Positions 1-44,285 of a stretch of 44,285 bases of DNA are shown here, piece after piece. The notes under the pieces were generated by a model. That model worked only from the letters and a program-made list of their open reading frames with translations. It ran no database searches and had not been told where the DNA came from. Made by a program: the position numbers and the translations under genes. This DNA comes from Crinalium epipsammum PCC 9333 (GTDB lineage: Bacteria; Cyanobacteriota; Cyanobacteriia; Cyanobacteriales; PCC-9333), in the NCBI RefSeq assembly GCF_000317495.1, contig NC_019735.1, positions 1 through 44,285 of the forward strand, given 5' to 3'. Positions within the stretch are counted from its first letter, which is position 1. Each line of letters starts with the position of its first letter.

Positions 1-74
1 TATAGGTCTGTATATATAACATATATAGTAAAATCACAACAGCTTTCATCTATATTGACCTATATCACTTATAT
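1..74 (+). promoter_or_regulatory. AT-rich leader with inverted repeat upstream of RHH-like gene
   Basis: This stretch is dominated by TATATA runs. TATAGGTC at 1-8 is matched by its inverse GACCTATA at 57-64. Inverted repeats directly before a small DNA-binding protein gene are the usual place for an autoregulatory operator. That role is inference; no clear Shine-Dalgarno sequence is seen before the ATG at 75. Confidence 0.35.
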
Positions 75-656
75 ATGACGAATACAGGGCAGAATAAAAA
101 GCTGGCTACCTTTAATTGTGATTCTGAGCTATGGGGTAAATTTCTCCACCGATGTCAAGAACAAGGTACAACAGCCACAGCCACGCTTACGCAATGTATT
201 TCCTTGTACCTTGAAGGATCGCTAGATAATTTTGATGGGATTATAGGTAAACGTAATATAGATGAGCAAATACAAAATTGCGTTGCATTGTATCTAGAAC
301 AACATTTACCTGCATATATAGATAACTATCTAACTAATGTTCAAAGTTTTGATTTAACCACAACTAAAACTAAAAAAAGTCCTAACAGTCATAAAACTAA
401 GTTACCTCAAGAACCATTATTTTGGACAATCAAAGCAAGAGCTAAACATTTAGGATTAACTGTAAGTGCTGATCAAGTTTTGCACGTTGAAATGTATGTC
501 AAGGATGATTATAAGGAACGGCATGGAAAGCTGCCTAAACGAGAACTGGTGAAGAAGACTCAAATGTTTGTTTGTCCTGATGTTGATGTTGATATTTTAG
601 ATAAAGCCATTAATAAAGTATTATCTCCCACAGCAACCAAAACTAATAAACCGTAA
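75..656 (+). CDS. RHH-like plasmid protein, function unknown
   Basis: 193 residues. The N-terminal 45 residues (a short beta-type stretch KLATFNCDSELW, then two amphipathic helices) look like a ribbon-helix-helix fold of the CopG/Arc type. Residues about 50-100 are helical, 100-115 are a Lys/Thr/Ser-rich linker, and the C-terminal half (LFWTIKARAKHLGLTVSADQ onward) is a second compact domain I do not recognise. It may bind DNA as a dimer. The gene sits just upstream of an HNH nuclease gene (48 nt gap), so the two may be co-transcribed. The RHH call is a fold guess from pattern, not a family hit. Confidence 0.5.
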   Translation: MTNTGQNKKLATFNCDSELWGKFLHRCQEQGTTATATLTQCISLYLEGSLDNFDGIIGKRNIDEQIQNCVALYLEQHLPAYIDNYLTNVQSFDLTTTKTKKSPNSHKTKLPQEPLFWTIKARAKHLGLTVSADQVLHVEMYVKDDYKERHGKLPKRELVKKTQMFVCPDVDVDILDKAINKVLSPTATKTNKP

Positions 657-704
657 TGGTAGATTAGCTTTTAATCCCATAGAAACTGGCACTAATCTAA
701 CTAA

Positions 705-968
705 ATGCCTTCTAACCCTCAACGTTATCCTGACAATTGGTATGAAATAGCTTTATCTATAAAAGAACAAGCCCAGTGGTGTTGTCGTAAATGCAATATG
801 CAATGTATTCGTCCTGGTGAAGACACTTCTGGTTTTAGCAAATCAGAACGCATGGCAAAGACTTTAACAGTACATCATGCTAATTACACCCCAGAAGATA
901 ACCGTACTGAGAATTTAATTCCCCTGTGTAGTGCTTGTCATCTAGGTTACCACACGCGAAAAAAGTCT
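705..968 (+). CDS. HNH endonuclease, exon 1 (interrupted by group II intron)
   Basis: The first 88 codons of an HNH nuclease. Zinc-ligand pairs CxxC (about residues 27-30) and CxxCH (about 76-80) flank the catalytic TVHHANY segment and the Asn of NRTENLIPLC, the classic HNH layout. Read straight through, the frame runs five intron-encoded codons past the serine codon at 966-968 and stops at 986. The intron begins at 969 exactly after a codon boundary. Joined to 4566-4634 the protein is 110 residues and ends with a QLSLF motif. HNH proteins cut DNA with a metal ion; the target is unknown. A straight-through annotation ending at 986 would give the wrong C-terminus. Confidence 0.85.
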
Positions 969-1597
969 GTGCGATTCGTTGGCTAGAAACCAATACCTGT
1001 AATGGTTTGGAGGATTAGCCGCAAGGGTAAGTAGGGAGAAATCCTGAAACGAACCTTGACAACTGAGTGAACCATGAGGGTGAAAATCCCTCCCCTGTAG
1101 ATGCCAGGTGAAAGCACACAGAACGTGGTGTAAAAAACTGCGTCCCCTACGGTAGCGATGCCATCAATCCGTAAAGCGGGGGTGAAAGCCCTTCTACACT
1201 CCTAGTCCAAGGTAGTGTGGGGCAAGCAAAGAGTCCATGAGTAAGGCATTACGCCTGAACCTACGACTGAACCATCGTGATTCGCACCCAGCAAAAAGGA
1301 CTGATTAGCTGGAGCCAAAAGGCAAAGGATAAGAGGTAGGCGACTCGACTTTCGACCTACAGCATCTCCAAATAACCCCGGTGGATAGTAGGACTTCTTC
1401 AAGATTCATAGTATGGTCACTCGGAACGAAATAACCCCTCGTATGCTCTCTCGGAGGTCGAAGACCGAGAGTAGGTAGCTAACCGGATGCTGCGAGGTGG
1501 TGGGATTGTATCAGAAGCAAACGCCTTGCTGTAATGGCTTGGATAGGCTGACAGATACACGGTGATAAGGATTGAATAGTCTCAAGTAGTAAGTAAA

Positions 1598-1806
1598 ATG
1601 TCTAAAACACTGAGCAATCAAGTGGTGGAATGGAACAAGGTGGACTGGCGCAAGCTAGAAATCCGTGTTTATAAGCTTCAAAAGAGAATATTCAGAGCCT
1701 CTAGTCGTGGTGATTTGAAGGCAGTTCGCAGACTCCAAAAGACTCTGATGAGGTCAACGTCTGGGAAGATGCTGTCGGTGCGTCGTGTGACACAAGATAA
1801 CCAGGG
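1598..1806 (+). CDS. ltrA: Group II intron RT/maturase, N-terminal exon
   Basis: Codons 1-69 plus two bases of codon 70 of the intron-encoded protein. The sequence has the familiar N-terminal RT0 region of cyanobacterial intron RTs: VEWNKVDW, a basic helix (KLQKRIFRASSRGDLKAVRR), then LQKTLMRS and VRRVTQDNQ. Read through, the frame hits an early stop at 1834. The inner intron starts at 1807. Joining GG (1805-1806) to T2756 yields TQDNQGKKTAGVDG, the standard motif leading into RT domain 1. The start is the ATG at 1598, shortly after the intron 5' ribozyme part. Confidence 0.88.
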
Positions 1807-2755
1807 GTGCGGCTCGTTTGCGGCTAATACATAACCCGCAGTAAGTACGTCAAGGCAGAACCTTGAAAATCTTATAACTGTTCCTTGGATGTAGGTGAAA
1901 GTCCTACCCTTCAAGGTTAGAAGTGACTCCCTATCTGTCCACGCCGAGGTTAATCACTAGAGCGAAGCTGGAAGCAGGGCGCAATCAGAGCCAAATCAGA
2001 TAGGCACACTGGCGCTAATGGGGGGATACTATGGTGAACTTAATGTGAAGCACCTGAAAAAGCGTCTTATATCTAAGCGAGAATCTGGTTAAATCTCGAC
2101 TTGACTACCTATAAACCCGCAGCACATCCCTGGAATAGCTGCATAACCTTGGGTTGGTAGTAGGCGAAGTGGTGACACCTAAAGTATCAATCAATCTAAG
2201 GAACGGAACGAGTAAAAACGTCTCTAACTTCTCAGGGTTGACAACCAGAGTGGAGGGAAATGATTAACCCCTTACCGGAAAGAGGCGGGTAGGATGGGGG
2301 CGGAAACTGCCCCCAGCAACCGAGAAATCTAGAAATGGATTAGACCATGCTTAGACAAACGGACTGCAATCAACTTGGATACAGGTAGATGATAACACTG
2401 GGATTGTTAGCAGCACGTATTGAAGCAGATGGGCAATCTCCCAAGCCCGGAAGAACGGCTAAGAAAGGACTAGACGGAACATAGACTGACAATCTAAGGA
2501 AAACGCACGTCATGCGAACAAGTTGAACGGACTGAAGCTGTAACTGTCCAGCTTAAAGGGGAATACAAAGCCTCCAAATGTTCGGAAGATTCAAGACGGT
2601 GATGAGGTGGAAGTCGATTCCTGAAAACGGTTTATGAAGGGGATTTTGGGTATAACCCAGTTACCCATAGGTTGCTAGGAGCCGGATGCGATGAAAGTCG
2701 CACGTCCGGTTCTGAAGGAGAGGTGCATCGCAGTAATGCGGACATCGACTCTAAC
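1807..2755 (+). mobile_element. Inner ORF-less group II intron nested in the RT gene
   Basis: A 949-bp intron with no reading frame of note. Its 5' end GTGCGGCTCGTT (1807-1818) resembles the outer intron's GTGCGATTCGTT. Domain V is at 2679-2712 (starts GAGCCGGATGCG, ends CGTCCGGTTC). Domain VI follows, with a likely branch-point A at 2748 and 3' end AAC at 2755, the same A-plus-seven spacing as the outer intron. A CCTGG at 2129-2133 could act as EBS1 for the exon end CCAGG (1802-1806). Lacking an RT, it must splice and move with help from another intron protein, possibly the very protein it interrupts. The ATG at 2691 lies inside domain V and is not a real start. Confidence 0.93.
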
Positions 2756-4445
2756 TAAGAAAACAGCCGGAGTAGACGGAGTTAAATCACTTTCGCCCGT
2801 CCAAAGGTTAGCACTGGTAAAAAAACTTGTGCTAAAGGGGAAGTCCAAACCTACTCGTAGGGTATGGATAGACAAACCAGGAACAGACGAAAAGCGTCCT
2901 CTTGGTATTCCCACGATGTACGACAGGGCGCTTCAGGCGTTAGTCAAATTGGCGCTTGAACCGGAGTGGGAAGCACGATTTGAACCCAACTCTTATGGCT
3001 TCCGACCAGGACGCTCATGCCATGATGCGGTCGATGCGATATTTAACGCAATTAGGTACAAAGCAAAATATGTGCTAGATGCCGATATTGCCAAATGTTT
3101 CGACAGAATCAATCACGGGGAACTTCTCAAAAAGCTAAACACATTCCCAACCCTAAAGCGCCAGATAGGAGCATGGCTTAAATCGGGAGTAATGGATGGT
3201 AAGCAATTGTTCCCCACATCTGAGGGTACGCCACAAGGCGGGGTCATTTCTCCGTTATTAGCGAACATTGCCCTTCACGGGATGGAAGAAAGGATAAAGC
3301 AGGTAGCAGAAACACTACCAGGGCGTAAGGCACATAATCACCAAGCCCTAAGCCTAATCCGCTACGCCGATGACTTTGTGATACTGCACGAAGATATAAC
3401 CGTTGTCAAAAGATGTTCTGAGATTATCTCCGAGTGGTTAAAAGGCATGGGATTAGAACTGAAACCAAGTAAAACACGCCTTGCCCACACATTATTAGAA
3501 CATGAAGGGAAAGACGCAGGGTTTAACTTTCTTGGCTTTAACGTCAAGCAGTACCCAGTAGGAAAATATAACACGGGACACTGCAAAGGAAAACCACTTG
3601 GATTCAAGACACTCATCAGACCCAGCAAAGAAAAGATAAAGATACACTATGACCGAATTGCAGAGATAATAGACCAGCATAAAGCAGCCCCACAAGCTGC
3701 GCTGATAGCCCATTTAAACCCAATCATTAGAGGGTGGGCTAACTATTATCGAGCAGTTGTTAGCAAAGAAACATACGCCGAGCTATCGACAAAAGTGTAC
3801 CAGAAGTTAAAAAGCTGGGCAAAACGCCGCCACTCGAATAAATCGGGAAAATGGGTAACTGAAAAATATTGGCAAACCATAGGTGGAGATAATTGGGTAT
3901 TCGCAACCAGGCAGGAAGGTGAAAACCCTCTGCGGTTACTAAAGCATAGCGCAACCGAAATAGTGCGTCATGTGAAGGTTAAAGGCGAAGCCAGTCCTTA
4001 CGATGGCAACCTAGTTTATTGGAGTACAAGAATGGGCAAAAACCCTGAAGTGCCATCTACGGTGGCAACCCTGTTGAAGAAACAGAAAGGGAAATGCGCC
4101 CACTGCAAACTGCATTTCACAGAACAATCGGTGATGGAAATTGACCATATCATTCCTAAGTCGAAAGGTGGAAAGAATGAGTACAAAAATTATCAATTAC
4201 TTCACCGACATTGCCACGATGAAAAGACTGCTAGCGATGGTAGTCTCGGTACAAAATCTGGCTGTAATAGTGCCAAGCCAAAATCCACTCCAAAAGGTAA
4301 GAAGAGTGATAAATCCTCAGAAATTGGGGTTTATCGTGATTCTAAATTTGCCCACCTTGATTTCAGTAAAATCTGGAAAAAGGGAATAAAAGGGGAAGTT
4401 ATGACACCGGAAGAACAAGAATATTTCCGAGTGCTATCAAATTAG
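2756..4445 (+). CDS. ltrA: Group II intron RT/maturase/HNH endonuclease, C-terminal exon
   Basis: The spliced protein is 632 residues (1598-1806 joined to 2756-4445). In spliced numbering, RT domains run from about residue 70 (KKTAGVDGV, RPLGIPTMYDRALQ, EPNSYGFRPGRSCHDA) to the catalytic YADD at 273-276. The maturase X domain with its conserved RGWANYY segment lies at about 340-420. The C-terminal HNH endonuclease has CxxC at 517-520, DH at 533-534 and HRHCH. This is a full, apparently intact mobility protein: it aids splicing, nicks target DNA and reverse-transcribes the intron. Expression requires prior removal of the inner intron, so it cannot be made from the unspliced transcript. Confidence 0.93.
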
Positions 4446-4565
4446 GAGTATTGGATGAGAGGTATCAATGAAAATGACCTTATTACTGAGGAGCCGTGTG
4501 AGGTGAAAGTCTCAAGCACGGTTCTGAAGACGAGCGGTTTTCGTGAGGGAATCGCTTAGTTTAAC

Positions 4566-4634
4566 AATATTACTCCTGGTCAGCTATCGTTGTTTGAATA
4601 CTCAGGAACCATGACCTACAATCTAATTAATTAG
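4566..4634 (+). CDS. HNH endonuclease, exon 2 carrying clamp-binding motif
   Basis: Joined to 705-968, this exon adds 22 residues beginning NITPGQLSLFEYSG and ends at the TAG at 4632-4634. The pentapeptide QLSLF matches the established bacterial beta-sliding-clamp consensus QL[SD]LF exactly. The intron therefore separates the nuclease core from the element likely to bring it to replication or repair sites. The in-frame join and the motif support each other as evidence for the splice site. Confidence 0.8.
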   Translation, partial: NITPGQLSLFEYSGTMTYNLIN

Positions 4635-4724
4635 AGTAGCTTTTTAAGTTCCCAAGGTCGCAGACGCTACCGCGCCTTCACTTGAATAGCAAGCGCCGCA
4701 GGCATTATCATCCATAGAAAAATT

Positions 4725-4799
4725 ATGGAAAGAAGCAAACCTAAAACTAAAATACAACCTCAACAAGCTGAATTATTTCGATGTCGCATATCTCCCTAG
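4725..4799 (+). CDS. Possible 24-codon peptide with QAELF motif
   Basis: A very short frame encoding a Lys-rich N-terminus followed by IQPQQAELFRCRISP. QAELF fits the relaxed clamp-binding pattern QxxLF, and IQPQQAELF is reminiscent of ITPGQLSLF in the HNH exon 91 bases upstream. No good ribosome site is visible. It could be a decayed tail of a second clamp-binding protein rather than a gene. Confidence 0.25.
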   Translation: MERSKPKTKIQPQQAELFRCRISP

Positions 4800-4817
4800 T
4801 TTTTACATAGTTAAGGA

Positions 4818-5294
4818 ATGGTGTCTTTTCAGCCAATTAGGGCATTAACTCAAGAATCACTTGCCAGACTTCAACAAAAAAACGAGAATGAATCTAATCT
4901 CTACCTAGGAAGAATTAATCTATATAGTTCAGATTTAATCCAGCTACTCTTTAATGAAACAGTAGATAGAGAAGCCACTTCTCTACGCCTTAAAAAAATT
5001 AGCTCGGACTACAAAGCCGGAACACGTGGAATAGGCAGCCGTTCTTTCGCCATCAAGTCAAAACTTATTACATCCGAGTTTATTACTGTTGATGAGCTTC
5101 TGATCGAACGAGGTATTGACTCTTGTAAATATAGTAGAGGTGGAATAATTATTCCCCCTGGGGCTTCTGGACGGATGGGTCTTTATATTAAATGTTTCAG
5201 TATAGATCTCAACGCCGATTCTCAAAAAAATCATAACCAGTTGATTTATAACCGAGTATCTGGTTTGCCAGGATTAAAAATAACCTTTGGGTAA
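4818..5294 (+). CDS. Hypothetical protein
   Basis: 158 residues, family not recognised. It is soluble and mixed alpha/beta: an N-terminal amphipathic helix (IRALTQESLARLQQKNE), a middle with DREATSLRLKK and a Gly-rich turn GTRGIGSRSF, and a C-terminal hydrophobic strand-rich part (GGIIIPPGASGRMGLYIK). The start is the ATG at 4818. Its last 16 codons overlap, on the other strand, the broken end of a truncated parA, so its C-terminus may have been created or altered by the same rearrangement. Confidence 0.55.
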   Translation: MVSFQPIRALTQESLARLQQKNENESNLYLGRINLYSSDLIQLLFNETVDREATSLRLKKISSDYKAGTRGIGSRSFAIKSKLITSEFITVDELLIERGIDSCKYSRGGIIIPPGASGRMGLYIKCFSIDLNADSQKNHNQLIYNRVSGLPGLKITFG

Positions 5295-5518
5295 ATTCCT
5301 TCTTCCAGTGCTACAGATTTTTTGAGGCACTCTAACAGGGTGGGTTGATTGGGTTGCAGTTCCACTCCCAAGTAGGTGGTTAAGTTGTGCTGTGGGTCTG
5401 CATCAACCATGAGAGTATAGTAGCCCAGACTAGCAATCTTGCGCCCAAAAAATAGTGAGACTGTGGTTTTGCCTTGACCTCCACTGAGGGAAGTGATTGC
5501 GACTGTTAACATAAACAT
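5246..5518 (-). pseudogene. parA: Truncated ParA ATPase (N-terminal fragment)
   Basis: A 90-residue fragment. It has the deviant Walker A box SGGQGKTT, the following helix, and VDADPQHNLTTYLG typical of ParA/Soj proteins, then stops soon after EEGIYP. A complete ParA has about 200-280 residues with Walker A' and B further on, and these are absent. The frame breaks near 5285, inside the region overlapping the hypothetical gene. The start may be Met3 (5512). It is distinct from the complete ParA at 43198-43800, so it is the relic of another partition system, cut by recombination at the island edge. Confidence 0.85.
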
Positions 5519-5534
5519 TTTAGCAATTGCTAAA
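5519..5534. promoter_or_regulatory. 16-bp palindrome upstream of parA fragment
   Basis: TTTAGCAATTGCTAAA is a perfect palindrome touching the parA start codon, with a further half-copy (TTTTAGCAA) at about 5542-5550. This position is typical for a partition operon operator or parS-like site. It is probably inherited from when parA was intact. Confidence 0.45.
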
Positions 5535-5574
5535 TCATTTATTTTAGCAAGTTATCTTTTAATAAAATGGCATG

Positions 5575-5770
5575 ACCGTGCCAAAACGGGAAAATCGTAC
5601 GCTAAGGCTGAAAGCCTTTACCCGTCTTGCTTGTAGAAACTATTATTCTGGCTTGGTGCAGAGTATAGCCTATACTCTGCATCTTGCTACTGGGGTGAAA
5701 TTAACGTAATTTCAGGGCTTGAGATTTGATACCGATTTCTTAACGTACAATTTTCCTTTTTTGGCACGGT
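5575..5770. mobile_element. MITE-like 196-bp element with 27-bp terminal inverted repeats
   Basis: The left end (5575-5601, starting ACCGTGCCAAAA) matches the reverse complement of the right end (5744-5770) at 24 of 27 positions. Inside are three further hairpins: AAGGCT-GAA-AGCCTT (5604-5618), a 10-bp stem GCAGAGTATA/TATACTCTGC (5658-5680) and an 8-bp stem TGAAATTA/TAATTTCA (5696-5714). It has no coding capacity, and I see no clear target duplication. It fits a miniature inverted-repeat transposable element or other structured repeat, between the broken parA and the cargo operon. Confidence 0.6.
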
Positions 5771-5895
5771 GACCCCAAATTAGCTTTTTGGTAATTTAGC
5801 AAACACGTATCCTGTTTTTTCCTTTCTTTGGAATACCGATTGCGAGGGCGAAAAGAGTTTTAAGGTAGAATGCTTAGTACAAAAGGAAACGTTGA
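5771..5895 (+). promoter_or_regulatory. Probable promoter region of the cargo forward operon
   Basis: An AT-rich stretch with a possible -10 box TAGAAT at 5866-5871. AAGGA at 5883-5887 is an ideal Shine-Dalgarno sequence eight bases before the GTG at 5896. No operator is evident. Confidence 0.35.
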
Positions 5896-6360
5896 GTGGT
5901 AATCTGTATGGAAAATAACCAAGTATTTCGGGTCAATACTCCTCAAGTTGTTTGTGAAACGATCGAGGGAGAAGTGGTTATTGTCCATCTAGAAAAAGGT
6001 TACTACTACAGCCTATTGAAAACTGGAGCAGACGTTTGGAGTAGAATTGAGCGTCGGATTGACTGTTACAGCCTAATTCAGGAAATGACGCAAGCATATG
6101 ACGGTAGTGCCAAGGAAATTGCTACCGCTATTGATGAGTTTTTAGAAAACTTGCAGCGTGAGGAACTCATTATCACTGATTCAACTATGGAATCTGTAAA
6201 TACAGATAACAACACTAAAGAAATTGCTGAAATAACTAACAAGCCATGCTTTGAGAAACCCATGTTGGAGAAGTTCACTGACATGGAAGATTTACTTCTG
6301 CTTGATCCGATTCATGAAGTCGATGTGGAAGCCGGATGGCCCAACGCGAAAACAGCCTAA
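5896..6360 (+). CDS. PqqD-like RRE protein with precursor-peptide-like tail
   Basis: 154 residues. Residues about 10-95 form a PqqD-type RiPP recognition element: strands FRVNTPQVVCE, GEVVIVHLEKGYYYSL, then GADVWSRIERR and a winged-helix part through FLENLQREELI. A Thr/Asn-rich linker follows. The last about 35 residues (KPMLEKFTDMEDLLLLDPIHEV and a GWP-containing end) look like a RiPP leader/core peptide with the KPxLxxF pattern. The GTG at 5896 has the best ribosome site; the ATG at 5908 is the alternative. It leads a five-gene operon, six bases before the next gene. PqqD domains bind substrate peptides for modification enzymes. The fused tail being a substrate is inference. Confidence 0.75.
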   Translation: MVICMENNQVFRVNTPQVVCETIEGEVVIVHLEKGYYYSLLKTGADVWSRIERRIDCYSLIQEMTQAYDGSAKEIATAIDEFLENLQREELIITDSTMESVNTDNNTKEIAEITNKPCFEKPMLEKFTDMEDLLLLDPIHEVDVEAGWPNAKTA

Positions 6361-6366
6361 GTCACG

Positions 6367-7431
6367 ATGAACGATCGCATTCCCCTTGTTAGCCGCTATA
6401 GATTAACCAAAAAGCAGGAACTATTGCTCCAAGCGGCACTTTTACAGGGAAAAGCCGCACTGAGCGCATGGGAGCAATGGCAGTCTTCGGTCGATATCGA
6501 AGTCTTAGACGCTGAGTCCCATGTACTACTGCCGCAACTTTACCGAAATTTATTGACTCATGGTGTCGAAGATCCTCAGATGGCAAGGCTTAAGGGTATC
6601 TATCGGCGCACTTGGTATGCCAATCAACTGCGGCTCAAACAACTAAAAATACTGTTATCCCATTTAAAGAACGCGGGAATCGAAGCGATTGTGCTTGGCG
6701 ATGCTGCCCTCGGCTCTTGCCAAGACGAAACTTATCGTCCGATTTCTAACTTTCATCTCCTGGTTCGCTCCGCTGAATTAGAGGGGGCAATTCAACAGTT
6801 AAGTTGTCTAAATTGGCAAGCCTCTAGTGCTTTAACACACCAATTGATCCACTTACAGGACGATCGGGAAAACTCGCTTTATTTACAGGGGCATCTTTTC
6901 TGGGCAATTCCTCAAGACTATATCGATGAGCAAGTTTGGAAGTATGCGATTCCCAGTGGTAACAACCAACCAAGCTGGATGCTTAGCCCGACCGATCAGC
7001 TTTTGGATGGGTGTGTCAGGACATTTTTTAAAGGTAGATCGCGTCAGATTTATGGAATAGCCGATGCGCTGATGCTGATTCGGAAGTCGGGTAACGATCT
7101 CGACTGGATGCGACTCATCACCCAAGCACAGCGATATCAAATGATTTTGCCAGTGCGGAATATGCTGATCCTGTTGCAGCAGGTGTTGCAGCTTTCGATT
7201 CCAAGTTGGGTGTTGCCTGCGCTCTACCAAATGCCGATCGCTCAGACGGAATGGCTGAACTATCAGGTGTTGGCTGGGGATAAGCGGTCTTTGGCTCGAT
7301 CAATACTCGCTCAAGGCATTCGCCCACTTAACCATTTAGAGACCAAACTGTTTCAGCTTAAACATCGCTCCTTTCCAGGCAAACAGATATTGAAAAATCT
7401 TTTAATACCAAAAAAATCAGCATTAGAATAA
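6367..7431 (+). CDS. NTP_transf_5-family protein with degenerate active site
   Basis: 354 residues, resembling the uncharacterised nucleotidyltransferase family PF14907. It follows the same plan as the protein at 14199-15473: an N-terminal helical part, the AGIEAIVLGDAAL strand-turn, then a strand followed by a helix-rich C-terminus. Where the second copy has KG (109-110) and the metal-binding DLD (128-130), this one has LG (110-111) and NFH (128-130). The catalytic residues seem lost, suggesting a binding or scaffolding role. The gene lies between the PqqD gene and an HprK-like kinase and ends with TAA directly against the GTG of the next gene, so translation is probably coupled. Confidence 0.65.
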   Translation: MNDRIPLVSRYRLTKKQELLLQAALLQGKAALSAWEQWQSSVDIEVLDAESHVLLPQLYRNLLTHGVEDPQMARLKGIYRRTWYANQLRLKQLKILLSHLKNAGIEAIVLGDAALGSCQDETYRPISNFHLLVRSAELEGAIQQLSCLNWQASSALTHQLIHLQDDRENSLYLQGHLFWAIPQDYIDEQVWKYAIPSGNNQPSWMLSPTDQLLDGCVRTFFKGRSRQIYGIADALMLIRKSGNDLDWMRLITQAQRYQMILPVRNMLILLQQVLQLSIPSWVLPALYQMPIAQTEWLNYQVLAGDKRSLARSILAQGIRPLNHLETKLFQLKHRSFPGKQILKNLLIPKKSALE

Positions 7432-8559
7432 GTGACTAATCTAGCCTTACCTCCACAGTCTAATGAAGAATGCGATAGCGAAGCGCTGCTGCTTTCAGAA
7501 GATCACCTTGCCTTCTTTCACCTCGTTTATCAGGGCTTTCAAAGAGCAGCGCAGGTTACAGGTGCCGTCGATTATTTCTATAAGGTTGGGCGCTACACCC
7601 TTTGTTTGCGCTTTGCAGGCTTGGGTCTTATCCCCCAGATTACACCAGCGTTATCCCATTTGGAGGCAGAATCAACGGCAAACCCTGACCTGACGATTTG
7701 CCTTTGGGATAACGCCTCAACTGGCAGGCGATTACCGCTGTTGATTGACAGCCTTCTGCAACTGATTCGGCTGCACTGGACAGATTATCTCGGACCCCGT
7801 AAAGAAATTAAAGCTTACGATGGCGATCGCATTCGCACAAATTTTCATATTGGCCCGAATATTCTGAGTGTGCTTGATCGTCAGCAAAATCTCGCCTGTT
7901 ACTGGATTGAAGATGCCCAAGATATTCCTTACTGGGAAAAGGGTTCACCTCTGCAAACCATTTTGAATTGGTGGACAAGCGATCGTCAGCATCAGTATGT
8001 TCATGCAGGAGCGGTGGGAACACCTTCTGGAGGCGTTTTGCTGGCGGGGAAAGGGGGATCGGGTAAATCGTCCACCGCACTGGCTTGCATTGATAGTCCA
8101 CTCGTCTATGCCAGCGATGATTATTGTTTAGTTTCCACTGATCCAAGTCCTTATGTTTACAGTCTGTACAACACTGCAAAACTCAAAGGACAGGAAGATT
8201 TAGAGCGATTTCCAAACTTAGCTCCCCTGGTGAATAATCTTGATCGCATGGAGCTAGAAAAAGCCATGCTGTTTCTGCATCAGCATCATCCTGACAAGAT
8301 TGTGCGAGGCTTTCCGATTAAAGCAGTGCTAATTCCTCAAGTGACTGGGAAACCAAATACTCATTTGCGTCCAACGACCGCAGGTGCAGCATTAAGAGCA
8401 CTCGCACCCAGCACAATATTTCAATTGGCAGGCAGTGGACAATCGGCTTTTCAGATAATGTCAAGTCTGGTCAAACAAGTTCCTTGCTATGCGCTGGAAT
8501 TGGGCACTGATATGGCTCAAATTCCAGATGTAATTTTGCGTTTGCTTTCGCAAATTTAA
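7432..8559 (+). CDS. HprK-like serine kinase family protein
   Basis: 375 residues. The N-terminal about 190 residues are a variable domain. HAGAVGTPSGGVLLAGKGGSGKSS follows, split here as HAGAVG and P-loop GKGGSGKSS (206-214), then YASDDYCLV (226-234) supplying the acidic metal site. This arrangement is that of HPr kinase-related proteins found beside PqqD, lasso-peptide and polysaccharide genes. They phosphorylate Ser/Thr or act on peptide ends; the substrate here is unknown. The GTG start at 7432 abuts the previous stop codon. There is no HPr gene nearby, so a role in sugar regulation is unlikely. Confidence 0.75.
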   Translation: MTNLALPPQSNEECDSEALLLSEDHLAFFHLVYQGFQRAAQVTGAVDYFYKVGRYTLCLRFAGLGLIPQITPALSHLEAESTANPDLTICLWDNASTGRRLPLLIDSLLQLIRLHWTDYLGPRKEIKAYDGDRIRTNFHIGPNILSVLDRQQNLACYWIEDAQDIPYWEKGSPLQTILNWWTSDRQHQYVHAGAVGTPSGGVLLAGKGGSGKSSTALACIDSPLVYASDDYCLVSTDPSPYVYSLYNTAKLKGQEDLERFPNLAPLVNNLDRMELEKAMLFLHQHHPDKIVRGFPIKAVLIPQVTGKPNTHLRPTTAGAALRALAPSTIFQLAGSGQSAFQIMSSLVKQVPCYALELGTDMAQIPDVILRLLSQI

Positions 8560-8581
8560 ACTTTTTGAAGAGCCAATCAAA

Positions 8582-9298
8582 ATGGGATACCTGTATCGAA
8601 AAATCATTGATGGGCTAACTCGATTTGCTCCAGCAATACTCCCAGCGAAAAGGCAATATTACAATGAGACTAATAACGATCGCTGGATTGCTGAGTATAT
8701 CTTTCCCAGTAAACGAGGTGGGTACTTCTTAGAAGTTGGAGCAGCCAATGGTAAAGAAGCCAGTAGTTGTTATGTTCTGGAAAAGGAATTTGAGTGGACA
8801 GGAATTTGTGTCGAACCCAATGATGGTTTTTTTGAACAACTCATTGTTAATCGTCCGCATAGTATTTGCGAACCAGTTTGCCTTTCTAATAAGCCCGGAA
8901 AAGTCATCTTTATAGAAGGCAGTGACGATACTGTAAGTCCTTATTTGAGTGGAATTAAATCTAACCTCGAACAAGTCAAGTATCAGGGCAAAGAAGTGGT
9001 TCAGAAAGGTAGAGCAGTTGAGAAAAGTGCAATAACTCTAGAGGCACTTCTCAAAAAATATCATGCGCCCAAGGTGATCGACTATGCTGCTTTTGATATT
9101 GAGGGTAGTGAGTTAGATGTTTTAGAAGTTTTTCCATTTGATGACTATCAATTTCTGGCATTGAGTTTGGAATGTGATGGCTCCATCCGTCTACCTATTT
9201 CTCAGTTACTAAAATCGAACGGGTATCGAAGCGCTAAAAATCCATTTAATCGGGATAAGCCTTGGGAAATGTATTGGGTACATAAGAGTGTTTGCTAG
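8582..9298 (+). CDS. FkbM family SAM-dependent methyltransferase
   Basis: 238 residues. The SAM-binding motif I is GGYFLEVGAANGKEAS, followed by the acidic CVEPNDGFFEQL. The FkbM signature appears as APKVIDYAAFDIEGSELDVL and a C-terminal FLALSLECDG. FkbM enzymes O-methylate hydroxyl groups, often on sugars or natural products. The gene follows the HprK-like gene by 22 bases and so belongs to the same operon. The acceptor is not evident. Confidence 0.85.
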   Translation: MGYLYRKIIDGLTRFAPAILPAKRQYYNETNNDRWIAEYIFPSKRGGYFLEVGAANGKEASSCYVLEKEFEWTGICVEPNDGFFEQLIVNRPHSICEPVCLSNKPGKVIFIEGSDDTVSPYLSGIKSNLEQVKYQGKEVVQKGRAVEKSAITLEALLKKYHAPKVIDYAAFDIEGSELDVLEVFPFDDYQFLALSLECDGSIRLPISQLLKSNGYRSAKNPFNRDKPWEMYWVHKSVC

Positions 9299-9581
9299 AT
9301 TAAGAATTTCTTGAGAGATCTTCCATCTTTTTCAGGAAATCAAGCCATACAATTATTTTGATTGCCCCAACCTGATACGAGACAGATTACAAAGACTTTA
9401 GAGAATATTTTATTGCAAAATATTATATTTATCGGCTTAACTTTGGCAAATATTGATAACAGGGGTTCTGTTAAATGGAAACCTTTCAGGCTCTAAAACT
9501 GGAGTCTGGACGACCTACCATAATTCAAAGACAATGCTTAACTGTTGAGAGTTACTGAAAATTTATTCTAGGTCATAAATT

Positions 9582-10295
9582 ATGAAAAATTTTCCTTTAG
9601 TGAGTGTTGTTATCCCTGCCTATAACTGCGCTAAGTTTTTGCCAGAAACTCTCGACAGTGTATTTGCTCAAACCTATCGTCCCATCGAAGTCATCGTTGT
9701 GGATGATGGCTCAACTGACCACACTGTTGAGATTGTTCGTGCTTATCCAGATGTGTGCTATTTTTATCAAGAAAATCAAGGTGTATCTGTAGCTCGTAAT
9801 GTGGCGATCGCTGCCGCACAAGGAGAATTTATTGCATTCTTAGATGGGGATGACATTTGGAAGCCCGATAAACTCAGTATCCAAATTACCTATATGCTCG
9901 ACAATCCTAATGTTGGCATTACTGGCACAAAAGCTCTGAATTTCTTAGAGTCAGGCACTGAGGTTCCGACATGGTTTGAACCTCAGCGCGACCTTGGGGA
10001 GCCGACGGTGATCATTCCCAGTACGCTGGTTGTTTGCAAATCTGTGTTCACTCAAATTGGGGATTTCTCACCTACTTATCGTGCAAGCGAAGATACAGAA
10101 TGGCTATGCCGAGCCAAAGATGCTCAAATATCTATTGTCACGATTCCTGAAATTCTTACCTTAAGACGGTTTCATGGCTCTAATCTATCTTGGAAAATGA
10201 ACTCAACGCGTAAATATCGTATGTTCAAAATTCTCAAGGAATCGATCGCTCGTCAAAGGATATCTGGAAATTCCCCTAAAAGATTTATTTCATAG
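9582..10295 (+). CDS. Family 2 glycosyltransferase
   Basis: 237 residues, GT-A fold. It has the nucleotide-binding start VSVVIPAYNCAKFL, VVDDGSTD at about 40-46, and the metal-binding DGD at 88-90 (AFLDGDDIWKPDKL), then the acceptor part with ASEDTEWLCR (an ED motif typical of GT2). It lacks membrane helices and has a short C-terminus. It follows the methyltransferase after a 283-base gap that shows no clear terminator, so it may be in the same operon or have its own promoter. Its close relative in the reverse operon (11150-11857) shares the same design. Confidence 0.9.
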   Translation: MKNFPLVSVVIPAYNCAKFLPETLDSVFAQTYRPIEVIVVDDGSTDHTVEIVRAYPDVCYFYQENQGVSVARNVAIAAAQGEFIAFLDGDDIWKPDKLSIQITYMLDNPNVGITGTKALNFLESGTEVPTWFEPQRDLGEPTVIIPSTLVVCKSVFTQIGDFSPTYRASEDTEWLCRAKDAQISIVTIPEILTLRRFHGSNLSWKMNSTRKYRMFKILKESIARQRISGNSPKRFIS

Positions 10296-10371
10296 GGCTT
10301 TGAAGAGAATTTATAAAAATTATCTGATGTCATCTCTAAAATTTTAGCTTAGTTTTGAGGCGATAATTATG

Positions 10372-11148
10372 TCAGACTTGATTTTCTTGGCGAGATTCAT
10401 TTGTGAGTAAGTCTTCGGCATTATCCTGAGGTTCGTACCCCAATAATGCTTGAGCATTGCTGATATCCCAATAGCGGCGAGTATTGCCAGAAATTGCGTA
10501 AAATATCTGGAAGCCAAGATTTTCATGCTCTAGCGATCGCTTTACCAATTGAGCCAAATCCCGTGCACTACACCAAGTTGCCAACAAACGATCATTTGGC
10601 TGATAAAGTTTTGGATCAGTTTTAAACGCACCAATACGAAGACACACAACTGACAGGTCATAGCGATCAACAAAAAACTGCCCCAAGGCTTCTCCAAACG
10701 CTTTACCGACGGCATACAAAGAGTCAGGACGGACAGGCTGTTCAGGCTTAATCTGGGGTTCCTGTTGCACTTCCCGCCAGCCTGAAACATGATTCGTGCT
10801 GGCATAAATAATCTGCTTGACCCCAGCTTGGCGAGCTGCTTCAAACACATTATAAGTGCCCCCAATGCCACTGCTGTAAACGTCTTGCCAAGATTGCTCG
10901 ACATTCGGGTTTGCAGCAAGATGAATCACTGCATCTACGCCGCGCATTGCCTTGAGAACTGCCTTAAAATTCGTGACATCGGCAACTTGGGCATCTTTGG
11001 CATCACGAACTCGGACGCGATCAAAACAGCGAAAGTGATAGTTGTCACCTAGATGTTGACGCAAAGAAGTCCCAATCTCCCCGGCTGCACCCGTTAACAA
11101 AACAATTTTTTGATTGGGATGGGGACAAAACTGAAAGAAATGACGCAT
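10372..11148 (-). CDS. NAD-dependent SDR, uronate-dehydrogenase-like
   Basis: 258 residues from the ATG at 11148; upstream frame extension overlaps the preceding GT gene and is not needed. It is an extended SDR: Rossmann motif TGAAGEIG (19-26), DVTN, HLAAN (77-80), the ASTN serine (117) and catalytic YAVGK (Tyr145, Lys149). The SGIGGTYNVFEAAR and YASTNHVSGW stretches resemble hexuronate dehydrogenases more than UDP-glucose 4-epimerases. Such enzymes oxidise uronic acids to lactones, which fits the SMP-30 lactonase two genes upstream. Last gene of the reverse operon; the substrate is inference. Confidence 0.8.
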   Translation of the reverse strand: MRHFFQFCPHPNQKIVLLTGAAGEIGTSLRQHLGDNYHFRCFDRVRVRDAKDAQVADVTNFKAVLKAMRGVDAVIHLAANPNVEQSWQDVYSSGIGGTYNVFEAARQAGVKQIIYASTNHVSGWREVQQEPQIKPEQPVRPDSLYAVGKAFGEALGQFFVDRYDLSVVCLRIGAFKTDPKLYQPNDRLLATWCSARDLAQLVKRSLEHENLGFQIFYAISGNTRRYWDISNAQALLGYEPQDNAEDLLTNESRQENQV

Positions 11149-11149
11149 T

Positions 11150-11857
11150 TTAGAACCCCTGAATCGAAGAAGATTGGTTAGCTCTTTGCCGATCCAGTTT
11201 ACCTTTGAGAAGGTATAGGCGTTGGTTCCCGTTATGGCGTTCAGTAATACCATTGTTCTTTTCATGCAGACGTCTGCAATAAACAACATCAGGAAGCGTA
11301 ACCTGTTGGATATGATGTTCGATCGCAGAAATATACCAACTCATATCAATACCTGCTTTTAACTGAGTATCAAACACTCCAATCCGGAGGAATGCGGTTC
11401 GCTTGATCAACATGGCACTGGAAATATGAGCAGCGATTGGTTGCTCTGGACACCGAATTCGCTGGCGAAACGTTTCATCCAATTCAGGGCTATAAAATTG
11501 TTGGGCATAGCCAAATACAGCCTCTAGGTTTGGATCAGACTCAAAAACTGCCATCTGTTTGGAGAGCTTGTCCACCACCCAAATATCGTCAGAATCTAAA
11601 AAGGCAAGAAATTCACCAGTTGCAAGAGAAATCCCGGCATTTCGAGCCGAACTAATCCCTCCATTGCGTTGGAAGTGGTAGGTAATAGGATATCTTTGGG
11701 CAACTTCGGCACTGCGATCACTCGATCCATCATCGACCACAATCAGTTCGATCGCAGGATAGGTTTGAGCGAGGACGCTTTCGATCGCCTCTGCTAAATA
11801 TTGCTCGCGGTTGTAGACCGCAATAATGACGCTAATAAGTGGAAAATTAGAAGTCAT
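11150..11857 (-). CDS. Family 2 glycosyltransferase
   Basis: 235 residues. It begins LISVIIAVYNREQYL, has VVDDGSSD and the DSD metal motif at 88-90 (AFLDSDDIW), then a catalytic-region MSWYISAIEHH. Its start overlaps the end of the SMP-30 gene by four bases (ATGA), implying translational coupling. Its stop is one base before the SDR start. Similar in layout to the GT2 at 9582-10295, perhaps an old duplicate within the island. Confidence 0.9.
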   Translation of the reverse strand: MTSNFPLISVIIAVYNREQYLAEAIESVLAQTYPAIELIVVDDGSSDRSAEVAQRYPITYHFQRNGGISSARNAGISLATGEFLAFLDSDDIWVVDKLSKQMAVFESDPNLEAVFGYAQQFYSPELDETFRQRIRCPEQPIAAHISSAMLIKRTAFLRIGVFDTQLKAGIDMSWYISAIEHHIQQVTLPDVVYCRRLHEKNNGITERHNGNQRLYLLKGKLDRQRANQSSSIQGF

Positions 11858-12774
11858 GGGACAGCAATTCCTGGTGTATTAACGCGAATTTTGTATAGCG
11901 AAGTGCGGGCTGTGATGTAAAGGCTTTGCCAGTCGGCATCACCCCAAGCGCAGTTCGCAGGCTGTTCAGGTAACACGATTGTTCCTAAATGAGTACCATT
12001 TGGCTCTAACACCCACACTCCTCCAGGTCCAGTCGCGTAAAGACGCCCTTCTCGATCAACCTTCATGCCATCTGGGTTGCCTGTTGCCCCTGGAGCCTTC
12101 ATGGTGTGAAACACACGACAATTTGTAAGCGTGCCATCTGCCTGCACATCAAAGGCGCGAATGTGGCAACGCTCAGATGAATCGGCAATGTAAAGCGTTT
12201 GTTCATCGGGCGACAACGCAAGACCATTGGGTTTGACAAAATCATCCGCAACTACCGTCAGGTCTTGACCAGTTGGTGAAAGCCGATAAACGCCCTGGAA
12301 TGGCAGTTCTTGCTGCTCAGGTTGAATACCATACGGCGGATCGGTGAAGTAGATCGCCCCATCACTTTTCACAATGACATCGTTTGGGCTGTTTAGTTTT
12401 TGGGTGCCGAAGCGATCGCTGAAGACCGTTAGGGTTCCGTCTAGCTCAGTGCGGGTGATGCAACGGCTCCCATGTTCACAGGCAATCAATCGTCCTTTGC
12501 CATCGCGGGTCAATCCGTTGGAATGATGACTTGGCTCTCGGAAAACAGCGGCTTGACGAGCAGCATTGAGCTTGTAGATTTTGTTAGCAGGAATGTCGCT
12601 GAACAGTAAACACTGGTCTTCAGTCATCCAAACGGGACCTTCCGTAAACTGAAATCCGGTAGCTACCTGTTCAATCACGACAGATTTCGGAAATAAACGT
12701 GAAAACTTCTGACATTTTGGTTGTAAGTATCCTCGTGCAGTGCGTTTTCCAAACCATTTTTGCAAGTAAAACAT
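11854..12774 (-). CDS. SMP-30/gluconolactonase family protein
   Basis: 306 residues from the ATG at 12774; a longer frame begins at a TTG at 12810 but overlaps the preceding gene. It is a six-bladed beta-propeller: FTEGPVW (metal Glu), KLNSPNDVIVKSDGAIYFTD (metal Asn), PNGLALSPDEQTLYIADSS and GNPDGMKVDREGRLYAT are the recurring blade motifs. Family members hydrolyse sugar lactones with a divalent metal. With the uronate-dehydrogenase-like SDR downstream this suggests uronic acid oxidation then lactone opening. It lies in a tightly packed operon. Confidence 0.88.
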   Translation of the reverse strand: MFYLQKWFGKRTARGYLQPKCQKFSRLFPKSVVIEQVATGFQFTEGPVWMTEDQCLLFSDIPANKIYKLNAARQAAVFREPSHHSNGLTRDGKGRLIACEHGSRCITRTELDGTLTVFSDRFGTQKLNSPNDVIVKSDGAIYFTDPPYGIQPEQQELPFQGVYRLSPTGQDLTVVADDFVKPNGLALSPDEQTLYIADSSERCHIRAFDVQADGTLTNCRVFHTMKAPGATGNPDGMKVDREGRLYATGPGGVWVLEPNGTHLGTIVLPEQPANCAWGDADWQSLYITARTSLYKIRVNTPGIAVP

Positions 12775-12779
12775 AGGTT

Positions 12780-14180
12780 TTAAATCAGTTGATAGACTTC
12801 GCTGTTGCAAAAGCTGTTTAGGAAATACTCTGCCGATAGTTTCTCTCGAGTTTCACAGGATTTTAGATAATGGTGCGTCTCTAAAATCAGCGAGATATCC
12901 AATGCTTTTTCTGCCGCTTCTTCTAGTGTATGAAAGTACATAGGATAGTCTTCTCCAAGATACTCTTTCACCGCTGGGAGAGGATTCACGAGTAGTGGAG
13001 TAGCACGGGCAATGCACTCGATAATAGCATTGTTAGCACTGGAATCATACAAATCTACAAAGGCAATATTTTTTGATAATAGATCATCATATTGATCATC
13101 AGGAATATGTTGAATAACGGTTGTATTAGCTAAATACGATTCATCAACTTGAATTTTATAAATTCGTGCCTCTCTTTTCATAAGTTGAGCAAATACTGCT
13201 TCTCCGGATTCAAATAGAAATCCTAGTCTCACTTTTTGATAGTTTAGGGGATTATCCTGAGCTAGAGGTAATTGATAAATTGAATGTAACTTTCGCAACC
13301 ACCAACCAATCTGTACTATCTTTTTTTTATGATTGGCAAGGAACTGGTCAAAATCAAACTGTTTGTCAGGAATCTCGGTTGGGTGGGTTAGTACAGAAAC
13401 TGGTTTGCCTGTTTGTTCTCTCAGCCAATGAGCAAAATGCTCAGATAGTGCAAACAATCCGACGCAATGAGGTAAGCTAGCTTGCCAAGTTGCCTTTTCA
13501 AATAGTTTTTGGGGTGAGTTTTGATCATTAAACCAAGTCGGCATGGAATGGGGATTATGCAGAAATCCGATCCAAGGTTTCTGATAGGGAATTATTCCCT
13601 TTTCTTCGGAAGTTGCCAAACTTTGAAAGACTCCATCTGCCTGCATTTTGGCTAATATTCGCGGCGATCGCTTACCCACACGATTGTGCTGAAAGAGAAA
13701 CTGATTCTCTAAACAGCCATCAAACAAAATGCCTTGAGGATTGTGCAAAGAACTAAGTGACTGGATCGCAAAGCTCCAGCCACTGCGATGATATCCAAAA
13801 ACTTTTTGGCTACCAAGATTTATTTTGCCAGTTGATAGCGCATTTGATTTTTCCTTTCCAAAAGAAACATTTTCACATTTGATTGACGGAGCAGGATGCT
13901 GTTTCGGCAAGCCCAAACATTGATAATAAAACGAAAGATTAGTTGCTTCAAAATCAAGTGCAAGTGCTTGCTCATAGTACTCCAGTGCCTCGTCCATCCG
14001 GCGTTGTTTCAGCATCAAATTCCCTAACTGCTGATAGGCTGGCAGATAGTCAGGTTGTAATCGCAAGGTCTCTTGATAGCGGATAAATGCATCCTCAAAT
14101 TTGCCCTGAATTTGCCAAGCATTAGCCAACTTGAATTGAGTTAGGGCTGAGTTGATATCTAGGTTTAATAACTGATCCAT
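12780..14180 (-). CDS. TPR protein with GT-B-like glycosyltransferase domain
   Basis: 466 residues. Two TPR units lie at about 14-80 (FKLANAWQIQGKFEDAFIRY, LGNLMLKQRRMDEALEYYEQ). After a linker, the rest reads like a glycosyltransferase: WIGFLHNPHSMPTWF, FALSEHFAHWLRE, KIVQIGWWLRKLHSIYQLP, and a C-terminal NNAIIECIARATPLLVNPLP with the Glu expected at the donor site. TPR-GT fusions are common in cyanobacterial polysaccharide and O-linked glycosylation genes. The acceptor is unknown. It lies 18 bases after the NTP_transf_5 gene. Confidence 0.75.
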   Translation of the reverse strand: MDQLLNLDINSALTQFKLANAWQIQGKFEDAFIRYQETLRLQPDYLPAYQQLGNLMLKQRRMDEALEYYEQALALDFEATNLSFYYQCLGLPKQHPAPSIKCENVSFGKEKSNALSTGKINLGSQKVFGYHRSGWSFAIQSLSSLHNPQGILFDGCLENQFLFQHNRVGKRSPRILAKMQADGVFQSLATSEEKGIIPYQKPWIGFLHNPHSMPTWFNDQNSPQKLFEKATWQASLPHCVGLFALSEHFAHWLREQTGKPVSVLTHPTEIPDKQFDFDQFLANHKKKIVQIGWWLRKLHSIYQLPLAQDNPLNYQKVRLGFLFESGEAVFAQLMKREARIYKIQVDESYLANTTVIQHIPDDQYDDLLSKNIAFVDLYDSSANNAIIECIARATPLLVNPLPAVKEYLGEDYPMYFHTLEEAAEKALDISLILETHHYLKSCETREKLSAEYFLNSFCNSEVYQLI

Positions 14181-14198
14181 GATTATTTTTCTGCTTTT

Positions 14199-15473
14199 CT
14201 AAAGTTTATTTCCCATTACGAATGATTTACTTAAGGGCAAATACTTGATTAACAATCGGATGGGATGAATTATATAGTAAAGAAAAAATAATCCACTGGG
14301 GAGCGGCAATAATTCGCGATCGCGTTCACTTGGTGACAGCACAATTCTGAGAAACGTTTGCAGATAGTATTCGGTGATAAATAGCCCATCCCATGATCGA
14401 TCCAGAGTTTTGAGTTGATATGTGTATTCCCACCACCAGGATTGGAGTCCATTCAGAGGAGCACGTAGACACAAGTTTTCCCCTAAGGGATCGTTCTCAA
14501 AAACACTCTCGTCGCTTGGCTGATTCCTCATCAGCATCTCTAGCATAAACTGGGGTAAGGGAATATGTAGAAGTTTACGGGTAACAGTGAGTCCTATTAA
14601 GAATAATTGCTGACTACGTAACTCAGAAGACAGTTTCAGGGCTGATTGCCAATTCAAATCAGGATAAGCTCGAATGATTTGACCGATATCGCAGATTTGC
14701 TTAAACGATCGCCTCCCAGGTTCTTTAGCAACATTTATACATTGAATTACTAAGGTTGTTTCCAAAGAGAAGGTTTTAATTGGCTGACCCATCAGATCGA
14801 TCAGATATAGATTTTCCCAAAACCGCTTAAACCGATCACTCTTCCAAATTCGTCTGGGCGGAATTCCCCAGTGTAAATCAATACTTCTTTCTGGGTTGCT
14901 GTGTAGTAAAGAGGGTTGAAATCGCTGATTTAACATCGTCACTTCAGGGGTACTCTGTGACAAAGAGATTTGAAGAGAGCGATTGAACATCTCAATTTCG
15001 TTTACTTCTGAGATACTAGATTGATAACCCTGGGCGACCAAAACGGCTTTCGCCTGCCAAAAGTCTTTTTGCCTCACCAAGATGTCTAGATCATTAAATT
15101 GGCGTAGCGTCACATTGCCATAAACAGATGCTGCGAGAGTCGGTCCTTTAAAAGGAATGGCATCAATTCCAGCTTTCTCAAGCTGCGCCAAAATCTTTAG
15201 TAATTCCTTGGTTTGAGAAAAATTGTGCAGTCCATTCATGCGGTTGCACGTTTGCAATTGCACCATCACCGCTCGCGGTACCAAATCCTCATTGATCGCT
15301 TTGAGGCTCTGATACAATATTGGCATGACACCATTGTCGATCGCAGTTTGGAGTAGAGTTGTCCAGTTTATATCTGAGGTGAGTAAACAAGTCACTTCGC
15401 TCTTCGTTATCGTACCCAAATAAAACCGTACACAGGCAAGCAGAACCGTTACTTCGACAGGTAGGGTCGTCAT
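14199..15473 (-). CDS. NTP_transf_5 nucleotidyltransferase family protein (intact motifs)
   Basis: 424 residues. The nucleotidyltransferase core is clear: AGIDAIPFKGPTLAASVYG (KG at 109-110) and the paired metal-binding Asp residues in LRQFNDLDILVR (128 and 130), then the LHWGIPP segment at about 200. This family (PF14907) is repeatedly found in RiPP and exopolysaccharide clusters; its reaction is not established. The start overlaps the ABC gene by four bases. It is the catalytically complete partner of the degenerate copy at 6367-7431. Confidence 0.8.
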   Translation of the reverse strand: MTTLPVEVTVLLACVRFYLGTITKSEVTCLLTSDINWTTLLQTAIDNGVMPILYQSLKAINEDLVPRAVMVQLQTCNRMNGLHNFSQTKELLKILAQLEKAGIDAIPFKGPTLAASVYGNVTLRQFNDLDILVRQKDFWQAKAVLVAQGYQSSISEVNEIEMFNRSLQISLSQSTPEVTMLNQRFQPSLLHSNPERSIDLHWGIPPRRIWKSDRFKRFWENLYLIDLMGQPIKTFSLETTLVIQCINVAKEPGRRSFKQICDIGQIIRAYPDLNWQSALKLSSELRSQQLFLIGLTVTRKLLHIPLPQFMLEMLMRNQPSDESVFENDPLGENLCLRAPLNGLQSWWWEYTYQLKTLDRSWDGLFITEYYLQTFLRIVLSPSERDRELLPLPSGLFFLYYIIHPIRLLIKYLPLSKSFVMGNKL

Positions 15474-17248
15474 TGATAATTTCTCGCTTGGATTTCAAAC
15501 AAATGGGCATAGGTGCCTCGTAGTGCCATCAATTGATCGTGGGTGCCATTTTCCACAATCTCCCCTTGATGCATGACATAAATCCGATCCGCCATTTTGA
15601 CAGTCGAAAGGCGATGGGTAATTAAAAGTGCAGAGCGATCGCGCATCAGATCGCGAAACTGCTGAAACACCTCTGCCTCTGCTTTGGCATCCATCGCACT
15701 CGTCGGCTCATCAAGCACCACCAACTGAGCATCCCGCAGGAAGGCACGTGCCAGAGCAATTTTCTGCCATTGCCCTCCACTGAGTTCTTCTCCCTCCCTA
15801 AACCATTTCCCCAGCAAGTTCTGGTACCCTTTTGGCAAACTCTGGATTACGGCATCGGCACCGGACTGTCGAGCCGCTTGAGTAATTCGTTCAGGGGTTG
15901 GAGGCAGGTCAATATCACCAAACCAGATATTGTCTTCCACCGTGAGCTGATAGCGAGTATAGTCCTGAAAAATCACACTGATCTGGCGATGCAAATCCTT
16001 CACCGAAAAGTGCTGTAAATTAATACCATCGATAGTAATACTGCCTTGGGTCACGTCATAAAGACGGGAAAGCAGTTTCACTAATGTGGTTTTACCAGAC
16101 CCGTTTTCTCCAACTAAAGCAATGATTTCTCCCGGCGCAATAGTAAGATTAACCTGTTTGATCGCTTGGCGTGGTGAGTTTTGATATTGAAAGCTCACAT
16201 CCTGAAATACAATACCCTGTTGCATGGGACGAGGCACTAATTTAGGATGTAGAGGCTCACTTATAGTCGGGTTTAAAGCTAGAAACTCAAATAAATCAGC
16301 AAGAAATAAGTTATTTTCATGTACTTGCCCTAGTCCAGAAATTAGGCTTCCTAATGCACCCTGAGCTCGCTGAAAGGCTTGGCTGTACAGCACCAAATCT
16401 CCTAATTGAAATTTACCATAAATTGTTTGATTAATAATAAAGCCATAGGTAATTAATATTGCAATTCCAGTAAATCCCTGTGTAATCAGTCGGGTGATGG
16501 CTTGCCGAGTAGTAATTGCAAGTTTTTCTTTAAACAGTTGCTGCCTGAGGCTATAAAATCGATTAATAAGCAAATCACCTAAATTAAATAATCTAATTTC
16601 CTTAGCAGGGTGATATTCTAGCAATAAATGTCCCAAATAGTTGGCTTTTCGTTCCATCTCAGTCTGATAGCGACGCCACTTGTAAAGAACTTTTGATTGC
16701 TGAAAGCGAACGATCATGGTTGGAATGGAGGCAAATAATAAAACACTGATGAGTGCCCAATGGAGAGAGATGAGCAAAACAGCGATCGCCAATAGCGAGA
16801 CAGTACTTTGCCCTACAGATGTCAAGCTATTTAGCATTTGGGTCGGACGGTAAGGGGCTTCCCACTTAGCGCGTTCCAAAATGTCCTGATGTTGGGGACT
16901 TTCGTAAGACTCTAAATCAATCTGGATTGCTTTTTTATACAGGGTCACTTGCAGGTGATCTGTAACCCGTTGTGATAGCGTTGTTGATGCTAGCTCAGAA
17001 ATTACAGCATTGAAATTTATCAACAACATCAACAGTCCTGCATTGAATAACAGGAATATAATATGACTAAATATCTGCATTTTATCGCCAGTACGAAGAC
17101 TAATGGCAATGTTATCAACAATGAGTTTAATAATATAAAGTAACGCTAGAGGCAATATACTCTGAAACGTAATTAAAGTAACATGAATTAAAGTCCAGCG
17201 AGAAGAACTTTGCCAGACTAATACGATTGCACGCTTGATCTTTAGCAT
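15470..17248 (-). CDS. ABC exporter, fused membrane and ATPase domains
   Basis: 592 residues. An N-terminal six-helix exporter domain (about 1-320) starts directly with membrane helices and has no C39 peptidase, so it would not trim a leader itself. In the ATPase domain, Walker A GENGSGKTT is at about 378-386, the Q-loop is VIFQDYTRYQ, the signature LSGGQ is at about 486, Walker B VVLDEPTSAMD at about 510, and the H-loop is LLITHRLS. It works as a homodimer in the inner membrane, exporting a peptide, lipid or glycoconjugate. Its place beside PqqD/HprK-like genes fits export of a modified peptide or sugar product. Confidence 0.92.
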   Translation of the reverse strand: MLKIKRAIVLVWQSSSRWTLIHVTLITFQSILPLALLYIIKLIVDNIAISLRTGDKMQIFSHIIFLLFNAGLLMLLINFNAVISELASTTLSQRVTDHLQVTLYKKAIQIDLESYESPQHQDILERAKWEAPYRPTQMLNSLTSVGQSTVSLLAIAVLLISLHWALISVLLFASIPTMIVRFQQSKVLYKWRRYQTEMERKANYLGHLLLEYHPAKEIRLFNLGDLLINRFYSLRQQLFKEKLAITTRQAITRLITQGFTGIAILITYGFIINQTIYGKFQLGDLVLYSQAFQRAQGALGSLISGLGQVHENNLFLADLFEFLALNPTISEPLHPKLVPRPMQQGIVFQDVSFQYQNSPRQAIKQVNLTIAPGEIIALVGENGSGKTTLVKLLSRLYDVTQGSITIDGINLQHFSVKDLHRQISVIFQDYTRYQLTVEDNIWFGDIDLPPTPERITQAARQSGADAVIQSLPKGYQNLLGKWFREGEELSGGQWQKIALARAFLRDAQLVVLDEPTSAMDAKAEAEVFQQFRDLMRDRSALLITHRLSTVKMADRIYVMHQGEIVENGTHDQLMALRGTYAHLFEIQARNYQ

Positions 17249-17354
17249 TTAAATACCGAATGGTTAGATGTTCCTTGGATAGAGCAAAGTTGAGAAACTC
17301 AAAATATTTTTTCTAGCTTACTTATTCGCAGGAATCTGTCGTTTGGCAGAATAA

Positions 17355-17765
17355 TTAGTCAAACTTTATACTAACAAGGCTTGAACAAAGTTCAAGCCCA
17401 AACAAGCCCAAACTTGGCGCTGGTGTCACGCAAAAACGCCCCATTTTCCGACGAAACTCGTCAAGACCTTCAAGCGTTACGGGCAACGTATAAACGGTTT
17501 CTTCATTACCCAAGAGGACAGCATACAGTTCACAGTATCCGTGTGCTACAAGGGTTCGTTGTAGTTGCTCCTGAAGTATTGGATTAATTAGAGTTTTTCT
17601 GGTGGCAGGAAAAGCGACCCACTCCGCCAATTTAAAAAGCGTTATTTCTAGAGGGTCTCTTGGTTTAAGCTGGCTACGGACTGCCAAACTTAAACTTTCG
17701 TTAATCCGAGCAACCTTCTCAGGAACAGTAATTAAATGTAAAACTTTTGTGCTGAAAATAGACAT
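17355..17765 (-). CDS. Hypothetical protein heading the ABC operon
   Basis: 136 residues from the ATG at 17765 (a TTG eight codons upstream is an alternative). Not recognised. It is mostly helical: VPEKVARINESLSLAVRSQL, then LEITLFKLAEWVAFPATRKTL, a central ELYAVLLGNEETVYTLPVTLEGLDEFRRK and a hydrophobic end. It has no signal peptide or membrane helix. A gap of 106 bases separates it from the ABC gene. Its base composition resembles the island genes, so it may be the first gene of the reverse operon. Confidence 0.55.
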   Translation of the reverse strand: MSIFSTKVLHLITVPEKVARINESLSLAVRSQLKPRDPLEITLFKLAEWVAFPATRKTLINPILQEQLQRTLVAHGYCELYAVLLGNEETVYTLPVTLEGLDEFRRKMGRFCVTPAPSLGLFGLELCSSLVSIKFD

Positions 17766-17811
17766 ATACCTAAGCTCTTTTAATGTCAATCTCTTTCCAA
17801 AGAAATATTAA

Positions 17812-18027
17812 TCTGTTAGACTTTACGGGTTAATTCAATCTCATAACATTAGCGATTTTAATATAGCCATTTATGCCCAACTTTCTGGGGTGCAGTTTAC
17901 ACAAAATTCCAAAGCAATTTATGGTAATGCCGAAGACTTGTTCTGGTGTACAAACAGAATACGTACAACAGGGCAGTTAGATGATAACAGTAAAACAGTA
18001 AATCAATATGCTTATCCGCTTCACTAA
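17812..18027 (+). pseudogene. Start-less coding fragment (gene relic)
   Basis: An open frame of 71 codons with no start. It encodes coding-like sequence such as SDFNIAIYAQLSGVQFTQNS, then AIYGNAEDLFWCTNRIRTTG, ending YAYPLH before a TAA. It overlaps the weak reverse frame 17897-18163. I take it to be the 3' remnant of a lost gene at the right edge of the cargo island. The family is not recognised. Confidence 0.35.
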
Positions 18028-18163
18028 ATTGCTTCACTAATGCACTCAGTTCTAAGCTATTTGAGGGAGTATCAGTATAATTCGCTTTTAACAACTGTTC
18101 AGCTACCCATCGGTGTAGATTGGTCATTAATTGGCAAATGTAGCGGTTGTAGCTCAATCTCAA
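17897..18163 (-). CDS. Doubtful small protein; homologous to a decayed copy near 40.4 kb
   Basis: 88 codons from a TTG. The first about 45 codons (LSYNRYICQLMTNLHRWVAE and onward) are coding-like. The rest runs antisense to the fragment above and is less convincing. The DNA at about 18040-18175 is clearly related to 40387-40510, where the same reading frame contains stops and shifts. So this is a family with at least two copies, one decayed and the other perhaps truncated. Function unknown. Confidence 0.35.
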   Translation of the reverse strand: MRLSYNRYICQLMTNLHRWVAEQLLKANYTDTPSNSLELSALVKQFSEADKHIDLLFYCYHLTALLYVFCLYTRTSLRHYHKLLWNFV

Positions 18164-18281
18164 GGCAGTAGGGCTATCGCCCTTTAATAATTAGAGACGA
18201 TGGGGCAAAGGGGGTCTATTTTCTCCCTGTAACCAGTAGTAAAACAGCTTACACTATTTTAATAACTTCCAGTATTAAAAA
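18164..18281. other. Non-coding spacer with GGGC-TATC-GCCC hairpin
   Basis: It contains the short palindrome AGGGCTATCGCCCT at 18168-18181, repeated at about 27847 and partly elsewhere in the window, a typical short cyanobacterial interspersed hairpin. Nothing coding is seen before the repeat array that begins at 18282. Confidence 0.4.
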
Positions 18282-18390
18282 CAGTTTTTACTGCTGCAAA
18301 CAGTTTTTAGTATAAAAACAGTTTTAAGAATTAATAAGTTTTAACTACTATAAACAGTTTTCAATAATACAGCAGTTTTTAGTATAAAAC
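18282..18390 (+). repeat. Six 18-bp tandem repeats, iteron-like
   Basis: Units with consensus CAGTTTTTAGTATAAAAA begin at 18282, 18301, 18319, 18337 (AAGTTTT variant), 18355 and 18373. The steps are 19, 18, 18, 18 and 18 bases. Directly repeated 18-22-bp units in AT-rich DNA are the hallmark of iteron origins, centromeres or multi-site operators. No replication gene adjoins; the nearest gene ends 134 bases to the right. Isolated copies of the AAACAGTTTT core lie at about 27868-27952, next to the ParM operon. Confidence 0.7.
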
Positions 18391-18523
18391 GCTATCGCGT
18401 TTAAAAAAGTTAAAATAATTAACCCCTGGCATTTTATAGCAAGGGGTTAGAAACGTTATGCGTTATGGTCAAGACTGGAGTTTTGAGATTTCGTGCTGGT
18501 CGTAATAGTGCAGTTACTTATGG

Positions 18524-18946
18524 TTAATATTGTTTATTAATCATAAATGGTTTATCAGTAGTGTCAGGGTTACATTTTTTTAGATTAACCTTCTCCGTGA
18601 TTGTACTTAATGCGGAATCAGCTAGACGGTAATCTTCAATTGGGCCAATTTGAGTTACTACCGAACTTGTTGACGTGGTAATTTTACCCAAAAGGTCATA
18701 ATTTGTAGTAAACCGTCTACACTTCTTTACTATGTTCCAGCCTGAAAATTGACTCAATTCATTTAAATAACTATAGTCTGCTAGCCAACAATGCTGGACA
18801 AATACATAAGAAGTATTTGTTTTAGGCGCAGGACAAACTTCAGGTACTAACTGTGACACAATTTTTTGACTTCCTAAGACTATAAATCCTATCCATCCAA
18901 TTGCAGCGAATCCTAAAAATCCAATAACAGCTTTATTTGGTATCAC
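18524..18946 (-). CDS. Membrane-anchored hypothetical protein
   Basis: 140 residues. One N-terminal membrane helix (about 7-27, AVIGFLGFAAIGWIGFIVLG) is followed by a soluble part with four or more cysteines (VCPAP, QHCWLADY, VKKCRRF, KKCNPD) that would lie outside the membrane and might form disulfides. Family not recognised. Last of a six-gene reverse group (21189 to 18524) of small plasmid proteins. Confidence 0.55.
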   Translation of the reverse strand: MIPNKAVIGFLGFAAIGWIGFIVLGSQKIVSQLVPEVCPAPKTNTSYVFVQHCWLADYSYLNELSQFSGWNIVKKCRRFTTNYDLLGKITTSTSSVVTQIGPIEDYRLADSALSTITEKVNLKKCNPDTTDKPFMINKQY

Positions 18947-18979
18947 TTGACATTATCCTCATTAATTCGATTTTTGAAA

Positions 18980-19648
18980 TTACCAACCTTTAGACTGTCC
19001 TAAATGCAAAAGTGCATCTAACATCTGTTTACCTTTCTGATAATTTATTCCGCCCTGTTTCAACACATCCTTGATGATGTCGCTATCGCTAATTCCTTGC
19101 TGTTGCAGTGCCGTTACAGCTAGATAAGTAGGTCTGTAACCTTCCATTTCCTCATCTGTTGCAGGTGTTACAGCATTGGCTGTTGCAGTCGTTATAGAAT
19201 CCGTTACAGGTTCGTCACTAACTTCGTTATCCCTGGCTGTATCGTCGTTACGCTCGTTATAACTATTTGGCTGTTGCAGTGTAACGGGTTGCTGTAACGA
19301 GGGTTGTAACGCTGTAATAGCTTCTGACTGATAACGTTGTTCCTGTATCCATTGCGACGTTGCAAGCTGACTAATGAAGTCGGCTTTTTCTGCCTGTTCA
19401 ATAGCTTTAATTAGTGGTGTAATGCGCTGTAGCTGATGCCCTGTTGCAACGGCTGTTACACCGCAACAGCTAGTAATAAATAAGGTCATATAACGTAGTG
19501 AAACGCTAAACTTATCTTTGGGATTGGGGAACAAAAACGGGCTAGAACTCCAAAGTAACAGCCCTATTACAGTACTGCTACCACCAACTAAAGCAAGTAA
19601 ATTTCTGTTACTTCTAAGCTGATCTTGGGGTGAGGATATTTTAATCAT
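18980..19648 (-). CDS. Two-helix membrane protein with cytoplasmic tail
   Basis: 222 residues from the ATG at 19648, which overlaps the upstream stop as TGATG; a GTG at 19660 is less likely. Two membrane helices lie near the N-terminus (LLALVGGSSTVIGLLLW and LRYMTLFITSCCGVTAVATG). A Gln/Thr-rich middle follows with repeated VTLQQP-type segments, then a C-terminal helical domain (TYLAVTALQQQGISDSDIIK). The Gln/Thr-rich part is encoded by repeated GTAACG-type DNA. Function unknown; probably a plasmid maintenance or transfer membrane component. Confidence 0.55.
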   Translation of the reverse strand: MIKISSPQDQLRSNRNLLALVGGSSTVIGLLLWSSSPFLFPNPKDKFSVSLRYMTLFITSCCGVTAVATGHQLQRITPLIKAIEQAEKADFISQLATSQWIQEQRYQSEAITALQPSLQQPVTLQQPNSYNERNDDTARDNEVSDEPVTDSITTATANAVTPATDEEMEGYRPTYLAVTALQQQGISDSDIIKDVLKQGGINYQKGKQMLDALLHLGQSKGW

Positions 19649-19914
19649 CACTTTACCCACTGTACAATTGACCCAATTAAAACAACTGCAATCATGGTGA
19701 TAAGACCACCAATATACTGTTGATAACTTAGCCCTAATACTTCAGCCAGAAAGTCATCGACCACGCCAGCGATAATAAATAAAAGGCTAACTACTACTAC
19801 CAACCAGAAAGCATAATATTGAAAGCGTGGCACAACATAAGCTGTATAGGAAAATAGACCGCAACAGCTTACTCCTAGCAGAAAATATCCACCTAACTGA
19901 ATGCTTTTGCCCAT
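19648..19914 (-). CDS. Small three-helix membrane protein
   Basis: 88 residues from the ATG at 19914, chosen because GGAG lies nine bases upstream; a GTG 13 codons earlier is the alternative. Three hydrophobic spans: LGGYFLLGVSCCGLFSYTAY, FWLVVVVSLLFIIAGVVDDF and GGLITMIAVVLIGSIVQW. Its stop overlaps the start of the next gene, so translation is coupled. Family not recognised. Confidence 0.6.
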   Translation of the reverse strand: MGKSIQLGGYFLLGVSCCGLFSYTAYVVPRFQYYAFWLVVVVSLLFIIAGVVDDFLAEVLGLSYQQYIGGLITMIAVVLIGSIVQWVK

Positions 19915-19972
19915 CTTATTTACTCCACTAAAAAGGGTAGTGAAATTAATCACTACCCCAAGGTTTTAACAA

Positions 19973-20485
19973 TTAGCAGCCATAACTTTGTTTGATGGCA
20001 TTAATGGCGTTAGCTGCGTTTACTTCTGCGCTCTTAACTTCGCTGTGTAGAGTTGCATACTCTGGGCGTAACGCATGGAGATTCTTAGCTAACTGAGCAT
20101 CAGCCTGTTTTTTCTCTAACTCTGTACGTGCTACTTTGCTTTGGTAACGACGGTGTGTGGTGTGTACGGTAGTATCAGAATCCTCAATATTTTTGAGGGC
20201 TTTATAAGCACTAACTGAAGCCTCTGCTTGTACTTTCTTTTGCTTGGCTAAGATGCGTAATGCGTCTGCTTCAGCTTTATTAAAGTAGCGGGGCTTTTGT
20301 ACTACGGGAACGCTACGAACGCTACTAAAATCAGCATTAGTAGGTGTGGGAACGGAGGAATCTGTAGCAGCTAGTACCCTGTTAGTAGCTAAGTTGTGGT
20401 TAGTGCCATCATTAGCTGCTAGTTGTCCGCCAGCTTCAGTTGACGCGTCTAGTTTTTTGCGGGTGATAAATTTCAGTAGTCCCAT
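19973..20485 (-). CDS. Coiled-coil hypothetical protein
   Basis: 170 residues, hydrophilic, no membrane helix. An N-terminal basic stretch (FITRKKLDA), an Ala/Asn/Thr-rich disordered part to about 65, then a long helix of the coiled-coil type (FNKAEADALRILAKQKKVQA and VARTELEKKQADAQLAKNLH) with charged heptads to the C-terminus. Three bases after the HTH gene. Plausibly a structural or DNA-associated plasmid protein; no function assigned. Confidence 0.5.
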   Translation of the reverse strand: MGLLKFITRKKLDASTEAGGQLAANDGTNHNLATNRVLAATDSSVPTPTNADFSSVRSVPVVQKPRYFNKAEADALRILAKQKKVQAEASVSAYKALKNIEDSDTTVHTTHRRYQSKVARTELEKKQADAQLAKNLHALRPEYATLHSEVKSAEVNAANAINAIKQSYGC

Positions 20486-20488
20486 GAT

Positions 20489-20965
20489 TTAGTTCTCCTT
20501 AGATTCAGTTAGTAAATTTGGTTGATTGCCACTTAGAAGCAGTTCTGGGTTACAAGGTTTTAATCCCAACTCAGTTAGCAAGGTTACGCACTCAGTCGAG
20601 GTCATTGGTTTGGCGATCGCAATTCCGATATTGCGCGTAACAACCTTGTCAATGCGTCCGATTAACCCTTGTGTAATGGCATTTGAAACGCTCTCCACTA
20701 ATGGGTTGTAACGCTGTAATGGGTCTGTAACGCTCTCTGTAACGCCAGTTGTGACATCATCTGTCACGCTGGCTGTTACACCTTTAATCTGCTGTAACGC
20801 CTCAAGCCCTGTCTGTGTCCACAAGGTTTGATTATTGTCGCCAGTTATCCAATGGATGCTCTCTAATAGCTGTTCAGCTTTTCGCGATTTCCATTGCCTG
20901 ATGCAATTGACGCTAACCTGTAACAGTTCAGCAGCTTGGGCAGTAGTAAGCACTTCGTTACTCAT
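20489..20965 (-). CDS. HTH DNA-binding protein (MerR/excisionase-like)
   Basis: 158 residues. The first about 60 residues form a helix-turn-helix of the MerR/Xis type: LTTAQAAELLQVSVNCIRQW then KSRKAEQLLESIHWI and a wing ending in the DNNQTLWTQTGLEAL element. A Thr/Val-rich repeat segment (VTASVTDDVTTGVTESVTD) and a C-terminal helical part follow. The ATG overlaps the upstream stop by one base. It may regulate the divergent promoter region at 21190-21381. Wider function unknown. Confidence 0.65.
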   Translation of the reverse strand: MSNEVLTTAQAAELLQVSVNCIRQWKSRKAEQLLESIHWITGDNNQTLWTQTGLEALQQIKGVTASVTDDVTTGVTESVTDPLQRYNPLVESVSNAITQGLIGRIDKVVTRNIGIAIAKPMTSTECVTLLTELGLKPCNPELLLSGNQPNLLTESKEN

Positions 20966-21189
20966 CAGCGCCTCCCTTCGATAAAGCCTGCAAGCTTACC
21001 AGCACACACATCTTTATCTGTTTGAAGTTGGGCGATTTTCTGCTGCTGTAAGTTATCAGCTTGTTGCAATACTGCAAGCTGGTTACTGTTCCAGGCGTGT
21101 TGCAAAACGTTTATGCCGATGCTGCACAGAAATAGAGGGAACAGTACAGAGGTAGCGCCATCGTTGCTGGAGCTAGAAAAATCTTGCAT
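20965..21189 (-). CDS. Small single-helix membrane protein
   Basis: 74 residues: a Ser-rich N-terminus, one membrane helix (SVLFPLFLCSIGINVLQHAW), then a coiled-coil tail rich in Gln (LQQADNLQQQKIAQLQ). GGAGGG lies shortly before the ATG, a strong ribosome site. First gene of the reverse operon. The layout resembles phage or plasmid spanin-like and tail-anchored accessory proteins but no family is recognised. Confidence 0.55.
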   Translation of the reverse strand: MQDFSSSSNDGATSVLFPLFLCSIGINVLQHAWNSNQLAVLQQADNLQQQKIAQLQTDKDVCAGKLAGFIEGRR

Positions 21190-21267
21190 GATTCCCTCCT
21201 TTGTGCGATCGCTCTTGACTTTCTTGAGTCATGATCAAATAACTCCATATATATAGATGTGTGGGTG

Positions 21268-21308
21268 GAGCCAGTGCCGGATGTGGAAGTCGAGGCGCTG
21301 GCTCTTTT
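21268..21308 (+). terminator. Strong stem-loop followed by TTTT
   Basis: GAGCCAGTGCC (21268-21278) pairs with GGCGCTGGCTC (21294-21304) with one G-U pair, and TTTT follows. It looks like an intrinsic terminator on the + strand, yet no + strand gene precedes it. It may end a short antisense or regulatory RNA transcribed from about 21210 (a TTGACT lies at 21212-21217), or shield the divergent promoters. Confidence 0.45.
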
Positions 21309-21324
21309 GTTAGTGCTATCATTA

Positions 21325-21370
21325 TTGTACTGTACAAATTAACAAACGGTACTGTACTTAACTTAGTACA
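21325..21370. promoter_or_regulatory. GTAC-type operators before RHH gene
   Basis: A perfect palindrome TTGTACTGTACAA (21325-21337), a second GTACTGTAC (21349-21357), and an inverted pair CTGTAC/GTACAG (21352-21357 and 21366-21371) cluster between the divergent genes. This is the expected place for binding by the RHH protein encoded directly downstream. Confidence 0.6.
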
Positions 21371-21381
21371 GGGGATAATTA

Positions 21382-21618
21382 ATGAGAAAATCTATGACTG
21401 CGATAACTATGCCCGAACGCCGTCCAGGGCAAGAGACTATTACTCTTTACTTACCAGCCGAACTTAAAGATAGTTTCAAGCGCCTTTGCTTATTGCGGGG
21501 AACCACGATGACAGAGGAAATCTCAGCTTTTATAGAGGATAGTGTCAAAGAAAATGAGGAGGTATTAAAGCTAGTAGAGGATAAGTTAAAACTAAAAAAT
21601 AAAAAAAGAGCGGATTGA
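21382..21618 (+). CDS. CopG/RHH-family small regulator
   Basis: 78 residues. The ribbon-helix-helix fold is visible as the strand QETITLYLPAELKDSFKRLC with helix 1, then GTTMTEEISAFIEDSV with helix 2, and a Lys-rich tail. AGGGG nine bases before the ATG supports the start. Such dimeric repressors control plasmid copy number or partition genes, usually their own promoter. The palindromic GTAC cluster immediately upstream fits autoregulation and control of the divergent operon. Confidence 0.7.
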   Translation: MRKSMTAITMPERRPGQETITLYLPAELKDSFKRLCLLRGTTMTEEISAFIEDSVKENEEVLKLVEDKLKLKNKKRAD

Positions 21619-21924
21619 TTAATAGCTTATACTCATGAACCAGTAACAGTTGTTATAGCTACCGCTTGTAATAGTAATGAGTAAAAATGTTGTGCCGTAA
21701 ATTTAGTGCTGATAGGCTGTTCAACCCTATTAGTATTTAATTTATATAACTATAAAAAATAGATAGTTTACCCAATATGATTATGATTGATTAAAATTAA
21801 TCGCTAATCAAAAGAAGGTTAATCAATGTAAATTAATTAGCCAAATAATCAAGGATTATTTAAATTGCCTGTTCTGAAACTACTAACGGTACTTAGACAA
21901 AAACCACAATTTGCACTGCTAAGT
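21619..21924. other. AT-rich intergenic region with GATTAA/TTAATC repeats
   Basis: No gene is seen. There is an inverted repeat GATTAA-AA-TTAATC at 21789-21802, and further GATTAA/TTAATC copies around it (for example GTTAATCAATG at about 21824). Possible binding sites or part of an origin region near the rep gene, but nothing firm. Confidence 0.35.
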
Positions 21925-22155
21925 CTATGCTGATTTCCTTTCCACCAAATCAAATTCTTGCAAATCATCCAGTTTAAGTGGGATGATACCCCGCCCGATC
22001 CGCTCCACTAATTCTGAGCGGGACACACCGAGTCTTTCCGCGATCGCATCTATACCTTTGATACCAGTAGGAGTAACTGTGAGGGTATAGCGCCCTTTTA
22101 GCTCGTCCCACATTTCGGGCTGACCTTTCGTATTTTTATGCCCTTTCTTAGACAT
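21925..22155 (-). CDS. Small DNA-binding regulator
   Basis: 76 residues from the ATG at 22155 (the frame extends to a TTG at 22164). A basic N-terminus (MSKKGHKNTKG) is followed by the strand GRYTLTVTPTGIKGIDAIAE and an HTH-like RLGVSRSELVERIGRG. It resembles short cyanobacterial CopG-like transcription regulators. Divergent from the rep gene and 176 bases from its leader, it is a candidate copy-number repressor; that is inference. Confidence 0.6.
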   Translation of the reverse strand: MSKKGHKNTKGQPEMWDELKGRYTLTVTPTGIKGIDAIAERLGVSRSELVERIGRGIIPLKLDDLQEFDLVERKSA

Positions 22156-22256
22156 TGCAACCAATCAGCATTTATTTATACGGTAATTCTAACCATTAAA
22201 TAGCAAAACTGTGTTATGTTAGCGAGTAAGCATACGCTTTGTATGTAACCTAAAAT

Positions 22257-22295
22257 ACTCACCAGTAAGACGGGTACCAACCAGAACTGGTGAGT
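22257..22295 (+). promoter_or_regulatory. Stem-loop in the rep leader
   Basis: ACTCACCAGT (22257-22266) pairs perfectly with ACTGGTGAGT (22286-22295) around a 19-base loop. It lies between the likely promoter and the leader peptide of the rep gene. Such a hairpin could be the target of an antisense RNA or act as an attenuator in copy control. A smaller CATAC/GTATG hairpin precedes it at about 22231. Confidence 0.55.
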
Positions 22296-22331
22296 AATTA
22301 AACCTCATATTCAAAGAGGGGAGTTATCCCT

Positions 22332-22394
22332 ATGTTAACTGATCTTCACAGTCGGCGTGAATCCTTCTATGCAAAAATAGGGGGTGCAGCGTGA
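22332..22394 (+). CDS. 20-codon rep leader peptide, overlapping rep start
   Basis: An ATG frame encoding MLTDLHSRRESFYAKIGGAA. A strong ribosome site GAGGGGAG lies at about 22316-22323. Its TGA (22392-22394) overlaps the GTG start of the replication gene (22391-22393) in a GTGA arrangement, so rep translation is probably coupled to it. Known precedents are the leader peptides of IncF/IncB-type rep genes. The function here is inference. Confidence 0.6.
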   Translation: MLTDLHSRRESFYAKIGGAA

Positions 22395-25300
22395 CCAAGT
22401 TCACCCCTACCCGACGCGGTAATAATTGTCCTATATGTGGCGATAGTTCTGGAGATTGCCGGATAGTTGATAAGATTGTACTTTGTCACACTGGCATTGA
22501 TAGTGATGCTGGCATTACAGGTTGGAAATACCTACACAACGATAAATCAGGGATTTGGGGCGTTTATGTTCCCGATACTGGAACCAATGAACAGGGTAAA
22601 AGCTGGCAGGATGTAGCAGAAGAACGTAACCAGCGCAGACAACGTGAGCGTGAACAACAGCAAGCAAAATCATTGCCAGCGAGTGAGCGCAACAAACACT
22701 ATCGTGCGATCGCCAAAAAATTAACTCTTAGCCAAAAGCATCGACAACATTTATTAGAGCATAGAGGGCTAACAATAGCCGAGATTGACTTTGCCTATCA
22801 ACAAGGTTGGATCAGAACATGGATTCCAGGACAGGAAGTTTTTGGCATATCTGCCAATTTAGCAGGTGTCAGCACAGGTCTTGGATTTAAACAATCCCTA
22901 GTAGGGGTTGATGGCTTTACTATTGCTGCTTGTGATATTGATGGTAACATCACAGGTCATCAAATCGCTACAGATGACCGTGAAAAGTTTGCTAAGTATA
23001 TTTGGTTGTCCAGTGCATCTAAGGGCGGTAGCAGCCCACATTTGCCTAGTGGTGAACTGCCTTTATTTGTCTGGAAGCATCCAGAATGCAAAGTAATTAG
23101 TGAGGTTCAGTTTGCCGAAGGTGGCGTAAAATCGCTTATAGTCGCTCTCAAGCTGTGGTCACAAGGTCGTACAGATATAGTTGTGGTCGGTGCTGCTGGT
23201 GGTAATTTTGCTGGTAGTCCAGAGTTATTAAAAACTGTATTAGACCGAATTGTATCCCCTAAATGTTTGCTGTATCCCGATGCAGGTGCGATCGTCAATC
23301 CTCACATTATGATCCAATACCGCAAACTCTACCACTTACTACTAGAGTGCGGTATTGACTTAAACGTTGCTTGGTGGGGTCAAGTTGATAAAAATCACCC
23401 AGATATTGATGAAAAACCCGCAGATGTTAAAGTCAAAATTATTACATTTACAGATTTTGATGATTTAGCACCAAGAAATGATTTTCATGTCAGTAGTGAA
23501 AAACAAACTTACTATTGTTTCGACTGTGGGGAGAGTGGCAATGCTATCCATTTCTTAATGGAAATTGGTAAACAATCATTTACTGATACCGTCCTAAAGT
23601 TAGCAGAAAAGCATCAAATACCCATAGCTTGGGACACTGATAAACCCAACCGTGTAGCACGAGAAACCATTGAGTTAGTCAAGAGTAAAACTGATATTGT
23701 AGAAACCATATCAGAACATTTAACCCTATACAGCAGAGGTAAGAATTTTCAGGGTAATTGTCCATTTCATAATTCAGAAACGCATGGCGAACGTCACAAA
23801 GAAAGAGCGAGTATTGAGGAACCAGATCCGGTAGAGTATGAAGCCTACAATAAAAAGCTTGAAGATGAAGAAAAAGGGGAGGAAGCATACCAGCAAGATC
23901 AACAACGCCAATGGCGTGAGCAGTACCATGATAGAGCTAAACACGCATGGAACAAAGCTAAAAGGTTTACCCCGACTCATAAAATTAATAGTAAATATTT
24001 TGACTTTCCTATACCTGAAGCTGGTTATCTTACTGCTGTTAAAAGTGGGTTAGGAAGTGGTAAAACTGAGTGGTTACGTCGTGCTGTGGAGTTATTGCCG
24101 GATGAAGGTTGGGTAGCACTGGGATATAGAAACTCACTACTACTACAATCGTCTGAGCGATGGAATTTCAGCCACCTTCATATACACAAAGCTTTTTTAC
24201 TCATCAAAGATCCACGTTGTAAAATAGCTTGTTGTGTTGACAGCTTAGGGCATTTTGAACCAGAAGACTTTGACGACAAAAACCTGATTTTAGACGAGGT
24301 AATGTCGATCATTAAACATCTGTTGTACGGTAGCACGATTAAGGATAGACGTACACAGATATTAGACAAATTTACTGAGGCTGTGCGACGTGCCAAGCGG
24401 GTATTTATCCTTGATGGAATGCTGGCAGACTGGGCGGTTAACTACATTCAACAGTTGCGAGGTGACGATAAAGTTACCAAGATTGATAATGAGTATAAAC
24501 GAGAGCCACTGAATATTAATTTCTACTTAGGTACATCAAAATTAGATCAACTTAGACCCAATGATAAATCGCCATTAGTATCAAGAATTAGACGCTCAGT
24601 TGAGCCAATTTGCATTTGTGCAGACTCTCAGGTATTTTGTGAAGCTATTGAGGAAATTCTGATTGATGCTGGTATGGAAGGTATCAGAATTGATGGTAAA
24701 ACTATTAGTGACGCTAAGAGCAAAGATTTCCTCAAAAATCCTAATGCTTGGATTGAGAAAAACCGACCGGATTATGTAATACTTTCACCAACTGCTGAAA
24801 GTGGCGTTGATATTAGCATCCTTGGTCATTTTAAAGATCAATACTGCTTCTTTTTTGGTGTGATTGATGTTGATTCGATGCTTCAGTTCTTAGGTAGAAT
24901 TAGAGATATTGCTACCCAACGTTGGATCTGGTGTGCTGAATTCGGATTAGATGACAACGAGGGTATGCGATCGCCATTCCCAAGTCAGGTAGAAAAAGCT
25001 TTGCAACAATTCTTAATTGAGGATGGATTAAGAGTAATTGAGGGTTTAGATAATAGTGATGCGCTCGCCAAATTACTCCAAGATATTGTTGAGGCTAACA
25101 AATCTATCCACCATAAAGTTTTTACCTCATTAAAAGCCACAGATAACTATGAACGGTTCAACCTACGCGCCTGTCTACTAGAATCGTTACAAAAAGCCGG
25201 ACATAATGTTATTGAGTTTACGGGCAACCACAATGATGATGCAGCTTTTAGGTATAAGGAAGCATCAGAGGAAGTTAAGCAACAAACCAGTGCCGATATT

Positions 25301-26392
25301 TTCTACTCTGATAATATTGATGCAGAACAAGCGGAAACTATCAGCCGTAACTATTCCGCTACTTGGGAAGATCGCTGCAAAGTGATGAAAGCGCAACTTT
25401 TAAAGCGTCTACCAGGAATTGAAGCAACTGAGCGTTGGTTCCCAGAATTTATCTACAAAGTACGGTATGAGGATCGCAATTTTATCAATAAATGTCAGCT
25501 TTATTGGTTGTTAACACATCCAGAGGCAGCTTTATTACAACAGCGAGAACGATGGCATTGGTTTATCAAACAGGAGAAAGTATTTTTAGGAGATTTCCGT
25601 AGTGATTTCTCAAAGGTGTGGGCATTGCAACAATTGGGCATTTTGGAGTTGATTGAATCTAAAAATGTTTGGAGTGATGAAAGCCCAGAGTTACTAGAAC
25701 TGGTAAAGCGTGGTAAGGATAAAAAAGTAGCATCGGCACTTGGTATGAGTGTTGGGCAATCTACGCCAACAGCTTATCTACGTCGGGTATGTCGGTTGAT
25801 TGGAGTCAAACTCAAGCATGATAGAAAGCGAAAAAATAAAAAGCAAATAACTCTCGTATCTATATATCAACCTGCCCTTCACGATCCAGACAGGCTAGTA
25901 ATTCTTGAATGTATTGATCGTAGATTGCAGAAATATGTCACAGGAGAAATACCAGTTATGGACTGGGGATTAACCCCAACACAACCCAACTGTCACACAC
26001 CAGTAATGGCTACAGTCGCAGAAAATGAAACAGCCCCCAAAACACCCGTAAATCAACCTCAAACCCAGATAGAGCAAAAATTACAGCCTGTGCAAGTTTT
26101 CCCTGATATGTATAACAAACATAGTAAAACTTGCACAGCCAATGAGGAGACTATTACCCCCCAACTGGCACAAAAAGAAGAATTAACTATTGAGGAGGAG
26201 TTAGAGGTTGAGGACTGCTTAAGTATCCTCAACCCCGTTGATAATGAGGAACTGCTGCACGATCGGGAATTCCATCTAAGCATGATGGCTGAACTTAAGG
26301 GATTGAGCCAACGGATAAAATGCGCTTTTTGGTCACGCTTACCCAATTGGCGGCGGCTACAGTTGAAGCAATGGCAGATGGGTCATGCTTAA
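22391..26392 (+). CDS. Plasmid replication protein, CyRepA1-like primase-helicase
   Basis: 1333 residues. The N-terminal zinc site is CPICG with two further Cys (about 13-33). A Toprim-like region follows (FAEGGVKSLIVALKLW, LLYPDAGA), typical of DUF3854. The helicase part has Walker A SGLGSGKT (552-559) and DE (635-636). The C-terminal half continues with SPTAESGVDISILGHF and an arginine-finger-like QFLGRIRD, then a low-complexity end. Between the Toprim and helicase parts is an unusual insert with CFDCG (376-379) and CPFH (457-460), the two halves of a DnaG-type zinc finger in swapped order. Likely the plasmid initiator. Expression is coupled to the leader peptide. Confidence 0.85.
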   Translation: MTKFTPTRRGNNCPICGDSSGDCRIVDKIVLCHTGIDSDAGITGWKYLHNDKSGIWGVYVPDTGTNEQGKSWQDVAEERNQRRQREREQQQAKSLPASERNKHYRAIAKKLTLSQKHRQHLLEHRGLTIAEIDFAYQQGWIRTWIPGQEVFGISANLAGVSTGLGFKQSLVGVDGFTIAACDIDGNITGHQIATDDREKFAKYIWLSSASKGGSSPHLPSGELPLFVWKHPECKVISEVQFAEGGVKSLIVALKLWSQGRTDIVVVGAAGGNFAGSPELLKTVLDRIVSPKCLLYPDAGAIVNPHIMIQYRKLYHLLLECGIDLNVAWWGQVDKNHPDIDEKPADVKVKIITFTDFDDLAPRNDFHVSSEKQTYYCFDCGESGNAIHFLMEIGKQSFTDTVLKLAEKHQIPIAWDTDKPNRVARETIELVKSKTDIVETISEHLTLYSRGKNFQGNCPFHNSETHGERHKERASIEEPDPVEYEAYNKKLEDEEKGEEAYQQDQQRQWREQYHDRAKHAWNKAKRFTPTHKINSKYFDFPIPEAGYLTAVKSGLGSGKTEWLRRAVELLPDEGWVALGYRNSLLLQSSERWNFSHLHIHKAFLLIKDPRCKIACCVDSLGHFEPEDFDDKNLILDEVMSIIKHLLYGSTIKDRRTQILDKFTEAVRRAKRVFILDGMLADWAVNYIQQLRGDDKVTKIDNEYKREPLNINFYLGTSKLDQLRPNDKSPLVSRIRRSVEPICICADSQVFCEAIEEILIDAGMEGIRIDGKTISDAKSKDFLKNPNAWIEKNRPDYVILSPTAESGVDISILGHFKDQYCFFFGVIDVDSMLQFLGRIRDIATQRWIWCAEFGLDDNEGMRSPFPSQVEKALQQFLIEDGLRVIEGLDNSDALAKLLQDIVEANKSIHHKVFTSLKATDNYERFNLRACLLESLQKAGHNVIEFTGNHNDDAAFRYKEASEEVKQQTSADIFYSDNIDAEQAETISRNYSATWEDRCKVMKAQLLKRLPGIEATERWFPEFIYKVRYEDRNFINKCQLYWLLTHPEAALLQQRERWHWFIKQEKVFLGDFRSDFSKVWALQQLGILELIESKNVWSDESPELLELVKRGKDKKVASALGMSVGQSTPTAYLRRVCRLIGVKLKHDRKRKNKKQITLVSIYQPALHDPDRLVILECIDRRLQKYVTGEIPVMDWGLTPTQPNCHTPVMATVAENETAPKTPVNQPQTQIEQKLQPVQVFPDMYNKHSKTCTANEETITPQLAQKEELTIEEELEVEDCLSILNPVDNEELLHDREFHLSMMAELKGLSQRIKCAFWSRLPNWRRLQLKQWQMGHA

Positions 26393-26491
26393 CCAATTTA
26401 AGTATCCTTGCCAAACTCACGAAAACTCACATTTTTAACTATTAGGGATGAATAAGCGCAAAGCTGTCACTAGGGGCAAGATAATAAATTT

Positions 26492-26839
26492 ATGACAGAA
26501 ACCACAACACAACCAGAAAACAATTATATTCCCCAAGAAGATGTTGAAATAGACCCTGTTACCGCTTACTGCAACTGGGTTTTAGGAAAACCATTTAAAG
26601 ATAGTATTGCCAAGCTGGACAAGGCTGGTGTAATTGCATACGTTAATCACATTACCAGTTCGTTAACATCAGTTCAGGAGCCAGCGAAAAGCTTTTGGAA
26701 GGGATATAAAGCTGGAATATTAGGCACAGAAAAGTTAGCAGATGATGAAATATTTGCTATAGGGTACGATGCAGCATTAGGAATAGTTAAGCCTCCATTA
26801 CCTAAGCGTAAACCCAAAAATGTAACAAGCACAACTTAA
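26492..26839 (+). CDS. Hypothetical protein downstream of rep
   Basis: 115 residues, not recognised. It is acidic at the N-terminus (ENNYIPQEDVEIDPVTAYCN), with a central helical segment containing FWKGYKAGILGTEKLADDE and a basic Pro/Lys-rich tail (KPPLPKRKPKNV) that could bind nucleic acid. It follows rep by about 100 bases and ends before a strong palindrome at 26925. Confidence 0.5.
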   Translation: MTETTTQPENNYIPQEDVEIDPVTAYCNWVLGKPFKDSIAKLDKAGVIAYVNHITSSLTSVQEPAKSFWKGYKAGILGTEKLADDEIFAIGYDAALGIVKPPLPKRKPKNVTSTT

Positions 26840-26924
26840 GGTAATAGATGCTTAGAGAGTCTAACATTGTACCTTTTTACACCGATATTATTAGTATTTC
26901 GAGTGAGGTTACTTTTCATCTACA

Positions 26925-26946
26925 AAACACTGCGATCGCAGTGTTT
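26925..26946. terminator. 22-bp perfect palindrome centred on a HIP1 site
   Basis: AAACACTGCGATCGCAGTGTTT is perfectly self-complementary, with HIP1 (GCGATCGC) at its centre. It could terminate the upstream gene or be the operator of the toxin-antitoxin pair starting at 27036. No T-run follows. Confidence 0.5.
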
Positions 26947-27035
26947 AGAAAAAACTAAAAACGGACGTAAAAGGAACTCTTTTCGTTACGCTGCAATTAT
27001 GACCACTTATCTAGAACATTAGTAGGTTTCGCTCT

Positions 27036-27290
27036 ATGAAACTCTCCCAAATCCAAAAACAAATTAAATATGTCACTAATGCTGCTGGGGAAAAGACAGA
27101 AGTTCTGATCCCTGTTGAAATTTGGGAAACTATAAAAGAGCTTCTGCAACCAATAGAAAGCGGACTAGATCCAATAGATTCTAACGAACCCAAAGCCCAA
27201 ATTTTAGCTGATTTGCAAGAATCCATTCGACAAGGGAGAACAGGGCAAACCTACCCTGTTTCAGCACTATGGGATGATATGGACAGCTAA
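27036..27290 (+). CDS. Antitoxin of a ParE/RelE-type toxin-antitoxin pair
   Basis: 84 residues. LIPVEIWETIKELLQPIES is the typical middle of cyanobacterial type II antitoxins, followed by a C-terminal toxin-neutralising arm (ILADLQESIRQGRTGQTYPV, then ALWDDMDS). The N-terminal strand may form part of a dimer DNA-binding fold. It is four bases upstream of the toxin gene, as expected. It would bind and inhibit the toxin and repress its own operon. Confidence 0.75.
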   Translation: MKLSQIQKQIKYVTNAAGEKTEVLIPVEIWETIKELLQPIESGLDPIDSNEPKAQILADLQESIRQGRTGQTYPVSALWDDMDS

Positions 27291-27294
27291 TATT

Positions 27295-27621
27295 ATGGTT
27301 GAAGTTCGCTTTACTCAAACATTTAAGCGTCGTCTTAAAGCACTTTCTAAACGGTATCGGCAGATTCAACAAGATATTCAACCTATCATTGACGAGCTTC
27401 AAAATGGACAATTCATCGGCGACCAAATTTCTGGAACAGATTTTACCGTATTCAAAGTGCGAGCCAAAAACAGCGACATTCCCACAGGAAAAAGTGGTGG
27501 CTATCGGCTAATCTATCAATTAGTTTCTCCTGACTGTGTTCTTTTGCTCTTGATAATTGCCAAATCAGATCAAACCGATGTCAGCGTAGAAGAAATTGAC
27601 GATGCAATTAACAAGGCATAG
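27295..27621 (+). CDS. RelE/ParE-superfamily toxin
   Basis: 108 residues from the ATG at 27295. It begins VEVRFTQTFKRRLKALSKRY, continues with DIQPIIDELQNGQF and GDQISGTDFTVFKVRAKN, and carries the family signature SGGYRLIYQLVSPDCVLLLLI with the conserved basic Arg. These toxins are mRNA interferases or gyrase poisons; which of the two cannot be read here. It forms a bicistron with the preceding antitoxin. Confidence 0.8.
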   Translation: MVEVRFTQTFKRRLKALSKRYRQIQQDIQPIIDELQNGQFIGDQISGTDFTVFKVRAKNSDIPTGKSGGYRLIYQLVSPDCVLLLLIIAKSDQTDVSVEEIDDAINKA

Positions 27622-27992
27622 TCTGTACTAACTTTTCTAGTAACTGCAAAGAACGCTCAATATATTCCCAATGCTCGAAAGTGGCTAGAGCCACGCCATT
27701 GATAAAATTAATAAAGGCTCGCTATGAACGGAGAAACGTTGCTCCTAACCCCCCAGTTTCAAACCAAGTCAGAGTAGGGAGGAGACAATAACCACAATTC
27801 TTGTGTATGAATATCCATACCTTTCTATTTTGACTACAGTTCTATAGGGCTATCGCCCTCAACTTTTAAAAAAACTGTTCAAACCTATCAGTAGAAACAG
27901 TTTTATCCGGTGGCAATTTTGAAAGTACCATCATTGTTAAAAACTGTTAATTGCAGATTGTGGAGTGCTACTTTTAAGTTTTATACCAACCA
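27622..27992. other. Intergenic region with gene remnant and AAACAGTTTT copies
   Basis: On the reverse strand, about 27618-27724 reads FINFINGVALATFEHWEYIE, then RSLQLLEKLVQTMPC before a stop, which looks like a C-terminal coding relic. A GGGC-TATC-GCCC hairpin lies at about 27847. Between 27868 and 27952 there are three copies of the AAACAGTTTT core also found in the 18-bp repeat array. No complete gene is visible. Confidence 0.4.
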
Positions 27993-28451
27993 TCACATAT
28001 CCCCAAAGATAGCCTCCATATCCTCTTGAGTACCTACTCCTTTAATTAGTGATTCTCTCTTAGGCTTAGATTCAAGTTCAGGTAATGATTCAGGTTCAGG
28101 CGCAGATAAGGGTTGTGCTTGTGCATAGTTTTGACCGTTCATTATTACAATTTGCTGAGTCGGTCTTTCCAAAAAGAATACCTGACGAATGTAACTAGCG
28201 TAGTTCTCTAAAGCATTGCAAGCTTCTAAAGCTATTATCCTTAATTCCTCCTTAGATAAATTACCTTTTTCTCTATATGCAAATGGCAAATAACACATTC
28301 GCAAAACTTGCCAAATCAAATCCTTAGACTCACGCGCTCCTTTAGAGTTCAGATACGATAACACTACACCTTCTGGTGTATCTTCTAAGGCTTGAAGCCT
28401 CAATTTAAAATCAATAGATTTCTTACGAGGAAGCTGATCGTTATCATTCAT
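27993..28451 (-). CDS. Putative ParR-like partner of ParM
   Basis: 152 residues. A basic N-terminus (PRKKSIDFKLRLQALEDTPE) leads into a helical domain up to about 100, then a Pro/Glu/Ser-rich tail ending MEAIFGDM. Its ATG overlaps the ParM stop (ATGA), so the two are translated together. In ParMRC systems the small second gene encodes the DNA-binding adaptor whose C-terminus contacts the filament, and this gene fits that place. The sequence itself does not prove the ParR fold. Confidence 0.6.
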   Translation of the reverse strand: MNDNDQLPRKKSIDFKLRLQALEDTPEGVVLSYLNSKGARESKDLIWQVLRMCYLPFAYREKGNLSKEELRIIALEACNALENYASYIRQVFFLERPTQQIVIMNGQNYAQAQPLSAPEPESLPELESKPKRESLIKGVGTQEDMEAIFGDM

Positions 28452-29665
28452 TACACTGCTACCTTGCCTTTAAAGTAATTAAACAAACCAAAAATATCAA
28501 TCAACCGGAACGCTAACGCTTCTTTTTGATGACGCTCAGTTTTTAACTTGTCGAAAGCTGTTTCAACCTGTTCAGTAATATCAGCCCCCCAACAAATAGG
28601 AACTATTGGTCTATCTCCAGGCTGCGGCAATCGTGGCAGTTGAGATTTTTCACGCACACCAAAATACTTATTTAACTCCGGCTTCAAATAAACTCCTGCA
28701 CCACCACAAATAATTACTTCATCTAAATCTCTTGGCAAACACCTATCCAACCATTGCTCTAACTCTTGCCAATATTCCGCACGGGAGCTAGTAATTGCTT
28801 CAGTAATCTTTTTAATTTCTGATAAACGAAACTCAGGATCTCTACTTCTAGCTAAACCTTGAATTGCAGCAGTGTTTTCCAGCTTAATTGAGGAGAAATT
28901 ATCTGGACGATTCATCATCAAATAATCAGCTTGGAAAATTGCCCTAGATAACTCTAGTGGTTTTTGACCACTGGTACGTTCTAATACCTTATCCTCCAAC
29001 TTCATAAAACCTATTTCTGGACTTTCCCCCTTTACCATTCGACCACCGCTAAACTGCAAAGCTGTTACATTACGATGCCCAAACATCAAAACAGCTAACG
29101 TGCGATCGCGAAACCAATCTAATCCTTTCTGCTTAACTCGTACCATTGCCAAACCACTTCCTTCAGGTCGGCATAGGAAATTAGTCAATTTCACTTTTAA
29201 CGGCTGACCTCTAAAAGTATAATCAGCCAAAATTTTAGTTAACTGATCTTTTAACCTATTTCGATCTTCGTACTCATTCCAAGGCAACAATACCACCAGT
29301 TCCAACGTTATATTATTGACATTACGTTTAGTAGAACTGGCTTTATCTATAATCACACCTATTATTGCGGAGGTCTTATAAATTGCTCTTTCATACTTCA
29401 ATTCTTTTAGTCCGACATCACCAGAAAAATCACGAGCGAAAGAACCTACTAAGTAAATTTGATTTTCCCATTCAACCCATGCTTCATCTTCTGGTCTTGG
29501 GCTACCTAATTGTCCTTTACCAGATCTATAGTTTTCTAAAGTTTCTCTTGAAACGGACGCAACCTCTGGTAACATTGTTACTAAATAAGTCTCTTTTATT
29601 CCTTCGACCTCGGCAATTACCTTCGTAAGTGATGCACCTGGATCAATTGCAAGTGTTATTTTCAC
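28451..29665 (-). CDS. parM: ParM/StbA-family actin-like partition ATPase
   Basis: 404 residues. The actin fold signature appears as phosphate-1 LAIDPGASLTKVIAE (4-18), phosphate-2 AVLMFGHRNVTALQFSGGRM, and the adenosine motif EVIICGGAGVYLKPELN. It polymerises into filaments that push plasmid copies apart, attached through the partner encoded just downstream. The expected centromere is present upstream as phased CAGGA/TTCCTG repeats (29775-29950). Together this makes a complete type II-like partition system. Confidence 0.85.
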   Translation of the reverse strand: MKITLAIDPGASLTKVIAEVEGIKETYLVTMLPEVASVSRETLENYRSGKGQLGSPRPEDEAWVEWENQIYLVGSFARDFSGDVGLKELKYERAIYKTSAIIGVIIDKASSTKRNVNNITLELVVLLPWNEYEDRNRLKDQLTKILADYTFRGQPLKVKLTNFLCRPEGSGLAMVRVKQKGLDWFRDRTLAVLMFGHRNVTALQFSGGRMVKGESPEIGFMKLEDKVLERTSGQKPLELSRAIFQADYLMMNRPDNFSSIKLENTAAIQGLARSRDPEFRLSEIKKITEAITSSRAEYWQELEQWLDRCLPRDLDEVIICGGAGVYLKPELNKYFGVREKSQLPRLPQPGDRPIVPICWGADITEQVETAFDKLKTERHQKEALAFRLIDIFGLFNYFKGKVAV

Positions 29666-29774
29666 CTAATACTTTCCTCACCCTTCCCCAGTTTTACTAA
29701 TTTTCGCTCTCAACGCTTCAGCCTCTATCCCCCCAAAGTGATGCTTATTACCCAGTAAAATCTGTAAAAAAGAA

Positions 29775-29950
29775 CAGGAAAATTCAGGAATAAATCAGGA
29801 CAAACCAGGAAATACCAGGAATTAATCAGAAAATATCAGGACAACCCCAACTTTGCAGCCCTCTATACTACAGAAAATTGCCCTTCCTCTCTAAAATACT
29901 TTCCTTTTTTTCCCTACTTTTTCCTTTTTTTTCCTGAATTTTCCTGATCC
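29775..29950. repeat. parC: parC-like centromere: two opposed arms of ~10-bp repeats
   Basis: Arm 1 has seven CAGGA-type units starting at 29775, 29785, 29796, 29806, 29816, 29827 (CAGAA) and 29837; steps are 10 or 11 bases, close to one helical turn. Arm 2 has the inverse motif TTCC(TG) at 29901, 29910, 29921, 29931 and 29941. About 60 bases separate the arms. Established ParMRC centromeres (R1 parC) are two clusters of 11-bp repeats flanking the parM promoter. Here they lie 110 bases upstream of parM. Confidence 0.8.
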
Positions 29951-30691
29951 GCTACACCCCAACAGCAACCGACCCTCAAGCAGTTTTGACCCCGTTTCGA
30001 TAACCTAAAAAGCAAGGAATACTTTTCTGTATAAATTCTCTATTCATAAAATATTGCACCATTTTCCAGGTTTTTAGCCCTCCTCACCCCCGATAGCCCT
30101 CCGTGTCACACATTTGCACTACAAAAAGACGAGTTATCAACTTCTGTAAAACCACTACTTTTCGTGTGACAGGTAGACTACAAGGTAAGCGATCGCACTC
30201 CGAAGTCAGGGTATTTTCCTGGTAGAAGTTGTACAAACGCAATAAAAAATATTTATAGACGTTCTATTTATTACAAATAAGGTAAAGGTACAAATAAAAA
30301 ATGTGACTACCAAATCTAGTTTACTAAATTAGGTTAATACTAATGATAATCGGACAATTTATAGCAATAGCAATATTAAAATAGTGCTATAAGTCATAAA
30401 ACCTATATATTGTATATAGTTCAAGTTTTTAAATTAGGCTATTATAGTTAAATAAAGTTTTTGAAAAATACTCAAAATTGAGTAAACTAGGTTCGTATTA
30501 AGCTTTTTAATTAATAAATAATAGGGACGATTCAAGCTATTAATAAATTAAATAAGAACAAAACTGGACTATGCGATCGCACAACCACACTACCAAATCT
30601 TAGCTCATTACTAAACTGCTATATCCCTTGCAAATGCAGCTTTGTGTCAAGCTTTGAGTAGTAAATTTTACTGTTAATAAATGTTTTACAC
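29951..30691. other. Long AT-rich non-coding region, possible oriT
   Basis: No gene is seen. It contains an inverted repeat GTCACAC (30105-30111) / GTGTGAC (30174-30180) and very AT-rich DNA at 30240-30560. It precedes the mobilisation genes, the usual place for an origin of transfer, but no nick-site consensus can be named with confidence. Confidence 0.35.
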
Positions 30692-30758
30692 AAGCACCAA
30701 AGTGCGCGGTGCTTAATAAAAAGTACCGTGATTGTTGTATCTTTATTCACTGTTGTAC
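30692..30758 (+). repeat. Dispersed hairpin repeat, copy 1
   Basis: Hairpin AAGCACC/GGTGCTT (30692-30714), then AATAAAAAGTACCGTGATTG and a tail ending CACTGTTGTAC. Downstream, a degenerate stretch rich in CTAACTGC and GCAC continues to about 30830. Shares its core with three other copies (33846, 36367, 42002), always in the same orientation. Confidence 0.75.
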
Positions 30759-30924
30759 AGCATTTATAACTGCCCTATTGCACTACACTTCTAACTGCCC
30801 TGTTGCACAGCACTTACAACTGAATTGTTTTTACAGCACAAGGCTAGAAACTACCTTAAGTTAGAGAGTGCGTTCGTTGTTAAGCGAGTAAAATAATCTC
30901 TTAAGTACTGACTGTTTATTAGGC

Positions 30925-31248
30925 ATGGCTAAGGAAGCTCGCAACAAAATTGTAAGAATACGGCTAACAAAGAGTGAAAATGACTTAGCCGAACTTATGG
31001 CGTTGAACGAGCGGATAACAATCAACGAGTTATTTAGAGAATACACACTCAAAAAAGCAGAACTGGTAGATACTAATACCAAATTGCAGTTCATTGAGAA
31101 AACAGCCAAAACCTTATTAAAACTGAATAAGTACATTAAAGACACTTCTCAACCCGAAGAAATTAACAGTCTACTTACTCAAGTAAAAGCAGAATTAATT
31201 GAAGCGCGTGCCTTGATTGCTAACCGATCTAATAGTCTTGACGTATGA
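30925..31248 (+). CDS. mobC: Mobilisation accessory protein (MobC-like RHH)
   Basis: 107 residues. The N-terminus (KIVRIRLTKSENDLAELMAL, then ERITINELFREYTLKK) is a ribbon-helix-helix domain of the MobC/relaxosome type; the rest is a long amphipathic helix. Its stop overlaps the relaxase start (ATGA), the classic mobilisation gene arrangement. It probably binds oriT and helps the relaxase nick. Confidence 0.75.
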   Translation: MAKEARNKIVRIRLTKSENDLAELMALNERITINELFREYTLKKAELVDTNTKLQFIEKTAKTLLKLNKYIKDTSQPEEINSLLTQVKAELIEARALIANRSNSLDV

Positions 31249-33464
31249 TTAGCAAGATTACTAGAGGTAGCAATTTCAAGGGCTTACTGGATTACTTATT
31301 CTCTAAGCCTGGTGCAGAATTACTCGGTGGCAATATAGTAGGAGAAACAGCTTCAGAGTTAGCAAGTCAATTAGAAGAAAGCAGTCTTTTAAGTACTAGA
31401 GTTAAAAAACCCGTCTCTCATATTTCTTTAAGCATTCCTCCCACTGATAAGTTAGAAGATGTCGATTGGCTTGACATTGCTGCCTTCTATCTAAAGGCTA
31501 TGGGCTATGAATGTAATCAATATACGGTCATTCGTCATAGTGATAGAGAACACGATCATATTCACATTGCAGCTTGCAAAGTAAGGATAGATACAGGCAA
31601 ATGTGTAGACGATGATTGGGACTATCGAAGAAGTGAAGCAGTTGTTAAAAAACTTGAGGAAGATTACAATTTAACACCTTCACCTAGTAGTCAAGATAAA
31701 GACAGACGTTCACCCACTACCGGAGAACGTAGATTACTCGCGCGTACTGGAGAAGATAGTGTACGAGTAAAACTGCAAGATACTATTGACGAATTATGCA
31801 GTCAACAACCAACGATGCCAGAACTGATCGACCTCCTCAAAGACCAGGGCATTGACGTACAAGTTAAGGAAACTGTTAACGGATCAATGGGCATTTCCTA
31901 TAAGCTTGATGAGATTGCTTTTACTGGTAGTAAATTGGGTAGAGCTTATACTTTCAATGGATTACAGAAGTATCGCAACGTAGAATATGACCCTGAACAT
32001 GATAACGATGCGATCGCATTCGCTTCTAGTCGTCCACCAGTTATGACCAGTCAGAACTCAAGCACAACTGACTCAACTGAAGGTGATGATGATGACAACG
32101 AGACTATTGGTGCGATCGCTCCAAGTAACCAGGAAGTTGAGTTACCAGGGCAACTACCATTACTGCCAGAATTAGAGCTTGAACTAGAAAGTGATAAAGC
32201 TGCTAATAGTGATAATGATGATGAAACTGCAACAGCTAGTAGTGATAAAACTGCTAATAAAGATGATGAAAAATTAAATTACACTGATCTTTTTGCTGTT
32301 CCAGATGATTTTGATAAAGAGTTCCTTGAAAATCGCGCACGTGAAATACGAGAACAAGTAAGAGAAAAACAAGCAGCAGAACAGGCACGTCGTACAGCCG
32401 AAGCAATAGAGTATAGACGTGCAGAGGAACAACGGATCAATAATATTTACAAAGAAAATATCAATAATCCCATCTTCAATGAGTTGATACCAGATGAAGT
32501 GAAAGCTTTGTTTGAGGAAAGTATTGCACGAGAAAACATGGGCGCTAACGCTCCCAATGAGTTGCAATTAAATGATGCTACCGCACCATTACAAGCCTCA
32601 AATCTTACCCATGAAACTGCTCCAAGTGATTTAAGTGACCAAACTGCTCCAAGTGTTCTAAGTGTTCAACATGAAACTACTAATCGTGATCTAAGTGTTC
32701 AACATGAAACTACTAATCGTGATTTAACTGTTCAACATGAAACTACTCCAACTGATTTAACTGTTCCAACTGTTCCAACTGCACAAACTGAGTTAGACCA
32801 GGATGATGAAGAAGTAATAAATGTCGATCCAATTGAGGAAAATTGGGAACCACTGCGATCGCACTTAATCGAACAATACTGCTTGCCTCCATCCCTCCTC
32901 GATGCGCTGCACGAAACAGAGCGGCTGTATGCAAATGTTGATGGCATGGCAGTATTCAGTTTGCGTACTTTAGACAATATTGAAACAGGCGTGTGGGTAC
33001 TTAACCCATCAACTGAAGAGGATAAATGGGTGGATTTAATACTAGAACCAGAAGTTGAGGAAGAAGTAAACGGAGAACCTGCAATATTTTGGATAAGTTC
33101 GTTAGGTGACGCACCTAATGATAAAGCCATCATCACTCAAGACCCAATCGAAACTATTTCTTATGTAGCGTTAGATCCTAGTTTCGAGCAAAACAATACT
33201 ATATATATCAGTGCTTTTGGTGTAGACTCGCTCCCTATAAAATCTCTACAGCAGCTTAAATCCAACGTTGTAGTCAGTTTTAAAGGTGATGAAGAAGGTA
33301 TTGAATTACGAAACGAACTAGCAATCGCTTTACCTAAAAGTCAAAAAATGGAACTGGATGAAGCTGGTTGGAACGGAATGCTAAAAGAGCGATCGCAACA
33401 AGTAGAACAGATACAACTTATGGCGCAATACCAGTCACAGCAAGAATCACAGATGGAATTATAA
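31245..33464 (+). CDS. mobA: MobP-like relaxase
   Basis: 739 residues. Relaxase domain at about 1-150: the start ISKITRGSNFKGLLDYLF carries the likely catalytic Tyr17, SHISLSIPP follows, and the metal-binding histidine motif HDHIH is at 103-107. The middle is rich in acidic and Gln/Asn stretches and includes a coiled coil (AREIREQVREKQAAEQARR). From about 470 there are three 11-residue repeats (QHETTNRDLSV type) encoded by 33-bp DNA repeats. The C-terminal 200 residues are an unrecognised domain. It nicks oriT and leads the strand in conjugation. No T4SS genes are seen, so it is mobilisable rather than self-transmissible from this evidence. Confidence 0.88.
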   Translation: MISKITRGSNFKGLLDYLFSKPGAELLGGNIVGETASELASQLEESSLLSTRVKKPVSHISLSIPPTDKLEDVDWLDIAAFYLKAMGYECNQYTVIRHSDREHDHIHIAACKVRIDTGKCVDDDWDYRRSEAVVKKLEEDYNLTPSPSSQDKDRRSPTTGERRLLARTGEDSVRVKLQDTIDELCSQQPTMPELIDLLKDQGIDVQVKETVNGSMGISYKLDEIAFTGSKLGRAYTFNGLQKYRNVEYDPEHDNDAIAFASSRPPVMTSQNSSTTDSTEGDDDDNETIGAIAPSNQEVELPGQLPLLPELELELESDKAANSDNDDETATASSDKTANKDDEKLNYTDLFAVPDDFDKEFLENRAREIREQVREKQAAEQARRTAEAIEYRRAEEQRINNIYKENINNPIFNELIPDEVKALFEESIARENMGANAPNELQLNDATAPLQASNLTHETAPSDLSDQTAPSVLSVQHETTNRDLSVQHETTNRDLTVQHETTPTDLTVPTVPTAQTELDQDDEEVINVDPIEENWEPLRSHLIEQYCLPPSLLDALHETERLYANVDGMAVFSLRTLDNIETGVWVLNPSTEEDKWVDLILEPEVEEEVNGEPAIFWISSLGDAPNDKAIITQDPIETISYVALDPSFEQNNTIYISAFGVDSLPIKSLQQLKSNVVVSFKGDEEGIELRNELAIALPKSQKMELDEAGWNGMLKERSQQVEQIQLMAQYQSQQESQMEL
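32661..32759 (+). repeat. Three 33-bp in-frame repeats in the relaxase gene
   Basis: Units begin AGTGTTCAACATGAAACTAC at 32661 and 32694, with a diverged third copy at 32727. The 33-bp length keeps frame and encodes VQHETTNRDLS-type repeats. A recent tandem duplication in a spacer region. Confidence 0.85.
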
Positions 33465-33505
33465 CGTCAAAACGAGAGTGACGCGGTACTTTCCACCTGT
33501 AGAAA

Positions 33506-33545
33506 TTTCCAAGGAATTAAATCCAAAATTTTAATTCCTTGGAAA
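33506..33545. terminator. 16-bp perfect hairpin after the relaxase gene
   Basis: TTTCCAAGGAATTAAA (33506-33521) is perfectly inverted at 33530-33545 around an eight-base loop. It lies 42 bases after the relaxase stop. It could end the mob transcript, though the T-run after the stem is missing. The AAGGAATTAAAT part recurs at 33608. Confidence 0.5.
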
Positions 33546-33623
33546 AATCTGAGGTAGTTATTTACCTTGTCGTCATACAGAATTATTACATTATGTAACT
33601 TTTTTCTAAGGAATTAAATCATG

Positions 33624-33701
33624 CAATTGTTTAAGGTTTGAAGTGGGTACAATTGTTTAAAGTTAAAAGTGGCTTCAACTGTTTAATCTTTCAAGTGGAA
33701 A
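33624..33701 (+). repeat. Three 26-bp direct repeats
   Basis: Units start at 33624, 33650 and 33676, each reading CAAYTGTTTAA followed by eight variable bases and AAGTGG. Regular 26-bp spacing of diverged copies suggests protein-binding iterons rather than a recent duplication. Confidence 0.65.
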
Positions 33702-33845
33702 AAGACTTTTTCGTTGGCTCTGCGATAGCAGATTTGTAGTTTTAACTGTCTCTAACATTAACTAACAATCTCGCGACAAAAAGCCGCTAGGCTATCCTTA
33801 AACAGCCAAAGATTCTAATATTATTTTAATTAATTCTTGTCTAAA

Positions 33846-33915
33846 GCACTACTAACGTAGTGCCTTAAAAAAAGTAACGTGATTGTTGAAATTCTTTATT
33901 ACTGTTAGATTGCAC
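33846..33915 (+). repeat. Dispersed hairpin repeat, copy 2
   Basis: Hairpin GCACTAC-TAAC-GTAGTGC (33846-33863), then AAAGTAACGTGATTGTTGAA, ATTCTTTATT and TTGCAC. The stem sequence differs from the other copies but pairs perfectly, i.e. compensatory change, while the flanking core is conserved. Confidence 0.75.
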
Positions 33916-34160
33916 TTGTTGACGACACTGCAACTAATCACTTTACTTTCTCACTAAAGTTACACTGTTGCTGCTGTAATTACTGTATACACAACTGTTA
34001 GAAGTGAACTTAACTACAAAAGTTTAAAGTAAAAAGTGATAATTCTACAGCATTAGTTAAAAAAAAGTTGCATCTGTATTCCAAATCACTACAAAGAATT
34101 AGGCAATGATTTTATACTTGAGATTTAGCACTGATTAGAAATGAAGAAGGAGCTAGGCTG

Positions 34161-34589
34161 TTGCTCAAACTACTGGCTACAGTAATTACCTTATTTACCG
34201 TAGCGACTACATCTGTTACTTCTGTAACTGCTCAAAACAATAATCCGATTGTTCGTGGTCAATACTTGGTTGAACAAGTCGCCATGTGTGCTGACTGCCA
34301 TTCTCCACGTAATGAGCAAGGAGAATTTGATCGTGTCCACTGGCTACAGGGTGCGCCGATTGGATTCAAACCTATTTTTCCCATGCCAGCTTGGGCAGAG
34401 ATGGCACCTTCAATTGCTGGTATTGGCAATGAAGGTTCAACGCAGGAAGAAGAAGCTGTTGTCAAACTGTTAGAGACAGGACTGAACTCCCAAGGGATGC
34501 CAGCACGCCCACCCATGCCAACTTACAGGCTGTCACACTCCGATGCTGTGGCGGTTGTCGCTTATCTCAAATCCTTAAACAGCAATTGA
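34161..34589 (+). CDS. Secreted c-type cytochrome
   Basis: 142 residues from a TTG at 34161, supported by AAGGAG ten bases upstream. Signal peptide about 1-24 (LLATVITLFTVATTSVTSVT, cleavage near AQN). Haem motif CADCH at 43-47 and a C-terminal domain with QGMPARPPMPTYRLS, whose Met is the likely axial ligand, then VAYLKSL. A small periplasmic or lumenal electron carrier resembling the cytochrome subunits of dehydrogenases. No partner enzyme is nearby, so its electron donor is unknown. Confidence 0.85.
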   Translation: MLKLLATVITLFTVATTSVTSVTAQNNNPIVRGQYLVEQVAMCADCHSPRNEQGEFDRVHWLQGAPIGFKPIFPMPAWAEMAPSIAGIGNEGSTQEEEAVVKLLETGLNSQGMPARPPMPTYRLSHSDAVAVVAYLKSLNSN

Positions 34590-34754
34590 GAATAGTATGA
34601 AATGCGAAAGCACAAGTTAAAAAGACCGAGCGAATGAACTCTCAGAAATGAAAAGTGAACTCACACCAGAATTAACGTGAAAAAAACTGGACTTGTTGAC
34701 GATAGTGCGTAGTGCGATAGCGAAGCGCTGACTTGTCAGTTCGCACACTGAATA

Positions 34755-34774
34755 CTAATCAAATGTTTGATTAG
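34755..34774. promoter_or_regulatory. 20-bp inverted repeat before hypothetical gene
   Basis: CTAATCAAA-TG-TTTGATTAG is a near-perfect palindrome 20 bases before the start of the next gene. Likely an operator or a hairpin in its leader. Confidence 0.45.
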
Positions 34775-34793
34775 CACAAAACTCTTGTTCTGA

Positions 34794-35633
34794 TTGGAAA
34801 TTTATTTGGACTATACAACTCGATTTAATCCATCAGAAGATGCCCTGCTATATTGGCTGCGAGAGCGGGTAGATCGCTCTATGCTTGAAGAAATTGCTAT
34901 GGCGGATTATAGTTACAACTACGAGTTGCATTTGAGTGCATTACTGAAAGTGCATCAAGGTGAAGCATTGCCAGTTCCTATACCTTGGGAACCAAGGGAA
35001 GTGCTGGAATTAACTCGCTGGTCGGAACCAGATGATCTTTATATCGAGAAGTATAAGGTTTCTAAGAGTTTCAATAAGGGTTCTAAGGGGATTCCTGGTC
35101 ATTTGATACGGGCGTTTGCCTGTACCTTGCTGTTGCGTGCTGTCGTAGAACCAGAAAACCGAAACTCTTTTGACGGCGAGAATTCAACAATTGTTCAGCT
35201 TGTCAGTAGTGCTATCCACCTAGGGCAAGATGCAGCCACAGCAACTGTTAGGTTTCTAGCATGGTGTGTCGAGCAAGTGCCTCATCACTATGAGACGGAA
35301 AGACCTTTCTACGTCATGGGAATTCTGTTGCTAGAGGTATTTCTTGCTACTGATAAGAAAAAGAAGAATAGTAAGAAAAAGAAGAATGCTAAGGAAACCT
35401 ATTGCGAATCTCTACTTCTTCTTTGCGATTGGGTGATGGATGAGGAAGCTAAAGTGCGAAACAATGATAACGTGCCTTCTTCTGATTGGCTATTAGGTTT
35501 GACATTTTTCGACATCAAACACGACACCTGGAAATTACTTACCCGACAGCTATTGATCGAACCCATAGTTCCTCATAGTAAGAAAACAGTAGAAATCTTA
35601 GAGCTAATTGGTTTGTCTTTGTTAGAGAGTTAA
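34794..35633 (+). CDS. Hypothetical protein
   Basis: 279 residues from a TTG at 34794 (no better start upstream). Family not recognised. Largely helical: SEDALLYWLRERVDRSMLEE, LIRAFACTLLLRAVVEPENR, TVRFLAWCVEQVPHHYETER, with a Lys-rich insertion (about residues 186-198) and a C-terminal LLTRQLLIEPIVPH. The all-helical plan recalls polymorphic-toxin immunity proteins, but this is only a resemblance. It shares the area with another unassigned soluble protein (35861-36259). Confidence 0.5.
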   Translation: MEIYLDYTTRFNPSEDALLYWLRERVDRSMLEEIAMADYSYNYELHLSALLKVHQGEALPVPIPWEPREVLELTRWSEPDDLYIEKYKVSKSFNKGSKGIPGHLIRAFACTLLLRAVVEPENRNSFDGENSTIVQLVSSAIHLGQDAATATVRFLAWCVEQVPHHYETERPFYVMGILLLEVFLATDKKKKNSKKKKNAKETYCESLLLLCDWVMDEEAKVRNNDNVPSSDWLLGLTFFDIKHDTWKLLTRQLLIEPIVPHSKKTVEILELIGLSLLES

Positions 35634-35860
35634 TATAACGATCAAAGAAGCTAAAGTGGCGATCGCGCTTGTGTTCTTTACCATTTATTCAAGCTGTAAA
35701 AACTGTAAAGTGAAAGATTTTACGCCCTTATTTATGCTACTTCTTCAGATATATTAATGTAGCTTTTTGAAAATTCATAATCCTAAATAACAGTTTTTTA
35801 AAAACAGCCGCACTTGCTGAGTTTTACTTGATAGATTTAAGTGGATACACACTACCAAGT

Positions 35861-36259
35861 ATGAACGATTACGACAGCCTGTACTGCAAACTTTATGTTG
35901 ATTGTGATGTCAACAGAAATGAACTCGTAGGACTCATTGCTAAATTAACATCAAGTCGGATTGAACGGTGGAGCGTTAGTACCCCAGAATGTGAAATTGA
36001 CGTGAGAAATAATGATGACTTTGACAACAACAAGCGCAGTAAGTTTCCTGATGGTTTTCTCTACTATCGTTTTTATCTTGATATAGAGAGAACCGAGGAT
36101 ACGGAGCGAGGTTCATACATAGAGAGCATATCTCGACTGCTAGAAGATTTCTGGTTACTCAGTTACAAAGCCGTTGCTGCCTGTGATTTTGAAGAAGAAT
36201 TACCGAGAAAAGGTGGGTATAATTGGCAGGATAAATGTAGCGGTCTGCAATCAGATTAA
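35861..36259 (+). CDS. Hypothetical protein
   Basis: 132 residues from the ATG at 35861; an in-frame TTG at 35828 is possible. Small soluble alpha/beta protein: SLYCKLYVDCDVNRNELVGL, VSTPECEIDVRNN, FLYYRFYLDIE and a C-terminal helix ESISRLLEDFWLLSYKAVAA. The pattern of a strand followed by NRNELVGLIAKL resembles small immunity-like proteins of cyanobacteria, but no family name is certain. About 230 bases from its upstream neighbour, with an AT-rich gap. Confidence 0.5.
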   Translation: MNDYDSLYCKLYVDCDVNRNELVGLIAKLTSSRIERWSVSTPECEIDVRNNDDFDNNKRSKFPDGFLYYRFYLDIERTEDTERGSYIESISRLLEDFWLLSYKAVAACDFEEELPRKGGYNWQDKCSGLQSD

Positions 36260-37147
36260 AAGTTAAAACTGTCAAATAGTTACACTGTTATCACACCACC
36301 ATCTATTGTGCGATCGCGTTGTGCGAACTGACAAATTAGCACACCGAATACTTATTATCTTGTATTAGCGCCCCTAGCGTGGCGCTTTATGAAAAAGTAC
36401 CGTGATTGTTGAAATTCTTTATTCACTGTTGCACTTCAACTAATTACTGCACTATTTCACTACTGTCTCTAACTGCACTGCTACACCTTGTACTGCACCT
36501 TGTACTGCACTTGTCCCATTATCAATCGCTGGTAAAAGCTTGATAAACCGTTGAGACTATTTGTATTCCCGTATATTCTTTTCGGCAAAGTTTTACAGAA
36601 ATATTTTACTGTTGACAAGGCGCAAAGCCTGTTGGCAAGGACTGTACAGGCTGTTTGATACACTCATAAACATTGTTACTCGGAAGCGCGAGGAACTGTT
36701 TTGCACCATAAGGGCAATAGCACTTCTTCAACCCAAAGCATAAATACTTAGCCGTAGTGGTCAACAAAAGGTCAACAATCGGTTGACTTGGTACACCATT
36801 AGTAAACCACTGGGAAACCTATCAATAAGCTATTTTTAACGCCTAATAAGCCCCCCAAAATGGGCGAGTTAAAAAATAGATACTTACTACAGAATTTTGT
36901 TCAATCTGGAGTTTGAGGGCAAGAAGCTTTATGCTGTAATGTATAGGAATTGTGTGAACTGACAACGAATGAGAGTCGCTCATAACGCACTCTACCTCCG
37001 AACTTGGCAAATCAATTAACGAAATAGCAGCCTAGTCACGTTTCCTCTCCTAGAAAGGTCATACCTGGAAGTAGTTGCTTCTATTACGAATGTTCAACTA
37101 GCTATAACGACAGAAAAGCTACGCCAACGCAGAGCAGAAAATATTTT
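36260..37147. other. Non-coding region with dispersed repeat copy 3 and GGTCAACAA repeats
   Basis: No gene is convincing. It has the repeat copy at 36367-36434 with its ACTGCAC-rich tail to about 36515. There are two GGTCAACAA copies at 36759 and 36770 plus an inverted GGTTGAC at 36781, which could be an operator. The rest shows nothing I can name. Confidence 0.5.
36367..36434 (+). repeat. Dispersed hairpin repeat, copy 3
   Basis: Hairpin AGCGCC/GGCGCT (36367-36386), then AAAAAGTACCGTGATTGTTG, AAATTCTTTATTCACTG and TTGCAC. Nearly identical core to copies 1 and 4, with yet another paired stem sequence. Confidence 0.8.
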
Positions 37148-37171
37148 GTGGTAAATACGTTTGTTAAAAAA

Positions 37172-38266
37172 ATGCAACTCAAATCTTACCCAAAGCCCAA
37201 ACATCCTTGGCTACAAAAATGTCTAGCTCAACTCACAAAAATACCCCACATCCAGATTGATACAACAACGGTTGTAGAACCTCGTCCACCTGCCGATGCT
37301 TTATTAACTATTGTTACTCCTCAACAGATAAATCTGAAATATATTGTTTTTATCAAATCTAATGTAACTCTAAAAACGCTAGATATAGTAATTGAATATC
37401 TAACTTTTTTCCAGCCAAAAGAACACGATGATCCCAGCCCGCTATTGGTTACAGATACCTTATCTGATGCAGTAATTCAAGCATTAATTGAACAAAATAT
37501 TGAATTTATTGATACTACAGGTAATACTTACCTGAATAATTCATCCTTTTATATTTTAATAAAAAACAGTGCAGTTCAGAGTAATAAATTATCTAATTCC
37601 TCAATTACTACCAGCACTTTAAAAGTTGCCTACGCTATCCTACAAGATCCAACAATCTTAAAAGCTCACTCTAAAAAACTAGAAGAAGTTGCTGGAGTTG
37701 ACTTGAAAACTGCTAAACGCAGCTTGCAAAGCTTGTGTAAACTTAATTATTTACAGCGTCAAAAAGGTAATCAATATCGAATTGAAAATTACCTAAAGCT
37801 GATCGAAAGATGGAATATGGGATATGTAGAAAACTTACGTTCAGAACTTTTAATAGATACATTTAGCCCAATTCTATATCATCAGTTTTCAGAGATATTC
37901 AACGAAATCATAGACCTAGCTAAAACTGACAAATTTTTAATTGGAGGAGAACTTGGTGCTGCCCTCATTACAAATTACTTAAAACCAATCAGCGCCGTTA
38001 TCCATATTCCAAAAGAACAGAATTATCGGCTCATCACTGCTAAGTTGCGTCTCCGACCAGACCCGCAAGGAAATATTAGCATTCTTAAACAATTTGGAAG
38101 TAAGAACACCTCGGATAATAATTACCCAAATTTTGTAGTAGATCCCTTATTAATTTATGCTGAATTAGCTTTACATCCAGACGAGCGTTTAAAAGAAACA
38201 GCTAACCGTCTTTACCACCAATATATTTCTGATAAACAAGAAATTGCACTCGATGCTGTAGCATGA
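37172..38266 (+). CDS. abiEi: AbiEi-family antitoxin (type IV TA)
   Basis: 364 residues from the ATG at 37172; a GTG at 37148 extends it by eight. Residues about 150-220 form a winged helix (TLKVAYAILQDPTILKAHSK, then KTAKRSLQSLCKLNYLQRQK), and the C-terminal part holds IGGELGAALITNYLKPISAV typical of AbiEi-like antitoxins. The gene overlaps its partner by four bases (ATGA). AbiE systems give phage resistance and plasmid stability: the antitoxin represses the operon and counteracts the nucleotidyltransferase toxin. Confidence 0.8.
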   Translation: MQLKSYPKPKHPWLQKCLAQLTKIPHIQIDTTTVVEPRPPADALLTIVTPQQINLKYIVFIKSNVTLKTLDIVIEYLTFFQPKEHDDPSPLLVTDTLSDAVIQALIEQNIEFIDTTGNTYLNNSSFYILIKNSAVQSNKLSNSSITTSTLKVAYAILQDPTILKAHSKKLEEVAGVDLKTAKRSLQSLCKLNYLQRQKGNQYRIENYLKLIERWNMGYVENLRSELLIDTFSPILYHQFSEIFNEIIDLAKTDKFLIGGELGAALITNYLKPISAVIHIPKEQNYRLITAKLRLRPDPQGNISILKQFGSKNTSDNNYPNFVVDPLLIYAELALHPDERLKETANRLYHQYISDKQEIALDAVA

Positions 38267-39132
38267 ACGAGCCACAATTTGAACTAGACCCAAATACAAA
38301 ACAAATTCTTACTGATCTAAAAACGGTCAGCGAGCAATTACAAGTTCCAATACTCTTGGTTGGTGCTAGAGCCAGAGGTTTTATCTTTGATAATCAATAT
38401 GGAGTTGAGGGTCGAGCAACTACAGATTGGGATGTGGCAGTAAAGTTGGATAGTTGGGAGCTTTACGATGCGTTAGTAAATAAAATGACTACTGGGGAAA
38501 CTGCTCTCTTTAAAAAAACCCGTGTCATGCACAAATTCATCCACCTGAAAACACAATTAGAAGTTGACGTTATTCCCTTTGGAAATATTAGCAATGAACG
38601 CCAAGAAATTACCTGGAATGATGGCAATATTATGAGTGTTTTAGGTTTTGAGGAAGCCTTTTCAAATACACCAATTGAAACAATTGATGATATTACAATT
38701 AGGATTGTACCCCTGACTGCTTTTATGGCGTTAAAACTCTTAGCTTGGAATGAACGCCGAGCAAATAAAGATTTAGAAGATATTATTTTTATTCTTGAAA
38801 ATTATTATATCCCAAACCGTGACGAAGAAGACCGAATGTTTAGGGAATTTAATAGCGAAATCTTTGAAGAAAATAAGTTGGAGTTTTATGAAGCAGCTAT
38901 CGCTCTGCTGGGTAGAGATATTAGCAAAATATTTTCAGAAGAAACTATTAATAAAGTGAAACAAATTCTGGCACAAATTATTACTTTTCAAACTCAGTAT
39001 TTACCAGGATTTATATCGAAAAATTTAGATGGAGATGCTTGGGATAAAGAGTTTGATCGCCTTGTGAGGCGATTGGAAGCACTCCAATATGGTCTAGAAA
39101 ATACTACAACAATATACGACTTAGACTCTTAA
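38263..39132 (+). CDS. abiEii: AbiEii-like nucleotidyltransferase toxin
   Basis: 289 residues. The nucleotidyltransferase core is clear: LVGARARGFIF (GAR at 34-36 in place of the usual GS) and TTDWDVAVKL with paired Asp 55 and 57. LEVDVIPFG carries the third acidic residue, and LTAFMALKLLAWNERRANKD the family KLxAwxxR motif with a downstream Asp. It is expected to transfer nucleotides to an RNA target. The frame overlaps the antitoxin start to stop, and its end overlaps the convergent recombinase by four bases. Confidence 0.8.
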   Translation: MNEPQFELDPNTKQILTDLKTVSEQLQVPILLVGARARGFIFDNQYGVEGRATTDWDVAVKLDSWELYDALVNKMTTGETALFKKTRVMHKFIHLKTQLEVDVIPFGNISNERQEITWNDGNIMSVLGFEEAFSNTPIETIDDITIRIVPLTAFMALKLLAWNERRANKDLEDIIFILENYYIPNRDEEDRMFREFNSEIFEENKLEFYEAAIALLGRDISKIFSEETINKVKQILAQIITFQTQYLPGFISKNLDGDAWDKEFDRLVRRLEALQYGLENTTTIYDLDS

Positions 39133-40094
39133 ACTAAATCAGCAAGTAAATCTGTAATCTCTCCTTGATGACTCAATCGGTTGTCATCGTAAATCATCAA
39201 AGTATTTAAGTTACTATGTCGTGATAACTTCTGCACCCTCCTTACGTCTCCGTTAGTCGCTTCTAATGCTGCTGTTACCGATGAATGTCTAATCCGGTGA
39301 GGTGACAACTGTTTGGTAATACCAGCATCAAGAGCGATCGCACTAACAATTCTATAAATGCTAGTAGTAGTTAACCGATGACCAATTGCCCTACTTGACA
39401 GTGAAATAAATACAGGAGAATTAATATCAGTTTCCCGTCGTGCCTGTAACCATTCCTGCAAAGCTTTGATAGTCTGAACAGAAACAGCTATAGCTTCCTT
39501 CTGGCTACCTCTACCCTTACCTAGAATCCACAACCTACGGGAATCTAAATCTAGATCGCCAATCGAGAGCGATGATACTTCCCCGCGTCTAAGTGCGTTA
39601 TCCCAGAGCAGCCGTAGCAGAGCATAATCACGCTTACCCATCAAAGTGTCACGGTTGGGAACTGCCAACATCTTCTTAAAAACGTCAGGTGTAATACCGG
39701 ACGTATCTCGATAGGGGCGCACTTTCTCAGACTTAATATCAATCAGTGTATAACTACATTGACCAATCTTATTAGCATAGTTAACCAAACTCTTGATAGC
39801 AGACAATCTGCGGTTAACAGTTGCCTCTTTTAACCCGCGTTCCACCAATATTTGTTTATAACGAAGCACCAGGGCTATCGCCTTAAACCTGTCCAAGTGT
39901 AAAAACTCACTTACTCGTTGTGGCGTAGGTTCATCACCAGTAATAGTTTTGAAAAAGTCCTTCAAGTCTTTGGCGTATTCGTGCTTAGTTTTAGTAGAAC
40001 GCTTATCCGCCACAAAATCTGTGAGGATATCTTGATTAGTAATTGCAAGCATCGTTAGTTCAGTATTTTCCGTAGTTACAGCTATATTACTCAT
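39129..40094 (-). CDS. Tyrosine recombinase (XerC/D-like)
   Basis: 321 residues from the ATG at 40094 (a TTG one codon upstream is in frame). The N-terminal core-binding domain lies at about 20-120. Catalytic residues are visible (numbering one less than from the TTG): Arg in DNALRRGEV (169), Lys in LGKGRGSQKE, His-Arg in SPHRIRHSS (266, 269), His in LSRHSNLN (293) and Tyr in LMIYDD (302). Likely resolves plasmid multimers or drives integration. Convergent with AbiEii. The inverted repeats upstream (40160-40245) may be its recombination site or operator. Confidence 0.9.
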   Translation of the reverse strand: MSNIAVTTENTELTMLAITNQDILTDFVADKRSTKTKHEYAKDLKDFFKTITGDEPTPQRVSEFLHLDRFKAIALVLRYKQILVERGLKEATVNRRLSAIKSLVNYANKIGQCSYTLIDIKSEKVRPYRDTSGITPDVFKKMLAVPNRDTLMGKRDYALLRLLWDNALRRGEVSSLSIGDLDLDSRRLWILGKGRGSQKEAIAVSVQTIKALQEWLQARRETDINSPVFISLSSRAIGHRLTTTSIYRIVSAIALDAGITKQLSPHRIRHSSVTAALEATNGDVRRVQKLSRHSNLNTLMIYDDNRLSHQGEITDLLADLV

Positions 40095-40149
40095 CAAATC
40101 TTATGTATGAAAACATTCATTAGCGTACATAAGATGTTATTAAGGTTTC

Positions 40150-40245
40150 TAATGGTTGATACCATCAAGTAACAATTTGATACCTGATGGCTAACTCAAG
40201 GCATCAACCCAACTGTCACGCCGCCATTAGAGAGCATGACAGTTA
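40150..40245. promoter_or_regulatory. Inverted and direct repeats upstream of the recombinase
   Basis: Two TTGATACC direct repeats (about 40154 and 40177), a CCATCA/TGATGG pair, and an 8-bp inverted repeat AACTGTCA (40212-40219) / TGACAGTT (40238-40245) with an 18-base centre. Candidate recombination core or operator; the exact site cannot be proven here. Confidence 0.4.
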
Positions 40246-40386
40246 GCCTTTATTTGGTACAAGTATTTACACCTGTTTTTCTCTGCATGGCGGTACAACC
40301 ATTCATATTTAGGTGTGTCAGAAAAAGGGTAGCCCGAACATATTGCATTCTGAACGTAGTAGCCACTAGGTACAATTCCCCTCGTC

Positions 40387-40510
40387 CTGCACTCAGTTCT
40401 AAGCTGTTATCAGGGAATATTTCGAGTAATTAAGCCTTTAACGACTGTTTGATTACCTGTTGGTGTAATTGGTCGTAAATTTGATTTGAGTGCGGTTATA
40501 GCTCAATAGT
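40387..40510 (-). pseudogene. Decayed copy of the 17897-18163 gene
   Basis: The reverse strand here aligns clearly with 18040-18175 (shared LSYNR start region, TNYT, and a strongly conserved tail with SLELSA/TTAGAACTGAGTGCA), but contains stops and shifts. A remnant of the same small gene family. Nothing else coding is seen between 40246 and 40815. Confidence 0.55.
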
Positions 40511-40815
40511 ACGGCAGTTTTTCTGAGAGGGGTTGCAAAACTGGAGGCGTGATTAGTTGCAACAGTCACATATAGTCCAAAAACAAGCTGCTAGATTCAT
40601 TGGGTTTCGTGTGTAAATATTTGGAAGTCGTGGCAACATTACTATGCCCTAATGTCGCCTGTACCAAACTCGCACTCAAACAACACGGCTACCGTTCGAT
40701 GTGCCTTACTTACCAAGCTATAATCGCTAGAAAGATGACAAGTAGCATACTAGCCTGTAGTAGGCAGTCTATCATCACAAGCTAGAGTTCTTAATTACTG
40801 GAAGTGACATAGTAA

Positions 40816-41895
40816 ATGGCATTTCAACGAGAAGCTCTTATTTTTGTTCATGGCTTCTATCTTGGTAGAGATAAAAATTACTTTCTTGACTGTTTATCCA
40901 CTGGTTTTACAGAAGTTTTGGAGTTTCCCAGAGTCGAGGAAGCAGGAGAAGAAAAAATAGCAGGACATATTGGAAAAAAGTTCAAGTTGTATGTAGGCAA
41001 AGATATTTATAAAGAGGTTGATGTTTATGATGCTTCTTGGAATGAATTATTTAATAAGCAGTTAAGTAGCAGTGACTTCAAAAATAAAATATTTCGTGGT
41101 ATTTATATATTGCTCTATTGGTTTTTTACAAATAATTGGCTTGCGCTCAGAAAAGCTCCTCCTTTACTAATAGGTTTGGGAATATCGTTACTATTGTGGG
41201 TTTATTGGTTTTATGGAATTATTGCACTTGCATTTGTGGCGTTAGGGCAGGAACCAACATCTTTAGGATTTCCTGTTCCTAAAGACTGGTTAGAGCCAAT
41301 TAGTTCTTTCGGAAAACACATGACTGATTGGTCAGTCTGGCTGATAGTGAGCGGTGTATTTAGCTTTGTACCAATTAGCCTAATTGCTGATGTTGCCGAT
41401 TTCTCAACACGTTACTTAGAAGATAATTCTGAAGGAAAGGTCATGAGGGCAAAAATCAGAAAGCAGGTCGCAGATAAGTTAAATGCTGTTCTAGAAACTG
41501 GTTTTTACGATAAAGTAACTGTTTTAGCTCATAGTTTTGGTGTTGTTATTGCGACGGATTTACTTGCAGATTACCAACAAGAGCATCGAGTTCGATATGT
41601 ATCTATGGGAGGCTGTCTAAATTTCCTATCTTATAAATCTAGGCAAATTGAGAAAGAAATTCGTAAATTATTGAATAATGAAAAAATAGAAACTTGGATT
41701 GATTTTTATTCAGAGCAAGATTGGTTGTGTACGAAAACCCCTGTCCCCAAAAAATCTAATTCTGAGAAGATACATCATAGAAAAATCCACCTGCCATTTT
41801 CACTATTTAATCAACTTACTGGTAAATCTCATGATCACTATTTTACGAATGAAGATGTCTTGAAAATAGTTCTAAATCTGTCAAATCAACCCTAA
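40816..41895 (+). CDS. Membrane-embedded alpha/beta hydrolase
   Basis: 359 residues. The alpha/beta hydrolase start ALIFVHGFYLG supplies the oxyanion hole. Two to three membrane helices lie in the middle (FRGIYILLYWFFTNNW, PPLLIGLGISLLLWVYWFYG, WLIVSGVFSFVPISLIADVA). The nucleophile Ser sits in LAHSFGVVIA (GxSxG-like, AHSFG). A downstream acid in EQDWL and His in HDHYF complete a plausible triad. It may be a lipase-like or regulatory hydrolase at the membrane; the substrate is unknown. A strictly GxSxG Gly is replaced by Ala at the first position. Confidence 0.7.
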   Translation: MAFQREALIFVHGFYLGRDKNYFLDCLSTGFTEVLEFPRVEEAGEEKIAGHIGKKFKLYVGKDIYKEVDVYDASWNELFNKQLSSSDFKNKIFRGIYILLYWFFTNNWLALRKAPPLLIGLGISLLLWVYWFYGIIALAFVALGQEPTSLGFPVPKDWLEPISSFGKHMTDWSVWLIVSGVFSFVPISLIADVADFSTRYLEDNSEGKVMRAKIRKQVADKLNAVLETGFYDKVTVLAHSFGVVIATDLLADYQQEHRVRYVSMGGCLNFLSYKSRQIEKEIRKLLNNEKIETWIDFYSEQDWLCTKTPVPKKSNSEKIHHRKIHLPFSLFNQLTGKSHDHYFTNEDVLKIVLNLSNQP

Positions 41896-42417
41896 TTTAG
41901 TATTTCGTAGAACAGAGTTTGAGTTTGGATTGAGTAACCTCATTATTCTTCACTACTTAGTATTATTTATAGTCTGTTACGCGCGGATTGCAGGTACTAA
42001 CGCACCCCTATCGTGGTGCCTAATAAAAAGTACCGTGATTGTTGAAATTATTTTTCCCTTGTTGCACTGCTTTCTAGGACTGCCTTATTGTATTACTATC
42101 TCTAACTGCACTGCACTTTTTGACAGTTCTGCTGCATCTTGATTCCTTGCTGCACTTTCTAACGGCACACCCTAAACTGTTACAAGTGAAAAAAATTGCA
42201 CCTTTTTTAATCTGCGATAGCAGGTTTAGAAGTATGAGTTTTCACGCTTGGTCGCTCTGTTCAATATCGCCTATAACTGCGCCTGGAAAACCTTGCGAAA
42301 CAATTGACACCATTTCCGAAGTTTTAGTAGCTATAAAAGTATCTATAGCTGCTTTAAGGTGAAAGAGCGTTAGTAACATAATCTCATTCCTAAATAGCTC
42401 CCAATCGCTCACCCAAA
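41896..42417. other. Non-coding region containing dispersed repeat copy 4
   Basis: Holds the repeat copy at 42002-42067 and its degenerate ACTGCAC-rich tail to about 42160. The remainder shows no gene or clear signal. Confidence 0.5.
42002..42067 (+). repeat. Dispersed hairpin repeat, copy 4
   Basis: Hairpin GCACC/GGTGC (42002-42019), then AATAAAAAGTACCGTGATTG, TTGAAATTA and TTGCAC. The 25-base core from AATAAAAAG is identical or nearly so to copies 1 and 3. Confidence 0.8.
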
Positions 42418-42759
42418 TCAAGCAAATCCCTTCGAGCGATTGGGCGGAAACGTTCCCTGCTTGGCACTATATCTGTTTAAAATTCGCTGCAACCGCTCGT
42501 TAGAGTAATAAGGCAGCGAGACTGTGTACCAGTCAGTTAGATTTTTAGAACCTTTGCTACTGTTGCATTTGGCACAGGCTGGCACTAAGTTTAGCCATGA
42601 ATTGATACCTCCTTGCGAAGAAGCTACTACATGGTCTAGGGTTAAGCGTTTAGACTTGGAACCACAGTAGGCACAGCAATGATTAAACTCTGATTTAATC
42701 GTCTCTTTTACTTTAGCTTTTACACTTTTGTGCCTAACGAAGTCGAAAATTTGCTGCAT
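42418..42759 (-). CDS. HNH endonuclease
   Basis: 113 residues from the ATG at 42759 (a TTG seven codons upstream is possible). Full HNH motif: CAYCGSKSKRLTLDHVVASS, GGINSWLNLVPACAKCNSSK with both CxxC pairs, the DH dyad and the Asn. A compact nuclease of the type found beside mobile and defence genes. It has no visible clamp-binding motif, unlike the intron-split HNH at 705. Its target is unknown. Confidence 0.85.
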   Translation of the reverse strand: MQQIFDFVRHKSVKAKVKETIKSEFNHCCAYCGSKSKRLTLDHVVASSQGGINSWLNLVPACAKCNSSKGSKNLTDWYTVSLPYYSNERLQRILNRYSAKQGTFPPNRSKGFA

Positions 42760-42857
42760 TCTGCAATCCGGTTTAGTCAAGAAAAAAACTTGATATTCCT
42801 ATAAGTATGCGTTGCGATCGCTCTTTTTAAGCAATAGGAAAACTACTGACGGGTACT

Positions 42858-43205
42858 TCAATTGGGCGAACCGAAACGCTCTTTTAGAGCTTGAATTATT
42901 ACTTCCGTCATTGTTATTCCGTGCCGTTTAGATTCTGCTGCCCAATGTCGTCTGAGTGATTCAGGCACTTTTACGCAGAGGTTGACTTCTCTTTCTCGCT
43001 CAATCTGGTTTTCTGGTTCTACTGTTGGCTGATTCTCTTGTTTGATGGTGTTCTGGTTTTCTGCATCACCCTCTGTCTGCTCTACAGGCTGGTTAGTAAT
43101 CTGGTTATCTGGTTTTACTGCTAACTGGTTTTCTGGCTCAGGAACTTCTTGACTATCTGTTTCTCTCGCTTTGCGAATCAAATCCCCATATTTAGAATTA
43201 GCCAT
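42858..43205 (-). CDS. parB: RHH partner of ParA (ParB-like adaptor)
   Basis: 115 residues. An acidic/Asn-rich low-complexity region with ENQ repeats fills residues about 20-68. The C-terminus is a ribbon-helix-helix (REVNLCVKVPESLRRHWAAE, then RHGITMTEVIIQALKERFG). Its ATG overlaps the ParA stop by eight bases. The RHH domain is the probable binder of the 8-bp CTGGTT array upstream of parA. The same motif recurs in its own coding region in two reading frames (43005-43138), so the ENQ-rich segment appears shaped by DNA-level selection. Confidence 0.8.
   Translation of the reverse strand: MANSKYGDLIRKARETDSQEVPEPENQLAVKPDNQITNQPVEQTEGDAENQNTIKQENQPTVEPENQIEREREVNLCVKVPESLRRHWAAESKRHGITMTEVIIQALKERFGSPN
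43005..43138. repeat. Intragenic CTGGTT array, 8-bp register, within the RHH partner gene
   Basis: CTGGTT copies start at 43005, 43013, 43053, 43101, 43109, 43125 and (as CTGGCT) 43133, all the same modulo 8. One extra at 43089 is out of register. They are read in more than one codon frame (aac cag gives NQ, g-aac-ca-g gives EP/KP), so protein constraint alone does not explain the spacing. Confidence 0.7.
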
Positions 43206-43800
43206 TTCCTAAAACCTCCATAATTTCTTTGCCAAGTGCCAAATAATCTAACCATGCAACCCTTGCCTTTGAGGAAGAAACGTCTCTAATAGGGACACCT
43301 TCAAAAGCAGCTTTTTGAAATCCAGCAGCGCGGCGAATCATAGTCTTGAAAACGGGAATACCGTTATCTATAAGTTCGGAGCGTATTGCTGCTCCTTCTT
43401 TACTAGGTGAGGGAGGAACTATTACCAGTAAAGCCCTGTAGTTTGCTGCACCTAAATCGCTTGCCGTTTTTAACATCGGTTCCAAACTCACGACATCTGG
43501 AATTGTTGGCAAGATGAGTAAGTCACAGCCTTTTGCCAACTCTTTTAAGTCGCTTGAGTCTGGTCGGGCTGGAGTGTCAATCACTACAAAATCATTACCC
43601 GAAATCAACTTCATTGCTTGTCGCTCATCAGCCACAGTAAAAGGAAGGCTTCCCCGACTCGACCATGCTAGGGCAGTGCGATTTGGGTCAGAGTCTACCA
43701 GAATGGTTTTCCCAATATCGCTAAAGAATGTCGCAATGTGTATGGCAGTTGTCGATTTCGATATACCGCCTTTGTATCCAGTGACAGTTAAAATCTTCAT
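43198..43800 (-). CDS. parA: ParA-family partition ATPase
   Basis: 200 residues, a compact ParA. Deviant Walker A TGYKGGISKSTTA (about 7-19), Walker A'-like LVDSDPNRTALAWSS, Walker B FVVIDTPARPDSSDL, and PTIPDVVSLEPML. It lacks an N-terminal HTH, so it is a ParA2/Soj-like type paired with an RHH adaptor. It provides the ATP-driven movement of plasmid copies over the nucleoid. It is followed by the RHH gene with an 8-base overlap and preceded by the octad array, which would act as both centromere and operator. Confidence 0.9.
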   Translation of the reverse strand: MKILTVTGYKGGISKSTTAIHIATFFSDIGKTILVDSDPNRTALAWSSRGSLPFTVADERQAMKLISGNDFVVIDTPARPDSSDLKELAKGCDLLILPTIPDVVSLEPMLKTASDLGAANYRALLVIVPPSPSKEGAAIRSELIDNGIPVFKTMIRRAAGFQKAAFEGVPIRDVSSSKARVAWLDYLALGKEIMEVLGNG

Positions 43801-43872
43801 CTGGTAATCTGGTTTGCTGGTTATATTGTAAACTGGTTAGCAAGTTTTATGGTTATCTGGTTTTACAGATAA
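43801..43872. repeat. parS: Tandem 8-bp CTGGTT array upstream of parA (centromere/operator)
   Basis: Exact or near copies start at 43801, 43809, 43817, 43833, 43849 (ATGGTT) and 43857: all multiples of eight apart, with two weak units (43825, 43841) filling the register. It abuts the parA start codon. Established parallel: the omega RHH regulator binds contiguous 7-bp heptads that serve as centromere and promoter operator. Here the unit is an octad. Confidence 0.78.
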
Positions 43873-44134
43873 CACTTATCCATTGTTTTTGCAAGGGACT
43901 AGGAAAGTCTTAGTCTGACAAGCGTACTGAAAGGTTATGCAGTAACACCAATCCTGGTGGGGTCTACTTAAAAGGGAGCGATCGCTCCCTAAGCAAAAAA
44001 ATACTGATTGAGCAAATTACTACCATAAAAACACTACACTTATCCAACCTTGCAATAAAAATTAAAAAGAGTGTTTGTTAAATTGAGCATCAGCTTTTTT
44101 AATAAGTTGCTTGTAAAAACTCCCGTGAAATTGA
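43873..44134. other. Intergenic region after the parA operator
   Basis: No gene is evident. AT-rich, with a HIP1 site in GGGAGCGATCGCTCCC (43975-43990), a 16-bp perfect palindrome that could be a terminator or a protein-binding site. Nothing else is clear. Confidence 0.4.
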
Positions 44135-44285
44135 CCTATAACCTGTACAAAATCCAATTTACAACCAATCACACCAATAGCACTACAAACAGCCCCTCAA
44201 GCTAAATTAAACGGATTTTTCAAAGAACAAGCTGATCTTAGAGGATTAATTTTGACTCCTATTAAATGTTGGTCACAAATTAAAA
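44135..44285 (+). CDS. Open frame running off the window end, no clear start
   Basis: From a TGA at 44132 the frame stays open to the end, with coding-like sequence such as LNGFFKEQADLRGLILTPIK. No start codon of quality is visible, so it is either a partial gene starting inside this stretch at a rare codon or a relic. Family not recognised. Confidence 0.3.

Follow-up and report, generated by a model that had tools for sequence, protein, structure and literature searches.

In Bacillus subtilis, a site for a centromere-binding protein (CBP) is located inside the gene of that protein: parS lies within spo0J. This parS is one 16-bp palindrome for an HTH ParB with a CTP clamp, and is not an iterated array in linker codons. 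The ori region of gene O in phage lambda encodes an interdomain stretch of the protein. The parH centromere of TP228 is composed of 4-bp boxes and 4-bp spacers, an arrangement that would equal an 8-bp period. As described in several reports, the CBPs of type Ib partition systems are ribbon-helix-helix (RHH) proteins, which possess flexible N-termini and bind short iterated sites (PMC9499535, PMC7308502, PMC5016525). According to two of these sources, the RHH domain coats the iterated sites, which act as both operator and centromere, and the mobile tail of the RHH protein stimulates the ATPase activity of ParA (PMC5016525, PMC7308502). For omega, one dimer binds to each 7-bp repeat, and full activation of ParA needs at least four contiguous repeats (PMC9499535). 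Among the matches listed in the open-access literature (titles and the starts of abstracts), there was no RHH CBP with a site array in its own gene and no cyanobacterial case of a CBP site array in its own gene. Here we describe a cyanobacterial par locus in which an array of 8-bp units upstream of parA recurs within the codons of the RHH-like partner protein.

Results

The par locus and its plasmid

The window (the whole stretch of DNA that was analysed, 44,285 bp) corresponds to contig C3 in a cyanobacterial genome of 5.62 Mb. Because its end and start adjoin in a homologous stretch of contig C7, the window is suggested to be a circular plasmid of 44,285 bp. Contigs C2 (53,213 bp), C3 and C7 (50,800 bp) are three related mosaic plasmids of one cell. 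Their par modules are near-identical (ParA identity 97-100%, DNA identity about 92-93%), and the sharing of one module raises the question of how these plasmids stay compatible.

The parA open reading frame (ORF; positions 43198 to 43800, minus strand) encodes a 200-aa Walker-type partition ATPase with a KGGISKST motif at the N-terminus. Its product matched Pfam CbiA with 36 bits (cut-off 25.4) and PHROG 164 (ParA-like) with an E-value of 7.7e-25. The match to NCBIfam ParA_partition has an E-value of 8.7e-22, yet is under the curated cut-off of that family. By tblastn, ParA matched 1390 plasmid records; in the viral contigs scanned, no ParA relative was confirmed. A ParA of 200 aa is too short for an additional N-terminal DNA-binding domain. 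Thus, the locus possesses a small Walker-type ParA of the type Ib kind, and an array of short repeats is located upstream of its gene, as in type Ib systems.

Several neighbouring genes were also observed. An HNH endonuclease gene (Pfam; 42418 to 42780, minus strand) is located downstream of the RHH gene, and an annotated HNH gene also follows the RHH gene in Synechocystis pSYSM (L010), in pSYLB and in a B12 plasmid (L094, L097). An AbiEi/AbiEii-type toxin-antitoxin pair (Pfam) is encoded at 37148 to 39132 on the plus strand. Nostoc plasmid pNe_4 has two parA-RHH modules (L001 and L093), and contig C6 of genome G280 has three closely similar parA copies (positions 80106, 109637 and 110380).

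Two arrays of octads

On the plus strand of the window, CTGGTT occurs 24 times and 11 of these are within 43005-43862. The opposite orientation (AACCAG on the plus strand) occurs 21 times in the window and not at all within 43005-43862. The in-gene array (43005 to 43130, minus strand) contains seven AACCAG units, whereas every 135-nt stretch that begins in the first 42.8 kb has at most one. Six of the seven (43005, 43013, 43053, 43101, 43109 and 43125) are at phase 5 modulo 8, and the remaining unit (43089 to 43094, minus strand) is 4 bp out of phase. The upstream array (43801 to 43862, minus strand) ends at the parA start codon and contains five ACCAG units in one phase (lag-8 z 3.4). Units at 43809, 43817, 43833 and 43857 are at phase 1 modulo 8, and this phase is also kept by CTGGTA at 43801 and by a degenerate ATGGTT (TGGTT from 43850). 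The two arrays are about 0.7 kb apart.

The first-pass annotation had described these octads as present upstream of parA and duplicated in register, at a constant modulo-8 phase, within the RHH gene. The octads are indeed present at both places and, except for the unit at 43089, each array keeps one phase. However, the phases of the two arrays are 4 apart and there is no common register across parA; "duplicated in register" is therefore too strong. The same annotation had the octads read in different codon frames, and this agrees with our results: two frames are used in the window, AAC-CAG (N-Q) and AAA-CCA-GAT (K-P-D) or GAA-CCA-GAA (E-P-E), and all three are used across the family. Because 8 and 3 have no common factor, a full cycle takes 24 nt, which in the gene of the window is read, for example, as K-P-D-N-Q-I-T-N.

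The concentration of octads at the par locus is far beyond chance. In the RHH gene of the window, seven ACCAG are present, whereas synonymous shuffling predicts 1.9 (p 0.0008). Nine copies of the double octad AACCAGNNAACCAG are found in the 5.62-Mb genome; eight are at the par loci of C2, C3 (the window) and C7, and the ninth is in a chromosomal ORF of 380 aa. The reversed control pattern is absent from this genome. Exact triple octads were found in four of 386 genomes (none in the genome of the window; reversed control, two genomes). Those in G095 and G143 adjoin an RHH gene and those in G360 and G149 form simple tandem repeats that are not near par. At non-par positions in two other cyanobacteria, there are perfect tandem repeats of an octamer with the AACCAG core (L108, 1501-1553; L105, 1502-1530).

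By its position, the upstream array is likely an operator/centromere. A sigma-70 scan of 42300-44285 detected two promoter-like sites on the strand opposite to the operon, where 3.4 were expected, and none on the operon's own strand, so the operator role is assigned by position only.

The RHH-like partner protein

The end of parA is overlapped by an ORF (42858 to 43205, minus strand) for a 115-aa partner, which is a putative DNA-binding protein. Three parts can be distinguished on the minus strand: codons of a conserved N-terminal helix (KYGDLIRKARETD; 43155 to 43193), which spans residues 5-17 or 5-16 in the models; codons of a disordered linker bearing the in-gene array (42990 to 43154), where most of residues 22-63 score below 50 in pLDDT; and codons of an RHH-like domain (42861 to 42989), in which a candidate strand, VNLCVKV, is followed by two helices. 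In alignment A1 (14 sequences), the linker varies between a conserved N-terminal helix and a conserved RHH-like domain.

The AlphaFold2 model, which was built on seven sequences, has a helix at residues 5-16, a linker mostly below pLDDT 50 and helices at residues 82-95 and 99-111 above 90; the VNLCVKV stretch precedes this confident two-helix C-terminal domain. Single-sequence folding was poor. The best structural matches are the RHH proteins PutA, Arc, CopG, ParG and omega, with modest Z-scores (3.8-4.8); ParG (1p94) has a Z-score of 4.1 and an rmsd of 10.8. Foldseek matches of the model have E-values above 0.4. At the sequence level, Pfam gave no match above cut-off, searches of NCBIfam and of PDB sequences gave no name, and the A1 profile found no PDB chain at an E-value of 1 or better. 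PHROGs gave an Arc-like match at an E-value of 0.015. The downstream position and the disordered linker match the layout of type Ib CBPs; the RHH fold is a candidate, with modest scores. The N-terminal helix is proposed as the likely contact with ParA.

The register belongs to the DNA

We measured the spacing of consecutive in-gene units in cyanobacterial loci with at least two units each. In 18 loci, which include the window and its two paralogues, 50 of 54 spacings are multiples of 8, and 8 of 54 are multiples of 3, under the one-third expected by chance. Twenty loci had been listed for this count; L049 and L021 were dropped (fewer than two units), and L020 was omitted as identical to L050. 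The upstream spacings of the close group behave in the same manner (36 of 38 are multiples of 8). For 10 cluster representatives, 27 of 31 in-gene spacings are multiples of 8 (binomial p 8e-21) and 4 of 31 are multiples of 3. Therefore, the register is a property of the DNA and not of the codons. A protein tandem repeat, whose unit is a multiple of 3 nt held in one frame, is not what the octad loci have.

Synonymous shuffles were performed for 17 linkers, leaving out L006 (frameshifted) and L049 and L021 (other motif); L006 is on pAQ4 of PCC 7002 (594-779), where the annotation gives the RHH gene as a short ORF with an early end in another frame, and an intact relative is present on pAQ7 (L008) of this strain. 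ACCAG was observed 69 times against an expected 16.7 (maximum 33 in 5000 shuffles), and in-phase neighbour pairs 48 times against 4.2 (maximum 14). The codon bias is visible in single dipeptides: 29 of 42 N-Q dipeptides in the linkers are coded AACCAG, compared with 3 of 26 in the other mechanical ORFs of the window (Fisher p 4e-6). A matrix was then built from the upstream ACCAG sites of other clusters. It scored the same 17 linkers at 1040 against a null mean of 389 (null maximum 525 in 1000) with p at or below 0.004 at every locus, the core being invariant by construction because the training sites were chosen by ACCAG. Codon weights were smoothed per locus with the pool in the shuffle and lag tests, and were pooled in the matrix test and the 6-mer test described below.

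Spacing, codon shuffles and matrix together show that the in-gene array is a DNA feature absorbed by the linker. It is a DNA-level and not a protein-level feature, with strong statistical support for the overlay. An excess was also seen in the remainder of the RHH gene, which was intended as a control (12 ACCAG against 3.6 shuffled, p 0.0004). By subtraction, 8 of these 12 are in five Nostoc loci with octad-bearing C-terminal tails, so this excess may be the same feature and the region is not a clean control.

At lag 8, 14 of the 17 linkers in the close group have z of 2 or more, and three (L015, L008 and L009) are below 2. L049 has one ACCAG upstream and one in the gene (linker z 1.0 at lag 8), too few units to judge. 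L021 has a linker repeat of 15 or 30 nt in a single codon frame, as in a protein tandem repeat. Both are positioned among the overlay loci in the ParA tree, with the register lost or weak. The first-pass annotation had proposed a DNA-level code over the coding sequence, and had named loss of the spacing in close relatives that keep the linker as the outcome against it. The proposal is supported by the 8-bp register, by the codon bias and by the prediction of in-gene arrays from upstream arrays. The spacings stay multiples of 8 (50 of 54) while the residues of the linkers differ; one relative, L021, has the single-frame repeat in place of the octad register.

Relatives with other motifs and the sister group

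Seven more distant relatives have other motifs. In these, the 6-mers shared by the upstream region and the linker number 214, compared with 101 after synonymous shuffling (maximum 142 in 2000). Six of the seven singly have p below 0.05, which extends the evidence for a DNA-level code beyond ACCAG. When the linker of each was compared with 45 other upstream regions, none scored as high as its own for four of the seven, and one, two and four did for the other three. Synechocystis pSYSM possesses A.GAA units with an 8-bp recurrence both upstream and in the linker. Of the 17 linkers of the close group, L005 and L008 singly do not pass the shared 6-mer test.

The sister group consists of 22 relatives with 43-52% ParA identity and other partner proteins. 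In the upstream DNA of 19 of the 22, lag 8 ranks third or higher. In contrast, none of the 22 linkers, whose ends in this control group were set by rough rules, reaches a z of 2 at lag 8. Shared 6-mers are nearly null in this group (279 against 236, p 0.01; 3 of 22 singly below 0.05). The 6-mer test was run without L034, L037 and L046 (no RHH-like partner found), L042 and L045, and without the non-family loci L017, L018 and L054; upstream lag values of L042 and L045 were not used.

In a ParA tree of 55 rows, groups A and B (overlay or shared words, 26 rows) are separated from the rest (29 rows) with a branch support of 100/99. The root is a midpoint only and L053 was left out; L034, L037, L042, L045, L046, L098 and L099 carry the label C by default and not by the 6-mer test. 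One reading of this distribution is that the upstream octads are old and that the in-gene copy had a single origin and was retained as the motif changed. In the Thermus plasmid L099, GC-rich repeat units were seen by eye before parA (1050-1192), inside the 3′ end of the upstream toprim gene. Perhaps this is another case of sites in coding DNA.

Substitutions between close relatives were also counted. Cores changed at 12 of 95 positions and spacers at 11 of 57, which in this underpowered comparison is not significantly rarer (p 0.35). Third-position depletion in the cores, likewise underpowered, is suggestive only (4 of 36 against 43 of 174, p 0.08). In the first octads of Picosynechococcus PCC 8807 (L091), there are four base differences: three are in spacers and one changes ACCAG to GCCAG.

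Discussion

The locus is probably a type Ib-like ParA-RHH system in which the operator/centromere array is repeated in the linker codons of the CBP gene. By analogy with described RHH partners, we propose that the RHH-like protein binds 8-bp sites with the consensus (A/T)ACCAGA(A/T), one dimer per octad and side by side. On the array ahead of parA, it would repress its own operon and mark the plasmid, and the coated array would be the seed of the partition complex. The second array is located in the codons of the flexible linker, which joins the N-terminal helix to the RHH-like domain. Because almost any residues are tolerated in a disordered linker, selection for octads at the DNA level could write the sequence of the linker. 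The in-gene array would extend or duplicate the CBP-coated centromere and would feed back on expression. A putative bridging between the upstream and in-gene arrays is possible. We also entertain, with somewhat less than even confidence, the idea that the centromere includes the CBP gene, whose linker codons would be shaped by selection for CBP-binding octads, so that the protein, its specificity and a share of its target form one cassette in which the operator, the linker codons and thereby the linker peptide drift together. If this is correct, the drift of such cassettes would give rise to new compatibility groups in the plasmid-rich cyanobacteria.

An unlikely alternative is that the in-gene octads bind the RHH-like protein for control of expression only, as a roadblock or internal operator, and are not a centromere. 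An internal site could adjust the amount of the RHH protein, given that its gene overlaps parA. In Picosynechococcus PCC 73109 (L090) and PCC 8807, parA is truncated and the in-gene octads remain, with no array visible in the 300 nt upstream of the remaining parA. Moreover, a Rippkaea plasmid (L092, 1672-1938) has an RHH gene without an adjoining parA; its N-terminal helix is gone, and seven CCAG units in one phase are retained immediately before the sole start codon of the open frame. These loci fit a role in expression. However, units are also enriched behind the gene. Across the 18 loci, the first 100 nt beyond the RHH stop codon contain 18 units in either orientation, 3 of them from L006 and uncertain because its frame ends early, compared with 77 in 33.8 kb of flanking DNA. 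L019, L005, L009 and L051 each have at least two ACCAG there, where no operon promoter is expected (L006 likewise has at least two, with the same early end of its frame). This enrichment is more in keeping with a centromere role than with promoter control alone. Furthermore, ParG performs both tasks, at parH and at the operator, in TP228 (PMC7308502).

It is very unlikely that the array is a neutral minisatellite, namely an octamer tandem repeat amplified by slippage in a permissive linker. Such a process would fit changes of length by 24 nt (three octads or eight codons), which were found in two of four alignments, the other two having no length change. In the C2 paralogue of the same cell, the linker is shorter by exactly 24 nt. 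Nostoc HK-01 (L007) exceeds its sisters by exactly 24 nt at one place; L007 also lacks 12 nt nearer the RHH-like domain, outside the in-phase units. In G360 and G149, perfect runs of the AACCAG octamer at a distance from par genes point in the same direction. In contrast, the cores are kept while the spacers vary: among 10 representatives, neighbouring octads have a common 3-nt spacer in 5 of 17 pairs within the linkers and in 1 of 8 pairs of the upstream arrays. Spacers so rarely shared argue against plain slippage, and slippage does not account for the motif on both sides of parA or for its joint change in the relatives with other motifs.

Gene conversion from the upstream operator, with the array retained mainly as a recombination track for swaps of specificity cassettes, is in our judgement highly improbable. 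Three mosaic plasmids of one cell share the par module and the motif turns over between relatives, in line with such swaps; however, recent copying would carry the spacers, which by eye are not alike in the upstream and in-gene arrays of a locus, and conversion does not account for a phase that is kept while spacers change. A repeat selected at the protein level for P-E/D-N-Q peptides, with the DNA periodicity as a by-product, is scarcely credible: PENQ- or PDNQ-like words do recur and L021 holds its repeat in one codon frame, but elsewhere the spacing is independent of the reading frame (multiples of 3 in 8 of 54 cases), all three frames are used, a quarter of the units are obtained by synonymous shuffling and the motif is also present upstream of parA, outside the gene. 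Thus, the protein-repeat and slippage readings do not fit when tested by spacing, shuffles, matrix and spacer comparison.

The locus offers a clean and quantifiable case of likely DNA-binding sites running through an ORF in a register of 8 bp rather than 3 nt, and on one side of the ParA tree the overlay has persisted while the motif has changed. This suggests that the sequences of some disordered linkers are explained by selection on DNA and not on protein. The binding motif of a CBP could then be read directly from its own gene, and the system would be a testable model for the evolution of partition specificity and for the coexistence of related plasmids in one cell.

Among described systems, delta/omega of pSM19035 also pairs ParA with an RHH CBP, and its centromeres are contiguous short direct and inverted repeats that overlap promoters, with a dimer on each unit (PMC9499535, PMC5016525). 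The delta/omega unit is the 7-bp WATCACW, in arrays described over promoter regions. In contrast, the unit here is 8 bp with an ACCAG core, does not follow WATCACW, and is also present inside the CBP gene, where it encodes the linker. The in-gene arrays have three to seven ACCAG units and are often gapped, which is short of the four contiguous repeats described for omega. TP228 ParF-ParG-parH likewise has a ParA-type ATPase and an RHH CBP with a mobile N-terminal tail, and its CBP acts at operator and centromere on degenerate tetramer boxes with AT-rich spacers (PMC7308502). Its motif differs, its operator is upstream of parFG, and the parts of the report available to us mention no site inside parG (PMC7308502).

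Two further systems place sites within genes. The parCAB system of Myxococcus pMF1 has CBP-bound iterons with a motif like AGATGTCT (8 nt), located on both sides of the par operon and within the ORFs pMF1.14 and pMF1.16 (PMC3235114). The ORFs named in the accessible text are not parB, and no register overlaid on codons is reported there (PMC3235114). In phage lambda, the ori iterons for a DNA-binding protein are inside its own gene O (PMC5043065, PMC4488673). These iterons are 19 bp and serve initiation of replication and not partition, and a second upstream array is not mentioned in the parts seen of these sources (PMC5043065, PMC4488673). On these accounts, lambda ori within gene O and the pMF1 iterons within ORFs are partial precedents for the arrangement described here.
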